A stretch of 64,000 bases of DNA from an uncultured Elioraea sp. Lineage in GTDB: Bacteria; Pseudomonadota; Alphaproteobacteria; Acetobacterales; Acetobacteraceae. Within the stretch, counting starts at the first letter, position 1. Every line of letters begins with the position of its first letter. Below, in pieces: positions 1-64,000 of this stretch. The notes below the pieces were generated by a model that was given only the letters and a program-made list of their open reading frames with translations, was not told the origin of the DNA and did not search any database. Position numbers and translations under genes: made by a program. The stretch spans positions 1 through 64,000 of the forward strand of contig CALFVI010000015.1 of NCBI GenBank assembly GCA_937928775.1, in the 5' to 3' direction.

Positions 1-410
1 GGCGGCGGGGGCGGAGGCGGTGCTGCAGGGGGGTTGGGCGGGCGGGGCGGGGCGGGCTCCGGCGCTGGCGCGGGCGGAGGAGGCGGCAGCGCCGGCGGCG
101 GCGGGGGCAGGGCCGGCTCAGGCTGGCTCGGCTGCGGCGGAGGAGGGGGAGGAGGGGGCGGGGGAGGGGGCGGCGGTGCCTCAGAGGGCGGCGCTGGCTC
201 AGGCAGCGGGCTCGGCGCAGGCGAGGGTTCGGGGTCGTCCGGGGCAGCCGGCGTCTCCGCCGGCGAGGCCGGTCCGAGTGCGATCATTAGCTCGACCGGA
301 ATCCCCTCCTCGCGCGGCTCCTCGAAGCGTTTGGTCGGCGAGACGCCGAGCAGCAGCGCAAAGAGGAGCAAGCCGTGCAGGCCTGCCGAAAGGAGAAGGG
401 ACCGACGCAC
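1..410 (-). CDS. tolA: TolA-like cell envelope protein, N-terminal part (runs off window)
   Basis: This gene is not in the ORF track because it has no stop inside the window. On the minus strand the frame stays open from a GTG at 410 to base 1. It begins VRRSLLLSAGLHGLLLFALL, a short basic stretch followed by one hydrophobic segment. Next come an acidic linker (KRFEEPREEG) and a very proline-rich region containing 14 consecutive prolines. A single membrane anchor plus an extended periplasmic linker is the TolA/TonB layout. Position directly after tolQ and tolR points to TolA, which links the TolQR motor in the inner membrane to Pal/TolB at the outer membrane. The start is uncertain: GTG is the first start-like codon after the tolR stop in this frame. 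Confidence 0.75.
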   Translation of the reverse strand, partial: MRRSLLLSAGLHGLLLFALLLGVSPTKRFEEPREEGIPVELMIALGPASPAETPAAPDDPEPSPAPSPLPEPAPPSEAPPPPPPPPPPPPPPQPSQPEPALPPPPPALPPPPPAPAPEPAPPRPPNPPAAPPPPPP

Positions 411-428
411 CGCCGCCCACGCGCGCCC

Positions 429-899
429 TCAGCGCGTCCCTGCCCGCGCAGGCGGCTGGCCGGCCGGCTGTTCGGCGACGAGGGCGACCCGGGTGAACCC
501 GGCCTGCGCGATCAGCCCCATCACCTCCATCACCCGCCCATAGGCGAGGGCGCGATCTGCGCTCACGAAGATCCGCGTCTCCTTGCCCCCCCTCGCCTCG
601 GCGATCGCAGAAAGCCGCGACACGAGATCGCCGACCTCGACCGCCGTCTCCTGGATGAACACCCGCCCCTCGGCGGTGATGGAGATCGAGATCGGCTCAT
701 CGGGCGACGAAACGGGATTGGCCGCGGTACGCGGCAGGTCGACATTCACCCCGACCGTGAGAAGCGGGGCCGAGACCATGAAGATGATCAAGAGGACGAG
801 CATCACGTCGATCAGCGGGATCATGTTGATCTCCGCCATCGGCCGATACCGCCGCTTGCCGTTCGCCCCGCGCGGGGGGTCGAGCATCGCGCCTGCCAT
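429..899 (-). CDS. tolR: Tol-Pal system protein TolR (ExbD family)
   Basis: The product is a 156-residue ExbD/TolR-type inner-membrane protein of the proton-driven Tol-Pal complex, which drives outer-membrane invagination at division. The N-terminus MAEINMIPLIDVMLVLLIIF is the single transmembrane helix with the conserved ion-path aspartate of the family. The remainder is a small periplasmic domain. The ATG overlaps the tolQ stop (ATGA), so translation is probably coupled. Length and order (ybgC-tolQ-tolR-tolA) match the family. Confidence 0.95.
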   Translation of the reverse strand: MAGAMLDPPRGANGKRRYRPMAEINMIPLIDVMLVLLIIFMVSAPLLTVGVNVDLPRTAANPVSSPDEPISISITAEGRVFIQETAVEVGDLVSRLSAIAEARGGKETRIFVSADRALAYGRVMEVMGLIAQAGFTRVALVAEQPAGQPPARAGTR

Positions 900-1633
900 C
901 AGACCCGCCTCTCCTCCATCTGCCGCGACAGGATGGCGCCGAACTCAGCGGCGAAGGCCTCGAGCCGGGCGGCATAGCGGGCCAGATCGGTGCTGATCTT
1001 GTTGTAGGCGAGCACGGCCGGAATGGCTGCGGCAAGCCCGATCGCGGTGGCAAACAGCGCCTCCGCAATGCCTGGTGCCACCACCGCGAGGTTGGTGTTG
1101 CGCATCTGCGCGATCGCGGCAAACGAGTTCATGATGCCCCACACCGTGCCGAACAGGCCGATAAAGGGGGCAGCCGACCCGACCGAGGCGAGGAAGACCA
1201 TCCAGCGTTCGAGCCGCTCCATCTCGCGCTGAATGGTAATAGCCATAGCGCGCTCAATCCGCTCCTTCACCGATGCGCGCGCGCTCTCCGAGGCGTGCAG
1301 GAGCTTGCCCACACTCTTCTGCCACTCGCGCATGGCGGCGGCGAACACCGCCTCCATGGGATGCTTGGGCTCGTCGCGCACGCGCTCGAACAGGTCGCCC
1401 AAGTCGCGGCCCGACCAGAAATCGTCCTCGAACCCATCTGCGCGCGCATTGAGGCGGCGGATGGTGGTGACCTTGTCGAAGATCACCGCCCAGACGACGA
1501 CAGAGGCGAGGAGAAGCCCCACCATCACTGCCTTCACCACGATGTCGGCCTGCAGGAACAGGCCCCACAGCGACAGATCGTGCGCCCCCGCTGCGAGCCC
1601 TGCCGCCTCGACTGCCCGGTCCATTCCCCTCAC
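899..1633 (-). CDS. tolQ: Tol-Pal system protein TolQ (MotA/TolQ/ExbB proton channel)
   Basis: The product is a 244-residue inner-membrane proton-channel subunit pairing with TolR. A first transmembrane helix lies at about residues 25-50 (DIVVKAVMVGLLLASVVVWA). A cytoplasmic loop follows, then two closely spaced helices near 155-215, including GLFGTVWGIMNSF and PGIAEALFATAIGLAAAIPA, which are the hallmark of the MotA/TolQ/ExbB family. It overlaps ybgC by four bases upstream and tolR downstream, so it lies in one transcription unit with both. Confidence 0.95.
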   Translation of the reverse strand: MRGMDRAVEAAGLAAGAHDLSLWGLFLQADIVVKAVMVGLLLASVVVWAVIFDKVTTIRRLNARADGFEDDFWSGRDLGDLFERVRDEPKHPMEAVFAAAMREWQKSVGKLLHASESARASVKERIERAMAITIQREMERLERWMVFLASVGSAAPFIGLFGTVWGIMNSFAAIAQMRNTNLAVVAPGIAEALFATAIGLAAAIPAVLAYNKISTDLARYAARLEAFAAEFGAILSRQMEERRV

Positions 1634-2049
1634 ACCCCAGTTCGCGCGCGGATCAGCCCGCGCAGTTCCTCCGGCATCGCCTCCGGCCTGCCGGTGGCAA
1701 GACGCACGCAGGCAAGCACCACCTCGAGCGCGGCAACCGTCGCGTCCTCGCGCTGCACCGTTTGCGCCACGGTCACGGACGCGCGGCGGAGGCCCGCAAG
1801 CCGCGTCTCGACGGTGAGCGACTCGTCAAGGCGCGCCGGGCGGAGATAGTCGATCGCGAGCCGCTTGACGACGAAGATCAGGCCTTCGCGCGCCATCAAC
1901 TGCGAGTGGGCGAAGCCCAAGTCGCGCAGCCATTCCGTGCGCGCGCGCTCGGCGAAACGGAGGTATGCGGCGTGATAGACGACGCCGCCCGCATCCGTGT
2001 CCTCGAAATAGACGCGCAGGCGAAAGCGATGGGGCGGGGGCTCAGGCAT
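1630..2049 (-). CDS. ybgC: Tol-Pal-associated acyl-CoA thioesterase YbgC
   Basis: The product is a 139-residue hotdog-fold thioesterase. The stretch [19 protein letters not shown] holds the YbgC/4-HBT signature with the catalytic aspartate in [10 protein letters not shown]. Members hydrolyse short- or medium-chain acyl-CoA and are regularly the first gene of tol-pal operons. It overlaps ruvB upstream and tolQ downstream by a few bases, placing the ruv and tol genes in one tightly packed run. Confidence 0.93.
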
Positions 2050-3106
2050 CGGGGTCGTCGCGGAGTGCCAGCAGATCCGGTTGTGCCCCGCGTGGCGGCG
2101 TCAGCCCGAGATGCCGCCACGCCGCCTCGCCTAGCACGCGCCCGCGTGGCGTGCGCAGCACAAACCCCTCCTGAACGAGGTAGGGCTCGATCACGTCCTC
2201 GATCGCGTCGCGCGTTTCGGCGAGCGCGGCGGCGATCGTCTCCACCCCAACCGGCCCGCCGCCGTGGCGGTCTGCAATCAGAGCGAGGTAGCGTCGGTCC
2301 ATCGCATCGAGCCCCCGCCGATCGACCTCGAGCCGGGTGAGGGCAGCATCGGCTGCGGCGCGATCGACCCTCGCCACCCCTTCGACGGCGGCGAAGTCGC
2401 GCACCCGCCGCAGTAAGCGAGCGGCGATGCGCGGCGTGCCGCGCGAACGGCGCGCGATCTCCTCCGCCCCATCGGGGGCGAGATCGAGGTCGAGCAGGGC
2501 CGCCGCCCGGCGCACGATGGCGACGAGCTCCTCCGGGGCATAGAAGGTGAGACGAAGGGGAATGCCGAAACGGTCGCGCAACGGGGTGGCGATGAGCCCC
2601 GACCGCGTGGTGGCACCGATCAGGGTGAAGGGCGGCAGGTCGATGCGCACCGTGCGCGCAGCCGGGCCCTCGCCGATGATGAGATCGAGCCGGAAATCCT
2701 CCATCGCCGGGTAGAGGATCTCCTCGATCGCCGGCTGTAGGCGATGGATCTCGTCGATGAACAGCACATCGCGCGGGGCGAGGTTGGTCAGGATGGCGGC
2801 GAGATCCCCCGCCCGCTGGATCACCGGGCCCGAGGTGGCGCGGAAGCCCACGCCGAGTTCGCGCGCGACGATCTGGGCGAGTGTGGTCTTGCCCAAGCCC
2901 GGGGGCCCGTGCAGCAGAACGTGATCGAGCGCCTCGCCGCGGGCGCGCGCCGCTTCGATGAAGACGGCGAGGTTCGCCTTGGCCTGGGCCTGGCCGATGA
3001 ATTCGGCGAGCCGGGTCGGGCGAAGGGCCGCTTCGCCGAGATCGTCGCCGTGCGCGGCGGGGTCGGCCAGCCGGTCGGGGCGGTCGGTGCGGTCGGGGCC
3101 TGTCAT
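2042..3106 (-). CDS. ruvB: Holliday junction branch migration ATPase RuvB
   Basis: The product is a 354-residue AAA+ hexameric motor that drives Holliday-junction branch migration with RuvA. Walker A is [11 protein letters not shown] (about residue 67), Walker B is [11 protein letters not shown], and the sensor/arginine-finger region is GATTRSGLI. The C-terminal winged helix carries the usual RTPRGRVL motif. The start overlaps the ruvA stop by four bases. Full length for the family. Confidence 0.97.
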
Positions 3107-3714
3107 CGCGGCGCCAGCGCCTTCAGAGCCTCACGGATCAGAGCCTCGACCGTGGCGCCGGCGCCGAGCTGCGCACGGGCCGCGGCCAGAGCCGGCTCCG
3201 CCTCGCCGCGGCGGTAGCCGAGATGGGCAAGCGCCGAGAGGGCGTCGGCAAGGGCAGGGTCGGCCGGCAGGGAGGGCGCGGCGGCGGCGACAGTGGCAAC
3301 CGGAGCGTCCAGGAACCCCGGCTTGCCGGCAAGTTCCGTCACCAACCGCGCGGCAAGCCGCGGCCCAACCCCGGCGGCGCGGGTCAGCGCCTTCGCATCC
3401 TTCGCCACCACCGCACGGGCGATCTCCGCCGGCGAGAAGGCGGAGAGAAGGCCGAGCGCCACTTTTGTCCCCACCCCCTGCACGCCGAGAAGCGTACGGA
3501 ACGCCGCCCGCTCGCCGGCTTCGAGAAAGCCGAAAAGCGTGATCGCATCCTCGCGCACCACAGTCTCGATGGCGAGGGTGACGGGAGCGCCGGGCGCAGG
3601 CAGTGCGGCGCGGGTGCGAGCGGACACGCCGACCTCGTAGCCAACGCCGCCCACATCGATCAGCACCGTCTCGGCCTCGGCCGAGACGAGGGTGCCGGAG
3701 AGCCTGCCGATCAT
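3103..3714 (-). CDS. ruvA: Holliday junction DNA helicase subunit RuvA
   Basis: The product is a 203-residue junction-binding protein. It has an N-terminal OB fold ([10 protein letters not shown]...), a central pair of helix-hairpin-helix motifs ([15 protein letters not shown] and [16 protein letters not shown]), and a small C-terminal domain that contacts RuvB. It overlaps ruvC and ruvB by four bases each, consistent with coupled translation of RuvCAB. Confidence 0.96.
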
Positions 3715-4226
3715 GCGCGGGCGAACCGAGCGAGCGTGGCGCGCGTGTGGGCGTGGCAGATCGCGACCGCGAGCGCATCCGCCGCATCGGGCCGACCGGG
3801 GGCAGCGCCGGGAAGAAGATGCCGCACCATCGCCTGCACCTGCTCCTTTGCCGCATGGCCCCGGCCCGTCACCGCGCGCTTCACCGCCGTCGCCTGGTAT
3901 TCCGCCACCGGAATGCCGGCGAGGGCCGGCGCGAGCAGAACCACACCCCGCGCCTGGCCCAGTTTAAGCGTGGAGCGCGGGTTGCGGTTGACGAAGGTCT
4001 CCTCCACCGCGGCGGCGTCGGGCCGGTAGCGGTCGATGAGGGCGGCGAGGGCGGCGTGCAGCGCAGCGAGCCTGGGAGCAAGGTCGAGCGACGGATCGGT
4101 TTCCACCACCCCGTCGGCGACATGGCGCAAGGAGGAGCCCAGGGCATCGATCACCCCCCAGCCTGTCGTGCCGAGCCCTGGGTCGAGGCCAAGCACGCGG
4201 TAGCGACGATCCCCCCCGTCAGGCAC
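3711..4226 (-). CDS. ruvC: Crossover junction endodeoxyribonuclease RuvC
   Basis: The product is a 171-residue Holliday-junction resolvase. The ORF track starts 27 codons too early inside yebC. The GTG at 4226, overlapping the yebC stop, gives [20 protein letters not shown], the normal RuvC N-terminus. The four catalytic acidic residues lie in LGLDPG, AAVEETF and the C-terminal [12 protein letters not shown]. An RNase H-like fold is expected. First of the ruvCAB run after yebC. Confidence 0.95.
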
Positions 4227-4968
4227 CGAGCCTGGCCAGTACGTCGTCGGAGACTTCGAAGTTGGCGAACACCGCCTGCACGTCGTCGAGGTCCTCGAGC
4301 GCGTCAATCAGCTTCAACACGGCCTGCGCTTGCTCCTCGTCGATCGGCGCGGTGGTCTTCGGGCGCCAGTCGAGCTTCGCCTCCTCGGGGTCGCCGAAGC
4401 GGGCGGCGAGCGCGTCGCGCACGGCGAACAGATTCTCAGGCGCGCAGATCACCTCGTGCCCTCCTTCCCCGCTCTGCACATCCTCCGCCCCGGCCTCAAT
4501 CGCCGCGTCCAAAATTGACTCGGCCGAAGCCGCGGCGGCGGGGTAGCGGATCACGCCCAGGCGATCGAACAAGAAGGCGACGGAGTTGGTCTCGCCGAGC
4601 GCGCCGCCGTGCTTGGAGAAGAGCGAGCGGATGTCGGAGGCGGTGCGGTTGAGGTTGTCGGTCAGCGCCTCGACGATGATCGCGACACCGCCGGGCCCGT
4701 AGCCCTCGTAGCGGCGGGAGACATAGTCCTCCGCCCCACCTTCGCCGGAGGCCTTCTTGATCGCGCGCTCGACCGTGTCCTTCGGCATGTTGGCCTGGCG
4801 GGCGGCGACGACGGCTGCGCGCAGCCGTGGGTTGGCGGCTGGGTCGGGCAGGCCCTGGCGGGCCGCAACCGTGATCTCGCGGATGAGTTTGGTGAAGAGC
4901 CGGGCGCGCTTGGCGTCCTGCGCGCCCTTGCGGTGCATGATGTTCTTGAACTGCGAATGGCCTGCCAT
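4219..4968 (-). CDS. yebC: YebC/PmpR family protein
   Basis: The product is a 249-residue member of the YebC/TACO1 family, beginning [20 protein letters not shown] as is typical. Family members have been described as DNA-binding regulators and, more recently, as factors helping ribosomes through difficult (for example proline-rich) stretches. The latter would suit the poly-proline TolA of this window, though that link is inference. It sits at the head of the yebC-ruvCAB-ybgC-tolQRA run. Confidence 0.95.
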
Positions 4969-5051
4969 GGCCGCGACTCGTCTGGGCTCGATGCTCGGTC
5001 AAGCAATCGGGTTTAGCGCCAAGGGGCATGGGGGGAAAGGGACTGGGGTGC

Positions 5052-5078
5052 GGGGGAGGGCCGATCGGCCCTTCCCCC
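5052..5078 (-). terminator. Stem-loop just downstream of ymdB
   Basis: A long GC inverted repeat (GGGGGAGGGCCGA paired with TCGGCCCTTCCCCC, one bulged base) begins two bases past the ymdB TAG stop on the minus strand. There is no T-run after it, so it is a terminator-like hairpin rather than a textbook intrinsic terminator. It separates ymdB from the yebC operon. Confidence 0.45.
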
Positions 5079-5079
5079 A

Positions 5080-5904
5080 CTAGCCCCCATCCCGGGAGAT
5101 CGGCAGGCTGCTCGCGAGCACCCCGCCCACGCGAATAGGAGCAAGCCGGCGCGCGAGCCCCGTCGCGTCGTCGGTCTCGACGAACAGGCCGCACACGGTC
5201 GCTTCGCCCTCGGCCGGCGCGAGGCGTTCAGCCGGCAGGCGGCGGACGAAGCGGGACGCCGACGCGTCCTTCTGCATGCCGATCACGCTGTCGTAATCAC
5301 CACACATGCCGGCATCGGACTGGAACGCCGTCCCGCCGGGAAGGATGCGCCAATCCGCCGTCGGCACATGGGTGTGCGTGCCGACGACGAGGGAGACGCG
5401 CCCGTCGAACAGGTGGGCGAAGGCAGCTTTCTCGCTGGTCGCCTCGGCATGCAGGTCGATGACGATCGCCTCCACGGTGCGCCCGAGCCCGTGGCTCTCC
5501 AACAGCGCCTCGACGGTGCGGAACGGGCAGTCGAGCGGCTCCATGAACAGCCGCCCCATGGCGTTGACGACGAGCACGCGCCGCTGCCCAACCCCGAACA
5601 CCCCCGCCCCTCGCCCGGGCGTACCAGGCGGATAGTTGAGGGGGCGAAGGAGGCGCGGTTCGCCCTCGATGTAGGGGATGATCTCGCGCCGGTCCCAGGC
5701 GTGGTTGCCCAAGGTAAGCACATCCGCTCCGGCGGCGAACAGAGCACGCGCGATCTCCGGAGTCAGACCGAAGCCATGCGCCGCGTTCTCGGCGTTGATG
5801 ACGACGAGATCGGGGGCAAGACGCGCGCGCAAGTCGGGCAGATGGCGCGCGACCGCCTCGCGCCCGGACCGGCCGACCACGTCGCCGAGAAAGAGGATCC
5901 TCAC
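5080..5904 (-). CDS. YmdB family metallophosphoesterase (TIGR00282 type)
   Basis: The product is a metallophosphoesterase of about 274 residues in the YmdB family, whose characterised members hydrolyse 2',3'-cyclic nucleotides. The ORF track runs 88 codons too far upstream. The GTG at 5904 gives VRILFLGDVVGRSGREAV, with GGAG nine bases upstream. Metal-binding motifs are FLGDVVGR, VVINAENAAHGFG, LGNHAWDRREI and GTHTHVPTAD. A terminator-like hairpin follows the stop. The cellular role in this organism is not deducible from context. Confidence 0.92.
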   Translation of the reverse strand: MRILFLGDVVGRSGREAVARHLPDLRARLAPDLVVINAENAAHGFGLTPEIARALFAAGADVLTLGNHAWDRREIIPYIEGEPRLLRPLNYPPGTPGRGAGVFGVGQRRVLVVNAMGRLFMEPLDCPFRTVEALLESHGLGRTVEAIVIDLHAEATSEKAAFAHLFDGRVSLVVGTHTHVPTADWRILPGGTAFQSDAGMCGDYDSVIGMQKDASASRFVRRLPAERLAPAEGEATVCGLFVETDDATGLARRLAPIRVGGVLASSLPISRDGG

Positions 5905-6004
5905 CCGAACCGCTCCGAAGTCGTTACGACGGGGGCCGAAGGCAAACCCGCGCTTAGGCTCCGCCCCCGGCCGTGGCCTCTTCCGCACGACGACGCTAAA
6001 GCCG

Positions 6005-6295
6005 CTACCCCTCGTTCGCACGGAGCCGCCTGAGCGCCTCCGCGAGATCCTGGTTGGTGAAGCCGTAGCGTTCCATCTGCGAAGGGTCGCGCCAAAACTC
6101 CTCCCACCACGGGCTGTAAGTCTTGTCGAGACGCCACAGCGCGATGGCCTGGGCGACGAGTTGGGCATCGGTGTGGCGCTGCCAGAGCAAGCGGATCGTC
6201 TCCTTGTCTCGGTCGCCCTCGCCGAAGACGAAGGCCTCGGCTCCCGTTTTTAGCAAATCGTCGCCGATGGCATTCCGGCGCTTCTGCCATGCCAC
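6005..6295 (-). CDS. Hypothetical protein, 96 residues
   Basis: I do not recognise this family. It starts at GTG 6295 (VAWQKRRNAIGDDLLKTGAE) and is rich in charged and aromatic residues (LWRLDKTYSPWWEEFW). It has no signal peptide or membrane segment and is predicted soluble and mostly helical. It lies on the same strand between ymdB and the folate cyclo-ligase gene, with short gaps either side. Codon use looks like that of its neighbours and no competing ORF explains the stretch. Confidence 0.6.
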   Translation of the reverse strand: MAWQKRRNAIGDDLLKTGAEAFVFGEGDRDKETIRLLWQRHTDAQLVAQAIALWRLDKTYSPWWEEFWRDPSQMERYGFTNQDLAEALRRLRANEG

Positions 6296-6343
6296 GGCAG
6301 AACGCGTGCCGTTCCGGCCTCTGCCGTCCGCAGCTGGCCCGGG

Positions 6344-6970
6344 TCATGGCACGATCACTCCGGTTTCTGTAGCGATCGCATCGAGCCGCTGGTCCCGTTC
6401 ATCGGCCGGCACCCGCTCGACCTCCTGGGCGGCGAAGGCGATGCCGAGCGCGAACACGCTTTGCCGCGCCCGCAGGACCGCAAGCGTGGCGTCGTAGTAG
6501 CCTGCGCCATGGCCCAAGCGATTGCCTGCGCGGTCGAAGGCGACCAGGGGGACGAGGAGCCAATCTGGCGCCACATCCGGGGCGCAAGGGGCCGGTTCCG
6601 AGGTCCGGAACGGACCTGGCAGCAGCGCATCGCCAAAGCGGAACAGGCGGAACGAGAGCGGCGTGCCGCGGGCGCCGGTGACTGGCAGGGCGAGCGCGTG
6701 GCCGCGCCCTGCGAGTGCCAGCATCAGAGGGCGGGGGTCAATTTCGCCCGGCAGCGGCCAGTAACCGGCGACGATGGCACCGCGCGGCGGGCACATGCGC
6801 TCGAGCACATGTCCGGCGAGGAGGAGGCCCGCCCGGGGATCGCGACCCGCCCGACGCGCGCGCAAGAGGGAGCGCAGGTCGCGTTTTGCGGCGCCGATCG
6901 CGGCGCCGTCGCCGTTGCGGCGCGGAGCCGCCCTGGCCGTTGGCGTTGCATCCTCCCAAGGCCCGCTCAT
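6344..6970 (-). CDS. ygfA: 5-formyltetrahydrofolate cyclo-ligase
   Basis: The product is a 208-residue 5-formyl-THF cyclo-ligase (methenyl-THF synthetase), which uses ATP to return 5-formyl-THF to the active folate pool. The ORF track extends 38 codons upstream into the RNA gene. The ATG at 6970 gives MSGPWEDATP. Family signatures are AKRDLRSLLRARR near the N-terminus, the substrate-loop PVTGARGTPLSFR, and NRLGHGAGYYDATLA, the conserved GxGYYD phosphate-binding motif. Location just after zapA and a probable 6S RNA is the classic arrangement. Confidence 0.93.
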   Translation of the reverse strand: MSGPWEDATPTARAAPRRNGDGAAIGAAKRDLRSLLRARRAGRDPRAGLLLAGHVLERMCPPRGAIVAGYWPLPGEIDPRPLMLALAGRGHALALPVTGARGTPLSFRLFRFGDALLPGPFRTSEPAPCAPDVAPDWLLVPLVAFDRAGNRLGHGAGYYDATLAVLRARQSVFALGIAFAAQEVERVPADERDQRLDAIATETGVIVP

Positions 6971-6975
6971 CGCAG

Positions 6976-7086
6976 GTGGGCGCCATATGACGCGGCCACG
7001 ACCGCGCCAGGGACAGCTCCCTTTGGGAAGATCACTGGCCCCGGGGATGAAAGACCTGACGCACCGGGCAGCCCCGCCCATCAAAC
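6976..7086 (-). ncRNA. ssrS: Probable 6S RNA (ssrS)
   Basis: The 116-base minus-strand gap between zapA and ygfA is where proteobacterial 6S RNA, the RNA that binds housekeeping RNA polymerase and is often cotranscribed with ygfA, is usually encoded. The ends can pair (TGGGCG near the 5' end with CGCCCA near the 3' end, plus AGG with CCT). The centre has an apical hairpin (TCCC-AAA-GGGA) and flanking CAG/CTG and GGG/CCC pairs, giving a long interrupted rod. Boundaries are approximate, and I cannot run a covariance model. Confidence 0.6.
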
Positions 7087-7404
7087 CTAGGCGCGGGCAA
7101 GGCGTTGCGCAACGCCATCAAGCCGGGCCGCGACTTGCGCCAGGCGACGCCCGACCTCGGCGCTGTCCGCCTGAGCGCCAGCCCCCTGGCCTGAGGCCGC
7201 GGACTCGAGGTCCTTCAGCTCATCGAGCAGGGAAAGCGCCACCAGCACGAGCAGCATCGCCTCACCGCGATTGCCGACCGCAGCCCGGATTTCCGCCACC
7301 CGCCGATCGAGTTCCTCACCCAAGGCGCGCAGCTGCGCCTCCTCGCCGTCGGCACAGCCGACGAGGTAGGAGAAGCCGCCGATCTTTAGGCTTACCTGCC
7401 CCAC
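7087..7404 (-). CDS. zapA: Cell division protein ZapA
   Basis: The product is a 105-residue FtsZ-ring-associated protein. The N-terminus MGQVSLKIGGFSYLVGCADGEE is the typical ZapA beta-rich head, followed by the DRRVAEIRAA...EAMLLVLVALSLLDEL helix and a C-terminal coiled coil. It bundles FtsZ protofilaments. A coiled-coil partner-like ORF lies immediately upstream and 6S RNA follows. Confidence 0.93.
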   Translation of the reverse strand: MGQVSLKIGGFSYLVGCADGEEAQLRALGEELDRRVAEIRAAVGNRGEAMLLVLVALSLLDELKDLESAASGQGAGAQADSAEVGRRLAQVAARLDGVAQRLARA

Positions 7405-7408
7405 GCGC

Positions 7409-7621
7409 TCAGCCCTGTTCCAGCACGGCAGCGAGGCGCGCGATCACGGCATCAAGCCGTTCCGCAGCTTCGGCCATCGTGGCGGCCAGCACCTCCGCCG
7501 AGGGCTCCTTGGCGCGCTCCTCCTCGCGGCGCGCAATCGCCTCCGCCACCTCTTCAAGCCTCACCACCGCGCGTTCGAGCATCGCGCATGCGGCCTCCAG
7601 GCTGGGGGCATGGTCGGGCAT
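7409..7621 (-). CDS. Small coiled-coil protein upstream of zapA
   Basis: The product is 70 residues, starting at ATG 7621 (MPDHAPSLEAACAMLERAVV). It is almost entirely alpha-helical heptad-like sequence (LERAVVRLEEVAEAIARREEE ... AAERLDAVIARLAAVLEQ). Such short coiled-coil proteins (DUF4164-like) are common directly upstream of zapA in Alphaproteobacteria. The family name is from context, not from a diagnostic motif. It ends four bases before zapA, so the two are surely cotranscribed. Confidence 0.75.
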   Translation of the reverse strand: MPDHAPSLEAACAMLERAVVRLEEVAEAIARREEERAKEPSAEVLAATMAEAAERLDAVIARLAAVLEQG

Positions 7622-7692
7622 GGGGGGTGCTTTCCGTCGTGAAATCCGCACCGACCCTAGACAGGGCCTTCCGCCGCGGTCAACTCGGGCCC

Positions 7693-8094
7693 ATGCGGCG
7701 AGCGGTGGTGGTGCACGGGCTTGATCAGGCGCACGACGCTCTTGCCGCGGCGGAACGGCTTGGGCTCGCGGTCGATCTCCTCTCCGGCCCTGGGGCGGCG
7801 GCCTATGCCGGGGCAAGGTGGTGGTTGGCGATGACGCGGGCGGCGAGGGCAGCGCATGCCGCGGTAGCCGGGCGAGACATCCTCGATTGCGCAGACGAGG
7901 CAGGGATCGCGGTCGAGGCGTTGCGCGCGGGCATTCGGGCCATCGTGTTCGAAGGCGGCAAGGCGCAGGCGGAACGTCTCGCCGCCATCGCCAAGGCGCT
8001 GGGCGCGGAGGTGCTGCAGAGCCGCCCGCCAGCGCTTGATCTTAGCCACGCCAGTGCGGCGCGGCGGATCGAGGCTTGGCTTGCCGGCAAGTGA
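7693..8094 (+). CDS. Hypothetical protein next to fructose-bisphosphate aldolase
   Basis: The product is 133 residues, with the start taken at ATG 7693 (MRRAVVVHGLDQAHDALAAA); the ORF track extends it into the divergent coiled-coil gene. It is Ala-rich and soluble, with alternating beta strands and helices (VVVHG, VDLLSGPGAAAYAG, AIVFEGGKAQAERLAAIAKALGAEVL) suggesting a small Rossmann-like fold. I do not recognise a named family. It lies 58 bases upstream of the aldolase on the same strand. Confidence 0.7.
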   Translation: MRRAVVVHGLDQAHDALAAAERLGLAVDLLSGPGAAAYAGARWWLAMTRAARAAHAAVAGRDILDCADEAGIAVEALRAGIRAIVFEGGKAQAERLAAIAKALGAEVLQSRPPALDLSHASAARRIEAWLAGK

Positions 8095-8152
8095 CACGCG
8101 CGTCGCCCTGCTCTAGACCCCCCGCGGATGCACCACGACAGGAGCACGGAGC

Positions 8153-9073
8153 ATGCGGATCACGCGGCGAGTGAAGGACATCCTCGGCAACTACGAGAGC
8201 GACACCCCCGGCACGAAGGCCAACCTTGCCCGCATCCTGATGGCGGGCAAACTGGGGGGTACGGGCAAGCTCCTCATTCTTCCCGTCGATCAGGGCTTCG
8301 AGCACGGTCCGGCCCGCTCGTTTGCACCAAACCCCCCGGCCTACGACCCGCACTATCATGTCCAGCTCGCCATCGAGGCGGGTTTGTCGGCCTACGCAGC
8401 ACCCTTGGGCATGCTGGAAGCGTGCGCCGACACTTTCGCCGGCGAGATCCCGCTCATCCTTAAGGCGAACTCCTCGAACAGCCTCTCCACCGTAAAGGAC
8501 CAGGCGGTGACCGCGTCGGTCGGGGATGCGCTGAGGCTTGGCTGCAGCGCGATCGGCTTCACCATCTACCCTGGCTCCGAGGACCAGTTCGAGATGATGG
8601 AGGAGCTGCGCGAGCTCGCCGAGGAGGCAAAATCGGTCGGGCTCGCAGTGGTGGTGTGGTCCTACCCGCGCGGGCCGATGCTGGATAAGGCGGGTGAGAC
8701 GGCGGTCGACATTTGCGCCTATGCCGCGCACATGGCGGCCCTGCTCGGCGCCCACATCATCAAGGTGAAGCCGCCGACGGAGCATGTCGCGCTGGAGGCG
8801 GCGAAGAAGGTCTATGAGAAGGAGGCGATCGACATCACCACCCTGGCCAAGCGCATCGAGCATGTGGTGCAGGCGGCCTTCGCCGGGCGTCGGCTCGTCG
8901 TCTTTTCGGGTGGCGAAGCGAAGGACGAGGATGGGATCTATGCCGAGTGCCGCGCCATTCGCGACGGCGGGGGTGCGGGCTCGATCATCGGGCGGAACAC
9001 GTTCCAGAGGCCGAAAGAGAAGGCGCTCGCCATGCTCGGGCGGATCATCGAGATTTATCAGGGCAAGGCGTGA
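8153..9073 (+). CDS. Class I fructose-bisphosphate aldolase (DhnA/FbaB type)
   Basis: The product is a 306-residue archaeal/bacterial-type class I aldolase cleaving fructose-1,6-bisphosphate to two triose phosphates. Motifs are [16 protein letters not shown] near the N-terminus, the Schiff-base lysine strand [12 protein letters not shown], and the phosphate-binding [12 protein letters not shown] and [15 protein letters not shown]-like GGAGCACGGAGC precedes the ATG at 8153. The thiE start codon overlaps its stop. Confidence 0.93.
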
Positions 9074-9810
9074 GCGGCGCGGCGGGCGCGCGGTCGGCGG
9101 CGAAGCGGGCAGAGCGGCAGCCAAGCTCGGCTGAGCCACGTTGCCGGCTGTACCTGATCACCCCGCCTGCGTTCGATCCGGTTCGGTTTCGCGACGATCT
9201 CGCCCGCGCGCTCGATGCGGGCGATGTCGCCGCCGTGCAGCTCAGGCTGAAGGGGGCGGATGACGACGCGATCCGCCGCGCCGCCGGCCTTCTGCGCCCC
9301 GTGGTGCAGGAACGCGGTGTTGCCTTCCTGATGAACGACCGGGCCGATCTCGCGGTGGCCTGCGGCATGGACGGGGCGCATTTGGGCCAAGCGGATGGGG
9401 ATTTACGGGCAGCGCGGCGCCTTCTTGGGCCTGATCTCACGCTTGGGGCCACCTGCCACGACTCCCGCCACCTTGCCATGGAGGCCGCCGAGGCGGGGGC
9501 GGACTATGTCGCCTTCGGCGCCTTCTTCCCCACCGGCAGCAAGGAGACGAAACACCGGCCCGACCCCGAGATCCTCGCCATCTGGTCGGAGACGACGGAG
9601 ATCCCCTCCGTCGCGATCGGCGGCATCACGTCCGAGAACTGCGGGAGCCTGGTGCGGGCGGGGGCCGATTTCCTGGCCGTGATCTCTGCTGTCTGGGGCC
9701 ATCCGGAGGGGCCGGCAGCAGGGGTGAGGGCGATGAACCGGGCGATCGCGGCCGCGCTCGCGCAAAGAGAGGAGACGATCCGGTCGGTCGAGACGAGGGG
9801 GCGGGGTTGA
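9070..9810 (+). CDS. thiE: Thiamine-phosphate synthase ThiE
   Basis: The product is about 246 residues and joins HMP-PP and HET-P to thiamine phosphate. The GTG at 9070 overlaps the aldolase stop (GTGA); the ORF-track start lies inside the aldolase. After an Ala/Arg-rich leader of about 25 residues, the TIM-barrel core begins at [13 protein letters not shown]. It continues with AVQLRLKG (pyrophosphate/HMP site), [41 protein letters not shown] and [13 protein letters not shown]-riboswitch gene (27 kb) also relates to thiamine but is unlinked. Confidence 0.9.
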
Positions 9811-10018
9811 CCTCGCCCCACCCGTACGGCGTGCTGCCTTGCTTCAACCCACGCGACGGCGGACAGCGACACCGAGGCCGGGCAGGCCAGCGCCGAAATG
9901 GGCAGGCACCATCGGCTCCGCCACGGGCTGGGGGGAACACTCGTGGGGCCGCCGCGGCAAACCGCGGCGCCTCCGTGCTCCCCCTCCCGGCAGGGCGGCC
10001 CCGCGATCAGCACAGGGA

Positions 10019-10033
10019 CTGGCCGGCGGCCAG
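10019..10033. terminator. Small hairpin between convergent thiE and chemoreceptor genes
   Basis: CTGGCC-GGC-GGCCAG forms a 6-bp stem with a three-base loop near the end of the 232-base gap between convergent genes. No T-run follows on either strand. I see nothing else in this gap. Confidence 0.25.
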
Positions 10034-10042
10034 GCCCGGGCT

Positions 10043-11404
10043 TCATGCCGCGGCGCGTAGGCGGCCGAGGAAGGTATCGACCCCGGCCCGCAGCGCCTCG
10101 CCATTGCGGGCGATTTCGGCCGCCGCCGCGCGCAAAGACCGGACCGCCTCGTCCGTCTCCTGCGCAGCCAACTGCACGCCGGAAACGGCTTCCGAGGCGA
10201 GCGATGTTCCCTTCACCGCCTCCTGCACGCTGCGCGCGATTTCCTTCGTTGCCGCCCCCTGCTGCTCGACCGAGGCGGCAATCGCCGCTGCGGCGCGTTC
10301 CGAATCGGCCACAATCGCAGCAATGCCGCGGATCGCCTCCACCGCCCGCTTCGTCTCCGCCTGGATCGCGGCGATCTGGGCGGCGATCTCGTCGGTTGCC
10401 TTCGCGGTCTGGCTGGCCAGGTTCTTCACTTCCGAGGCGACCACGGCGAAGCCCTTGCCGGCCTCGCCCGCCCGCGCCGCTTCGATGGTGGCGTTCAGCG
10501 CCAGCAGGTTGGTCTGGCCAGCGATGTCGTTGATCAACCGCACAATGTCGCCGATCCGCCCCGCCGCCTCGGCAAGCGAAGCGATGGTCTGGTCAGTGGC
10601 CCGCGCCCGTTCGGCTGCCTCAGAGGCCACGCGCGCGCTTTCGCCCACCTGGCGCGTGATTTCGGCGATCGAGGCGGAGAGCTCCTCGGCGGCCGAGGCG
10701 ATGGTCGCAATATTGGCGGAGGCCTGTTCGGTCGCCGCCGCAGCAGAGACCGTGCGCTCGGCCGTGCGCGCCGAGACTTGCGCCAGCGTGTCGGCGTTGG
10801 CGGAGAGTTCTGTGCCCGCAGCGGCCACCCCGGCGATCAGGCCGCCCATGTCGCTCTCGAACCGGTTGGCGATCTCTGCCCTCGCCTGCTCCGCCTGTCG
10901 CCGCGCCATCTCGAAATACACTTCCAAAGCTAGGTCCATGTCGAGGAACACCGCCTCCGTCACCGCCGCGACCAGCTCCGCCGTACGCCGCCCGTTCCAG
11001 CGCTTCGCCTCGCCGACCACTCGCCCGATCTCGGCCAGGGCCATCGCGTAGCCGCCGAGATACCAGCGCGGATCGAGCCCGATGCGGGCATGCGCTTCGC
11101 CGACGCGGCGCACCCCAGCAGCGTACTCCTCATCGAACCGGCCGGAGAACAGCCGACTCCAATGCCGCCTCTGCGCCTCCTTCAGCCGTTCAATGCCACC
11201 CTTGGCGTGGGAAGCGAGCATCCTGGCCGTCTGGGGCGTCGCCTGCAGATGGCGATAAAAGGCGTCGAGAATGACGTCGAGCTTCGGCTCTACGATGCGC
11301 CAGGCCTCGGTCAGCGCCGCGCGGTTTTCAGCGTTCAGTCGCATGAAGGCCAAGCGCTCGGCCATCGAGGTCGTTTCGGTCCGTGCGACACCAGCGTTGT
11401 TCAT
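10043..11404 (-). CDS. Globin-coupled methyl-accepting chemotaxis protein (aerotaxis-type)
   Basis: The product is a 453-residue soluble chemoreceptor. Residues about 15-175 form a sensor globin: the motif [19 protein letters not shown] carries the family's proximal haem-ligand histidine and the WYLG signature of globin-coupled sensors. The C-terminal half is an MCP signalling domain with the hairpin tip ([29 protein letters not shown]) that contacts CheA/CheW. There are no membrane helices, so it should act in the cytoplasm as an oxygen sensor. It is unlinked to the che operon at 44-50 kb but is the only receptor in the window. RBS AGAGGAAGAG precedes the ATG. Confidence 0.92.
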
Positions 11405-11512
11405 CGCTGCTCTTCCTCTTTTGGGATCCGAGGAAACCCGGATCCAGGACCGAGGGTAACGGCCGGCCGTAAATTTTCTATTGCGCTTGCGGGCCGGCCA
11501 TGGGTCGCATCG

Positions 11513-12133
11513 TTACCCTGCTCGCTCCCCGTCCGAGCGCCCGAACTCCGGTGCGCCGAGAGAGGCGGCCCTCAGCACCGCGCCGGCAGGAACAGTCCGG
11601 CCCGCCGGCACGATCGCCCCAGGCAGCAGGATGGCCCCCGCCCCGACCAGCGCGCCCTCGCCCACGCGCACGCCGCCGCACAGCCGCGCCCCGGGCGCCA
11701 CGAACGCCCCGTCCTCGAGCGCGCAGTCGTGATCTACGCTTGCCGCAGTGTTGACGATGCAGAAGCGGCCGATGCGCGCCGCAACGCCGATGATCGCTCC
11801 CGCCCCGACCATCGTTCCGGCACCGATCACGGCATCGCTCGCCACAACAGCGGACGGATGGATCGCTGTCGCGAGAGTCACACCGCGATCGCAGAGCGCG
11901 CGAGAGAGGGCAGCCCGCCGTACGTTTTCGCCGAGAGCGACGATCGCCGCGCGCCCGTCCAGGAAACCGACTTCGAAGGCGCGCGCGAAGGGGCCGAGCA
12001 CGGGAAGCCCGGCGACGACGCCGTGCTTCGCGTCGTCGAGAAACCCATCCACGCACACGCCGGCAAGGGCGAGGATGTCGGCGACCACCCGACCGTGGCC
12101 GCCGGCGCCGAGAATCACCACCCGTCCCGTCAT
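11513..12133 (-). CDS. NeuD/PglD-type sugar O-acyltransferase (hexapeptide repeat)
   Basis: The product is 206 residues starting at ATG 12133 (MTGRVVILGAGGHGRVVADI); the ORF-track start lies inside recO. The N-terminal Rossmann-like domain (GAGGHGRV) followed by a left-handed beta-helix of hexapeptide repeats (IGAGTMVGAGAIIGVAARIG ... VGEGALVGAGAILLPGAIVPAG) is the NeuD/PglD/EpsM architecture. These enzymes acetylate UDP-linked amino sugars or sialic-acid-like sugars. No glycan cluster is visible nearby, so the substrate is open. Confidence 0.88.
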   Translation of the reverse strand: MTGRVVILGAGGHGRVVADILALAGVCVDGFLDDAKHGVVAGLPVLGPFARAFEVGFLDGRAAIVALGENVRRAALSRALCDRGVTLATAIHPSAVVASDAVIGAGTMVGAGAIIGVAARIGRFCIVNTAASVDHDCALEDGAFVAPGARLCGGVRVGEGALVGAGAILLPGAIVPAGRTVPAGAVLRAASLGAPEFGRSDGERAG

Positions 12134-12180
12134 GCCGCCTCCGCCCCGCCGGATTGCGCCCAGGCCCGCCCGCGCGACCG

Positions 12181-12927
12181 TCAGCCCTGGCTCGCCGCGA
12201 CGGCGGCACGGGCTTCGATCAGCGCGACCAGGCGCGCACGCGCAGGTGGCGGCGGCCGGTGGGCGGCCCCGAACGCGTCGCGGGCCAGGAAGTGCCCGGT
12301 GAGTCGAAGCCCCGAGACCAGGTCCGACACCGGCGCTGCCTCGTCTGCCAGCAGGAACTTCGGCAGGACGAGCAGCCGTCCCCGCCATGGCCCAGCGGCG
12401 GCCGCCGCCACCGCCCGCCCCGTGCGCGGCGAGACGTAGGCAAGGCCGTCCCGCGCCCCCGTCACGGCGCAGACGGAAAGATCGAGCCCGTAGCCGAGTT
12501 CCGAAAGCAGAACGCTCTCCCAGCGCACATACTCCGCCACCATCCTCTCGCCCCTGTCGAGATGGCCAAGAAGTGCGACCAGCGCCGCGTAGGCCCTCGG
12601 GTGCGGTTCCGCCTCGGGCAATGCGGCTTCGGCCACCGCACAGGCTGAGGCGAGCACGGCAAGCGCGAGCGTATCCTCGAGCGCGCCGGCCGAGGCGGCG
12701 AACAGCGTTTCGCCCTCGAGTCGCCCGAGCTGGTCGGAAAGCCGCGCCCGCCAACGCGCAGCGAGCACGTTGCCAGGCTGCCAGGTCGCCCGCCCGCGCC
12801 GCCCTGCACCGCCAAAGACGAGGCCGCGCCGCACGCCCAGGGCGCGCGCGAACACGGTGGCGATCGCATGGCCCTCGCCATGCGGCCGCGCCGACAGCAC
12901 CACCGCCTCGTCCTCCCAGCTCTCCAT
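12181..12927 (-). CDS. recO: DNA repair protein RecO
   Basis: The product is a 248-residue RecO. It has an N-terminal OB fold (WEDEAVVLSARPHGEGHAIATVFARALG) and a helical C-terminal part with the family pattern ERMVAEYVRWESVLLSELGYGLDLS. It loads RecA with RecF and RecR at single-strand gaps. No obvious Cys4 zinc site is present; this is common in the family. It lies nine bases downstream of era on the same strand, the usual rnc-era-recO order. Confidence 0.92.
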   Translation of the reverse strand: MESWEDEAVVLSARPHGEGHAIATVFARALGVRRGLVFGGAGRRGRATWQPGNVLAARWRARLSDQLGRLEGETLFAASAGALEDTLALAVLASACAVAEAALPEAEPHPRAYAALVALLGHLDRGERMVAEYVRWESVLLSELGYGLDLSVCAVTGARDGLAYVSPRTGRAVAAAAAGPWRGRLLVLPKFLLADEAAPVSDLVSGLRLTGHFLARDAFGAAHRPPPPARARLVALIEARAAVAASQG

Positions 12928-12936
12928 TGCCGTCGT

Positions 12937-13863
12937 TCAGGGCTCAAGCCCCAAGGCGCGCAAGCGGGACTTCTCCTCGTCCCAGCCAGGCCGCACCAGC
13001 ACATGGAGGAACAGGTGCACGCGCCGCCCGAGCTCCCGCTCGAGCTCAGCGCGGGCGCGCGAGCCGATCATTTTCAGCCTCTGCCCACCCTTGCCGATCA
13101 GGATTCCCTTCTGCCCCTCCTTGGCGCAGACGATGGCGCACCGGATCGCCACCGAACCATCCTCGCGCTCCTGCCACTCCTCTGTCTCCACCGTCGTGTC
13201 GTAGGGCACCTCTTCGCGCGTCTGATGGTAGATTTGCTCGCGCACGATCTCGGCGGCGAGCAGCCGGTCGGGCAGGTCTGAGAGGTCGTCCTCCGGAAAA
13301 AGCCAGGGCCCTTCGGGCAGGGCCCTGGCAAGGCGGTCGAGCAGCTGCTCGATCCCGTCGCCCTCGGTCGCCGAGATCATGACCGTCTCCCGAAACGGAG
13401 CGATCGCGTTCAGCGCCTCGGCCAGCGGAAGCAAGGAAGGTTTCTCCACCAGGTCGATCTTGTTCAGCGCAAGCCAGAGAGGGCGGTTGGCGTCCTTCAG
13501 CCGCTCGGCGATCGCGCGCACCTCCTCTGTTACACCGGTCTTCGCATCGACCAACAGCAGCGCAATGTCGGCATCCTGTGCGCCTGTCCAGGCGGCCTTC
13601 ACCATCGCGCGGTCGAGCAAGCGTCTGGGCGAGAAGATGCCGGGCGTGTCGACGAAGACGATTTGCGCAGCCCCGCGCATCACGATACCGCGCACGCGGA
13701 AGCGCGTCGTTTGCGGCTTCGGCGAGACAGCGGCAAGCTTGGCGCCGACGAGACGGTTAAGCAGGGTCGACTTACCAGCATTTGGCGCGCCGAGGATGGC
13801 GACGAAGCCGCAGCGCCGCGGCAGCGTGGCCGCGGCAGGTGACGCGACGTTGGTCTCGGTCAT
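12937..13863 (-). CDS. era: GTPase Era
   Basis: The product is a 308-residue GTPase that binds 16S rRNA during small-subunit assembly. The start is taken at ATG 13863 (MTETNVASPAAATLPRRC), overlapping the rnc stop; the track's start is 63 codons upstream inside rnc. G-motifs are GAPNAGKSTLLNRL (G1), DTPGI (G3) and NKID (G4). The C-terminal KH domain includes ILIGKGGQRLKMIGSRARAELE. Full length. Confidence 0.96.
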   Translation of the reverse strand: MTETNVASPAAATLPRRCGFVAILGAPNAGKSTLLNRLVGAKLAAVSPKPQTTRFRVRGIVMRGAAQIVFVDTPGIFSPRRLLDRAMVKAAWTGAQDADIALLLVDAKTGVTEEVRAIAERLKDANRPLWLALNKIDLVEKPSLLPLAEALNAIAPFRETVMISATEGDGIEQLLDRLARALPEGPWLFPEDDLSDLPDRLLAAEIVREQIYHQTREEVPYDTTVETEEWQEREDGSVAIRCAIVCAKEGQKGILIGKGGQRLKMIGSRARAELERELGRRVHLFLHVLVRPGWDEEKSRLRALGLEP

Positions 13864-14537
13864 TCCCGTCCCTCCAGGCGCGCGAGCAGCAGGGCTGCAG
13901 CACGCTTCTCCGCCTCGCGCTTGGTTGTTCCTTCCGCTTGCGCAGCGTTGTTGCCGAGTGTCACGGCGACGGTGAAGCACGGCCGATGCGACGGCCCCTC
14001 GGTGGCCACGGTGCGATAGGCGGGAAGAGGCAGCCCCCGCGCCTGCGCCCATTCCTGCAGAGCAGTCTTTGGGTCGCGCGGGGCTTCCGCCATGCGCTCG
14101 ACACGCTCAGCCCAATGCCTGCGCACGAAACGCCGCGCTGCCTCGAGACCACCGTCAAGGTAGAGCGCGCCGATCAGCGCCTCGCACGCATCGGCCAGCA
14201 CCGACTCGCGCTCCCGCACCCCAGCCGCCTCCTCCGCGGGCGGGATCGACAACGCAGCACCGAGCCCGATATCTCGCGCGACGGCAGCAAGCGTGTCGCG
14301 ATCGACGAGCCGCGCCAGCCGCCGCCCGAGCCCGCCTTCGCGTTCCTCCGGAAAACGCTCGATCAGCCACTCTGCGATGAGCAGACCAAGTACGCGATCA
14401 CCGACAAACTCGAGCCGCTCGTTCGAGTCGAGCCCGCCCCTGCGGCCTCTCACGTGGCTGCGGTGGGTAAGAGCCCGCGCCAGCAGGGCGGGATCCTGGA
14501 AACGATGATTGAGGGCGTCGGCGAAGGCGCGCGTCAC
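13860..14537 (-). CDS. rnc: Ribonuclease III
   Basis: The product is 225 residues. The GTG at 14537 overlaps the lepB stop (GTGA) and gives [20 protein letters not shown]; the track's longer start lies inside lepB. The catalytic signature is NERLEFVGDRVLGLLIAEWL, with the second acidic cluster DACEALIGALYLDGG. A C-terminal dsRNA-binding domain (DPKTALQEWAQARGLPLPAY...KREAEKRAAALLLARLE) is present. It matures rRNA and cuts structured mRNAs. Confidence 0.96.
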   Translation of the reverse strand: MTRAFADALNHRFQDPALLARALTHRSHVRGRRGGLDSNERLEFVGDRVLGLLIAEWLIERFPEEREGGLGRRLARLVDRDTLAAVARDIGLGAALSIPPAEEAAGVRERESVLADACEALIGALYLDGGLEAARRFVRRHWAERVERMAEAPRDPKTALQEWAQARGLPLPAYRTVATEGPSHRPCFTVAVTLGNNAAQAEGTTKREAEKRAAALLLARLEGRE

Positions 14538-15325
14538 CGGATGCGGTTGAGGAAGCGGGAGAAGCGCCAGTTCCACACCTGCCAGAACGGCCCTTCGTGG
14601 CTGAAGAAGATGATCTCCGCCCGACCAATTAGGTTTTCGAGCGGAATGAAGCCCACCCCGCCCGGCCCAAAATCCCGCGAGTCGGAAGAGTTGTCGCGGT
14701 TGTCGCCGATGGCGAAGACATGGCCGGCAGGGACGCGGAATTCTGGAGTGTTGTCGAAACGCTCCTGGTCGCTGAACTCGCAGATCGCGTGCCGCCGCCC
14801 GTTCGGCAAAGTCTCGATGTAGCGGCGCGAACGGATGCGCACGCCGGTGCCGTCCGTTTCGCAAAAGCCCGCCGGTTCGCGCCGCGCCGCCTCGCCATTG
14901 ATATAGAGCACGCCGCCGATCATCTGCACGCGATCGCCCGGCAGGCCGACAATACGCTTAATATAGTCCGTGCTCTCATCACGCGGCCAGCGGAACACCG
15001 CGACGTCGCCGCGTTCGGGCAGGGAGGCGAGGATGCGCCCCTCCCACAACCGAGGCGAGAAGGGCATGGAGAAGCGCGAGTAGCCATAGGAGAATTTGGA
15101 GACGAAGAGATAGTCGCCGACGAGCAGCGTGGGCACCATCGAGGCCGAGGGGATGTTGAACGGCTCGAAGGCGATGGTGCGGATCGCGATCGCGATCAGG
15201 CCAGCGTAGACGACGGTCTTCACCGTCTCGAGCCAGCCGCTCGGTTTGCGTTTCGCCATGGCTCCGGCTGCAGGGACGGGGGTGGCCGCGTCGCCCTGCC
15301 GCTTGGGGGAGAGATTGTCAAGCAA
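14534..15325 (-). CDS. lepB: Signal peptidase I
   Basis: The product is a 263-residue inner-membrane protease removing Sec/Tat signal peptides. One N-terminal membrane helix ([20 protein letters not shown]) precedes the catalytic serine in [19 protein letters not shown]. The general-base lysine is in [18 protein letters not shown]. The C-terminal box [14 protein letters not shown] is canonical. It overlaps acpS by eight bases and rnc by four, so acpS-lepB-rnc-era-recO form one run. Confidence 0.96.
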
Positions 15326-15722
15326 GGGCGGGTTCCGCGCTGATCACCACCACCGCCTGGGCGATCGGCGGCTCGTCGGTCATGGTCAAGCTGATCTGCG
15401 GCACCATGCCAGCCGGGGTGATGGCGGCAAGGCGGGCGGCAGCGCCGTTGTGCAGGCGGAGCGTGGGCTGGCCGGACGGCAGGTTCACCACCTCGATGTC
15501 GCGCCAGTGCACGCCAAGGCGAAGCCCGGTGCCGAGCGCCTTGGCACAGGCCTCCTTAGCGGCGAAGCGCCGGGCGTAGGTGGCAGCACGCGCTGCCCGC
15601 CCTTCTGCCTTGGCGCGCTCGAGAGGCGTGAAGATCCGGGCGACGAAGCGCTCGCCCCACCGCTCAAGCGCCGCCTCGATGCGGCGGATGTCGCAGAGGT
15701 CGGAACCGAGGCCGATGATCAT
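15318..15722 (-). CDS. acpS: Holo-[acyl-carrier-protein] synthase
   Basis: The product is a 134-residue phosphopantetheinyl transferase of the AcpS type, which activates the fatty-acid ACP. Motifs are [16 protein letters not shown] (Mg/CoA-binding aspartate) and [15 protein letters not shown]. It is normally cotranscribed with an upstream pdxJ, but here metE and sodB intervene and pdxJ is 3.6 kb away. Confidence 0.95.
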
Positions 15723-15769
15723 CAGCCGATGGGTAGCACGATCACGCCGTGGGCCAAAGCACGGCCGCG

Positions 15770-15798
15770 CGGGAGAGGGGGCAGCGCCCCCTCCCCCC
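15770..15798 (-). terminator. Stem-loop downstream of metE
   Basis: AGGGGGC-AGC-GCCCCCT forms a 7-bp, fully GC-rich stem (extended by flanking G/C pairs) a few bases past the metE stop on the minus strand. It lacks a T-run. It probably insulates acpS from metE transcription. Confidence 0.45.
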
Positions 15799-15803
15799 TT
15801 GCG

Positions 15804-18119
15804 TCACTCCGCAGCCGGAACGGCGAGTTCGGCGCGCAGGATGCGCGCCGCCTCGACCATGTTCGCCATCGCCGGCCGCACCTCCGCCCAAGCCCTGGTC
15901 TTGAGCCCGCAATCCGGGTTCACCCAGAGCCGTTCGACCGGGATGCGGTTGGTGGCGCGGCGCAGGAGGTTGGCCATCCGTTCCGCTGTCGGCACGATAG
16001 GCGAATGGATGTCCCACACCCCAGGCCCGATCTCGTTCGGATACTCGAAGTCGAGGAACGCCTGCAGAAGCTCCATGTCGCTGCGCGCCGTCTCGATCGA
16101 GATCACGTCCGCATCCATCGCCGCGATGTCGGCAATGATGTCGTTGAACTCGGAATAGCACATGTGGGTGTGGATCTGCGTCTCGTCGCGCACGCCCGAG
16201 GAAGCAAGCCGGAAGCAGGCCACCGCCCAGCGCAGGTAATCGGCCCGATCAGCCCGACGCAGCGGCAGCCCCTCGCGGAAGGCCGGCTCGTCGATCTGGA
16301 TGATGGGGATGCCAGCCCGCTCGAGATCCTGCACCTCGTCGCGCAAAGCGAGCGCGATCTGGCGGCAGATGGTCTCGCGCGGGATGTCGGTGCGCGGGAA
16401 GGACCATTGCAGCATCGTCACGGGCCCCGTCAGCATGCCTTTCATCGGTCGCTTTGTCAGCGACTGCGCAAAAGACGACCAGCGCACCGTGATCGGGGCC
16501 GGGCGAGAGACGTCGGCCCAGATGATGGGGGGGGCAACGCAGCGCGACCCGTAGGACTGCACCCAGCCGTGTTTGGTAATCGCGAAGCCCGAGAGGTGCT
16601 CGGCGAAGTATTTTACCATGTCGTTGCGTTCGAACTCGCCGTGCACCGGCACATCCACACCGATCTCGTCCTGCCAGCGCACCGCCTCCGCGATCAGCCG
16701 TTCGATCTCGGCCTCGTAGGCCTCCTGCGTGATCTCGCCCTTGGCGAGGCGGCTGCGCAGCGTGCGCACCTCCGCCGTCTGCGGAAACGAGCCGATCGAA
16801 GTGACGGGCAGGGGCGGCAGCCGCAGCCGGGCAGCCTGACGCTTCGCGCGCTCGCTATAGGGGCTCGCGCGACGCTCCATCTGAGGCGTAATCGCGGCAA
16901 GCCGCGCGGCAACGGTGGGGTCATTCAGCCTCGCGTCGCTCTTCGCTTCGGCGAGGATGGCGTCGCTTTCGGCGAGCTGCGCGGCAATCGCGCCTGCACC
17001 CTCATCAAGCCCGCGCGCGAGCACCGCCACCTCCTCGAGCTTCTCCACTGCGAAGGCAAGTCGGCGCTTGAGCGCAGGATCCAGCGCATCCTCCATGGCC
17101 ACGCTGTGCGGCACATGGAGAAGCGAGCAGGAGGGCGCGATCATCAGCCGCTCACCAAAGCCCGCGTCGCGCGCGCGGCTTGCGATGGCGAGGGCAGAAC
17201 GGAGATCGGTGCGCCAGACGTTCCGCCCATCCACGAGTCCCAAGGAGAGCCAGCGATCCTTCGGCCAGCCGGCGAGAATCTCGTCGAGCTGATCGGGGGC
17301 GCGGACAAGATCGATGTGCAGCCCCGCAACCGGCAGGGCACAAGCGGCGGCGAGATTGTCGCGTAGCCCCTCGAAGTAGGTCGCAATCAGCAGCCTAAGC
17401 CCCGGTACGGCGTCCGCTAGCTGCCGGTAGGCGAGCGCATAGGCCTCGTGCGCGCCGGGTGGAAGGTCGGTCACCAGAGCGGGTTCGTCGACCTGCACCC
17501 AGACGGCCCCCGCTTCGGCGAGGTTGCGCAGCACCTCGCCATAGACGGGCAGGAGTGCAGGCAGCAGTGCCAGCGTATCGCCACCATCGTCCCGCTTGGA
17601 GAGGAGAAGGAAGGTGATGGGGCCGATCAAGACGGGGCGCGTCTGTACGCCCTCGGCCCGCGCCTCCTGATAGGCCTCGGTCCAGCGGTCATGGGTCAGC
17701 ACGAAGCGCGTGTCGATGGAAAGCCGCGGCACCAGGTAGTGGTAGTTGGTGTCGAACCATTTCGTCATCTCAAGCGCGGGCGCGGCTTCGGGCCCGAAAC
17801 GGCCGGCCGGGGCGCCGCGGGCGAGGGCGAACAGCGTTGCCAGCGGCACGGGGCCATCACCGGACCAGCCATAGCCGGGCGGCACGGCACCGAGGCTGCA
17901 GGCCGTCTCGAGCATGTGGTCGTAGAGCGCGAACTCGGCCGAGGGGATGTGGGAGATGCCCCTTCCCCGCTGCACGGTGCGGGCGGCGACACGCAAGGCA
18001 TGCGCCTCAGCGAGGAGTTCGCCCTCGCTTTTCTTGCCAGACCAGAACGATTCTAGGGCCAGCTTGAGTTCGCGTCTGGGGCCGATCCGAGGCCAGCCGA
18101 GATTGGCGGCGATGGTCAT
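15804..18119 (-). CDS. metE: Cobalamin-independent methionine synthase MetE
   Basis: The product is a 771-residue 5-methyltetrahydropteroyltriglutamate-homocysteine methyltransferase. The start is ATG 18119 (MTIAANLGWPRIGPRRELK), preceded by GAGGAG. The track extends it through the riboswitch. It has duplicated barrels, with the N-terminal copy beginning GWPRIG. The C-terminal catalytic copy has PVTSIGSFPQTAEVR, zinc-ligand segments around IHTHMCYSEFND, and the terminal VNPDCGLKTRAWAEV with the zinc cysteine. A cobalamin riboswitch lies directly upstream, so expression should fall when B12 (and hence MetH activity) is available. Confidence 0.96.
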   Translation of the reverse strand: MTIAANLGWPRIGPRRELKLALESFWSGKKSEGELLAEAHALRVAARTVQRGRGISHIPSAEFALYDHMLETACSLGAVPPGYGWSGDGPVPLATLFALARGAPAGRFGPEAAPALEMTKWFDTNYHYLVPRLSIDTRFVLTHDRWTEAYQEARAEGVQTRPVLIGPITFLLLSKRDDGGDTLALLPALLPVYGEVLRNLAEAGAVWVQVDEPALVTDLPPGAHEAYALAYRQLADAVPGLRLLIATYFEGLRDNLAAACALPVAGLHIDLVRAPDQLDEILAGWPKDRWLSLGLVDGRNVWRTDLRSALAIASRARDAGFGERLMIAPSCSLLHVPHSVAMEDALDPALKRRLAFAVEKLEEVAVLARGLDEGAGAIAAQLAESDAILAEAKSDARLNDPTVAARLAAITPQMERRASPYSERAKRQAARLRLPPLPVTSIGSFPQTAEVRTLRSRLAKGEITQEAYEAEIERLIAEAVRWQDEIGVDVPVHGEFERNDMVKYFAEHLSGFAITKHGWVQSYGSRCVAPPIIWADVSRPAPITVRWSSFAQSLTKRPMKGMLTGPVTMLQWSFPRTDIPRETICRQIALALRDEVQDLERAGIPIIQIDEPAFREGLPLRRADRADYLRWAVACFRLASSGVRDETQIHTHMCYSEFNDIIADIAAMDADVISIETARSDMELLQAFLDFEYPNEIGPGVWDIHSPIVPTAERMANLLRRATNRIPVERLWVNPDCGLKTRAWAEVRPAMANMVEAARILRAELAVPAAE

Positions 18120-18194
18120 CGCAAACAGTCTCCTCGACCCGGTGCACCCAGCCCGGGCAGGCTGGTTGCGCGCTCCCGGGCAGGGCCCGGGCTG

Positions 18195-18470
18195 CACGGT
18201 GCCGGCAGGTCTCCTGGCTTGCGGGTCGAAACGGAGGACCAAGCCTCCCTTCCGCCGACGGTCCCGCCTTCTTGCGGCATGTCCCGCAGTGGCGCGCCCT
18301 TTGCGCGGAGGCACGGACCAATGGCTCACCCGCCGACAGTTGCTGGGGCAGCCGCCGACTTGGCCAGCCGCACCGCCCGGGCTCGCTTGCCCCGCGGACG
18401 GGTGCGGATTGCCGCACGGCGTTCCCTCTTTCGCCCGCTCGCGCGGGACCGACACAGAGTAGCACTTGGC
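18195..18470 (-). promoter_or_regulatory. Cobalamin (B12) riboswitch controlling metE
   Basis: The minus-strand leader of metE carries the conserved elements in order: GGGAACGCCGTGCGGCAATCC (5' conserved block), GCTGCCCCAGCAACTGT (core) and the B12 box AAGCCAGGAGACCTGCC at the 3' side. Between the aptamer and the ATG, GTGCAGCCCGGGC can pair with GCCCGGGC...TGCAC, and CCAGCC with GGCTGG. These could form an expression-platform hairpin before the GAGGAG ribosome binding site. Boundaries are approximate. ORFs drawn across this region are shadows. Confidence 0.93.
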
Positions 18471-18618
18471 GAAGGTGTTGCCTCGGGTCAAGCGCGCGCC
18501 GTTGACGGCGCCCACCCGTCAGCCTAGGTCACCCGGCGTGCGGCCCTGCCGCCGCGCCTCGCCCGGCGTCAGCTCATCGACCCACTCCGCAACCAAACCG
18601 ACTTGGGAGCAACCGATC

Positions 18619-19230
18619 ATGGCTTTCACCCTGCCGGCTCTGCCCTACGCGCACTCGGCGCTTGCCGCTTATGGCATGTGCCAGGAAACGCTCGAACTGC
18701 ACCACGGCAAGCACCACCAGGCTTACGTCACCGCGCTCAATGGCTTCGTCGAGAAGATGCCGGAACTGCAGGGGAAGACGCTGGAGGAGATTGTGACCAT
18801 GTCCTTCGGCAAGCCGGACCTGGCGGGTGTGTTCAACAACGCGGGCCAACACTGGAACCACAACCTGTTCTGGCAGTGCATGAAGCCCAATGGTGGCGGC
18901 GCGATGCCGGGGCGCCTCGAGAAAAAGATCGTCGAGGATTTCGGCTCGATCGATGCGTTCAAGGAGGCGTTCAAACAGGCCGGAGTGACCCAGTTCGGCT
19001 CCGGCTGGTGCTGGCTCGTGGTAGGCAAAGACGGCAAGCTCGCCTGCACCAAGACGCCAAACGGCTCCAACCCCCTCGCCGAAGGCCAAGGCACGGCCAT
19101 TCTCGGCTGCGATGTCTGGGAGCACTCCTACTATCTTGACTTCCGCAACCGCCGCCCCGACTACCTTGCCAATTTCTTAGAGCGTCTGGTCAACTGGGAG
19201 TTTGTTGACAGCCTGCTCGCCAAAGCCTGA
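18619..19230 (+). CDS. sodB: Superoxide dismutase (Fe/Mn family)
   Basis: The product is 203 residues, starting at ATG 18619 (MAFTLPALPYAHSALAAYGM) with GGGAGC upstream. Metal ligands are the histidine in ETLELHHGKHHQAYV, the histidine in NNAGQHWNHNLFW, and D/H in GCDVWEHSYYLDF. The combination FNNAGQHWNH and GWCWLVV is typical of iron-type SodB; a cambialistic enzyme is possible. No signal peptide, so cytoplasmic. It is convergent with pdxJ. Confidence 0.94.
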   Translation: MAFTLPALPYAHSALAAYGMCQETLELHHGKHHQAYVTALNGFVEKMPELQGKTLEEIVTMSFGKPDLAGVFNNAGQHWNHNLFWQCMKPNGGGAMPGRLEKKIVEDFGSIDAFKEAFKQAGVTQFGSGWCWLVVGKDGKLACTKTPNGSNPLAEGQGTAILGCDVWEHSYYLDFRNRRPDYLANFLERLVNWEFVDSLLAKA

Positions 19231-19246
19231 GCGATCGTTTCATGCG

Positions 19247-19276
19247 TGCGCGGAGGGGCAGGGCCCCCTCCGTGCA
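19247..19276. terminator. Stem-loop between convergent sodB and pdxJ
   Basis: TGCGCGGAGGGG pairs with CCCCTCCGTGCA (12 pairs including one G-U) around a six-base loop, in the 55-base gap between convergent genes. It could serve both strands. No T-run is seen. Confidence 0.45.
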
Positions 19277-19285
19277 CCAACGCTC

Positions 19286-20023
19286 TCAAAGGCCGGCGCA
19301 GGCGTTATCGATTCGCCTTCGCATCTCGCGGATCACCGTGCCGAGGCCGAGGAAGATCGCCTCGCCGATCATGAAATGCCCGATCGAGACCTCCTCGACC
19401 TCGGGCAGCGCCACCACCGGCCCTACAGTGTCGAAGCCCAGCCCGTGGCCGGCATGCACGGCAAGCCCGATCGCCGCTGCATGACGCGCAGCGGCGGCGA
19501 GTCTCCTGAGCTCTGCCTCGCGCGCCCCTCCGTTCAGATCGCAGTAGCGACCAGTGTGCAGTTCGACCACCGGCGCGCCCACCGCGCGCGCGGCATCCAG
19601 CTGGGCCAGGTCGGGCTCGACGAACAGGGCGACCCGGATGCCGGCCTCAGTCAACGCAGCGACGGCTTCGGCCACCTGGACGCGGTTGGCGATCACGTCG
19701 AGCCCGCCTTCGGTGGTGCGCTCCTCGCGCCGCTCAGGCACCAAACAGACCGAATGGGGAGCGATCCGGCGCGCGATTGCGATCATCTCCGCAGTCGCCG
19801 CCATCTCGAAGTTGAGCGGCAGCGCGATCTCCTCCTTCAGCCTTGCCATGTCGTCGTCGCGCACGTGGCGTCGGTCCTCGCGCAGATGCGCGGTGATCTG
19901 ATCCGCCCCAGCCTCGCGCGCGATCCGCGCCGCGCGCACCGGGTCGGGGTGGTCGCCGCCGCGCGCGTTGCGCAGCGTGGCGACGTGGTCGATGTTGACG
20001 CCGAGGCGCACGCGCTTCGTCAT
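19286..20023 (-). CDS. pdxJ: Pyridoxine 5'-phosphate synthase PdxJ
   Basis: The product is a 245-residue TIM-barrel enzyme condensing deoxyxylulose 5-phosphate with 3-amino-2-oxopropyl phosphate to pyridoxine phosphate. Signatures are RLGVNIDHVATLRNARGG at the N-terminus, ITAHLREDRRHVRDDD, ALFVEPDLAQLDAA, VELHTGRY and HAGHGLGF. It follows the Cys-rich ORF and rsh on the same strand. It is separated from its usual downstream partner acpS. Confidence 0.96.
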   Translation of the reverse strand: MTKRVRLGVNIDHVATLRNARGGDHPDPVRAARIAREAGADQITAHLREDRRHVRDDDMARLKEEIALPLNFEMAATAEMIAIARRIAPHSVCLVPERREERTTEGGLDVIANRVQVAEAVAALTEAGIRVALFVEPDLAQLDAARAVGAPVVELHTGRYCDLNGGAREAELRRLAAAARHAAAIGLAVHAGHGLGFDTVGPVVALPEVEEVSIGHFMIGEAIFLGLGTVIREMRRRIDNACAGL

Positions 20024-20030
20024 CCTGCCC

Positions 20031-20252
20031 TCAGCGCGGCTGGCAACACGTTGATCTGCGGTCCCGCTGCACGGGCGGGCAGGGCACAGAGCCGTAGGAG
20101 CAGAACACGCAGCAATCGGGGGGCTTCGGCGTCAGCCGCGCCCCGCAGGCGGGGCAGTCGTACACGACGAGGCAGTGGTCCTCGGGCATCGTTTCCTCGC
20201 TGCGCTGCCCGCAGCGCGGGCAGAGAAGACTGCACTGGAGCACGATTTCCAT
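20031..20252 (-). CDS. Small cysteine-rich (GDCCVFCSYG-type) protein
   Basis: The product is 73 residues from ATG 20252 (MEIVLQCSLLCPRCGQRSEE). It has nine cysteines, arranged as two CxxC-like pairs (LCPRCGQ, DCPACGA) and a PDCCVFCSYGSVPCPP block, followed by a final Cys near the end. The pattern suggests one or two zinc sites. Proteins with the CCVFCSYGxVPCPP block are widespread but uncharacterised as far as I know. It lies between rsh and pdxJ on the same strand. Confidence 0.8.
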   Translation of the reverse strand: MEIVLQCSLLCPRCGQRSEETMPEDHCLVVYDCPACGARLTPKPPDCCVFCSYGSVPCPPVQRDRRSTCCQPR

Positions 20253-20283
20253 CGGCTGGTCCTTCGCGTCCGGCACGGGCCGA

Positions 20284-22470
20284 TTAGGCCCGGGCGCGCT
20301 CCACACTGCGGATGTGCGGGCTCGCGCGCAAGGCGGCGATGATGTCGCCCAGGTGGGAAAGGTCGCGTACCTCGAGATCGACCAGCATCTCGAAGAACTC
20401 CGGGCTGCGGCCGACGATCTTGAGGTTGGAGATGTTGCCCTCGCGTTTGGCGATCACCGTGGTGAGGGTGGAGAGCGCGCCTGGCTGGTTGGCGGTGACG
20501 ACGGCAAGTCGGCCGATGTGCTTGGCCTCGGTGAGCGTGTCGGTATCCCAGGAGACGTCGATGAAGCGCTCCGGCGTGGCAGCGAAGCTCTCCAGGGTGG
20601 GGCAGTCGGCGGTGTGGATGGTCACGCCCTTGCCGGTGGTGATGATGCCAACGATGCGATCACCGGGCAGAGGGTGGCAGCAGCCCGCGTAGTGCACGGC
20701 CATGCCCGAGACGAGGCCGCTGATGGGAACGGCGCGGCGCCCCTCCTCCCCGCGCCCGGATGGCTGCGATCGGGCCGAACGCGGTGTCATCGCGGGCAGA
20801 AGCGGCGTGGCGCGCGGACGCGGGCGAAGCTCTGGATAGGCAGCGAACACCACCTCGCGCGGCCCGATCGCGCCCGTGCCCACTGCGGCGTAGAGATCCT
20901 CGAGCGAGGCTTGCTTCAGCGCCTTCAGCACGCCTTCCAGCACCTTCTCCCCACCCTCAACCCCTTCCTGGCGGAACGCCTTCACCAGCATCGCCCGTCC
21001 CTGTTCGATGCTGCGCGCCTTCGCTTGGGCGTGGATGAAGCGGCGGATGCGCGCCCGTGCCTTGCCGGTGACGACGAAGCGCTCCCATTCCGGGTTTGGC
21101 GTGTGGCCGCGCGCGGTGATGATTTCGACCTGATCGCCGTTGGCGAGTTCGGTGCGCAGAGGCATGATCCGGCCGTTGATCTTTGCCCCGACACAGGTGT
21201 CGCCCACCTCGGAGTGCACGGCGTAGGCGAAATCCACCGGGGTGGCGCCGCGTGGCAGCGTGATCAGGTCGCCCTTCGGGGTGAAGCAGAACACCTGGTC
21301 CCGGAACATTTCGAGCTTGGTGTGTTCCAGGAACTCCTCCGGCCCCGAAGCTTGCTCGAGGATCTCGAGCAGAGAGCGAAGCCAGCGATACTGGTGCGGA
21401 TCAGGGGCGGGGATCGAGCCCTCGTCCTTGTAGTGCCAGTGCGCCGCAACGCCGTATTCAGCGATTTCGTGCATCTCCCGAGTGCGGATCTGCACCTCGA
21501 TCTTCTGCCCCTCCGGCAGCATCACCCCGGTGTGCAGGGAGCGATACCCGTTCGGTTTCGGAGTCGAGATGTAGTCCTTGAACCGGCCCGGCACGACGCG
21601 ATAGGCGGAGTGGACGACGCCCAAGGCGCGGTAGCACTCGTCAATGCCGCCGACAATGACGCGAAAGGCCATGATGTCGGAGAGCTGCTCGAAGGCGACG
21701 TTGCGCCGGTGCATCTTCAACCAGATCGAGTAGGGGCTCTTCTCCCGCCCTGTCACCTCGGCGGCGATGCCGGCCTCCGTCATCAGCCTGCGCAGCTCCT
21801 CGGTCACGCGCTCGATCAGGTCAGCCCCTTCGCCGCGCAGGAAGGCGATGCGGTTCATGATCGAGGCGTAGGCGTCGGGCTGCAGCTCACGGAAGGCAAG
21901 CGTCTCAAGCTCGGTCTTGATCTGGTCCATGCCGATGCGCTCGGCCAAAGGCGCGTAGATCTCGAGCGTTTCGGCCGCAATCCGGCGGCGCCGGGTCTCG
22001 TCGCGCACGAAGCGCAGCGTGCGCATGTTGTGCAGCCGATCAGCGAGCTTGACGAGCAGGACCCGGATGTCCTCGCTCATCGCCAACACGAGCTTGCGGA
22101 AGTTCTCGGCCTGCTTCGAGCGCTCTGAGGTGAGTTCGAGCCGGTTGAGCTTGGTGACACCATCGACGAGGCGGGCGACATCGCGGCCGAAGCCCCTCTC
22201 GACATCGGCGAGCGTGGTGCCGGTATCCTCGACGACGTCGTGCAGCAGGGCAGTGACGATGGAATTCGTATCGACCCGGAAGTGGGTAAGGATCGTCGCG
22301 ACCTCGATCGGGTGAGTGATGTAGGGGTCGCCGTTGTCGCGGGTCTGGCCGGCGTGGGCGGCAGAGGCGAACTCAAGCGCGCGATGGATCAGCGACAGAT
22401 CAGCGCGCGGGTCGTAGGCGCGGACACGCTCGATCAAGCCAGCCGCAAAACCGGTCGCGCCGTCCGGCAT
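20284..22470 (-). CDS. Bifunctional (p)ppGpp synthetase/hydrolase (Rsh)
   Basis: The product is a 728-residue RelA/SpoT homologue and likely the organism's main stringent-response enzyme. The HD hydrolase domain includes ITHPIEVATIL and ALLHDVVEDTG (about residues 45-80). The synthetase domain includes MAFRVIVGGIDECY and FKDYISTPKPNGYRSLHTGV. A TGS domain (VFCFTPKGDLITLPRGATPVDFAYAVHSEVG) and C-terminal ACT domain follow. Intact HD residues and synthetase motifs suggest both activities. It is downstream of rpoZ, the usual alphaproteobacterial order. Confidence 0.95.
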   Translation of the reverse strand: MPDGATGFAAGLIERVRAYDPRADLSLIHRALEFASAAHAGQTRDNGDPYITHPIEVATILTHFRVDTNSIVTALLHDVVEDTGTTLADVERGFGRDVARLVDGVTKLNRLELTSERSKQAENFRKLVLAMSEDIRVLLVKLADRLHNMRTLRFVRDETRRRRIAAETLEIYAPLAERIGMDQIKTELETLAFRELQPDAYASIMNRIAFLRGEGADLIERVTEELRRLMTEAGIAAEVTGREKSPYSIWLKMHRRNVAFEQLSDIMAFRVIVGGIDECYRALGVVHSAYRVVPGRFKDYISTPKPNGYRSLHTGVMLPEGQKIEVQIRTREMHEIAEYGVAAHWHYKDEGSIPAPDPHQYRWLRSLLEILEQASGPEEFLEHTKLEMFRDQVFCFTPKGDLITLPRGATPVDFAYAVHSEVGDTCVGAKINGRIMPLRTELANGDQVEIITARGHTPNPEWERFVVTGKARARIRRFIHAQAKARSIEQGRAMLVKAFRQEGVEGGEKVLEGVLKALKQASLEDLYAAVGTGAIGPREVVFAAYPELRPRPRATPLLPAMTPRSARSQPSGRGEEGRRAVPISGLVSGMAVHYAGCCHPLPGDRIVGIITTGKGVTIHTADCPTLESFAATPERFIDVSWDTDTLTEAKHIGRLAVVTANQPGALSTLTTVIAKREGNISNLKIVGRSPEFFEMLVDLEVRDLSHLGDIIAALRASPHIRSVERARA

Positions 22471-22536
22471 CGACCGTTCACTCCTGGCGGGCGGGGTCGC
22501 CCTCGCCGTGGCATCGCCCGCCTCTCATCGGGTCGC

Positions 22537-22920
22537 TTAGCCGCCCAGTTCGCGGGCGATCGCGGCCTCGATATCCTCCTCGGATGCGCCCTGCTCCTCC
22601 GCCGCCTGCTCCTCGGGCGAAATATCTAGGCCAGCAAAGATGTTGCTCTCTGTCGGCAGGAGGTCCTGCACCTCCTCGGACACGGGCTCGGGTTCCGGCA
22701 GACGCTGCAAGCTCTTGATCAGGTCGTTGCGCAGCGACTCGAGGTCGATCGTGCCTTCGGCAATCTCACGCAGCGCGACCACGGGGTTCTTGTCGTTGTC
22801 GCGATCGACCGTCGGCGCCTCGCCGCGGTGCAAATTGCGCGCCCTTTGCGCGGCGAGCATCACGAGCTCGAACCGGTTCGGCACCTTGAGGATGCAGTCT
22901 TCAACCGTTACGCGCGCCAT
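22537..22920 (-). CDS. rpoZ: DNA-directed RNA polymerase omega subunit
   Basis: The product is 127 residues. [30 protein letters not shown] is the omega signature, followed by [17 protein letters not shown]. The C-terminal tail is acidic and longer than in E. coli, as often in Alphaproteobacteria. Omega assists RNA polymerase assembly and ppGpp binding, and rsh lies directly downstream. Confidence 0.95.
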
Positions 22921-23161
22921 GCGCCACCCTCTTGTCGCATTGCATGAACCCTACCGATTAGACGGCCCAACGCTGTTAGGCAAGTGGTCCGCGATTGCGT
23001 GACCGATCTGTGGTCGAGTGGATGGCGTCTTTTGCGCACAACCCGGACCCGCTGTCATTTCATTGTCAAAGGGTTTGCGTCGGGATCGGACGGGTTTAGG
23101 CTTTGCCTCCTCGCAACCTGGACTCGGTCCGATAGTTCTCAATCAAAGGGAGCATCAGAGG

Positions 23162-23869
23162 ATGTTCGAAAAATCAGAACGCCTTGCAGTCTTCATCGAC
23201 GGGGCAAACCTTTACGCAGCGTCTCGCTCCCTTGGTTTCGATGTTGACTATAAGTCGCTTCTCGCATTTTTTCGTCTTCGCTCCTATGTCGTCCGGATGT
23301 TCTATTATACCGCTGTGCTCGAGACTGAAGACTATACACCGCTCAAGCCTTTGGTGGACTGGCTCGGCTACAACGGTTACACGGTCGTCACCAAGCCCGC
23401 AAAAGAGTTCACCGACGCGACCGGCCGGCGGCGTGTCAAGGGCAACATGGACATCGAACTCGCCATCGACATGCTGGAGATGGCACCGCACGTAAACCAT
23501 ATCGTGTTGTTCTCCGGCGATGGCGACTTCCGACGCCTGATCGAGGCAGTCCAGCGCAAGGGCGTGCGCGTCTCCGTCGTCAGCACGATCAAGACGCAAC
23601 CCGTACTCATCGCAGACGAACTGCGCCGGCAGGCCGATCAGTTCATCGAGCTTGCCGACATCATGGGCGAGTTCACCCGACGCACTGTGCCTCCGCGGGA
23701 ACCCGGCGGATCGCGCGAGACCCCGCCTTCCCGTGACACGGAACGGCCAGCCACCCCGGCGCGGCCCTTCGTCGTCGAGACGGTGGGCGCACAGCGCCAA
23801 GCGGGCTCGGACGTCACCAGCGTCGAGGCAGCCGCGAAGCCGCCCGGGGAGAATGGCAGCAGCCGGTGA
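23162..23869 (+). CDS. NYN domain (LabA/DUF88-type) putative ribonuclease
   Basis: The product is 235 residues from ATG 23162 (MFEKSERLAVFIDGANLYAA); AAAGGGAGCATCAGAGG precedes it. The PIN-like NYN core has its acidic metal sites in FIDGANLY, KGNMDIELAIDML and LFSGDGDFRRLI. The last 55 residues are a Pro/Thr/Ser-rich, probably disordered tail. NYN proteins are predicted RNases or RNA processing factors. The 240 bases upstream are noticeably less GC-rich than neighbours and probably hold its promoter. The UDG gene overlaps its stop. Confidence 0.9.
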   Translation: MFEKSERLAVFIDGANLYAASRSLGFDVDYKSLLAFFRLRSYVVRMFYYTAVLETEDYTPLKPLVDWLGYNGYTVVTKPAKEFTDATGRRRVKGNMDIELAIDMLEMAPHVNHIVLFSGDGDFRRLIEAVQRKGVRVSVVSTIKTQPVLIADELRRQADQFIELADIMGEFTRRTVPPREPGGSRETPPSRDTERPATPARPFVVETVGAQRQAGSDVTSVEAAAKPPGENGSSR

Positions 23870-24507
23870 GCCTGCCTCACGCCCCGGCGCGCGACTGCTC
23901 TCTCTGCCCTCGCCTGGTCAGCTTCCGGGGAGAAAACCGCGCGCGCGAACCCGGCTGGCACAACGCGCCGGTCCCGTCGTTCGGGCCGCTCGAGGCCCCC
24001 CTACTCGTGGTCGGCCTTGCCCCAGGGCTACGCGGGGCGAATCGCACCGGGCGGCCGTTCACCGGCGATTACGCGGGAGACCTCCTCTATCGCACGCTGC
24101 TGCGCTTCGGCTTGGCTCGCGGACGCTACGCTGCGCGGCCTGACGACGGGCTTGAACTGACGAAAGCGCGGATCTGCAACGCGGTGCGCTGCGTCCCGCC
24201 CGAGAACAAGCCAAACCCCGCCGAAATCGCCGCCTGCAATCGGTTCCTGGCCGCAGAACTCGCCGCCATGCCACAGCTGCGCGTGGTGCTCGCCCTGGGT
24301 GCGATCGCGCACCAAGCCGTGCTGCGCGCCAAAGGGCTGCGCGTCTCCGCCCTTCCCTTCCGCCACGGTGCGGTGCACGATCTCGGCGGGATCGTGCTTG
24401 CCGACAGCTATCATTGCAGCCGCTACAACACCAACACGGGCCGGCTGACCGAAGCCATGTTCGCCGAGGTGATCGAACGCCTCCTGCCGCTCCTTGCCCG
24501 AGCCTGA
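23866..24507 (+). CDS. Family 5 (UDGb-type) uracil-DNA glycosylase
   Basis: The product is 213 residues. GTG 23866 overlaps the NYN stop. Motif GLAPGLRGANRTGRPFTGD is the family-5 variant of the uracil-binding loop. Cysteines in DCSLCPRL and in ICNAVRCVPPENK supply the 4Fe-4S cluster of families 4/5. DSYHCSRYNTNTGRL is the DNA-insertion (motif 2) segment. It removes uracil and related bases from DNA. Confidence 0.9.
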   Translation: MSLPHAPARDCSLCPRLVSFRGENRAREPGWHNAPVPSFGPLEAPLLVVGLAPGLRGANRTGRPFTGDYAGDLLYRTLLRFGLARGRYAARPDDGLELTKARICNAVRCVPPENKPNPAEIAACNRFLAAELAAMPQLRVVLALGAIAHQAVLRAKGLRVSALPFRHGAVHDLGGIVLADSYHCSRYNTNTGRLTEAMFAEVIERLLPLLARA

Positions 24508-25702
24508 CCCGCGATTTCGCCCGGTGACCCCGCCGATCTGGCTGCTCGCGGCGCTCGTTTCGCTGGGGCCGCTCTCCACCGACCTCTACCTGCCTGCCCT
24601 GCCGGCGATCGCCGCCGCCTTCGCCACCGACGCCGCCGGCGTGCAGTGGACGCTCTCGGGCTATCTGCTCGGCTTTGCCCCCGCCCAACTGCTCTATGGC
24701 CCGTTCGCGGACCGTTTCGGCCGACGCCCCGCGGTGGCGGTGGGCCTCGCCATCTATCTCCTTGCCACCGCAGCCTGCGCCCTTGCTCCCACACTCGCAG
24801 CCCTGACCGCGGCGCGCGTGGTGCAGGCGGTCGGCTCCTGCGGCGGCCCTGTGGTCGCGCGCGCTGTGGTGCGCGACACCACCGACCCGCCGCGCGCGGC
24901 CGCAGTCTATGCCACCATCGCCGGGCTGATGGCGCTTGCTCCGGCAATCGGGCCTGTGGTCGGTGGGCTCGTGGTCGATGTTGCAGGCTGGCGCGCCGCC
25001 TTCTGGCTGCTCGCTCTGGCCGCTCTCGCGGTCGGCCTCGCTGCCGCCGTCCTGCTGCCCGAGACCATCCCCGCGCTCGATCGGACCGCGCTCGACCCGG
25101 CGCGCCTGCTCTCGGTTTATGGGCAGCTGCTCCGCCATCGCGGCTTTCTCGCCTACGCCCTGGTGTCCGCCTTCACCTACACGGGATTGTTCTGCTTCAT
25201 TTCAGGCTCTTCCCATGTGGCGCAGACGGGGCTCGGCCTCGGGCCGCGCGGCTACGGCTTTCTCTTTGCCGCCGCAGTCTGCGGCTACATTGTGGGCAGC
25301 GCGATCGCGCGACGGCTTTCACCGCGGCTCGGGGTCGATCGCACGCTTCGGATTGGCGTCGGCTTTTGTGTGGTGTTTGGCTGGTCGGGGCCTCTTGCGC
25401 TCGCGCTGTTTGGCTCCACCATCGCCACGGTCACCGCGCCGATGGTGCTCTACATGGCCGCTTTCGCGCTGGCACAGGCCAACGCCCAATCGGGCGCCGT
25501 CGCCCCCTTCCCGGACATGGCCGGCCGCGCCTCCGCGCTGGTCGGCTTCCTGCAATGGGGCATCGCTGCGTTCGGCGGCCTTGCCGTGGCCCTTGTGCTG
25601 GATTCGCAGGGCTGGGCCATGGCAGTTGGGATCGCGGTCTCGGCGAGCCTCGCAGCGCTGGCGTGGTTCTGGCTTGCCCCTCGTTCAGGCGGAAGGGGCT
25701 GA
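24494..25702 (+). CDS. MFS drug-resistance transporter (Bcr/CflA-like)
   Basis: The product is about 402 residues (TTG start at 24494 overlapping the UDG stop; GTG at 24524 is an equally possible start). It has twelve hydrophobic segments. The first contains PLSTDLYLPALPAI, the signature of the Bcr/CflA drug-efflux subfamily, and the TM2-TM3 loop is GPFADRFGRRPAV. It probably exports small toxic compounds by proton antiport; the substrate is unknown. Confidence 0.9.
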   Translation: MPEPDPRFRPVTPPIWLLAALVSLGPLSTDLYLPALPAIAAAFATDAAGVQWTLSGYLLGFAPAQLLYGPFADRFGRRPAVAVGLAIYLLATAACALAPTLAALTAARVVQAVGSCGGPVVARAVVRDTTDPPRAAAVYATIAGLMALAPAIGPVVGGLVVDVAGWRAAFWLLALAALAVGLAAAVLLPETIPALDRTALDPARLLSVYGQLLRHRGFLAYALVSAFTYTGLFCFISGSSHVAQTGLGLGPRGYGFLFAAAVCGYIVGSAIARRLSPRLGVDRTLRIGVGFCVVFGWSGPLALALFGSTIATVTAPMVLYMAAFALAQANAQSGAVAPFPDMAGRASALVGFLQWGIAAFGGLAVALVLDSQGWAMAVGIAVSASLAALAWFWLAPRSGGRG

Positions 25703-26260
25703 GCGGTCGAGGGCAGCCTCGATGGCGCGGACCACCTCCGGCGAGTCAGGCCGCGTGCTCGCCCCCCAGGACCCGACGACCCGACCCTCGCGATCGATCA
25801 GATACGTGTGGAAGTTCCAGCGCGGAGGCGAGGACGAGGCCGCCGCCCAGCGATAGAATGGATGAGCGTCACGGCCCGTCACCTTGCTGATTGCGGCCAG
25901 CGGGAAATCGACCCCAAAGCTGACCTCGCAGAACTGCTTCACCGCCGCGTTGCTGTCCTTCTCCTGGCGGAAATCGTTCGATGGCACGCCGATCACCACG
26001 AGCCCCCGGTCGCGGTAGCGCGCATGGAGCGCCTGCAGCCCGGCATACTGATTGGTGAAGCCGCAGAACGAGGCGGTGTTGACCACCAGCAGCACCTTGC
26101 CGCGCCACTGCGCGAGCGGCATTGGCTCGCCATCGATCGATGTGAAGGTGAAGTCCCAGGCGCGATGGTCGCGGGCGAGCGCGGGGTTGGGGCGGAACGG
26201 AGAGAGGGCGACGCCAAGCGCGCCCATCACACCGAACACGCGGCGGACGGGGTCGATCAT
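25685..26260 (-). CDS. Glutathione peroxidase, probably exported
   Basis: The product is 191 residues. The start is set at ATG 26260 because AAGGAGG lies nine bases upstream; earlier in-frame ATGs overlap the neighbour. The first 30 residues (MIDPVRRVFGVMGALGVALS...PALARD) look like a signal peptide. The thiol-peroxidase core follows: NTASFCGFTNQY (catalytic Cys), GVPSNDFRQEK and WNFHTYLIDREG (Trp/Asn of the tetrad). The cysteine form, not selenocysteine, is seen. It overlaps the 3' end of the convergent MFS gene by 18 bases. Confidence 0.9.
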   Translation of the reverse strand: MIDPVRRVFGVMGALGVALSPFRPNPALARDHRAWDFTFTSIDGEPMPLAQWRGKVLLVVNTASFCGFTNQYAGLQALHARYRDRGLVVIGVPSNDFRQEKDSNAAVKQFCEVSFGVDFPLAAISKVTGRDAHPFYRWAAASSSPPRWNFHTYLIDREGRVVGSWGASTRPDSPEVVRAIEAALDRSAPSA

Positions 26261-26303
26261 TTCTTGGCCCTCCTTCAGGCCGGTTAGGCGACGGGTTGGG
26301 CGG

Positions 26304-26978
26304 TCAGCCATAGCGTTCTTCAAGCCAAGGGTCGCCGTGGTTGTGGTAGCCGCGCACTTCCCAGAAGCCGGGCCGATCTTCGGCGGAAAACGTGATCCGG
26401 CGCACCCATTTCGCACTCTTCCAGAAGTAGAGTTTGGGGATGACGATGCGAAGGGGTCCGCCGTGGCGGCGATCGAGAGGCTCGCCATTCCAGGAATGGG
26501 CCAGCATCACGTCGTCGTCCTCGAACGCCTCGCGCGGCACATTGGTGGTGTAGCCGTCTGACGACTGGAACAGCACGAACCGCGCCTCCGCACGGGGGCG
26601 AGCCAGTGCGATCAGGTCTTTCGCCCGCACGCCGCTCCAGCGATTGTCGAAGCGGCTCCAGGCGGTGACGCAGTGGATATCGGAGACATGCTCCGACTGC
26701 GGCAGGGCCATCACCCCCGCCCAATCCAAAACCACGGGATTATCTACCAGCCCATCGACAATGAGGCGAAATTGCTCGCGCGAAATGGCGGGCTGCACGC
26801 CGAGATCGAGCACCGGCCAGTCCCGCACCAGGCGCTGGCCAGGGGGCAGGCGGTCGACTTCCCTCACCCCGGTGCCGCCGGTGATGAGGCGTTTTTCCTT
26901 CGCCCAGGCCTGCTTACGGGCAATGAGCTTGCTCCGAATGAAACCGGGCAGCCCAGCCCCCGACACGTGCTCCGCCAT
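26304..26978 (-). CDS. Sulfite-oxidase-like molybdenum enzyme (MsrP/YedY-related)
   Basis: The product is a 224-residue oxidoreductase of the sulfite oxidase superfamily. The Mo-ligand cysteine lies in SDIHCVTAWSRFDNRW, followed by LIALARPRAEARFVLFQSSDGYTTNVP and HGGPLRIVIPKLYFWKSAKWV, all typical of bacterial single-domain members. No Tat signal is seen, so it is probably cytoplasmic, unlike MsrP itself, and no msrQ gene is adjacent. moaA is in this window (50.2 kb). Natural substrate unknown. Confidence 0.88.
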   Translation of the reverse strand: MAEHVSGAGLPGFIRSKLIARKQAWAKEKRLITGGTGVREVDRLPPGQRLVRDWPVLDLGVQPAISREQFRLIVDGLVDNPVVLDWAGVMALPQSEHVSDIHCVTAWSRFDNRWSGVRAKDLIALARPRAEARFVLFQSSDGYTTNVPREAFEDDDVMLAHSWNGEPLDRRHGGPLRIVIPKLYFWKSAKWVRRITFSAEDRPGFWEVRGYHNHGDPWLEERYG

Positions 26979-27106
26979 AACTTGTACATGGCCTTAAACC
27001 GCGGCCGGGCAAGGGGTCTCTCACGAGGCTGGCTGCATCCAAACAGGATCCGCGTCGACGCCCCCCGCTTGCTGCGCGACGGTCGCACCGCTAGCGATGC
27101 TGGTGG

Positions 27107-27187
27107 CGACTTGGGGCGCCGGGCCCTCTCCCGGCTGAGATGCACCCATTGAACCTGATCGGGGTCATGCCCGCGGAGGGAACGTCG
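27107..27187 (+). promoter_or_regulatory. TPP (thiamine pyrophosphate) riboswitch
   Basis: The Thi-box is nearly complete: CTTGGGGCGCC at the 5' side, GGCTGAGATGCACCC, TTGAACCTGATC, then GGTCATGCCCGCGGAGGGAA. These are the conserved pyrimidine- and pyrophosphate-binding helices of the TPP aptamer. It lies 65 bases upstream of the THI5/NMT1-like gene. AGGCCgcatttGGCCT after the aptamer could be part of a translational expression platform before GGAGGAGG. Confidence 0.93.
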
Positions 27188-27251
27188 CCGCGGCGAGGCC
27201 GCATTTGGCCTGTCGGCCCCTCTGTGCGTCAGCCCCACGGAGGAGGCCGTC

Positions 27252-28127
27252 ATGCAGGTCAACGTCGCACTCGAGTGGTTCCTCAACCCAGACCATCTGC
27301 CTTTCCTGGTCGCCGACGAAGACGGGCTGTTCGCCCGCGCCGGCCTCTCGGTGACACTTGTCCCGCCGCATGGGCACTATGACGGGCTCGCCGAGGTCGA
27401 AGCGGGACGTATCGCCTTCGCCTGCAACGAACCGCTGCACATGCTGGACGCGCCGCGTCCCGGCCTGCGTGCCCTGGGCTGTTTCTTCGAGACCGAAGGT
27501 GGGATAATGCTCACGCCCGAGGGCGAACGCCGTCTCCTCGCTGGCGAGCCGATCCACCTCGCCTCGCCCGTCTCAGCGGAACCGACGAACGCCATCGCCC
27601 GCGAAATTCTCCGCCGCCATGTCGAGGCGAAGGGCGGCCGGTTTCGCGCCACGGAGGTGAATATCGCGGAGGCGGGATTTCAGCACCTCGAGAACCTGAG
27701 GCGGGGGTTTGACGGAGCGTGGCTCTGCTTTCACAATTTCGAGGTGGTGGGGGCGATCGCCGAAGGCGTGCCGCATATCTTCGTCTCCACTGCTGCGGTG
27801 GGCCTGCCGAACTTCTCCGCCCTCGAACTCTTCACCTCACATGCCTTCGCCGCCCGTGAACCCGGCGCCGTCTTTGCCATGCAGGAGGCGCTTACTGAGG
27901 CGATCGCGCTGATCCGCCACGACCCGGAGCGCGCAGGCGCCATCTGGCAAAAGCGCTCCGGCGAAAAAGAGAGCCCGTTGCTCCGCGCGATTGTGGCCGA
28001 CACCGTGCCCCGCTTCATCGCCCCTGTCCGGCCCGACCCTCAGCGCTGGCTGACCTTGTTCGAAACCTTCTCCGACATGGGATTTGCTGCCATCTCGGCT
28101 CAAGACTACTACAACCTGTATGCTTGA
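27252..28127 (+). CDS. THI5/NMT1-like protein under TPP riboswitch
   Basis: The product is 291 residues, with a strong RBS (GGAGGAGG) fixing the ATG at 27252. It begins directly with the NMT1/THI5 fold (MQVNVALEWFLNPDHLPFLV) and has no signal peptide or lipobox. A cytoplasmic location is therefore likely, unlike ThiY-type binding proteins of pyrimidine transporters. In my by-eye alignment, LHMLDAP places a histidine where yeast Thi5 has its substrate histidine (IHTLAAK), but the CCCFC motif is absent. It could be an HMP-P-forming THI5-type enzyme or a binding protein with unlinked ThiXZ partners. The family fold is clear and the function is not. Confidence 0.85.
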   Translation: MQVNVALEWFLNPDHLPFLVADEDGLFARAGLSVTLVPPHGHYDGLAEVEAGRIAFACNEPLHMLDAPRPGLRALGCFFETEGGIMLTPEGERRLLAGEPIHLASPVSAEPTNAIAREILRRHVEAKGGRFRATEVNIAEAGFQHLENLRRGFDGAWLCFHNFEVVGAIAEGVPHIFVSTAAVGLPNFSALELFTSHAFAAREPGAVFAMQEALTEAIALIRHDPERAGAIWQKRSGEKESPLLRAIVADTVPRFIAPVRPDPQRWLTLFETFSDMGFAAISAQDYYNLYA

Positions 28128-28268
28128 TCTGTATGCTTGATTCGGAGTGCCCGTCGGTCGTCGTCTCGCTGACGAGGGAGTTCTGTACGGCTTGCGAGCG
28201 TCATCGAAGCTTCATGCGTTCCTCCCGCTTAGCCAGATATACGGGCTCCGATTTTCGGGAGGCCTGAG

Positions 28269-29462
<1,194 letters not shown>

Positions 29463-29465
29463 GGG

Positions 29466-30389
29466 ATGGCCTTCGCCGCTGTCTTTCTCCCGCGCGCAGC
29501 TCGGTCCGCCTCCCCCGACCGACGCCTCGCTCTCGCCGGTGCCGCCTTCGCCGCGCCTGCGGCCCTGCTGTTGCTTACCATCCTGCTTGCTCCCCTCGTC
29601 GTCCTTCTCCTTCTGTCTCTGACGGACTATCGCCTCGGCGCGGTGGCAGTGCGCTGGGTCGGGCTTGCCAACTACGCCGAGATGTTCAGCGATCCTGTAT
29701 TCCGCCGCGCCATCCGCAACACCTTCCTCTATGTCGCCTTCGTTCTCCCCGCCGGCGTGTTCGGAGCGCTTGCGGTCGCTGCTCTCGTGCATGCGCGCAC
29801 GCGCACACGCTCGGTCTACGAGGTCATCTACTTCCTGCCCGTTACCTCCACCTTGGTCGCGATGGCGACCGTCTGGCAGTTCCTGCTCCACCCGACGCTC
29901 GGTCCGGTGACACCTCTTCTCGCCAGTCTCGGCTTCGGCCGGCTCGATTTGCTGAATGATCCGGATCTCGCTCTCGTCACCCTCGCGGTGATCGGCGTGT
30001 GGCAGATGCTCGGCTTCAACATGGTGCTCTTTCTCGCCGGTCTTTCTGCCATCCCGCGCGACCTCTACGAGGCGGCCGCCCTCGATGGCGCGGCGGGCGC
30101 GATCGATCGGTTCCTGCGCGTCACCTGGCCCATGCTCGGGCCCACCACGATGTTCGTCACCATCACGACCACCATCTCGGCCTTCAAGGTGTTCGACACC
30201 GTGGTCGTGTTAACGCGCGGCGGACCGCTCGGAGCCACCGACACGCTGCTTTACGTGCTCTACCTCGAGGGCTTCCACTATTTCCGCACCGGCTACGCGG
30301 CGGCGATGACGGTGATCGTCCTTGCTTTCCTCTGCGCGCTGTCGCTCCTGCAGGCGCGGCTCATCGAACGTCGGGTGCACTACGCATGA
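29466..30389 (+). CDS. Sugar-type ABC transporter permease (UgpA/MalF-like)
   Basis: The product is a 307-residue inner-membrane permease with six hydrophobic segments. The EAA loop EAAALDGAAGAIDRFLRVTWPMLGP contacts the ATPase. It starts three bases after the ATPase stop, and its stop overlaps the next permease (ATGA). Confidence 0.92.
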   Translation: MAFAAVFLPRAARSASPDRRLALAGAAFAAPAALLLLTILLAPLVVLLLLSLTDYRLGAVAVRWVGLANYAEMFSDPVFRRAIRNTFLYVAFVLPAGVFGALAVAALVHARTRTRSVYEVIYFLPVTSTLVAMATVWQFLLHPTLGPVTPLLASLGFGRLDLLNDPDLALVTLAVIGVWQMLGFNMVLFLAGLSAIPRDLYEAAALDGAAGAIDRFLRVTWPMLGPTTMFVTITTTISAFKVFDTVVVLTRGGPLGATDTLLYVLYLEGFHYFRTGYAAAMTVIVLAFLCALSLLQARLIERRVHYA

Positions 30390-31216
30390 GGTGGCGTGCC
30401 CTCCTTGCATGGGCCTTGTCGCACCTCATGCTCGCCACGGGGGCGGTGTTGATGCTCGCTCCTTTCGTGTGGATGCTGCTCACCTCCATCCGCCCTGCGG
30501 AGGAGGTATTTGGGGCGGTGTTCAACCCGATCCCGTCGCGCTTCGCAGGGGTTGAGAACTACGCGCAGGCGTTGTTCGCGAGCAACGTTCCGCGCGCGAT
30601 GGTGAATGGGGCGGTGGTTTGCCTCGGCATCCTCGCGGTGCAGCTCGCCACTGCCCTGCCCGCGGCCTACGCGCTGGCTCGGCTTCCTTTCCCAGGCCGG
30701 GGCATGCTGTTCGGCCTCGTTCTCTTCGGCCTGACCATCCCAATTCAGGTGCCTGCACTGCCGCTCTACCTCGCTCTCGCCGAAACCGGGCTGCTCGACA
30801 CCTTCTTCGCCCTGATGTTTCCCTTCTTCCTCACCGTGTTCGGGCTGTTTCTGTTTCGGCAGTTCTTCCGCACCTACCCGGAGGAGATCCTGCAGGCGGC
30901 CCGGCTGGATGGGATGGGCGAGTTCGAGATCGTCTGGCGGCTCGCCGTTCCCGCCGCTCTGCCCGCGATTGGTGCTTTCTCCGTCTTCTCCGTGGTCGCG
31001 CACTGGAACGATCTCTATTGGCCTCTCATCGTCGTCACCTCGACCGAGCGCGCCACCCCTCCCTTGGGCATCCTTGCGTTCCGCGACGCCGAGACGGGCG
31101 GCAACTATGGCGCGCTGATGGCGGGGGCGACTCTGATCACAGCGCCCTTAGTTGTGGCTTTCCTGGTCGCCCGGCGCGGGTTCGTGCGCGGCTTGACCAT
31201 GACGGGCCTGAAATGA
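30386..31216 (+). CDS. Sugar-type ABC transporter permease (UgpE/MalG-like)
   Basis: The product is 276 residues from ATG 30386, overlapping the previous stop; the track's earlier start lies inside the upstream permease. It has six membrane segments, with the EAA loop LQAARLDGMGEFEIVWRLAVPAALPA. HWNDLYWPLIV near the C-terminus is typical of MalG/UgpE subunits of CUT1 carbohydrate importers. Confidence 0.92.
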   Translation: MRWRALLAWALSHLMLATGAVLMLAPFVWMLLTSIRPAEEVFGAVFNPIPSRFAGVENYAQALFASNVPRAMVNGAVVCLGILAVQLATALPAAYALARLPFPGRGMLFGLVLFGLTIPIQVPALPLYLALAETGLLDTFFALMFPFFLTVFGLFLFRQFFRTYPEEILQAARLDGMGEFEIVWRLAVPAALPAIGAFSVFSVVAHWNDLYWPLIVVTSTERATPPLGILAFRDAETGGNYGALMAGATLITAPLVVAFLVARRGFVRGLTMTGLK

Positions 31217-31266
31217 TCCTGGGCGGCATCGTGCCGCACCGGCATCCCCAGAGAGGAGAAACGAGC

Positions 31267-32556
31267 ATGTTGACCCGCAAAGACTTCCTGCTCGGCACCG
31301 CAGCTGCCGCCGGAGCGCTCGCCGCGCCGGCCGTGCGCGCACAGGCCGCCGTCACCCTGGATGTGCTGCACGCCTACCCGTCCTTCGCCCGCTTCTTCAC
31401 CCCGGTGGCGGAGGAGTTCATGAAGGCCAATCCGGGCATCCGGGTCAGCTTTCGCCAAATCCTGCCGAACTACGACGAACTCCACCAGGCGCTGCTGCGT
31501 GGTGCTCTCACGAACCAGCTGCCGGATGTCGCCTTCTCCGGCTTCAATCGCCTGCCCGAACTTGCCCGCACGCTGAGCGCGCGCAACCAGATCCTTGCCC
31601 TGGACACGCTCATCGCCGGCGAGGGCGCGTCTTGGGCGGCGGAGAATTTCAGCCCGCGCATGCTCGCTCTCGGCAAGGTGGATGGGAGGCAGTACGGCAT
31701 GCCGTTCAACGCCTCCTCGCCCATCGCCTACTACAACCCCGAATTGGTCGCGCGCGCGGGCGGCGACCCCGACCGGTTCCCCGATTCGTGGGAGGGCGTA
31801 ATCGCGCTCGGTGCCGCCATCAAGCGCGCCGTGCCTCAGGCCATGGGCGTCTCCTACTACATCAACAGCTTCGACTCCGACTGGCTGTGGCAGGCCCTGG
31901 TGCAACAGGGTGGCGGCCGCATGCTGTCGGCGGACGGCAAGTCGGTCGCCTTCGGCGGCGAAGCGGGCCTCGCCGCGGTCAGGCTCGCCCGCCGCTTCGT
32001 CACGGAATGCGGCATGCAGCTGATCGGAGCAGATCAGAACCGCCAGCAGTTCGCCACCGGCGGCACTGGCATCATCTTCGACAGCCCCGCCCGGCTCGCC
32101 GTCATCACCAACCTGGTTGGCGGCCGCTTTCCGCTGCGTACCGCGCCCTTCCCCATCACCGACAAGGTGAACGGCGGTGTCCCCACCGGCGGCAATGCAG
32201 CGGTGATCATGGCCAGCGACCCCGCCAAGCGCCGCGCTGCCTGGGAGTACGTGAAGTTCTCGGCAGGTCCCCTCGCGCAGAAGATCGCAGTCGAAATGAC
32301 CGGCTACCTCCCCGTCAACCTGAAGGCGCTCGCGCCTGAGTTCCTCGGCCGCTTCTACGAGCAGAACCCAAACGCGCGTTCAGCCGCCCTGCAGATGGAC
32401 CGTTCCCTGCCGTGGGAGGATTACGGCGCAAATGGGCCACGCATCCACCGCGTGCAGCAGGAAATTCTCACCGCCATCATGCGCGGCGATCTCACGCCCG
32501 AGGCGGGGCTTGCCCGCATGGTGCGCGAGACGGAGGCGCTGATGCGCACTGCCTGA
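31267..32556 (+). CDS. ABC transporter substrate-binding protein (UgpB-like, exported)
   Basis: The product is 429 residues from ATG 31267 with GAGAGGAGAAA upstream. The N-terminus MLTRKDFLLGTAAAAGALAAPAVRAQA is an export signal with a weakly Tat-like start. The mature part resembles family-1 extracellular solute-binding proteins of the glycerol-3-phosphate/oligosaccharide type (TLDVLHAYPSF, GLPFNASSPIAYYNPEL-like segments, AAWEYVKFSAGP). The substrate cannot be read from sequence, but the following malQ hints at an alpha-glucan or other sugar. Confidence 0.9.
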   Translation: MLTRKDFLLGTAAAAGALAAPAVRAQAAVTLDVLHAYPSFARFFTPVAEEFMKANPGIRVSFRQILPNYDELHQALLRGALTNQLPDVAFSGFNRLPELARTLSARNQILALDTLIAGEGASWAAENFSPRMLALGKVDGRQYGMPFNASSPIAYYNPELVARAGGDPDRFPDSWEGVIALGAAIKRAVPQAMGVSYYINSFDSDWLWQALVQQGGGRMLSADGKSVAFGGEAGLAAVRLARRFVTECGMQLIGADQNRQQFATGGTGIIFDSPARLAVITNLVGGRFPLRTAPFPITDKVNGGVPTGGNAAVIMASDPAKRRAAWEYVKFSAGPLAQKIAVEMTGYLPVNLKALAPEFLGRFYEQNPNARSAALQMDRSLPWEDYGANGPRIHRVQQEILTAIMRGDLTPEAGLARMVRETEALMRTA

Positions 32557-32643
32557 CGGTTTGCGCACCTGGTTGCCAAGCGGAACGGCCGGGACATCCC
32601 GGCCGTTCTTGCGTTTCCGGCTCCTCACCCGCAGCCTTGCGCA

Positions 32644-34740
32644 ATGGACGAGGATGAAGCGCTTGGCGCGCTTGCACGTGCGCAGGGGATCGAAACCGAA
32701 TGGTGGGATTGGCAGGGCCGCAAGCGGCAGGTGTCGCCTGACACGCTGCGGGCCCTGCTGCGGGCGCTTGGTGCCGATCCGTCGCGGCCAAACAAGGCCC
32801 TGGCCGCGCGAACCCAGTCGCCAGCGCTGCCGCCTGTGGTGACATCGGTTGCCGGCGAGACGCTTCGGCTTGCTATCCCCGGCGACGCGGATGGAACGAT
32901 CACTTGGCGCATCGTTCTCGACTCGGGCGAATGCACGACCGCTGTCGCGGAGGCGACGCCGGAGAGGGAAGGGCGCTCAATTTCGATCACCACGCCACCA
33001 GTACTTGGCGAAGGCGTGCTTGAGCTTTCTGGCGCGGTTAAAGCCGCCACTCGGCTCGTGCTCTGTCCCGCTACCTGTTTCCTCGGCCCGCTCGAAGGCA
33101 AGCGCCTCTGGGGTCTTGCCGTGCAGGTCTACGGGCTGCGTGCGGCGAACGATGGCGGCCTCGGCCATTACGGCGCGCTCGCTGAGGCCGCGCACACAGC
33201 CGCACAGACCGGGGCAGATGCATTGATGCTGAGCCCAACCCACGCCCTGTTTGCCGCCGACCCAGCACACTTTAGCCCCTACTCGCCGTCCTCGCGCGCG
33301 CAGGCCGACGGCCGTCTCGTCGATCCAGGCGCTCTGCCCGAGGTTGCCGTGCTGGCCGATCTCATCGCCGCGACGGGGCTTGGCGAACAGCTCGCTGCGC
33401 TCGAAGCGCTTTCCCTGATCGATTACGCACGCGCCGTGCCGGCACGGCTTACTCTGCTTCGTGTCCTCTTTCAGCGGTTCACCAACGCCTGTCCGCCGGG
33501 ATCGCCGCTTGCCGAGGACTTCGACGCTTTCGTGCGCGCCGGCGGGGAAGGGCTTCGCCGCCACGCCGTGTTCGAAGCCCTGCACGGGGCCCGCTTCACC
33601 GCCGACCCCGCGCAGTGGGATTGGCGCACCTGGCCCTCGTCATTGCGGTCGCCGACCACTCCCGAGGTGGAGCATTTCGCACGCGAACATGCCTGCGAGG
33701 TTTCGTTCCACCTCTTCCTGCAATGGCTCGCCGACCGGGGCCTCGCCAAAGCCCAGAGTGCTGCGCGACGAGCGGGCATGCGCATCGGGCTGATCGCGGA
33801 TCTCGCCGTCGGCCAGCACGCGAGCGGGTCACGCGCCTGGGCGCGTGCTGGTGGCCTGCTCGAAGGGGTAACGATCGGTGCTCCGCCCGATGCGCTCAAC
33901 CATCAGGGTCAGAGCTGGGGGCTCACCACCTTCGCCCCGACCGCGCTTGTCGCCGCAGGCTACCAGCCTTTCCGCGAGGAGCTGCGAGCCGCGATGCGGC
34001 ACGCGGGCGGGATCAGGCTCGACCATGTGATGGGTCTGTCGCGCATTTGGTGCATTCCCGATGGCGCAAGGCCGGACGAGGGCGCCTATTTGCGCTTTCC
34101 CAAGCGCGACCTGCTCAATCTTCTCGCGCTGGAATCGGTCGCGGCGAGCGCGATCGTCATCGGCGAGGATCTCGGCACGGTGGAGGAGGGCCTGCGCGAG
34201 GAACTCGCACGCCGCGGCGTGCTTGGGCTGCGTGTGCTGTTCTTCCAGCGTGACCACACGGGCGCCTTTCTCCCACCCGATCGTTACGATGCGCGCGCAA
34301 TCGCCATGACGACGACGCACGATCTCGCCACCCTTGCCGGCTGGTGGCGGGGGGCGGACATCGACCTGCGCGCTCCGCTCGGCCTGCTCGGAGAGGAGCG
34401 CGATGAGGCGACGGCACGGAGGGAACGGGAGAGCGAGCGCGCTTTCCTCTGGAGCATGCTGAAGGCGCACGCCTCCGGCACAGGCGAGCCGCCGGCTCCT
34501 GATGGCGAGCTCGCGCGTCTCGGCATCGCTGCCGCCCGCCTGGTCGGCCGCACGCCTTCTGCGCTTGCTCTGCTGCCGGTGGAGGACGCGATCCTGTCGC
34601 CGGATCAGGTGAACCTGCCGGGCACCGTGGCGGAGCACCCGAACTGGCGCCGCCGCCTGCCCGCCCCGCTCGCCGATCTGCTCACGCGCGACCCTGCCGC
34701 GTCCATCCTCGCCGCGCTGGCGGCTGAGCGGGACCATTGA
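32644..34740 (+). CDS. malQ: 4-alpha-glucanotransferase (amylomaltase)
   Basis: The product is a 698-residue GH77 enzyme that disproportionates maltodextrins. The N-terminal extension carries a beta-sandwich-like domain. The catalytic barrel includes the nucleophile region GGIRLDHVMGLSRIW, the acid/base IVIGEDLGTVEEG and MTTTHDLATLAGWW. MalQ usually follows glycogen or maltodextrin genes; here it lies 88 bases after a sugar ABC importer on the same strand. Confidence 0.94.
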   Translation: MDEDEALGALARAQGIETEWWDWQGRKRQVSPDTLRALLRALGADPSRPNKALAARTQSPALPPVVTSVAGETLRLAIPGDADGTITWRIVLDSGECTTAVAEATPEREGRSISITTPPVLGEGVLELSGAVKAATRLVLCPATCFLGPLEGKRLWGLAVQVYGLRAANDGGLGHYGALAEAAHTAAQTGADALMLSPTHALFAADPAHFSPYSPSSRAQADGRLVDPGALPEVAVLADLIAATGLGEQLAALEALSLIDYARAVPARLTLLRVLFQRFTNACPPGSPLAEDFDAFVRAGGEGLRRHAVFEALHGARFTADPAQWDWRTWPSSLRSPTTPEVEHFAREHACEVSFHLFLQWLADRGLAKAQSAARRAGMRIGLIADLAVGQHASGSRAWARAGGLLEGVTIGAPPDALNHQGQSWGLTTFAPTALVAAGYQPFREELRAAMRHAGGIRLDHVMGLSRIWCIPDGARPDEGAYLRFPKRDLLNLLALESVAASAIVIGEDLGTVEEGLREELARRGVLGLRVLFFQRDHTGAFLPPDRYDARAIAMTTTHDLATLAGWWRGADIDLRAPLGLLGEERDEATARRERESERAFLWSMLKAHASGTGEPPAPDGELARLGIAAARLVGRTPSALALLPVEDAILSPDQVNLPGTVAEHPNWRRRLPAPLADLLTRDPAASILAALAAERDH

Positions 34741-34746
34741 GCGCCC

Positions 34747-34821
34747 TGGAGGGCCGGGTGGGGATCGAACCCACGACCCACGGATTAAAAGTCCGCGGCT
34801 CTACCGCTGAGCTACCGGCCC
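34747..34821 (-). tRNA. tRNA-Lys (anticodon TTT)
   Basis: The minus strand folds as a complete cloverleaf. Acceptor GGGCCGG pairs with CCGGCCC, the D stem is GCTC/GAGC, and the anticodon stem GCGGA/TCCGT encloses loop CTTTTAA (anticodon TTT). The T arm is GTGGG-TTCGATC-CCCAC. CCA is encoded. The discriminator base is T, where A or G would be expected for lysine tRNA. Confidence 0.93.
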
Positions 34822-34899
34822 TTCGGCGCGCGTTCTAGGCCAGAACGAGGCGGAGGGGAACTGCGCGCCGCGCGCCAGCTCCTGCTCCGGGCGTTCGAG

Positions 34900-35463
34900 T
34901 CAGCGTACGTCGGCGGCAACACGCATCCGCACGATGCGGTCCGGTTCGCCCATCACCATGCCGCCGCGGTTGGGGTCGCCGCGCTTGATCCGGTCGACAT
35001 GCTCCATGCCTTCGATCACCCGGCCCCAGATCGTGTATTGGCCATCGAGGTGCGGCGCGGGCGCAAACATGATGAAGAACTGGCTGTTGGCGCTGTTCGG
35101 ATCGTTCGTGCGCGCCATGCCGACGGTGCCGCGCACAAATCGCGCCTCGCGGGTGAACTCAGCCGGCAGGTTGGGGAGGTCGGAGCCGCCCGTGCCGCGC
35201 CCTGTCGGGTCTCCGCCTTGCGCCATGAAGCCTTCGATGACACGGTGGAACGGCGTGCCGTCGTAGAAGCCGCGCCGGGCCAGAGTCTTGACCCGCTCGA
35301 CATGTTTGGGCGCGAGATCAGGCCTCAGTTCGATCACCACCCTTCCCGAGGAGAGATCCATGAACAGCAGGTTCTCTGGATTGTACGCCGGCGCCTGCGC
35401 CTCCGCCCCTGCGGCGGCGCATACTGAGACCGCGCCGATCAGCGTGCGCCTAAGTCCGGTCAT
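34900..35463 (-). CDS. Periplasmic peptidyl-prolyl cis-trans isomerase (cyclophilin)
   Basis: The product is 187 residues. The N-terminus MTGLRRTLIGAVSVCAAAGAEAQ is a Sec signal peptide with likely cleavage after AEA. The cyclophilin core follows: GTPFHRVIEGFMAQGGDPTGRGTGG with the catalytic Arg and FMQGGD-type motif, SQFFIMFAPAPHLDGQYTIWGRV, and a conserved end. It catalyses prolyl isomerisation in the periplasm. It lies downstream of coaD and gyrA on the same strand. Confidence 0.94.
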   Translation of the reverse strand: MTGLRRTLIGAVSVCAAAGAEAQAPAYNPENLLFMDLSSGRVVIELRPDLAPKHVERVKTLARRGFYDGTPFHRVIEGFMAQGGDPTGRGTGGSDLPNLPAEFTREARFVRGTVGMARTNDPNSANSQFFIMFAPAPHLDGQYTIWGRVIEGMEHVDRIKRGDPNRGGMVMGEPDRIVRMRVAADVR

Positions 35464-35496
35464 CTGGGGTATCCTCCCTCGCTCGCTGCAACGGGG

Positions 35497-36048
35497 TCAC
35501 TCGTGCGCCGAACCCGCGCCCATGGCAAGTCTCGCGCCGTCCCCTTCGGATGCCACCCGGGCGTGGATGTGGGCGAGCACGGCAGGCGAGACGAAGGCGC
35601 TGACGTCGCCACCGAGCCGCGCGATCTCTTTAACGAACCGGCTGGAGATGAAGTGCACGCCCTCGGACGCCATCAGGAACACGGTATCGATCCCGGGATC
35701 GAGGCGAGCGTTCATCCCCGCCATTTGGAACTCGTACTCGAAGTCGGAAACAGCGCGCAGCCCGCGGATGATCATGCGCGCGCCCACTTCGCGCGCGAAG
35801 CGAATCAGCAGACAGTCGAAGGGGCGGACGACGATCTCGGTGCCGTTGCGGGCGGCGATCGGTGCGATCTCCTCCTCGAGCATCGCCACCCGTTCCGCGA
35901 GGGGGAAGAGCGGCCCCTTACCCGCATTCGCCGCCACCCCGACGACGAGCAAATCGACAAGGCGCGCAGCACGGCCGATGATGTCGAGATGACCGCGTGT
36001 CGGCGGATCGAAGGTGCCGGGATAGAGCCCGACATGGCGCGTGCCCAT
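35497..36048 (-). CDS. coaD: Pantetheine-phosphate adenylyltransferase
   Basis: The product is 183 residues. GLYPGTFDPPTRGHLDIIGRA holds the nucleotidyltransferase T/HxGH motif, and the second half carries the family's IRGLRAVSDFEYEFQMAGMN and MASEGVHFISSRFVKEIA. It makes dephospho-CoA, the penultimate step of CoA synthesis. The ATG shares a base with the gyrA stop (ATGA). Confidence 0.96.
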   Translation of the reverse strand: MGTRHVGLYPGTFDPPTRGHLDIIGRAARLVDLLVVGVAANAGKGPLFPLAERVAMLEEEIAPIAARNGTEIVVRPFDCLLIRFAREVGARMIIRGLRAVSDFEYEFQMAGMNARLDPGIDTVFLMASEGVHFISSRFVKEIARLGGDVSAFVSPAVLAHIHARVASEGDGARLAMGAGSAHE

Positions 36049-38762
36049 CAGGCGCCTCCCTCCTCTGCATCCTCGATCACGGGAAAGACGGAGACGACAT
36101 GCTCGTCGTCCTCGATGCGGAAAAGCGTTACGCCCTGGGTGGCGCGGCCAGCGATGCGGATCTCGTCGACGGGAATGCGGATGGTGCGGCCCTTGTCGGT
36201 GGCGAGCATAAGCTGATCGCCCGCCCGCACCGGGAAGGCGGCGACTGCGGCCCCGCCGTTCTTCGCGGTCAGGGCGATGCCGGTAATGCCCTGCCCGCCC
36301 CGGCCCGTGATCCGATACTCGTAGGCCGAACTTCGCTTGCCGTAGCCGCCCGCGGTGACGGTCAGCACGAACTCCTCCTCCCGCTCGAGCTCCGCATAGC
36401 GTTCCGGCGACAGCACGATCTCTGCCGCCGGCTCGGCCTCCTCCTCCGCGGCGGCCGCTTCGTCGGCGTCGGTCCCGCGCCGTTTCGCATTTGCAATCCT
36501 CAGATAGGCAGCGCGCTCCTCGGCCGAGGCCGCGACGTGACGCAGCACGGAGAGGCTGATCACCTCGTCTCCCTCGGTGAGCCTGATCCCCCGCACCCCG
36601 GTCGAGGTACGACCTGAGAAGACGCGGAGCTCGTCGGCGACAGGAAAGCGAATGGCACGGCCCTGACGGGTGACGAGCAGCACGTCATCGCCCTCGCGCA
36701 CAGCCTGCACGCCGATCAGACGCTCCTTGCCCTCGAGCTTCATCGCGATCAGGCCTGAGGCACGCACGTTGCGGAAATCCGACAAGCGATTGCGCCGCAC
36801 ATTGCCGGCGGAGGTGGCAAACACCGCATAGAGCTTGTCCCAAAGGGTCTCGTCCGCCGGCAGTGGCAGCACGGCGGTGATCGTCTCGTCCGCAGCGAGC
36901 CCGCCGAGCAGCTGGCGGATGTTGCGCCCCTTCGCCTGCGGTACGGCTTCAGGCAAACGCCACACCTTGAGGCGGTAGGCCATGCCGCGTGAGGTGAAGA
37001 ACAGCACCTCGTCATGCGTGTTGGCGACGAAGATCCGGGTGACCGCATCCTCTTCGCGCGTGGCCATGCCGCTTCGGCCCTTGCCGCCGCGGCGCTGTTC
37101 GCGGAAGGCGGAGAGGGGGACTCGCTTGATGAAGCCCTCGCGGGTGAGGGTGACCACCATCTGCGCGGATTCGATCAGGCTCTCGTCATCGAGTTCGACC
37201 TCCGCCTCCTCGATGGTGGTGCGGCGGGCGGAGGCGTGGGCGGCGCGGATGGCAAGCAGGTCCTCGCGGATGGCGGCAAGACGCGCGGAGCGCGAGGAGA
37301 GCAGGCCCAAGAGGCGCTCGATCTCGGCGCCGAGGCCCTTGAGTTCCTCGGCGATCTTGTCGCGTTCGAGCCCGGTCAGCCTCTGCAGGCGAAGGTCGAG
37401 AATGGCGCGGGCCTGCGCCTCGGTGAGGCGAATGGTGCCGTCAGGGCCGAGCGCGTTGGCGGGGTCATCGACGAGGGCGACCAAGGGCGCGAGATCGGCG
37501 CCCGGCCAGGCGCGGCCCATCAGCGCCTCGCGCGCCTCCTGGGCGTCCTTGGCCGCCCGGATGAGCGCGATCACCTCGTCGATGTTGGCGACCGCCACCG
37601 CGAGCCCAATCAGCGCGTGCGCACGCTCGCGCGCCTTGGCCAGCTGATGCCGGCTGCGGCGGATCAGCACCTCGTCACGGAAGGCGAGGAAGGCTTCGAG
37701 GATCGCCTTCAGTCCCATCTGCTCAGGTCGCCCGCCGGCGAGGGCGAGCATCTGCACTGGAAACGAGGTCTGCAGCCGGGTGAAGCGATAGAGCTGGTTG
37801 AGCACGATCTCGGCGTTCGCCTCGCGTCGCACCTCGATCACCACGCGCACGCCCTCGCGGTCGGATTCGTCGCGGATGTCACTGATGCCCTCGATCCTCT
37901 TCTCGCGTACAAGGTCGGCGATCTGGGCGAGGAGGTCGGCCTTGTTCACCTGGTAGGGGATTTCGGTGATGATGATTGCCTCGCGCTCGCGCTTGATGTT
38001 CTCGATGTGGGCGCGGGCGCGCACGGTCAGGGAGCCGCGCCCCGTCTCGTAAGCGGAACGGATGGCGTTGCGGCCGAGGATGATGCCGCCGGTGGGGAAA
38101 TCGGGCCCCGGTAGCCGTTCCATCAGAGCATCGAGCGAGACGGCCGGGTTGTCGATCAGCAACAGGGTGGCGTCGATCACTTCGGCGAGGTTGTGGGTGG
38201 GGATCGAGGTCGCCATGCCGACCGCGATGCCGTTTGCGCCGTTGACGAGCAGGTTGGGAAAGGCAGCTGGCAGGACGCGCGGCTCTTTGGCGCTCTCGTC
38301 GTAGTTGGGTTGGAAATCGACGGTGTCCTCGTCGATGCCGTCGAGCAGGAGGAGAGCGGCGGGAGCGAGGCGCACCTCGGTGTAGCGCATGGCGGCGGGA
38401 GGATCGCCGTCCATCGAGCCGAAATTGCCCTGCCCGTCGATCAGCGGAAGGCGCATGGCGAAGGGCTGCGCCATCCGCACCATCGCGTCGTAGATCGCAG
38501 CGTCGCCGTGCGGATGGTACTTGCCCATCACATCGCCCACCACGCGGGCGGACTTTCGGTGCGGCTTGTCGGGCCCGTAGCCCGCCTCATACATGGCGAA
38601 CAGGATGCGGCGATGCACAGGTTTCAAGCCGTCGCGCACATCGGGCAGGGCGCGCGCGACGATGACGCTCATCGCATAGTCGAGGTAGGAGCGGCGCATC
38701 TCCTCCTCGAGCAAGACGGGCTTGATCGCGTCGCCGCGCTGGGTCTCGGTCTCGTTCGTCAC
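36048..38762 (-). CDS. gyrA: DNA gyrase subunit A
   Basis: The product is a 904-residue type IIA topoisomerase subunit. The breakage-reunion domain contains the catalytic tyrosine in [10 protein letters not shown]. The quinolone-binding helix reads [17 protein letters not shown], with Ala at the position equivalent to E. coli Ser83. The C-terminal beta-pinwheel carries the GyrA box QRRGGKGR. It works with GyrB, not in this window, to introduce negative supercoils. Confidence 0.97.
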
Positions 38763-38825
38763 CTGGCGTTTTCCGTCTTCGCGCGGAGGAAGTTAGCCGA
38801 TCGTTATGGTGCACCGCAACAAAAG

Positions 38826-40850
38826 TCAGGACTCGGGGATGCCCGCCTCGCGCAGACCGCGGGCGTAGAGGGCTCGGTCGTCCTCGCGCATGAAGGGAGC
38901 GGAGGCAAGGAATCGTTCGACCGAAAAACCTGGCTCGATGGCGAGCAAGCGCTCTGCTGCCGCTTCTGCCTCCGGCTTGCGGCCGGCCAGGGCGAGTGCC
39001 GCCACATAGGGCTTCCAGGCTGCGGACAGGCCGGGATGGACTTCGGTCAACTGGCGCCCGAGTTCGATCGCCTGCTCATATCGGCCGGAGAGCAGGTAGG
39101 CGATCTCGAGCGCGACGTCGAAGAAGAAGGCATGCGGGTCAAGCGGTGAGAGGCGACGATAGCGGAGGATGCGGCGCAGCGCCTCCTCCTGGTCGCCGGC
39201 ATAGGCGTAGGCGACACCAGAGAGCGCCCAGGCCATCGGAAGATTGGGGTTGAGGCTGATCGCGCGCTCGTGCAGAGCCAGGGCTTCATCGAGCCGTCGG
39301 TGCAGGTAGGCGCGCACATGGCCTGCAATGGCGAAGGCGCGAGCATCCTGCGGGTCGAGCAAAATCGCGCGTTCCGCAAGGCGGCCGGCGCGTGCCATCG
39401 CGTCCGCCTGGTCTGGCGCCCAGCCCTGTCCGACATAGAAAATGTGCCAGTAGGCATACCAGGCATGCGCCGCGGCGTCGTCCGGTTCACGGGCGATCGC
39501 CTCTTCCAGCATTTCTCCGGCCTTGAGAAAGCTCTCCTTCTCGAGGCGGTAGATGGCCGGAATGGCGGAGAGAACGAGGGCATAGGCCGAGGCATCACGG
39601 CCGGGCGCAACGGCGGCGCGGCGGGCCTCGATGAGGAGGATTTCGGGGTCGATGCGGGCGACCACCGCGGCGGCGATCTCGTCCTGCAGGGCGAGGAGGT
39701 CGGCGGCGGGCTGGTCGAAGCGCTGCGCCCACACCACCTCGCCGCCGGCCTTTAGGTCGAGCAGACGCAAGGAGACGCGGACGCGCACCTCGTCGCGCTG
39801 GACCGTGCCGGTGAGGAGGAAGTCGAGGTCGAGCGCGGCGCGCAGCGCCTCAAGATCCGAGGCCGTTTCGCCATGGCGGGCGAGCGAGGCGGAGGAGACG
39901 ACAGCGATCCACCGGAAGCGGGCGAGCGCGGTGGTGATCTCCTCTGCGAGCCCGATGGCGAAGTCGGCCTCGGCGGCGTTGCCCAGGGCGCGCAGGGGAG
40001 CGACACCGAGTCGGGCTCCGCGCATCACGGATCGCTTGGACTGCACCCTGACCTCGGCGGAGGGCTGGGCGCGGCGGTCTGGGTCGGTGCCGAGGCGCAG
40101 GCTTTCGGCGAGCGCCAGGGTTTCTGCCGAGGGGGTGGCCTTGAGCAGACGAGCGAGAGCGCTGCGGCAGGATTCGAAGGCTTCCAGGGCACGGCTTCGC
40201 TCGCCGCGCGCGGCATACCCCTCCATCAACACCCGCCACGCGCCTTCGTGTGCCTCATCGAGAGACACAAGCCGGCGGGCGGTCTCAAGCCGCTGCTCCG
40301 GATCGGTAACAGTGTCGAGCAGACGTTCTATCGCGGAGCGCACGCGGTCGCGAAAGGCGCGGCGTTCTACGGCGAGCCAGGCGTCCATCGCCGGATCCAG
40401 CCCCTCGAGCCCCTCAAGCAGCGTGCCGTCGAGAAGATCGAGAAACGCGGCCGACATCGGTTCGCTGCGGACGACTTGCAGGGCATCGACCCAGACCGCA
40501 TCCGCATCCAGCCACACCTTGTCGCGATCGGCGTGCAGAAGCGCCGGGCCGCAGGGGGTGAGCGCGAGCGACAGTTCGTGCAACGCCTGCCTGAGCGAGG
40601 CCCGCGCCTGTTCGCGCTCGCGGGTGGACCACAAGAGGCTGGAGAGTTTTTGCCGCGGCACGGGATGCGGCGCAGCAAGGCCCAGGATTGCCAGCACAGC
40701 CCTGGTCTTGCGCACCCGGGGCAAAACCCGTTCGCTCGACACGCTCCATGCGTCCATGACGCCAATCAGCTTCAGGCGAAGCCGCAGGGCCGACGAGGTG
40801 GGCAGATCACCCACACGGATGTCTGGCATCGAAGCGGGAAGCGTGATCAT
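38826..40850 (-). CDS. SARP/BTAD-type regulator with TolB-like and TPR domains
   Basis: The product is 674 residues. Residues about 20-125 are an AfsR/SARP-like winged helix (LPRVRKTRAVLAILGLAAPHPVPRQKL...EQARASLRQALHELSLAL). About 140-260 is a bacterial transcriptional activation domain of helical repeats. About 280-390 is a TolB-like/adenylate-cyclase-associated domain (VAPLRALGNAAEADFAIGLAEEITTALARF). The rest is TPR repeats (MAWALSGVAYAYAGDQEEALRR). There is no membrane segment. It is transcribed divergently from the 18-residue-repeat peptide gene across a 347-base gap, making it the obvious candidate regulator. The start could also be Met8 (MPDIRVGDL). Confidence 0.88.
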   Translation of the reverse strand: MITLPASMPDIRVGDLPTSSALRLRLKLIGVMDAWSVSSERVLPRVRKTRAVLAILGLAAPHPVPRQKLSSLLWSTREREQARASLRQALHELSLALTPCGPALLHADRDKVWLDADAVWVDALQVVRSEPMSAAFLDLLDGTLLEGLEGLDPAMDAWLAVERRAFRDRVRSAIERLLDTVTDPEQRLETARRLVSLDEAHEGAWRVLMEGYAARGERSRALEAFESCRSALARLLKATPSAETLALAESLRLGTDPDRRAQPSAEVRVQSKRSVMRGARLGVAPLRALGNAAEADFAIGLAEEITTALARFRWIAVVSSASLARHGETASDLEALRAALDLDFLLTGTVQRDEVRVRVSLRLLDLKAGGEVVWAQRFDQPAADLLALQDEIAAAVVARIDPEILLIEARRAAVAPGRDASAYALVLSAIPAIYRLEKESFLKAGEMLEEAIAREPDDAAAHAWYAYWHIFYVGQGWAPDQADAMARAGRLAERAILLDPQDARAFAIAGHVRAYLHRRLDEALALHERAISLNPNLPMAWALSGVAYAYAGDQEEALRRILRYRRLSPLDPHAFFFDVALEIAYLLSGRYEQAIELGRQLTEVHPGLSAAWKPYVAALALAGRKPEAEAAAERLLAIEPGFSVERFLASAPFMREDDRALYARGLREAGIPES

Positions 40851-41197
40851 GATGCGCCACGAACTGACGTTAACCGAGCCTGAAGGATTTGCACCATCTT
40901 ATCCAGGGCATGCAGACGATCGCTTGCACGCCAAGGACCGAGGGGGAGCGGATGGTTGACGCTGCACGCGCGGCACACCTGCTGGCCCGGGCGGCGGCGT
41001 TGCCTCGCAGCTCGCTTCTGTCGTGCCTAGGACAAAACTCTTGCAATAGGCCAAATATCCTAATACAGTTTGGCAACCCGGCGGGAAAGACTGCCCCGCT
41101 GGCCTGCCGCCTCCGCCCGAGCCGACCGCCCCTCACGCCGTCGGCGCCTGGAACAAAGCAGGAACACGCAGTCGAGAGACGAACGAAGGAGATCACC
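40851..41197. promoter_or_regulatory. Divergent intergenic region of regulator and repeat-peptide gene
   Basis: This 347-base gap has no convincing gene. It contains an unusually AT-rich patch around 41030-41075, flanked by ordinary GC-rich sequence. SARP proteins typically bind heptamer direct repeats upstream of targets; I could not identify a clear repeat pair by eye. The ORF-track extension of the repeat gene into this gap lacks coding character. Confidence 0.5.
41041..41069 (+). promoter_or_regulatory. Candidate sigma-70-type promoter for the repeat-peptide gene
   Basis: TTGCAA and TACAGT are separated by 17 bases in the AT-rich patch. This fits a housekeeping promoter and would give a leader of about 120 bases before the ATG at 41198. 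Predicted by eye only. Confidence 0.35.
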
Positions 41198-41503
41198 ATG
41201 ACCACCGCCCTCACCGCCTCTCCGACGCAGGACTCCCGCACGGTCCGCCTCGGAGGCATGGCCCCGGCGCTCAAGCCCATCGCAGATGCAGGCTCCGTCC
41301 GCCTCGGAGGCATGGCCCCTGCGCTCAAGCCCATCGCAGATGCAGGCTCCGTCCGCCTCGGCGGCATGGCCCCGGCGCTCAAGCCCATCGCAGATGCCGG
41401 CTCCGTCCGCCTCGGCGGCATGGCCCCGGCGCTGAAGCCCATCGCAGATGCAGGCTCCGTCCGCCTCGGCGGCATGGCCCCGGCGCTCCGCCGCGCTGCC
41501 TGA
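41198..41503 (+). CDS. Tandem 18-residue-repeat protein (possible multi-core peptide precursor)
   Basis: The product is 101 residues. An AAGGAG ribosome binding site lies seven bases before the ATG. A 15-residue leader (MTTALTASPTQDSRT) is followed by four perfect copies of VRLGGMAPALKPIADAGS and a partial fifth copy ending VRLGGMAPALRRAA. There is no Cys, no membrane segment and no export signal. The copies differ at a handful of bases (for example GGA/GGC, CCG/CCT, CTC/CTG, GCA/GCC), all silent in this frame. I know of no named family. A precursor cut at the repeated LGG, a structural repeat, or a regulatory decoy are all possible. No modification enzyme or exporter is adjacent. The divergent SARP-TPR gene is its likely regulator. 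Confidence 0.8.
   Translation: MTTALTASPTQDSRTVRLGGMAPALKPIADAGSVRLGGMAPALKPIADAGSVRLGGMAPALKPIADAGSVRLGGMAPALKPIADAGSVRLGGMAPALRRAA
41243..41500 (+). repeat. 54-bp tandem repeat, four full copies plus a partial fifth
   Basis: Units start at 41243, 41297, 41351, 41405 and 41459 (the last 42 bases long). Units are near-identical and encode VRLGGMAPALKPIADAGS. There are no spacers, so this is not a CRISPR array. Repeat length is a multiple of three, which explains the parallel repeats seen in every reading frame. Confidence 0.97.
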
Positions 41504-41529
41504 TCCTTCAGACAGCCGCCTTGAAACAG

Positions 41530-41554
41530 CCCCGCCCGCAAAGCGCGGGCGGGG
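41530..41554 (+). terminator. Strong stem-loop after the repeat-peptide gene
   Basis: CCCCGCCCGC-AAAGC-GCGGGCGGGG is a perfect 10-bp stem 27 bases past the stop codon. It lacks a T-run but is the most likely transcript end and supports the peptide gene being monocistronic. Confidence 0.6.
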
Positions 41555-42579
41555 TCCTCGGACACGACACGATCGGCGGCCGCGCGGCGTTGATACCACG
41601 GCCATGCTCACATCACTGCGGACAGCAGGCTGCGTGCAGTCTCGGCGGAGGGCGTTTGGCGTGGCCGCAAACGACCTTCCCCTCTCGGCCCTATTCGACG
41701 ACGCAGCGGCGACCTTCAGCAGAAGCGTTCGACACTGCGCTCATCGTTCTCAGCCCCTCTGAGGTTCGGTCTGATCCTCACCTTTTCACGTCAGGGCCGA
41801 TGGTCCGCGCCGGCCTCGGTCGCGGCGGGTGTGATCGGAACGAAGGAGGCGTGTGCGCGTCGGCGGTATCTAGAGGCGACGCGGACCGCTCCCCACCGCA
41901 ACCGAACATGATCTCGACGCGCAGGCGTTGCAGATACATTCTGCGCCGTGGCGAGTGCCGCGCTCTTCTTCGCCAGGAAGCAGAACAAGCGGCCGTCTCT
42001 GTACCCCCTGGAGGACCTGGCGGTCTCCGTCGCAGACACCGTGCAGGTCAAAATTCAGCCCGTTCCTGAAATTCTGTGATGGTGCACAGCGGCCCCCTGT
42101 GCGCAGACGCGCCGCTGACGACGATGCTCCTCGAGATGGGCAGCATCGAGGACGCGCCGCACGAATTCGCTCCATTCGACTAGCACATCGAGGAAGATGC
42201 ACGAGCACGCGCGCGCGGATCCAGGGGACGAGACATTCGCACAGCGACGTCTGTCGACCGCACGCGGAAGAGAAAACCACGCAAACCGAAGCCCCGCCTT
42301 GAGATTGAAAAAGGCCCACCGACGGCACGCACTGATCCTTCACCCGCGGGATGCCGCGTCAGCCGAATGCACAGTCAGCTCCCTTCGTCCCGCTCCGCCA
42401 GTTCGACGGCCGCGGAAGGTTTCGCACGTTGGGAGATCCGGTCGTGGCGAGGGTTCTCCCGAGAACGAGACGTGGGCGCAGCAAGCCCGCTTGGGCGGGC
42501 GAAAGCAGGACCCAGACAGGAGCAGCCCCCTGTCGCTTCGGGCGGTCGACTCGGATTGAGGATTTGGCGGCTGTGACCG
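41555..42579. other. Degenerate accessory DNA without a convincing intact gene
   Basis: About 1 kb with only short, overlapping ORFs on both strands and no recognisable domain. One stretch on the plus strand (about 41948-42079) reads like a coding fragment (ALFFARKQNKRPSLYPLEDL ... ending VPEIL) but has an in-frame stop just upstream at 41909. A second short frame (MVHSGPLCADAPLTTMLLEM, 42079-42183) follows it at once. These look like debris of a lost gene. I see nothing else identifiable. Confidence 0.6.
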
Positions 42580-43485
42580 CACGGGTCTTGCGCTCGTGCA
42601 AGCCGCTGTGACTGTCCATGGTGTTCTGGACTCAAAACGAGACGATGCAGCGCTGCAGGACGCGGATAGCGTCTTGCCCGAGCCTCCCCGCGGGCGCTGC
42701 CGCACGTGACGGTCTTCACGCAAGCCTTGCAGCGCCGTTCCTCTGAGGATCGCAGACGCACGTGCTTCAGGCGGCGAGGTTCAGCGCGATGGCGAAGTCC
42801 ATTGTCTCGCCACCGGTGCAGGCGGAGCCGTATCGGCGCGGGAAGAGACAGGCTTCGGGGCGCTTTGGGCACGACATGCCCTGCCCTGGAGTCGTGCATC
42901 AGGTCGCGGATCATCCTGCCGAACACGTCGCCGCCTGAGGTGCCGAGGGAAAGCCATCACCCCGCGGTCAGGGGCGTCGCGAGCGAAGGCGACGCAGACA
43001 CCCTCGCGGCGCCAGCAGGGGATGTCGAAGCGGTCCGACGAGCGGGGCCGGCTCGATGCTGCGGCGACGACGGTGCCTTCGTACGCGCGGATGATGTCCG
43101 GTTCGAGCAGGACTCTCGACAGGCATGAAGCCTGACGTAGGACGCGAAAGCCGCGGTTGTGATTGTGCTGTGGCTTGCACGGGCTCCAGCCGTTGCTGCC
43201 CTCTAGCGCCGCGACGGGGCCATGGCTGGACGTCAAGCGCGCCTCAGTGACGGCATGGATCTCGGCCAGCACAGCCTTGTCGTCGGCGTAACGATGTGGG
43301 TCGCGACACGGCTGTTTGGCACCACCTTCTGGTCAGTTCTGACCGCCGCCTGCCCATCCTCGTTCCCGCGCCAAGCCGGCGGCGCCACCACCCGAGCCGG
43401 ACGCCCTGCATCCGCGCGCTGGCAGAGCCTGCGATGCCGGGCGGCATGGGCTGCTCGACCAGTCGCACAAGGTCCTCGGCCATGT
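42580..43485 (-). pseudogene. Remnant of an IS3-family transposase (orfA and orfB), multiply frameshifted
   Basis: Reading the minus strand across frames recovers the IS3 orfB order. LAEIHAVTEARLTSSHGPVA matches the HTH_21-type EIxAVTxARPTYGYRRVA. NHNRGFRVLRQAS matches NHKRVYRLLRxxG, and SSDRFDIPCW...EGVCVAFARDAPDRGVMAF matches CSDxFEIxCWNGEVVRVAFAxDxxDREIxxW. After a frameshift come TSGGDVFGRMIRDLMHDS and, in another frame, GSACTGGETMDFAIALNLAA (DNGSAYTARET-like), then NTMDSHSGLHERKTR (YNxVHPHSGL). Upstream, VRLVEQPMPPG...WWRRRLGAG resembles an orfA helix-turn-helix. Frame changes and stops show it is dead. Ends are not defined. Confidence 0.75.
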
Positions 43486-43800
43486 CGCGGCGACGGCGGC
43501 GAATGCCGCTGCGGGCATCACCACGTTCGCCGAGCGGCGATACAAACAGGGGCCCAGAGCTGCACTTGGGCCCTCATGCCCATGCTGCACCTTAGCCTGA
43601 TGGATCGCCGCCTCACGAACGTTCCGGAGATCTTCCGGCCGCGTCCCGAACACCGAGGCGAAAGCGTAGCGCGAGGTCTCTGCCGTGCGCCAGACGCTGC
43701 CGCCTCGCTACCCTACCCGTTTGCGAGGCCTGACCCCGACGTTCGCGAGCCGTCGCGCTGTCGAGGCGACCGTCGGGGACTGAACGTCGCCGCGCTTTCA
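43486..43800. other. Gap between IS remnant and cheR
   Basis: About 315 bases with only overlapping low-quality ORFs on both strands. No domain, RNA or clear repeat recognised. Probably further insertion debris and the 3' flank of the che operon. Confidence 0.5.
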
Positions 43801-44610
43801 TCAGGCGAGAGCGTAAGCCGAACGCGCCCCGTCGACTGGCACAAACCGCGTACTGACGCCTAGAACCGTCTCGGCCCCACCGAGATACAGCACGCCATCC
43901 TTGGCGAGGACAGCGGCAATGTTGTCGAGCACACGCGCCTTGGTCGGTGCATCGAAGTAGATGAGAACGTTGCGCACCAGAACGACATCGAAGCGTCCGA
44001 GCGGAGTCGGTGGATGGAGCAAGTTCCACTCACGGAACGAGACCATTGAGCGGACATCCTCCTTCAGAACCCACTCACTACCATCCTTTTGGAAATACTT
44101 CATCAACAGCGCAATTGGGAGGCCGCGTTGTACCTCGAATTGTGAGAAGCGGCCCGCTGCGGCGCGCCGCAGCACATCGCGAGACAGATCGGTGGCAAGG
44201 ATCTCGACACGGCAGCCACCGAGGGCTGGGGCGATTTCCTTGGCGGTCATCGCCACCGAATAAGGCTCCTGGCCGGTGCTGCACGCCGCCGACCACACTC
44301 GGATGGTGCCGCGCGGCCCACGCGCCGCGGCAAGCCGCGGCAGTACCTCGTTACGAAGATGCTCGAACGGCTTGCCATCCCGAAAAAACAGCGTCTCGTT
44401 GGTCGTCATCAGCTCGACCACCTCGTCGGCAATCGGCCCCGACAAAGCGGACTTGACCTTTGCAACGAGTGCGTTCAGGTCGGCACACCCTTCCCGGCGC
44501 ATCAGCGGGGCGAGCCTTGTTTCGACCAAGTACATTTTGTCAGGCGTCAGCACGATGCCTGAGCGATTCTGCAAAAATTCAGCAAGGGCGCTGAAGGAAG
44601 CGGCGTTCAT
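43801..44610 (-). CDS. cheR: Chemotaxis protein methyltransferase CheR
   Basis: The product is 269 residues from ATG 44610, overlapping the cheB stop (ATGA); the track start is eight codons earlier. The N-terminal helical domain includes MTTNETLFFRDGKPFEHL. The SAM-binding domain includes IRVWSAACSTGQEPYSVAM, EILATDLSRDVL and FDVVLVRNVLIYFD. It methylates receptor glutamates. Last gene of the che operon, bordering the decayed island. Confidence 0.96.
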   Translation of the reverse strand: MNAASFSALAEFLQNRSGIVLTPDKMYLVETRLAPLMRREGCADLNALVAKVKSALSGPIADEVVELMTTNETLFFRDGKPFEHLRNEVLPRLAAARGPRGTIRVWSAACSTGQEPYSVAMTAKEIAPALGGCRVEILATDLSRDVLRRAAAGRFSQFEVQRGLPIALLMKYFQKDGSEWVLKEDVRSMVSFREWNLLHPPTPLGRFDVVLVRNVLIYFDAPTKARVLDNIAAVLAKDGVLYLGGAETVLGVSTRFVPVDGARSAYALA

Positions 44611-45725
44611 GCTGTCCCCGCTGCCCCAGAGCAAAGTGCCAGGATCCTCTCACCCATGCGATCGATCGGCAGCACTGCTGAAGCCAGCTCAGCCTGGACA
44701 ACCGCGCCGGGCATGCCCCACACGACAGAGGTTGCCTCGTCTTGAGCCACAACCAAACCGCCCTTCGCCACGATCTCGCGGGCACCGGCGAGGCCATCCT
44801 GACCCATGCCCGTTAGCATGGCCACAATGGCTCGACCACCGTAGACTTCAGCAACCGAGCGGAGCATCGGGTCAACAGCAGGTCGGCAGAAATTCTCCGG
44901 CGCTGCGCGGGACAGCGTGATCCTCGGTGCTGTCCGATCGCCTGTCACCAGCATGTGGCGGTCACCCGGCGCAAGGTAGATCCGCCCACGTTCGACGGAC
45001 TCACCCTCGCGTGCCTCTCGGCACGGCAGACACCCGAGCTTTGTAATGTGGTCTGCCAAGATGGACAGGAATGTCGCTGGCATGTGCTGGGTAATGAGGA
45101 CAGGGAGGGGAAAGCCTGAACCCAGATCGCGCACCAAGCGGAACAGGGCCTGCGGACCTCCTGTCGATGCGCCGATGGCAAGGATTTCTGGTCGCGCCGC
45201 TACAGTAGGCATGTGCCGAGGCATCGGCCTGACCGCCGCTGCGGGAACCGAACTCCTCGCGGCGAAGCGGCGGCGAACGGTCATGCCGAGTGCCTTCACC
45301 TTGCCAATCAGTTCCTGCCGAAATCCTTCCGCTGCCGCAATGCCGGCCACCGCGGTTGGCTTCGGGACGTAGTCTGCCGCGCCCAACTGCAGTGCACGCA
45401 AGGTCACCTCGGCGCCGCGCGTGGTTAGGGTAGAGGCCATCACCACCTGCAGCCTAGGCTCGACCCGCAACAGCTCGGGCAGAGCTGTCAGTCCATCCAT
45501 CACCGGCATTTCGATGTCGAGCACCACCACGTCAGGCCGCAAACGCGCTACCGCCGCGATGGCATCACGGCCATTGGCCGCCGTACCAACGACCGCGATC
45601 GACTGATCGGTCTCGAGCAGCCGCACGATGAGCCCACGGATCACCGCGCTGTCATCGCAGACGAGTACCTTAATTCGCGGCTGGCCAGACGAGACCAACG
45701 CCGTCTCAGGTACATAAGCTGTCAC
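44607..45725 (-). CDS. cheB: Chemotaxis response regulator methylesterase CheB
   Basis: The product is 372 residues from GTG 45725, overlapping the cheY stop. The receiver domain has VLVCDDSAVIRG, phospho-acceptor VLDIEMPVMDGL and a conserved KP. The C-terminal esterase/deamidase has the catalytic Ser in IGASTGGPQAL, His in LITQHMPATF and Asp in GMGQDGLAGAR. It removes methyl groups from receptors when phosphorylated by CheA. Confidence 0.96.
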   Translation of the reverse strand: MTAYVPETALVSSGQPRIKVLVCDDSAVIRGLIVRLLETDQSIAVVGTAANGRDAIAAVARLRPDVVVLDIEMPVMDGLTALPELLRVEPRLQVVMASTLTTRGAEVTLRALQLGAADYVPKPTAVAGIAAAEGFRQELIGKVKALGMTVRRRFAARSSVPAAAVRPMPRHMPTVAARPEILAIGASTGGPQALFRLVRDLGSGFPLPVLITQHMPATFLSILADHITKLGCLPCREAREGESVERGRIYLAPGDRHMLVTGDRTAPRITLSRAAPENFCRPAVDPMLRSVAEVYGGRAIVAMLTGMGQDGLAGAREIVAKGGLVVAQDEATSVVWGMPGAVVQAELASAVLPIDRMGERILALCSGAAGTA

Positions 45726-46087
45726 AGCAGACCGACCTGCGAGAACTTGGACTCGATGATTTCCGCATCGAATGGCTTCATGATGTACTCGTTCGCCCCT
45801 CCCTCGACGGCCCGCGCGATCGACTCAAGTTCGCTTTCCGTCGTGCAGAACACAACGCGCGGTTCATCCCGCCCGAACTCTGCCCTTAGCGCATACAAGA
45901 ACTCGATGCCGTTCATCACGGGCATGTTCCAGTCAAGCAGTATGCCGTCAGGCAACTTGCTGCGGCAAAAGGCGAGCGCCTCAGCCCCATTTTCCGCCTC
46001 GTCAACGGCAAACCCCAAGCCTTCCAGGATGCGGCGCGCCACCTTGCGTACGATGCGACTATCGTCCACCACAAGAACGGTTTTCAT
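45722..46087 (-). CDS. cheY: Chemotaxis response regulator CheY
   Basis: The product is a 121-residue single receiver domain. The acidic pair is in LVVDDSRIVRKVA, the phospho-Asp in GILLDWNMPVMNGI, and the switch Thr and Lys in VVFCTTESE and YIMKPFD. The LLDWNMP pattern is typical of alphaproteobacterial CheY. It probably binds the flagellar switch. It lies between cheW and cheB. Confidence 0.95.
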   Translation of the reverse strand: MKTVLVVDDSRIVRKVARRILEGLGFAVDEAENGAEALAFCRSKLPDGILLDWNMPVMNGIEFLYALRAEFGRDEPRVVFCTTESELESIARAVEGGANEYIMKPFDAEIIESKFSQVGLL

Positions 46088-46114
46088 TGTTGCCTCTGTC
46101 AGCGAGAGCGCCGG

Positions 46115-46609
46115 TCAGATCGCCAGGATTGCAGCAACATCTAGAACCACGACCAGCTGACCGGACAGGCGAAACACGCCCCTCGACAACGCACGCCACT
46201 TCGCCTCAAGCGTTGGCGGGTTGTCCTCCCAAAGTTCGGGGTTGAGGTAAAGGACTTCCCCGACCTGATCGACGAGAAGGCTGTAGAGCTCGCCCTGATG
46301 TTCCACCACCACGCTCATGGCGTTTCGCCAATCCGACCGATCCAAACCGAGCCGGGAATGCAAATCGATCGCGGTGACGATGCGACCGCGGAGATTGAGA
46401 CTGCCCGCAACCTCACGCGGCGCAAGCGGGATCCGGGTGATCATCTGCGGGCCCAGCACATCGCGTACGACCAGTACGGGGATGCCGCAGAGTTGCCCGC
46501 CAAGGGTCAGCGTGACAAAAACGTCGCGCGTGTCGTCCGAGACGGCCGTCGATCGCGGCGCCGTGCTGGATGCAGCGGGCCTTTGCCTGCTAAGCTCGAG
46601 GGTTGCCAT
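46115..46609 (-). CDS. cheW: Chemotaxis coupling protein CheW
   Basis: The product is 164 residues from ATG 46609, immediately after the cheA stop; the track's start lies inside cheA. The SH3-like CheW fold is shown by FVTLTLGGQLCGIPVLVVRDVL, NLRGRIVTAIDLHSRLGL and LVDQVGEVLYL. It links receptors to CheA. Confidence 0.95.
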   Translation of the reverse strand: MATLELSRQRPAASSTAPRSTAVSDDTRDVFVTLTLGGQLCGIPVLVVRDVLGPQMITRIPLAPREVAGSLNLRGRIVTAIDLHSRLGLDRSDWRNAMSVVVEHQGELYSLLVDQVGEVLYLNPELWEDNPPTLEAKWRALSRGVFRLSGQLVVVLDVAAILAI

Positions 46610-46610
46610 C

Positions 46611-49256
46611 TCAGTGCGCCTCCACAGCCGTTTGCGCGGCGAGCGCCTGGCCGATGCCGGCGATGAGCGCTTCGCGATCAAACTTGGCGATATAGTCGGT
46701 GAAACCGGCCTCGCGACCGCGCGCAAGATCGGCCTCGGAAACACGACCGGTCAGCGCAATGAGCGGCAGATGAGCCCAAGCCGGCGAGCCGCGTACGGCA
46801 CGAGCGAAGGCGAAGCCGTCGAGCCCGGGCATCTCGATGTCAGAGATCACGGCATCGAACATGCGGCCTTGGTCGCGCAAGCGGAGGGCGGCCTCTGCCG
46901 TCTCCACCGTTGTCACCTCGTAGCCAGCGGCCGTGAGCACCGGCGCCACCATCTGGCGGAAAAAGGCGCTGTCGTCGACCACCAGCAGGCGCGGTCGACG
47001 ATCCGCCTCGTTCGCGGCGCCATGGCGGAACCAATCGTCGAAGGCAAGCCGCAACCAGTAGGCGGTGTCGATTACTTCGGTCGCGCGGCCGGCAATCACA
47101 GCACTGCCGATGATACCCGGTCGATCCGACAGCAACTGGACATCGATCCGGTCCTCGACCACATCCAGGATCTCATCGACGGCAAGCCCGACACTGCGGC
47201 CGCGATCGCTGAAGACAAGGACCGGACGTCGGCCAAAGCCCGTATCGTCAAGGCTGCCACTCAGCGGAACAAGCGGCATCAATTGGCCGCGGTACTGCAC
47301 CAGGAGGCGATCGCCGGACCGTTCGATGCGGTCGTTCTCAATCTCTTCGAGCCGAGCCACCAAGCCGAGCGGCACGGCCTTCGGTTCCGTCCCTCCCGCC
47401 CGGAAGAGAAGCAGGGTGGTGCTTCCGCCCTCGGTGCTTCCCTCGCTGCGCGCTTCGGCGACCGCCGTCCGCTCGGCCGAGCCGGTCGCGGCCAGGCCGA
47501 CCGCACGTGCAATGCCGTTGGGATCGAGAATCATAATCACGCTACCGTCGCCAAGAATCGTGTTGCCCGAGAAGAGGGTGATGTCGCGCAGGATGGGGGC
47601 AACCGGCTTGACGACGATCTCCTCGGTGTCGAACACGCGATCGACGATGAGGCCGAAGCTCTGCGCCCCGACCTTGGTGACAACGACAAAGGCTTCGGAC
47701 TCGAAGACATCCGCCGCGCTGTCGAGGTGAAGCAGGGCAGAGAGTCGGACGAGCGGAAGCAAGCTGTCACGCAGCCGTAGCACCGGAGTGCGATCGATCC
47801 GTTCGATCCGCGTCTCGGAACGGCCGCCTGCGCGCACGAGCTCGACCACGCTGATCTGCGGGATGGCGAACCGTTCACCCGCTGCCTCGACGATCAACGC
47901 AGAGACGATGGCCAGCGTCAGCGGGATTTTGATGGTGATGGTCGTGCCCACACCCTCGCGGCTGCGCAGATCGATGGTGCCGCCGATCTTTTCGATGTTC
48001 GTCTTCACCACGTCCATGCCGACGCCGCGCCCGGAGACGGCGGTGACTTGCGCTGCCGTGGAGAAGCCGGGACGAAAAATGAACTGCTGGATCGCCTGTT
48101 CTGATAGCGCAGCGACCTCAGCCTCCGTGGCGAGACCAAGGGCCACTGCCTTTTCCGCAATCCGGCGCGTGTTCAGACCGCGACCATCGTCGCTGACCTC
48201 AATGATGATGTGTCCGCCTTCGTGATACGCGTTGAGGGTGATGCGGCCGGTCTCCGGCTTTCCCGCCGCCCGCCGCTCCTCCGGCTTCTCGAGCCCGTGA
48301 TCGGCGGAGTTGCGTACCATATGAGTGAGCGGATCCTTGATGAACTCGAGCACTTGCCGGTCGAGCTCGGTATCGGCGCCGAGCATGACGAGCTCAATCT
48401 TTTTGCCGGTCTCCCGCGCGAGGTCACGCACCAGCCGCGGCAGCTTGTTCCACGCATTGCCGATTGGCTGCATGCGTGTCTTCATCACGCCTTCCTGCAG
48501 GTCGGAGGTGATGTGGGAGAGCCGCTGCAGGGGAACAGCGAAGGGGCTGTTCTCTTGCAGACGCGCGAGTTGCAGGAGTTGGTTGCGGGCGAGGACAAGT
48601 TCCGAAACAAGCGTCATGAGATGTTCGAGAACCTCGACCGAAACCCGGATCGTCTGCGCTGCGACGGCACTCTCCGCCGTCGGGGCCGACTCGCTGGCCG
48701 CGACCTGCTCACCGGCTTGGGCTGCCTCACCCTTGGGCTGGGCTTGCTCCATCCGTTCCGATAGCGTAGCTGATGCCCCTGTCCTCGACCCGCGTGCCGG
48801 GGCAGGCTCCTCCGGCAAAGGCTCCGGCACCGGTGTAGCAGCCTGCGAATCCTGGCCCGTCTCCGCCGTCGCTGGCCCCCGCCCCTCCATCACCGCATTG
48901 AGGTCGGCGATGAGCGCGCTGTCGTCCCCCAGAGGTTCGGCCTCCGTCGCCTCCAGCCCAGCGAGGATCAGCTTGATCCGGTCGATCGCGGCCAGCACAA
49001 CCGTGATGGCTTCCGGGGTTGGAACTAAAGTACCGTCCCGAAAGCGGCCCAGCACGTTCTCCGCCGCATGAGCGACTTTCTCAAGCCGCGTCAGACCAAG
49101 GAAGCCGCATGTGCCCTTGATCGTGTGCACAAGGCGGAAGATCAGCGCCAAGGTTGCCTGGTCGTCGGGCGCGCGCTCAAGCCGCACGAGCGCGGTGTCG
49201 AGCTCGGACAAGCTTTCGGCCGTCTCGGTCAGAAAATCGGCAAGCAGGTCATCCAT
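46611..49256 (-). CDS. cheA: Hybrid chemotaxis histidine kinase CheA with C-terminal receiver
   Basis: The product is 881 residues from ATG 49256 (MDDLLADFLTETAESLSELD); the track adds a spurious 153-codon leader. Domain order: Hpt with phospho-His in LVHTIKGTCGFLGL (about 47); a disordered Pro/Glu/Ala linker in place of a clear P2 domain; dimerisation helices; HATPase (HMVRNSADHG, DDGRGLN, GRGVGMDVV); two CheW-like domains; and a receiver (LLVVDDSAFFRQMVAP, phospho-Asp in AVISDIEMPGLDGF). The duplicated CheW domain and attached receiver mark it as a non-enteric CheA and suggest phosphate-sink or feedback control. Confidence 0.95.
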   Translation of the reverse strand: MDDLLADFLTETAESLSELDTALVRLERAPDDQATLALIFRLVHTIKGTCGFLGLTRLEKVAHAAENVLGRFRDGTLVPTPEAITVVLAAIDRIKLILAGLEATEAEPLGDDSALIADLNAVMEGRGPATAETGQDSQAATPVPEPLPEEPAPARGSRTGASATLSERMEQAQPKGEAAQAGEQVAASESAPTAESAVAAQTIRVSVEVLEHLMTLVSELVLARNQLLQLARLQENSPFAVPLQRLSHITSDLQEGVMKTRMQPIGNAWNKLPRLVRDLARETGKKIELVMLGADTELDRQVLEFIKDPLTHMVRNSADHGLEKPEERRAAGKPETGRITLNAYHEGGHIIIEVSDDGRGLNTRRIAEKAVALGLATEAEVAALSEQAIQQFIFRPGFSTAAQVTAVSGRGVGMDVVKTNIEKIGGTIDLRSREGVGTTITIKIPLTLAIVSALIVEAAGERFAIPQISVVELVRAGGRSETRIERIDRTPVLRLRDSLLPLVRLSALLHLDSAADVFESEAFVVVTKVGAQSFGLIVDRVFDTEEIVVKPVAPILRDITLFSGNTILGDGSVIMILDPNGIARAVGLAATGSAERTAVAEARSEGSTEGGSTTLLLFRAGGTEPKAVPLGLVARLEEIENDRIERSGDRLLVQYRGQLMPLVPLSGSLDDTGFGRRPVLVFSDRGRSVGLAVDEILDVVEDRIDVQLLSDRPGIIGSAVIAGRATEVIDTAYWLRLAFDDWFRHGAANEADRRPRLLVVDDSAFFRQMVAPVLTAAGYEVTTVETAEAALRLRDQGRMFDAVISDIEMPGLDGFAFARAVRGSPAWAHLPLIALTGRVSEADLARGREAGFTDYIAKFDREALIAGIGQALAAQTAVEAH

Positions 49257-49329
49257 TGCGCCACTCCGTCCTTGGCACGACACGGAGCATGAACGCCGGA
49301 GACCCAAAAAATCGTAAATCAGTCGAGCC

Positions 49330-49971
49330 TCAGGGCATGCGGGGAGGCTGCAGCAGAAGAAGGGGTGGGCCGCCCCCCCCCATGAGCAGACGCAACGTGA
49401 CGGCTGACCGTTGCGCCAGCAGGGCGAGCATCGGCACGGCGATCCGCCGCGGCTCGACCACAGCGAGCGGATCGCCACCGGCCGCGACGGTGGCAAGGCC
49501 GGGGGGCCAGTCGGCGCCCTCCCCGAACAGGCCGAGAGCGATCTCCCCTCCCGTCGCCCCCGCACACACGACGCTGCCGCCCCGTGGCAGGCTTTCCGCC
49601 GCGACCAGCAGCGCATTGAGGACAATGCGATCGTAGCCCTGGAAGGCCCAGTCGCTGACCTCGAGACGGGACGTGTCGATCGCCACTGGCGGCGGACCAA
49701 CCCCCTCGGACACAAGCTTCACCACCGCCTCCGGCGCGAGCGGCGCCCCGCCTCGGCCCCAGGCGGCGCGCAACAGCGCGAGCCGACCGCGCAGCCGGCG
49801 CACAGCCTCGCCAATCAGGGCCGTCGCCTCAGTCCGCAAGGCCTCCTCTTCGGCCCCAAGCAACTCGCTGGCTGCAGTCAGAGCCTGCAGCGAGCCGCCG
49901 ATGTCGTGGGCAAGGCGCGACGCCAGCGCCTCGCCCAGGGACAGTCCGAGTTCCGCCGCCGTCCCGCTCAC
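49330..49971 (-). CDS. ChpT-like histidine phosphotransferase
   Basis: The product is about 213 residues, with GTG 49971 chosen because the protein then starts just before the recognisable domain (LGLSLGEALASRLAHDIGGSLQ). The SRLAHDI segment carries the phospho-accepting histidine of the ChpT/HisKA-like family. The C-terminal half is a degenerate ATPase-like domain without ATP motifs. In Caulobacter ChpT relays phosphate from CckA to CtrA/CpdR. Here it lies 73 bases upstream of cheA, so a role in Che phosphorelay is also possible. The true start is unclear because the natural N-terminal extension appears in another frame. Confidence 0.75.
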   Translation of the reverse strand: MSGTAAELGLSLGEALASRLAHDIGGSLQALTAASELLGAEEEALRTEATALIGEAVRRLRGRLALLRAAWGRGGAPLAPEAVVKLVSEGVGPPPVAIDTSRLEVSDWAFQGYDRIVLNALLVAAESLPRGGSVVCAGATGGEIALGLFGEGADWPPGLATVAAGGDPLAVVEPRRIAVPMLALLAQRSAVTLRLLMGGGGPPLLLLQPPRMP

Positions 49972-50253
49972 CGCAGCCGGCCGAAGGCCGAGGCAGTCGC
50001 AGCCAGCCGAGAGCGCAGGTCGGGTGGGTCGGCAGAGGCCGTGATCATCCGATCGTTGGTTCCCCTCGATCGACCGCCCCGACGCGACCAGCTTCGCGGC
50101 CGACCGGTGCGGACGCCGGCGGGACGAGACGATGACACCACGGCATTTTCCCAGCTGCGATCGCCCTGTCCAGGCCTTGCCCCGGCCACTCATTGGACAG
50201 TCGGCCAGCTGCATCCTATGCTGTCGGCCATGGATTGACGCCAGGGGGCAAAC

Positions 50254-51243
50254 ATGCGGGATCCATTCGGCCGCGAGATCACCTACCTTCGGATGTCCGT
50301 CACCGACCGCTGCGACCTTCGCTGCGTGTACTGCATGGCGGAGGAGATGACCTTCCTGCCGAAGGCCGAACTCCTCACCCTCGAGGAGCTCGAGCGGGTG
50401 GCTGCGGCCTTCATCCGCCTTGGTGTGCGCAAGATCAGGCTGACCGGTGGAGAGCCGCTGGTGCGGCGCAACGTGATGAGCCTGGTGAACGCCCTCGGAT
50501 CCCGGCTCGGCCCTGGCGGTCTCGCCGAACTCACCCTGACCACCAACGGCACCCAGCTCGCGCGCCATGCCGAAGCTCTGTTCGCGGCCGGGGTGCGACG
50601 GATCAACGTCAGCCTTGACACGCTCGACCCCGACCGCTTCGCTGCCATCACCCGCTGGGGCAAGCTCGACAAAACGCTCGAGGGCATCTTCGCCGCCAAA
50701 GCAGCGGGGCTTGCGATCAAGATCAATACCGTGGCGCTAAAAGGCACGAACGAGGACGAGTTCGACCGCCTGATCGCCTGGTGCGGGGAGCATGGGTTCG
50801 ACCTCTGTCTGATCGAGACCATGCCGATGGGCGAGATCGACCAAGATCGCACCGATCAATATCTCCCCCTCTCGATCGTGCGCGCCCGCCTCTCCCGGAC
50901 GTGGACTCTCGAGGACACGGACTATCGCACAGGCGGCCCCGCCCGCTACGTCGTCGTGAAGGAAACCGGGCGTCGGCTCGGCTTTATCACGCCGATGACG
51001 CACAATTTCTGCGAGAGCTGCAATCGCGTTCGCCTCACCTGCACGGGCACGTTGTACATGTGTCTGGGCCAGGATGATGCTGCCGACCTGCGCGCGCCGC
51101 TGCGGGCCTCACGCGACGATGCCATGCTTGAGGCGGCGATTCGCGAGGCGATCAGCCGCAAGCCGCGCGGTCATGATTTCGTCATCGATCGCCGCCGCAA
51201 CCGCCCCGCTGTCGCCCGGCATATGAGCGTCACCGGCGGCTGA
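50254..51243 (+). CDS. moaA: GTP 3',8-cyclase MoaA
   Basis: The product is a 329-residue radical-SAM enzyme for the first step of molybdenum cofactor synthesis. The SAM cluster motif is CDLRCVYC, and the second 4Fe-4S site is [18 protein letters not shown]. The C-terminal RHMSVTGG double glycine required for activity is present. It would supply cofactor to the sulfite-oxidase-like and xanthine-dehydrogenase-like enzymes in this window. Confidence 0.96.
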
Positions 51244-51294
51244 CGGCATCGCGGCGTCGGCCGGCGAAAACCGGCGAGAACCGGCGAGCGACCG

Positions 51295-52140
51295 ATGCGC
51301 GTGACCGTCGTGCAGATGAACCCCTCCGCCGACAAGGCGGCAAACCTCGCCGCAGCCGATCGGCTCGTCTCGGCCGCCGTGGCAGAAGATCGGCCCGACC
51401 TGGTCGTGCTGCCCGAGATGTGGACCTGCCTCGGCGGTGACCACAACACCAAGCGCGCCGCGGCGGAACGATTGCCGGCCCCCGGTGGCGCGGTCCGAGG
51501 CGGGGACGCAGGCGGAAAAGCCTATGCGTTGATGCGAGACCTCGCCCAGCGTCATCGCATCGTCTTGCATGGCGGCTCGATCGCCGAAGACGGTGGTGAT
51601 CGCCTCTACAACACCACCATCGTGTTTGGCCCTGAGGGCGAGGAACGCGCGCGCTACCGCAAGATCCACCTGTTCGACATCACCGCCCCCGACGGCACCG
51701 GCTATCGAGAGAGTGCTACCTTCGGACGGGGAACGGAGGTCGTCACCTATCGCGCGGGCAACACCACCATCGGTTGCACCATCTGCTACGATCTTCGCTT
51801 TGGCGAACTCTATCTCGCGCTGCGCCGCGCGGGGGCGGAGGTGATCGTCGTGCCGGCAGCGTTCACCTTGCAGACAGGCAAGGACCATTGGGAGGTGCTG
51901 ATCAGGGCACGCGCGATCGAGACGCAATGCTGGATCGCCGCCGCCGCCACCTGGGGCCGGCATGAGGAGCGGGGCGAACCTCGCTTCACTTACGGCCACA
52001 GCCTGATCGCCGATCCGTGGGGCCATGTCGTCGCCAAAGCCTCGGATGGCGAGGGCTGGGCCACCGCACGGATCGACCCTGCGCTGACGGCACGCGTGCG
52101 TCGCGACATGCCGTTGATGGACCATCGCGTGCTCGTGTGA
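51295..52140 (+). CDS. Carbon-nitrogen hydrolase (nitrilase superfamily)
   Basis: The product is a 281-residue amidase-type hydrolase. The catalytic triad is visible: Glu in [10 protein letters not shown], Lys in [10 protein letters not shown] and Cys in [14 protein letters not shown]. Overall pattern matches Nit1/Nit2 (omega-amidase or deaminated-glutathione amidase) proteins. The substrate is not certain. It overlaps the NAD kinase start by four bases. Confidence 0.92.
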
Positions 52141-52904
52141 CTCTGCCGCGCCTTGCCTTCCTCGCCGCCGACACCGAGGCGGCGAAAGCGGCGCGCGACC
52201 GCCTGGTCGCGCTGTACGGTGATTGCACGCCAGAGAGGGCGGATGCGATCGTCGCCTTAGGCGGCGACGGGTTCATGCTGGAGACGCAACATCGTTTCCT
52301 CGGCCGAAACCTTCCCATCTACGGTATGAATCGCGGCTCGGTGGGCTTCCTGATGAACGACTACCGGGAAGAGGGACTGCCTGAGCGCGTCGCGCATGCC
52401 CAGGCTGCCGTGCTGCATCCGCTGCGCATGCAGGCCGAGACGGTGCAGGGCGAGGTGGCTGAGGCGCTCGCCATCAACGAGGTGAGCCTGCTGCGCGAAC
52501 AGCGTCAGGCAGCGAAGATCCGGATCCTGGTCGATGGCCGCGTGCGGCTCGAGGAACTGATCTGCGACGGCGTGCTCATCTCCACCCCCGCCGGCTCCAC
52601 GGCGTACAATCTCTCGGCGCACGGGCCGATCGTCCCGCTCTCCGCCAACCTCCTGCCGCTGACGCCGATCTCCGCCTTCCGCCCGCGCCGTTGGCGCGGT
52701 GCTCTGTTGCCATCAACCTCCGTCGTCACTTTTGAGGTGCTCGAGCCCGAGAAGCGACCCGTCGCAGCGGTGGCCGACTACACAGAGGTGCGGGATGTGG
52801 CGCGGGTGACGGTGGCGGAGGATCGTTCCGTCTCCTTGACCATGCTGTTCGACCCGGATCATTCCTTGAGCGAACGCATCATCGCCGAGCAGTTCACGGT
52901 CTGA
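52137..52904 (+). CDS. nadK: NAD kinase
   Basis: The product is 255 residues. GTG 52137 overlaps the preceding stop (GTGA) and gives [20 protein letters not shown]; the track's longer start lies in the amidase gene. The phosphate-binding [11 protein letters not shown] and [10 protein letters not shown], plus [24 protein letters not shown], are NAD kinase signatures. It makes NADP from NAD and ATP. Confidence 0.93.
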
Positions 52905-53109
52905 AACCGCAACAGCCCGCCCCCTCGCCCTGGCAGGGCTGCCATGGTCGGAACAGACAGCGCGCTTCGGTGCAGACCAAGAAAGACACTCCAGCATCGG
53001 CCGCCCCAGGAGAAGGTGCGTGGGGGAAGTCGCATGCGAGGGGGGCCTTCGCGTTCGCGAGGAAGGTATAACGGCGGCAGCCACCCGGCCGTGCCCGCCC
53101 CCTCCGCTC

Positions 53110-53997
53110 TCACGCCCCGCGGATCAGGCGCATCACTCCGGAAAAGTCGGTGCTTGCGCCGCCGCAGGCGACGAAACGGCGATAGAGCTCCGCCGCGTGC
53201 ACGCCGAGCTCTAGGCGCGCCCCGCTTGCCTGCGCCGCCGCGATGGCGAGATCTAGATCCTTCAACATCATCTGCGCCGTGAAGCCCGGGGCATAGTCGC
53301 GATTCGCTGGGCTCGACGGTACCGGACCGGGCACCGGGCAGTAGCTCGTGAGACTCCAGCACTGGCCGGAGGACTGCGCGGCGATGTCAAACAGCGCCTG
53401 GTGGTCGAGGCCCAAGCGTTCGGCCAACGCGAAGGCCTCGCAGACCGCGATCATGGAGATGCCGAGGATCAAATTGTTGCAGATCTTCGCCGCCTGCCCG
53501 GCACCGGCTTCGCCCGCGCGCACGACCGCCTTGCCCATGGCGGAAAGAATGGGGCGCGCGCGTTCCACCAGCTCGTCCGCGCCGCCAACCATAAAGGTGA
53601 GCGTGGCGGCCTCCGCCCCGCCGACCCCGCCCGAGACCGGGGCGTCGATCATGCCAAGACCAGACGCCCCAGCGAGGTGGGCAAGCTCGCGCGCTGTGGC
53701 GACGTCGATCGTTGAGCAGTCGATCAAGAGCGTGCCGGGCGCAGCCGTCTCAATCAGTCCTCCCGGGCCGCTATAGACCGCGCGCACCTCGCGCCCCGAA
53801 GGCAACATGGTGATGGCGAATTCCGCCCCCAAGACCGTCTGCGCAGGACTGTCCGCCGCCTCAGCCCCAACGGCGACCAGGCGGCCGATTCGGTCTGGAA
53901 AGAGATCGAACACACGGACGGCATGACCGGCCCGCAGCAGGTTGCGCGCCATCGGAGCACCCATGTTGCCGAGGCCGATGAAGCCGATCCGAGCCAT
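53110..53997 (-). CDS. 3-hydroxyisobutyrate dehydrogenase-like (beta-hydroxyacid dehydrogenase)
   Basis: The product is 295 residues from ATG 53997 (MARIGFIGLGNMGAPMARNLL), the NAD(P)-binding start of the family. DAPVSGGVGGAEAATLTFMVGG is the substrate loop, and the catalytic lysine lies in GAGQAAKICNNLILG. It could be valine-pathway HIBADH (MmsB) or a tartronate-semialdehyde/other beta-hydroxyacid dehydrogenase. Divergently placed next to the Mo-hydroxylase operon, so it may act on a late acid intermediate of that pathway. Confidence 0.9.
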   Translation of the reverse strand: MARIGFIGLGNMGAPMARNLLRAGHAVRVFDLFPDRIGRLVAVGAEAADSPAQTVLGAEFAITMLPSGREVRAVYSGPGGLIETAAPGTLLIDCSTIDVATARELAHLAGASGLGMIDAPVSGGVGGAEAATLTFMVGGADELVERARPILSAMGKAVVRAGEAGAGQAAKICNNLILGISMIAVCEAFALAERLGLDHQALFDIAAQSSGQCWSLTSYCPVPGPVPSSPANRDYAPGFTAQMMLKDLDLAIAAAQASGARLELGVHAAELYRRFVACGGASTDFSGVMRLIRGA

Positions 53998-54143
53998 ACC
54001 GTGCCGTCGTCGTTGCTTGATTGCCCGCACGCCCTTCTGGGCACCCCCCTCCGCCCCGTCAAGGGCGGCAGCCCCGACCGGCACGACTGTTCGGGTGCTT
54101 GACGGGTGCCGCCACTCCGCGCCATCGTTTGCACACAAACGAA

Positions 54144-55016
54144 GTGCCTCGGGTGACGAACATCACGGTTTCCGGGCTCAAAAAGGGGGGCGCGTTGGGA
54201 TATCTCCGTCCTGCCACGGTCGAGGAAGCGGTTGCGGCCCTGAGTGCCCGGCGGTCGACCGTGCTCGCCGGCGGCACCGACCTGTTTCCTGCGCGAGTGG
54301 GTCGCCCTTGCGACGAGGCTCTGCTCGACATTTCTGGGCTCGCTGCCCTGCGCGGTGTGGCGGAGACCGAGCGGGGTTGGCGGTTTGGCGCGTTGGCAAC
54401 CTGGCGCGACGTGCTGTGCGCTGAGCTGCCGCCGCTCTTCGACGGGCTGAAAGCCGCCGCCCGCCAAGTGGGCGGGGTGCAAATCCAGAACCGCGGCACG
54501 ATCGGCGGCAATCTCTGCAACGCGAGCCCTGCCGCCGACGGTACGCCAAACTGGCTTGCCCTCGACGCCACCGTAGAACTCGCCTCCGCGAACGGCACCC
54601 GGTGTCTCCCTGTCGCCGAGTTCGTGCGTGGCAATCGCCGCACGGCTCGGCGCGAGGACGAGCTTCTCGTCGCCGTGCATGTTGCGCGCCCCGCTCATCC
54701 AGCGCGCGGAACGTTCCGAAAGCTCGGCGCCCGTCGCTACCTCGTGATCTCCATCATCATGGTCGCTGCCGTCGCCGAGTTCGCGCCCGATGGGACCATC
54801 GCCTCGGCCCGGATTGCGGTCGGTGCGGCAAGCGAAGTAGCACAGCGTTTGCCATCCTTGGAGGCGCGGCTGATTGGGCAGCACCCCGACCCCTCTCTTG
54901 TGCGCGAGAAGGATCTCGCCCCCCTGTCGCCGATCGACGACGTCCGCGCCACCGCCGCCTATCGGCGCGACGCTGCCCTCACCCTCGTCCGTCGCGCCAT
55001 CGCGGATCTTGCCTGA
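54144..55016 (+). CDS. Molybdenum hydroxylase FAD-binding subunit (CoxM/HcrB-like)
   Basis: The product is about 290 residues; GTG 54144 or 54153 are both plausible starts. FAD-binding motifs are VLAGGTDLFPARVG and QIQNRGTIGGNLCNASPAADGTPNWLAL, followed by a CO-dehydrogenase-flavoprotein C-terminal domain. It passes electrons from the FeS/Mo protein to FAD and an acceptor. The next gene starts on its stop codon (TGATG). Confidence 0.9.
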   Translation: MPRVTNITVSGLKKGGALGYLRPATVEEAVAALSARRSTVLAGGTDLFPARVGRPCDEALLDISGLAALRGVAETERGWRFGALATWRDVLCAELPPLFDGLKAAARQVGGVQIQNRGTIGGNLCNASPAADGTPNWLALDATVELASANGTRCLPVAEFVRGNRRTARREDELLVAVHVARPAHPARGTFRKLGARRYLVISIIMVAAVAEFAPDGTIASARIAVGAASEVAQRLPSLEARLIGQHPDPSLVREKDLAPLSPIDDVRATAAYRRDAALTLVRRAIADLA

Positions 55017-57760
55017 TGCGCTCGCCCGCCCTGCCGCACCGCTTCCTCGTCAATGGCCGCGACGTGGAGGCGATCGCCCCGCCAGCCATGCGGCTTTCCG
55101 ATGTGCTACGGGACGTGCTGGGGCTGAAGGGCACCAAGGTCGGCTGCGACGCGGGCGACTGCGGCGCCTGCACCGTGCTCCTCGATGGGGCGCAGGTCTG
55201 CGCCTGCCTCGTGCCGGTCGCTCAGGTCGTCGGCCGTAGCGTGGAAACCGTCGAGGGGCTCGCGCACGACGGCCGCCTGCATGCCCTCCAATCCGCCTTC
55301 CTTCGCCATGGCGCCGCCCAGTGCGGAATTTGCACGCCCGGCATGCTGATGGCGGCGGCTGACCTGTTGCGACGGGTGCCCTCACCGTCCGAGGCCGAGG
55401 TGCTCGATGCGCTCGGCGGCGTGCTCTGTCGCTGCACGGGATATCGCAAAATCGTCGAGGCGGTGCTGGCGGCGGCGCACGGCGGTGCGGCGGCCGATCC
55501 CGCAGCTGGCAGCGCCGTCGGTGCCCGCCTCGTTCGCGTCGACGGCGTGGCGAAAGTGACGGGAACGGACCGTTTCGGCGCCGATGCTTTTCCCGAACGC
55601 GCATGGCTGACCTTGCGCGCTGTGCGCAGCCCCCATGCGCATGCGAGGTTCCGCTTCGGCGACCTCGACGCGTTCCGCCGCTGTCACCCTGGGCTTGTTG
55701 CAATCCTCACCGCGGACGATGTGCCGGGTACGAATCGATTCGGCATCTACCCCACCGGGAAAGACCAGCCGGTGTTCGCCGAAGGCTATGTGCGCATGCT
55801 AGGCGAGGCGGTGTGCGCTCTCGTCGGCGATGCCGAGACCGTCGCCGCCATACGCGACGAGGACGTGCCCATCAGCTGGGAGCCCCTGCCGCCCGTCTCG
55901 TTCGACGACGCGCTTGCCGGCGCAGCACCCGACCTCCACCCGCACGCGCCGGGCAATGTGCTCTGCCGCGGCCGCGTCGCCTGCGGCGCTGCCGACTCTG
56001 CTCTCGCCTCCGCCCCTTACCGCGCCACCATCGCCATCGAAACAGGCTTCGTCGAGCACGCCTACATCGAACCCGAAGCCGGCTACGCGGAGCGGATCGG
56101 AGACGGAATCGAGATCGTCGCCTGTACCCAGACGCCGTACATGGATCGCGACGAGATCGCACTCATCCTCGGCATTCCGCCCGAGCGTGTGCGCATTGTG
56201 CCGACTGCGGTGGGTGGCGGTTTCGGCGGCAAGCTCGATCTCTCCCTGCAGCCGATGATCGCGATCGCCGCCTGGCGCACGGGCAAGCCGGTGCGCTGCG
56301 TTTACACCCGGCCTGAGAGCATGCGCACAACGACCAAGCGGCACCCTGCCCGCCTCGTCGCTGAGGCGGGTTGTGACGCCGAGGGTCGGCTTCTCGCCTT
56401 CCGCTTCCACGGCGACTTCAACACAGGTGCGTACGCGTCCTGGGGTCCGACGGTGGCCTCGCGCGTGCCGGTGCACGCGATGGGACCGTATCGGGTGCCG
56501 AACGTTCGCGCCACCACCGCCGCCATTTATACCACCGACACGCCGGCCGGCGCCTTCCGCGGCTTCGGTGTTCCCCAGGCCGCGATCGCACACGAGGCGC
56601 TGATGGATGCGCTGGCCGACCGCGTCGGTATGGATCGCCTCGAGATCCGGCTGCGCAACGCGCTGCGCCGTGGCGACGCCACCGCGACGGGGCAGGTGCT
56701 CGACCATTCCGTCGGCCTCGTCGCCTGTCTCGAAGCGCTGCGTCCCCGCTGGCAGGCGCTGCGCGCAGAAGCCGAAGCTTATAACCGTTCCGCGCACGGG
56801 CCATTCCGGCGGGGTGTTGGCATCGCCTGCATGTGGTACGGCATCGGCAATACCGCGCTCTCGAACCCCTCGGAGATGACGCTCGGCCTGAAGGCGGATG
56901 GAACGGTCACGCTCTATTCCGGTGCGGTCGATATCGGCCAGGGCTCGAACACGGTGATGGTGCAGATCGCGGCGGAGGCGCTCGGCGTCTCGCCACAGAC
57001 GGTCCGCCTGGTTGCCGGCGACACCGCGCGCACCCTCGATGCCGGCAAGACCTCTGCCTCGCGGCAGACCTTCGTCTCCGGCAATGCGGCACGCCTCGCC
57101 GGCCTGGACTTGCGCCGCCAGCTGCTCGCGCTCACCAACGCAGGCACCAGCGCGCGCATCGTTCCCATTCCCGGGGGTGTGGAGATCCGCGACGGAGAGC
57201 GAACGATCCGCCCCGATCTCTCCCGCCTGGCAGCGGATGCAAATGGCGACGTGCTTGTGGGCTTCGGACGCTTCGACCCGCCGACCACCGCTCTCGATGC
57301 CGATGGGCGCGGGGTTCCCTATGCGACTTACGCTTTTGGGGCGCAGATCGCCCTCGTCGAGGTGGATCTCGAGCTCGGCACCACGCGCGTTCTGCGCATC
57401 GTGGCCGCGCACGATGTCGGTCGCGCCATCAACCCCACTCTGGTCGAGGGGCAGATCCACGGCGGCATCGCACAGGGCATCGGGCTTGCGCTGATGGAGG
57501 AGTACATCCCCGGCCGCAACGACAACCTGCACGACTACCTGATTCCCACCGTGGGCGACGTGCCCCCGATTGAGGTGGTGCTGATCGAAGACCCCGAACC
57601 GCTTGGCCCCTTCGGCGCCAAGGGTGTGGGCGAGCCCGCCCTGATCGCGACCGCGCCTGCCATTCTCGGCGCGATCGAGCAGGCCACGGGCGTGCGCGTC
57701 ACCCGCATTCCCGCCACTCCCGATCGGCTCCGCGCCGCCATCCTTGCCGCCCGATCATGA
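55016..57760 (+). CDS. Xanthine-dehydrogenase-family fused FeS and molybdopterin subunit
   Basis: The product is 914 residues. Residues 1-165 form a [2Fe-2S] unit (KVGCDAGDCGACTVLLDG, then CGICTPGM and CRCTGYRK). Residues about 170-914 are the Mo-binding subunit, with VGGGFGGKLDL and GAFRGFGVPQ (Mo-pterin loops) and GAKGVGEPALI (catalytic glutamate). In most relatives the small and large subunits are separate polypeptides; here they are one. It should hydroxylate an aromatic N-heterocycle next to nitrogen using water. The 6-hydroxynicotinate-reductase-like gene that follows suggests a nicotinate-like substrate. Confidence 0.9.
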   Translation: MRSPALPHRFLVNGRDVEAIAPPAMRLSDVLRDVLGLKGTKVGCDAGDCGACTVLLDGAQVCACLVPVAQVVGRSVETVEGLAHDGRLHALQSAFLRHGAAQCGICTPGMLMAAADLLRRVPSPSEAEVLDALGGVLCRCTGYRKIVEAVLAAAHGGAAADPAAGSAVGARLVRVDGVAKVTGTDRFGADAFPERAWLTLRAVRSPHAHARFRFGDLDAFRRCHPGLVAILTADDVPGTNRFGIYPTGKDQPVFAEGYVRMLGEAVCALVGDAETVAAIRDEDVPISWEPLPPVSFDDALAGAAPDLHPHAPGNVLCRGRVACGAADSALASAPYRATIAIETGFVEHAYIEPEAGYAERIGDGIEIVACTQTPYMDRDEIALILGIPPERVRIVPTAVGGGFGGKLDLSLQPMIAIAAWRTGKPVRCVYTRPESMRTTTKRHPARLVAEAGCDAEGRLLAFRFHGDFNTGAYASWGPTVASRVPVHAMGPYRVPNVRATTAAIYTTDTPAGAFRGFGVPQAAIAHEALMDALADRVGMDRLEIRLRNALRRGDATATGQVLDHSVGLVACLEALRPRWQALRAEAEAYNRSAHGPFRRGVGIACMWYGIGNTALSNPSEMTLGLKADGTVTLYSGAVDIGQGSNTVMVQIAAEALGVSPQTVRLVAGDTARTLDAGKTSASRQTFVSGNAARLAGLDLRRQLLALTNAGTSARIVPIPGGVEIRDGERTIRPDLSRLAADANGDVLVGFGRFDPPTTALDADGRGVPYATYAFGAQIALVEVDLELGTTRVLRIVAAHDVGRAINPTLVEGQIHGGIAQGIGLALMEEYIPGRNDNLHDYLIPTVGDVPPIEVVLIEDPEPLGPFGAKGVGEPALIATAPAILGAIEQATGVRVTRIPATPDRLRAAILAARS

Positions 57761-59259
57761 CAGAGACACAACAATCGACGGACACGCCGGACGCCGAGGC
57801 GCTGTCGCACGTGAAGGACCGCAACGCTGGCATCGTCGTCTGCGATGCCTGCCCGGTGCTCTGCCGCATCCGCCCCGGGCGCACCGGCGCCTGCGACCGC
57901 TACGGCAATGTCGAGGGGCGGCTTGCGCGCCTGGACCCGCTGGTGATCGCCGCCCGCGCTGGCAAGGACGGCATGATCCCGTTCCTCGGTGCAGAATGGG
58001 ACGGGTCCCTCCTCTCCGGCGCCACCGCCTTTGTCACCGGTATCGGCGCCGGAACGACCTACCCAGACTACAAGCCAGCCCCCTTCATCGTCTCCTCTGA
58101 GATCGATGGGGTGGAGATGGTGACCGTAGTGACGGAAGGAATCTTCAGCTACTGCGGGCTGAAAGTGAAGATCGACACCGATCGTTTCCTCGGCCCCGAA
58201 TGCGCCCCCGTGCGCGTCGATGGCGAGCAAGTCGGTCACGTCACCACCGCCGAATACGGGTCGCAGATGCTCTCCTTGGGTGGTGTGCGGCACTTGACGG
58301 GCGGGACGAAGAAGGAAGGCCAAGTCACTTGCGAAACCCTGCTCGCGCTCGCCAACAAGCAGGCGGTTGAGGTGACAATCGACGACGGCGCACGGGTCGT
58401 GCTGCAGGCCGGGGCGGCGCCAATCATCGACGGTGTGCGCGAGGAGCGCATGCGTGTAGGCTGCGGGTCGGCCGCCATTGGTATGTTTGCACGCCAGTGG
58501 TTCGGCCATGTCGATGAGGTGATCGTGGTCGATGACCACATCACCGGCGTGTTGACCGAGCACCAGGCAGGCCGCTTCCTCGATATGCGGCCGGCAGGGA
58601 TTCGTGTGCGCGGGCGACGCTCTACGCCGGGTCGCTACTTCCAGGTGGCGAACCCCGGGCGCGGTTGGGGTGGGACGGATATCGAGGACCCGCTCGAGAT
58701 CATCGAGCGCATCGACCCGCGCATCGCTTGGCCTGGGCTTCGCTTGTTGATGGTCTCCACCACCGGAGAGCACGCGGCGTTCTATGTGCTCGACGAGGCG
58801 CTGATGCCGCGGCCGGCGCCCATGCCAGAGCCGGTGGCGCGCGTGGTCGAGCGGATCGGCGAGAACTGCGAACCGGCCCTCGTCTCCATCCTGTTCATGG
58901 CAGGCGCAGGCGGCTCTCTGCGCGCCGGGGTGACGGAGAACCCGATCCGCCTCACCCGCAGCGTGCGCCAAGGCCTCACCCGCGTCACCTCCGGCGGGGC
59001 GCCGGTCTATCTCTGGCCGGGTGGCGGCATCACCTACATGGCGGATGTGCTGGCGATGCCAGAGAACAGTTTCGGCTCCGTTCCGACCCCGGCTCTCGTC
59101 GCGCCGATCGAGTTCACCCTGCCGCTCGCGCAGTATCGGGCAATGGGTGGGCATGTGGATCGCATCCGCCCGCTTTCTGCTCTGCGCACCGAGAGCCGGG
59201 CGAGCATGATCGCCTGGCGCGATGCCAACCCGTGGCCTCTGGACCCTCTGTCGAGATGA
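57757..59259 (+). CDS. 6-hydroxynicotinate reductase-like iron-sulfur protein
   Basis: The product is 500 residues and overlaps the preceding gene (ATGA). The N-terminal VCDACPVLCRIRPGRTGACDRYGN is a dense cysteine motif, likely a 4Fe-4S site. Homologues of this family are annotated 6-hydroxynicotinate reductase (ferredoxin-dependent reduction to 1,4,5,6-tetrahydro-6-oxonicotinate). The rest has no motif I can name. Assignment rests on overall resemblance and on the molybdenum hydroxylase next door; experimental support for this subgroup is thin. Confidence 0.75.
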   Translation: MTETQQSTDTPDAEALSHVKDRNAGIVVCDACPVLCRIRPGRTGACDRYGNVEGRLARLDPLVIAARAGKDGMIPFLGAEWDGSLLSGATAFVTGIGAGTTYPDYKPAPFIVSSEIDGVEMVTVVTEGIFSYCGLKVKIDTDRFLGPECAPVRVDGEQVGHVTTAEYGSQMLSLGGVRHLTGGTKKEGQVTCETLLALANKQAVEVTIDDGARVVLQAGAAPIIDGVREERMRVGCGSAAIGMFARQWFGHVDEVIVVDDHITGVLTEHQAGRFLDMRPAGIRVRGRRSTPGRYFQVANPGRGWGGTDIEDPLEIIERIDPRIAWPGLRLLMVSTTGEHAAFYVLDEALMPRPAPMPEPVARVVERIGENCEPALVSILFMAGAGGSLRAGVTENPIRLTRSVRQGLTRVTSGGAPVYLWPGGGITYMADVLAMPENSFGSVPTPALVAPIEFTLPLAQYRAMGGHVDRIRPLSALRTESRASMIAWRDANPWPLDPLSR

Positions 59260-60119
59260 GTGCGGTCGCGGCGTGGCTGCCCGGCGGGCGGCTTCACCTG
59301 CAGCATGGTCCGATCGACGTCATCGCCTGCGCCTGGGGGGAGGCAGACGCCGTGCGCGCCGCTTATCGCGCAGCCTGCAACGCGTTCTCGAGCGTGCTCG
59401 AGACACTGTGCGGCGAACTCTCTCTGCTGCGACTCCCCATGCCCGCGCCCTGTCCCGCTGGGCCGGTCGCGCGCCGCATGCACGACGCCGTGCTGCCGTT
59501 CGCCGTCGGCGCCTTTGTCACACCCATGGCGGCGGTGGCAGGGGCGGTGGCTGACCATCTGCTCGCCGCCATGCGCAACGCCGCTCCCCTCATTCGCGCC
59601 TACGTCAACGACGGCGGCGACATTGCGCTCCATCTCAGTCCCGGCCAGTCGTTCCGCTGCGGCATCGTTGCTGATCTCGCAGCACCGGGGCTCGATGCCA
59701 TCGCCGCCATCCGCGCCGAGGACGGCATCGGCGGCATCGCCACCTCGGGGCGTGCCACCAAGGGTTCGGGCGGTCGGTCTTTCTCCTTCGGCATCGCCGA
59801 TGCGGTGACGGTGCTGGCGCGCGACGCCGCCACCGCCGACGTCGCGGCCACGCTGATCGCCAACGCGGTCGATCTGCCAGGCCACCCGGCAGTCCATCGC
59901 ATGCCCGCCTGCGAGCTCGACCCGGACAGCGATCTCGGATCGCGCCTGGTCACCGTCGGGCTCGGTCCGCTCACGGGGGAAGAGATTACCGCCGCGCTGC
60001 AGCGTGGCACGGCGGAGGCCGAGCGCTTCCGTGCGCGGGGGCTGATCGTTGCCGCCATCCTGTTCCTGCGCGGGGAACGACGCCTCGTCGGCCCCGCTCC
60101 GCTTGCCCTCGCCGCCTAA
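59256..60119 (+). CDS. UPF0280 (ApbE-like) family protein
   Basis: The product is 287 residues from ATG 59256, overlapping the reductase stop. It is soluble. GRLHLQHGPIDVIACAWGE, AFVTPMAAVAGAVADHLL, VNDGGDIALHLSPG and GIATSGRATKGSGGRSFSFGIADAVTV match the UPF0280 family, whose fold resembles the flavin transferase ApbE (AGAVAD, NDGGDIAL and TSGR mirror ApbE motifs). It may flavinylate or bind FMN for the adjacent reductase; this is inference. Confidence 0.8.
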   Translation: MSAVAAWLPGGRLHLQHGPIDVIACAWGEADAVRAAYRAACNAFSSVLETLCGELSLLRLPMPAPCPAGPVARRMHDAVLPFAVGAFVTPMAAVAGAVADHLLAAMRNAAPLIRAYVNDGGDIALHLSPGQSFRCGIVADLAAPGLDAIAAIRAEDGIGGIATSGRATKGSGGRSFSFGIADAVTVLARDAATADVAATLIANAVDLPGHPAVHRMPACELDPDSDLGSRLVTVGLGPLTGEEITAALQRGTAEAERFRARGLIVAAILFLRGERRLVGPAPLALAA

Positions 60120-60129
60120 GGAGGCGCCA

Positions 60130-60717
60130 ATGTCCGATCCGCTGATCCGCACGCTCACCGTGATCCTCGAGGAGACGCACCGCGAGGCCGATCAGCCTAT
60201 CCAGCCCCCCACCCGCAAGGCGGCGGCGGTGGCGGTGATCGGCAACCCCTTCGCAGGCCGCTTCGTCGAGGACCTCTCGGAGCTGATCGAGGTCGGGGAG
60301 ATGCTGGGGCGGCTTCTCGCAGAACGCGCTGTCGCCGCCCTCGGCATTCCCGGCAGCACCGTGCACTCCTTCGGCAAGGCGGCGATTGTTGGCGAGGATG
60401 GCGAGCTCGAGCACGCCGCCGCCATCCTCCATCCCAAGTTCGGCGCGCCGGTGCGGGCGGTGCTGGCGAAGGGGCCTGCGCTGATCCCGTCTGCGAAGAA
60501 GCGCGGCGGAATCGGCACCGCGATCGACGTTCCCCTTGGGCACAAGGACGCGGCCTATGTGCGCAGCCATTTCGATGCGATGGAGGTGCGCCTGCCGCAC
60601 GCGCCGCGGCGCGACGAGATCCTGGTCGCCCTCGTGCTCACCGACAGCGGGCGGCCCCTGCCGCGCGTCGGCGGGCTGACGGTGGATCAGATCGAAGGGC
60701 GCGATGGGCTGCGCTAG
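60130..60717 (+). CDS. DUF1185 / amino acid synthesis family protein
   Basis: The product is 195 residues with a strong RBS (TAAGGAGGCGCCA) before ATG 60130. It is soluble. AAVAVIGNPFAGRFVEDLSEL, HGKAAIVGE-like HSFGKAAIVGEDGELEHAAA and KRGGIGTAIDVPLGHKDAAYVRSHFD match the PF06684 (AA_synth) family, which has no established reaction. Repeated linkage of this family with UPF0280 and reductase-type genes suggests a catabolic step. Confidence 0.8.
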   Translation: MSDPLIRTLTVILEETHREADQPIQPPTRKAAAVAVIGNPFAGRFVEDLSELIEVGEMLGRLLAERAVAALGIPGSTVHSFGKAAIVGEDGELEHAAAILHPKFGAPVRAVLAKGPALIPSAKKRGGIGTAIDVPLGHKDAAYVRSHFDAMEVRLPHAPRRDEILVALVLTDSGRPLPRVGGLTVDQIEGRDGLR

Positions 60718-60754
60718 AGTAAATCAGACACGACTGGGAGAGGAGGCCCCAACC

Positions 60755-61966
60755 ATGGCCAAGACGACGCGACGCTTGTTCCTTGCCGCCGCCGGCACCC
60801 TCGCTGCGCCCGGCCTCATCCGGGCCCAGGGCACGCAGCCGATCCGGATCGGCGAGATCAACTCCTACACCACCCTGCCCGCGTTCACGGTCCCTTACCG
60901 CAACGGCTGGCAGCTCCGCGTGGAGCAGATCAACGCCGCGGGCGGCGTGCTCGGCCGCCCGCTCGAAGTGATCTGGCGCGACGATGCGGGACGGCCGCAG
61001 GATGCGGTGCGGCTTGCGGGCGAGCTTCTCGACGCTGAGCGCGTCGATCTTCTCGCCGGAACGTTCTTTTCCCATATCGGTCTTGCCGTCTCCGACTTTG
61101 CGCTGCAGCGGCGCCGCCTGTTCGTCGCCGCCGAACCGCTAACCGATGCGCTCGTTTGGGAGAAGGGCAATCGGTACACTTTCCGCCTCCGCCCCTCGAC
61201 CTACATGCAGGCGGCGATGCTGGTCGAGGAGGCGGCGAAGCTGCCGGCCCGGCGCTGGGTGACGGTGGCCCCCAACTACGAATACGGCCAATCGGCGGTG
61301 AAGTGGTTCAAGCAGCTTCTCTCCGCCCGCCGCCCGGATGTCGAGTTCGTCGCCGAACAGTGGCCCGCTCTCGGCCGGATCGATGCGGGCGCCACCGTCA
61401 CCGCGCTCGCCCAAGCGCGCCCCGACGCGATCTACAACGTCACCTTCGGCGCCGACCTGACGAACTTCGTCCGCCAGGGTAACACTCGCGGGCTGTTCGA
61501 GCGGCGCACGGTGGTCAGTCTGCTCACCGGCGAACCCGAGTATCTCGACCCGCTCGGCGACGAGACGCCCGAGGGTTGGATCGTCACCGGCTATCCGTGG
61601 GACCAGGTGAACACCCCCGAACACACCGCCTTCCGCGACGCTTACCGGCGCCGCTTCAATGACTATCCTCGCCTCGGCAGCGTGGTCGGCTACGACACCA
61701 TCACCGCCATCGCCGAGGCGATCAAGCGGGCGGGCTCGCTGGAGACGGAACGCTTGGTTGAGGCGATGCGCGGCCTGCCCTTTACCTCTCCGTTCGGGCG
61801 CTGCGTGTTCCGCGCCATCGACCACCAGTCCACGCTCGGCGCCTTTGTCGGCAAGACCGCGTTGCGGGGCGGCCGTGGCACGATGGTGGAGTGGCGCTAC
61901 GCTGACGGGGCGAACTATCTTCCACCCGACGACGAGGTGCGCCGGATGCGCCCGCAGACCACCTGA
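60755..61966 (+). CDS. ABC transporter substrate-binding protein (branched-chain amino acid type)
   Basis: The product is 403 residues from ATG 60755 (GGGAGAGGAGG upstream). The signal MAKTTRRLFLAAAGTLAAPGLIRAQG has a twin-arginine pair, so Tat export is possible. The mature part is a periplasmic binding protein of the LivJ/urea/aromatic-acid type (IRIGEINSYTTLPAF, INAAGGVLGRPLEVIWRDDAG, VTVAPNYEYGQ). Operon position suggests it binds the heterocyclic or amino-acid-like substrate of the preceding enzymes. Confidence 0.88.
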   Translation: MAKTTRRLFLAAAGTLAAPGLIRAQGTQPIRIGEINSYTTLPAFTVPYRNGWQLRVEQINAAGGVLGRPLEVIWRDDAGRPQDAVRLAGELLDAERVDLLAGTFFSHIGLAVSDFALQRRRLFVAAEPLTDALVWEKGNRYTFRLRPSTYMQAAMLVEEAAKLPARRWVTVAPNYEYGQSAVKWFKQLLSARRPDVEFVAEQWPALGRIDAGATVTALAQARPDAIYNVTFGADLTNFVRQGNTRGLFERRTVVSLLTGEPEYLDPLGDETPEGWIVTGYPWDQVNTPEHTAFRDAYRRRFNDYPRLGSVVGYDTITAIAEAIKRAGSLETERLVEAMRGLPFTSPFGRCVFRAIDHQSTLGAFVGKTALRGGRGTMVEWRYADGANYLPPDDEVRRMRPQTT

Positions 61967-62028
61967 TCCTTACCCCAAGCCACCGTTTCCGTTCCGGGGC
62001 CGAGGCGTTCGTCTTCGGCCCCTCTCTC

Positions 62029-63903
62029 GTGGTCGCGCGCGTGGACTTCCTCCTCGTCCAGTTCCTCACCGGGCTCGCCAACGCTTCCGCCCTGTTCCTG
62101 ATCGCCTCTGGGCTGACGGTGATCTTCGGCGTGACTCGCGTGGTGAACTTCGCGCACGGCTCGTTCTACATGCTTGGCGCCTATCTCTCCTGGACCATTG
62201 TGCGCGCGCTGTGGGACTGGGGCGGGCGCGAGCCGTGGCTGTTCGTGCTGGGGATTCTGCTCGCCGCACTCGCGGTTGGGGCGATCGGCGCGCTGGTCGA
62301 AATCCTTCTGCTGCGGCGAATCTACCGTGCGCCGGAACTTTTCCAGCTCCTCGCCACCTTCGGCGTGGTGCTGATCGTGCAGGACATTACCCTCGCCCTC
62401 TGGGGGCCCGAGGATCTGCCTCTGCCGCGACCGCGCTGGCTGCGCGCCTTCATCGAGGTCGCGGGCGAACGCTTCCCCCTCCACGACCTGATCCTGATCT
62501 TCGTCGGCCCTGCCGTGCTCGGCCTCCTTTGGCTGCTCTTCCAGCGCACGCGCTTCGGCATCCTGGTGCGCGCCGCGACCGAGGACCGCGAGATGGTTGC
62601 GGCCCTCGGTGTCGATCAGCGCGCACTCTTCACCGGCGTGTTTTTCCTCGGTTCCACCCTCGCAGGGCTCGGCGGGGCGATCGTGCTGCCGTCGCAGAGC
62701 GCCAACCTGCAGATGGACCTCGCCATCATCGCCGAGGCCTTCGTCGTCGTCGTGGTGGGCGGCATGGGCAGCGTGCCCGGCGCCTTCCTCGCCTCGCTCC
62801 TGATCGCCGAGGTGCAGGCCTTCGGCATCGTGCTCGTGCCGAAGGCGACCCTCGTGCTCGTGTTCTTGGTCATGGCGGCGGTGCTGATGGTTCGCCCCTA
62901 CGGCCTGCTCGGCCGCCCGCAGGCGCATGCGCGCGCGCCTGCGGGAAGTGTCTCCCCCGTGGTTCGCGCCGCGCCGGTTGTGTTGAAGGTGGTGGGCGCG
63001 GCTGCGCTCGCCCTCGCCGCTGCGGCTCCGCTCTATGCCGGGCCCTATGGGCTGACGGTGCTGACCGAACTCGCCGTGTTCATCCTGTTTGCGGCAAGCC
63101 TCCATCTCCTCATGGGCCCTGGCGGGGTGGTGAGTTTCGGGCACGCTGCCTATTTCGGGCTTGGCGCCTACGGCGCTGCGCTGGGCGTTCGTTTCCTTGC
63201 CGTTCCGATGGAGGCGGGGCTCGTGCTGGCCCCCCTGCTTGCCGGCCTGTTCGGCCTCGTGTTCGGCTGGTTTGTGGTGCGTCTGTCCGGCGTCTATCTC
63301 GCCATGCTCACGCTTGCCTTTGCGCAGATCGTGTGGGCGGCGGCCTTCCAGTGGGTAGAACTGACCGGCGGAGACAACGGGATCCTCGGCGTGTGGCCCT
63401 CGCCCTGGGCGCGTGACAAGGCGCTCTTTCTGTGGCTTGCGCTCGCGCTGTGCCTCGGCGCCACGCTCCTTCTGCGCCGTGCCATCTATGCCCCGTTCGG
63501 CTACGCGCTGCGGGCGGCGCGCGACTCCGAACTCCGCGCCGAGGCGATCGGCCTCGATGCCGCGCGTCTGCGCCTCGTCGCCTTCGTGATCGCCGCCACC
63601 AGCGCCGGCATCGCGGGCGGTGTCTACGCCTACGCCAAAGGCAGCGTGTTCCCGACCTACATCTCGATCCCGAAATCGGTCGATGCCCTGCTCATGGTTC
63701 TCTTGGGTGGCGTGCAGACCGTCTCGGGCCCGATCGTCGGTGCGATCGCATTTCACGGCCTTTTCCTTACGCTTCTGCAGTGGGTAGAGTGGTGGCGCGC
63801 CGCTTTGGGCCTTGCCATCGTTGCCCTCGTGCTCGCCTTCCCCGAAGGCATCGCCGGTTTCGTGCAGAGGCGGTGGGAAGCCCGCTTCGGGGCTACCTCG
63901 TGA
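62029..63903 (+). CDS. Fused LivH-LivM-type ABC transporter permease
   Basis: The product is about 624 residues (GTG 62029; GTG 62041 also possible). Residues 1-300 are a LivH-like permease (LLVQFLTGLANASALFLIASGLTVIFGVTRVVNFAHG, VVVVGGMGSVPGAF). After a short Ala/Pro-rich linker, residues about 330-620 are LivM-like (LHLLMGPGGVVSFGHAAYFG, LTGGDNGILG, LRAARDSELRAEAIGLD). Usually these are two proteins. The ATPase gene starts on its stop codon. Confidence 0.92.
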   Translation: MVARVDFLLVQFLTGLANASALFLIASGLTVIFGVTRVVNFAHGSFYMLGAYLSWTIVRALWDWGGREPWLFVLGILLAALAVGAIGALVEILLLRRIYRAPELFQLLATFGVVLIVQDITLALWGPEDLPLPRPRWLRAFIEVAGERFPLHDLILIFVGPAVLGLLWLLFQRTRFGILVRAATEDREMVAALGVDQRALFTGVFFLGSTLAGLGGAIVLPSQSANLQMDLAIIAEAFVVVVVGGMGSVPGAFLASLLIAEVQAFGIVLVPKATLVLVFLVMAAVLMVRPYGLLGRPQAHARAPAGSVSPVVRAAPVVLKVVGAAALALAAAAPLYAGPYGLTVLTELAVFILFAASLHLLMGPGGVVSFGHAAYFGLGAYGAALGVRFLAVPMEAGLVLAPLLAGLFGLVFGWFVVRLSGVYLAMLTLAFAQIVWAAAFQWVELTGGDNGILGVWPSPWARDKALFLWLALALCLGATLLLRRAIYAPFGYALRAARDSELRAEAIGLDAARLRLVAFVIAATSAGIAGGVYAYAKGSVFPTYISIPKSVDALLMVLLGGVQTVSGPIVGAIAFHGLFLTLLQWVEWWRAALGLAIVALVLAFPEGIAGFVQRRWEARFGATS

Positions 63904-64000
63904 GCACGTCCGCTCCCGTCCTCGAGGCGCGCGGCCTCATCAAGCGCTTCGGTGGCGTGATCGCCGTCGATCAGGTGTCGCTTGCCGTGAAGGCGGGCGA
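63900..64000 (+). CDS. ABC transporter ATP-binding protein (LivG-like), N-terminal fragment
   Basis: The GTG at 63900 overlaps the permease stop (GTGA) and the frame stays open to the window end: VSTSAPVLEARGLIKRFGGV, continuing through IAVDQVSLAVKAGE. This is the N-terminus of a LivG-type ATPase just before Walker A. Partial. Confidence 0.85.
   Translation, partial: MSTSAPVLEARGLIKRFGGVIAVDQVSLAVKAG

Follow-up and report, generated by a model that had tools for sequence, protein, structure and literature searches.

The regulator CadC possesses a membrane segment. Multi-core RiPP precursors are known, for example, from the microviridins and cyanobactins, a protease or transporter is expected beside a typical secreted RiPP, and TldD/E are known to process some modified peptides. 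The targets of SARP regulators are heptameric direct repeats that overlap the −35 element (PMC10972967). Our literature search found no paper that names DUF6065 and none on a module of regulator, repeat peptide and DUF6065; nothing relevant was found on multi-core RiPPs in Acetobacteraceae, nor on the dUTPase fold in connection with RiPPs.

Here we analysed a 64,000-nucleotide stretch of DNA (the window) of an uncultured Elioraea sp., in which a SARP-type regulator gene and a multi-repeat peptide gene are divergently arranged. The recurrence of these two genes and a DUF6065-subfamily gene as one module in Acetobacteraceae is well supported, and our results point to a system, as yet undescribed, that makes or binds peptides.

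Regulator gene and its domains

The regulator gene is located at 38826..40850 on the minus strand and encodes a protein of 674 aa with an ATG start. The sequence-only reading had described it as an AfsR/SARP-like DNA-binding domain joined to a BTAD, a TolB-like domain and TPRs, and Pfam, the family profile, orthologue scans, AF2 and Foldseek agree with this architecture: wHTH (residues ~22–121), BTAD (122–253), TolB-like domain (279–415) and TPR (422–668). The AF2 model (pLDDT 90) has the same boundaries, with the wHTH at 22–121, a helical BTAD and an alpha/beta TolB-like domain. When the window protein was scanned alone, Pfam matched the BTAD (residues 137–252, E 6e-10) and gave no wHTH match. 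Among 38 orthologues, Trans_reg_C was matched in 27, BTAD in 36 and TolB_N in nine, together with TPRs. The family profile matched the PDB structures of EmbR over residues 14–263 (E 1e-14) and AfsR over residues 10–265 (E 7e-11), and the periplasmic domain of CadC was among the best PDB folds for the model in Foldseek. FlgO/HilA matches of the window protein were weak, the NCBIfam HilA match (301–604) being below the cut-off.

An N-terminal OmpR/AfsR-type winged-helix DNA-binding domain, which defines SARPs, is thus present in the profile, the orthologue scans and the AF2 model, and the BTAD follows it immediately (Pfam; 36/38 orthologues). No NB-ARC, which is expected of large SARPs and does not define SARPs in general, was found between BTAD and TPR; the TolB-like domain occupies that position, and the regulator is therefore not a classical large SARP.

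The gyrA gene (36048..38762, minus strand) lies 63 bp downstream of the regulator. Because of this spacing on one strand, the two genes (36048–40850) may be co-transcribed. No specialised-metabolite cluster adjoins the regulator within the 64-kb window.

Repeat-peptide gene

The peptide gene (41198..41503, plus strand) encodes 101 aa, in which MTTALTASPTQDSRT precedes five units of the VRLGGMAPALKPIADAGS type, each an 18-aa VRLGGMAP(AL) unit. A Shine-Dalgarno sequence, AGGAG, closely precedes its ATG (41187..41191, plus strand), and the TRF score of the array, 457, is beyond chance. Pfam and NCBIfam gave no meaningful match to the peptide; a csrA-like NCBIfam match was rejected, as it was far below the cut-off and had no passing stretch. 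The next gene is cheR-like and lies beyond about 2.3 kb (41504–43800) in which neither strand has a convincing gene.

Homologues that bear the motif are present in genus-mates and in other genera. Across Acetobacteraceae the motif is "D-x-G-[KR]-V-R-L-G-G-x-x-P-x-L", with 1–14 copies per peptide, and the locus-weighted consensus is A-D(94%)-[AT]-G(82%)-[KR](95%)-[VI](98%)-R(81%)-[LFI]-G(100%)-[GA](92%)-x-x-[PR]-x-L, in which the percentages at positions covered by the search pattern partly reflect that pattern itself. In a genome outside Acetobacteraceae, we observed an extreme variant with about ten KVKLGMMAPAFGKS units adjoining DUF6065 (L220, G244:C56:101900-110700).

The repeats are under purifying selection: in the window, the four full units differ only by synonymous changes, and in G006 nearly all differences between units, Ile/Val excepted, are likewise synonymous. 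A non-coding DNA repeat, an assembly or mini-satellite artefact beside a regulator that alone is real, is a very improbable explanation of the repeat ORF. Several homologous arrays do terminate at contig ends, as such an artefact might, but the changes within arrays are synonymous, the frame, motif, start and ribosome site are conserved across genomes, and the counterpart on a Rhizobium plasmid is annotated as a protein whose motif aligns in register (two-sequence BLAST, E 1e-7). Since arrays are often found at contig ends (G001:C10/C9, G005:C41/C81 and G032:C154; L014, L027, L035 and L045), neither copy numbers nor calls of absence can be relied on in draft genomes.

Divergent region and putative promoter elements

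The region common to both genes spans 40851..41197, exactly the 347 bases of divergent sequence proposed earlier. Within it we identified a conserved element, TAGGAnnnnnCTCTTGC (41028..41044, plus strand), a candidate promoter or operator of the peptide gene, which is followed by TAATAC at 41061–41066. The element precedes the peptide gene in G000 (the window genome) and G004, in slightly changed form in G001 and G005, and also in two relatives, L042 and L093. It was found as well in Elioraea peptide promoters of the TAGGA type without an adjoining regulator (G003, G006 and L091), and it is missing ahead of both the DUF6065 gene unlinked in Elioraea and the unlinked G003 regulator. This indicates that TAGGAnnnnnCTCTTGC is part of the peptide promoter, and its absence upstream of the unlinked DUF6065 gene leaves co-regulation of DUF6065 unsupported in Elioraea. 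The regulator may bind to TAGGAnnnnnCTCTTGC. The window genome contains only one perfect match; genome matches with one mismatch were disregarded, their frequency being at control level.

No heptameric SARP direct repeats were found in the 347 bp of 40851–41197, in which the position of the operator is unmapped, and a scan for generic sigma-70 promoters and terminators gave no matches. At six Roseomonas-type loci (L102, L109, L114, L123, L145 and L150), a palindromic conserved TATAACCTATGGTTGT and TTCACG boxes occur upstream of the peptide. TATAACCTATGGTTGT differs from the Elioraea element and is a candidate regulator site of the Roseomonas-type clade.

DUF6065-subfamily partner

When the peptide was traced into other genomes, the gene downstream of it recurrently encoded a protein of the DUF6065 subfamily, about 265 aa long. 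An alignment scan of GTDB contigs placed this subfamily in Elioraea, Roseomonas, Rhodopila, Siccirubricoccus, Acidisphaera and other Acetobacteraceae. A motif ORF was present within 900 bp upstream of the gene at 87 of 113 loci, and in the downstream control of equal length at only 2 of 113. After dereplication, 99 loci remained. A short precursor-like gene, the peptide, stands upstream of the conserved partner at 79 of these, as in RiPP clusters, and the regulator is found at 64, being upstream-divergent in 41, downstream-convergent in 20 and on the same strand in three. About 20 loci have peptide and DUF6065 without an adjacent regulator. Recognisable repeat peptides also adjoin DUF6065 on the Rhizobium plasmid and in G099, G226, G323 and G244. 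Neither peptide nor regulator was found at any of ten canonical DUF6065 loci.

Antisense and overlapping ORFs aside, no further gene family occurs at more than 12 of the 99 loci. DUF6065 alone is conserved across them, with no recognised RiPP modifying enzyme and no dedicated protease or exporter/transporter. A TldD metalloprotease gene lies immediately upstream of peptide-DUF6065, with the regulator missing, at L030, L032, L034, L038 and about six others; being present at only about 10/99 loci, TldD was rejected as a conserved fourth partner.

Co-occurrence across genomes

We searched 300 Acetobacteraceae genomes with the single window protein as the regulator query. Regulator and DUF6065-subfamily protein were both found in 92, DUF6065 only in five, the regulator only in 43 and neither in 160 (Fisher p 7e-37, a value inflated by shared ancestry and not phylogeny-corrected). 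Of the five genomes with DUF6065 only, G033 has a regulator fragment, and three of the others are drafts of 80–84% completeness.

The sequence-only reading would be refuted if the regulator occurred widely without the repeat gene and did not affect its expression. As to occurrence, the outcome is mixed: 43 genomes have the regulator and lack DUF6065, yet 92 of the 97 DUF6065 genomes have the regulator. Set beside the 43 of 135 regulator genomes without DUF6065, this indicates that the module is nearly always accompanied by the regulator and that the regulator family is wider. Given these 43 genomes and the loci without an adjacent regulator, control of the module by the regulator is not obligate.

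The same 43 genomes would fit a regulator that controls something else, such as its own gene, gyrA or distant genes, its adjacency to the peptide being inherited synteny. The separation of the regulator from peptide and DUF6065 in G003 and G006 agrees with this explanation, as does gyrA on the same strand 63 bp downstream. We consider it improbable, however, since the regulator is near 64 of the 99 DUF6065-subfamily loci in many different genomic contexts, and gyrA adjacency is confined to few loci. Regulators that are linked to the module and regulators that are not intermingle in the tree of the family, where the window protein clusters with G003 (matching E. tepidiphila) and next with L042/L093.

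Synteny and history of the site

The divergent regulator-peptide pair is kept in four Elioraea genomes, G000, G001 (matching E. thermophila), G004 and G005, the regulators of the last three being 87–95% identical to the window protein. Another lineage, G020 (L078), has the regulator-peptide pair with DUF6065 not adjacent. Conservation of the regulator with the repeat peptide, which the earlier reading had proposed to check across Acetobacteraceae, is confirmed. The proposed two-gene unit holds as far as the pairing is concerned; the unit, however, consists of three genes, the missed partner being the DUF6065-subfamily gene, which is unlinked in the window's Elioraea clade.

In the window, the order is gyrA-regulator | peptide, with DUF6065 and a small ORF together on another contig; the DUF6065 gene (G000:C39:20116-20919, minus strand) is unlinked to the pair. 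In G051 (L042), a single-contig genome of another genus, the genes run gyrA-regulator | peptide-DUF6065, and a small ORF of ~120 aa separates regulator from peptide. Because the same synteny occurs there with both peptide and DUF6065 present, the gyrA side is likely the ancestral site of the module. G003 and G006 have peptide, DUF6065 and small ORF in one place and the regulator elsewhere. The simplest reading would be that parts of one ancestral locus have relocated. Downstream of the window peptide (41504–43800), no convincing DUF6065 remnant was found.

The small protein of ~120 aa (LAAAQRFAAWY...LQHAVFDL.AAVHAMNR), without a Pfam match, is encoded divergently from peptide or DUF6065 in Elioraea-clade genomes (L042:7696-8040, L093:4034-4402, L047:9097-9489, L043:6578-6862 and L029:9120-9410). 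It is possibly a lineage-specific fourth component.

Predicted fold and conserved residues of DUF6065

The AF2 model of the DUF6065-subfamily protein (pLDDT 87) has the beta-clip fold of the dUTPase superfamily. In Foldseek, PDB ranks 1–50 were all dUTPases (lowest E 3e-5; target-based TM values reached 0.80). The hhalign match to Acetobacteraceae dUTPases was weak (p 0.024, probability 2%) and collinear through the motif 2–4 region. The five dUTPase signature motifs, including PRSG and IDxDYRG, were not found in DUF6065 beyond a degenerate collinear motif 2–4 region. DUF6065 is therefore dUTPase-like in fold, and not a dUTPase.

In the subfamily alignment, E119, W126, R142, N146, E156, E160, D162, N171 and R173 are invariant, and the invariance of the last seven suggests a retained pocket. 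The DUF6065 of the window genome has every invariant position.

It is possible, although rather unlikely in our judgement, that the peptide stays unmodified, as an intrinsically disordered series of short binding motifs that would act on DUF6065 as titrant or scaffold, the regulator setting the dose and the repeat number tuning the valency. The repeat number varies from 1 to 14 while the motif stays conserved, no protease or transporter is in the neighbourhood, and dUTPase-fold proteins are known as protein-binding switches; several of the top PDB matches are phage dUTPases studied as pathogenicity-island inducers, and dUTPase-Stl complexes. On the other hand, the invariant polar and aromatic residues resemble a catalytic pocket, and the variable stretches after GG look like core diversification.

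Proposed model

We propose that the regulator is a pathway-specific SARP-like activator and that the multi-repeat peptide is the substrate or ligand of a dUTPase-fold protein, a model that we hold as a whole with moderate confidence. A signal would be sensed by the TolB-like/TPR part of the regulator, which, bound to the divergent region, would switch on the peptide gene, or the peptide-DUF6065 operon where the two are linked. The tandem core-motif copies would then be recognised by the DUF6065-subfamily protein, which would most likely modify, or at least bind, each copy in a RiPP-like manner. In the window's Elioraea clade, with DUF6065 on another contig, the system would work in trans, since the Elioraea protein keeps the conserved residues of the family. 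Our analysis demonstrates the domains, their conservation and linkage, the predicted fold, purifying selection on the repeats and the conserved promoter element; DNA binding and activation by the regulator, the peptide-DUF6065 interaction and any modification are inferred. The lack of heptameric SARP repeats in the 347 bp, the lack of a conserved protease or transporter and the weak hhalign match, with dUTPase signature residues replaced, count against the model.

More tentatively, the locus might represent a new alphaproteobacterial ribosomal peptide class, with DxG[KR]VRLGGxxPxL multi-core precursors, a dUTPase-fold DUF6065-subfamily enzyme and SARP-BTAD-TolB-TPR control. To our knowledge, no dUTPase-fold protein has such peptide-processing chemistry.

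Our results join two genes labelled 'hypothetical' and an uncharacterised domain into a single system that can be tested and that occurs in about a third of the sampled Acetobacteraceae genomes and on two Rhizobium plasmids. Modification of the peptide would make DUF6065 a new class of enzymes built on a fold familiar from nucleotide hydrolysis; without it, the system would be a new peptide-ligand switch.

Comparison with known systems

The regulator resembles the SARP family (AfsR, EmbR; PMC10972967) in its N-terminal wHTH and BTAD, its profile matches to the AfsR and EmbR structures, its position divergent to a putative pathway gene and a C-terminal TPR as in large SARPs. It differs in its central TolB-like domain in place of NB-ARC, its alphaproteobacterial origin and the lack of visible heptameric direct repeats. 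With HilA/CadC-type regulators it shares a wHTH followed by a TolB-like and TPR-like sensor part (HilA match below cut-off; CadC fold match), whereas it has an extra BTAD and looks soluble, without the membrane segment of CadC.

The DUF6065 subfamily keeps the conserved core of DUF6065 (PF19541; model positions ~85–190), but unlike canonical members it has its own N-terminal region, and the repeat peptide occurs only with this subfamily. Its predicted fold is that of the dUTPase/dCTP deaminases, with a collinear motif 2–4 region (IETDRWFG versus IDxDYRG), although identity is low, PRSG is replaced and the protein is ~100 residues larger. Known RiPP maturases, proteases and transporters are missing from the module, and any modification of its peptide is hypothetical; nevertheless, the peptide is similar to multi-core RiPP precursors in its tandem conserved recognition/core units, its variable copy number and its conserved adjoining partner gene.
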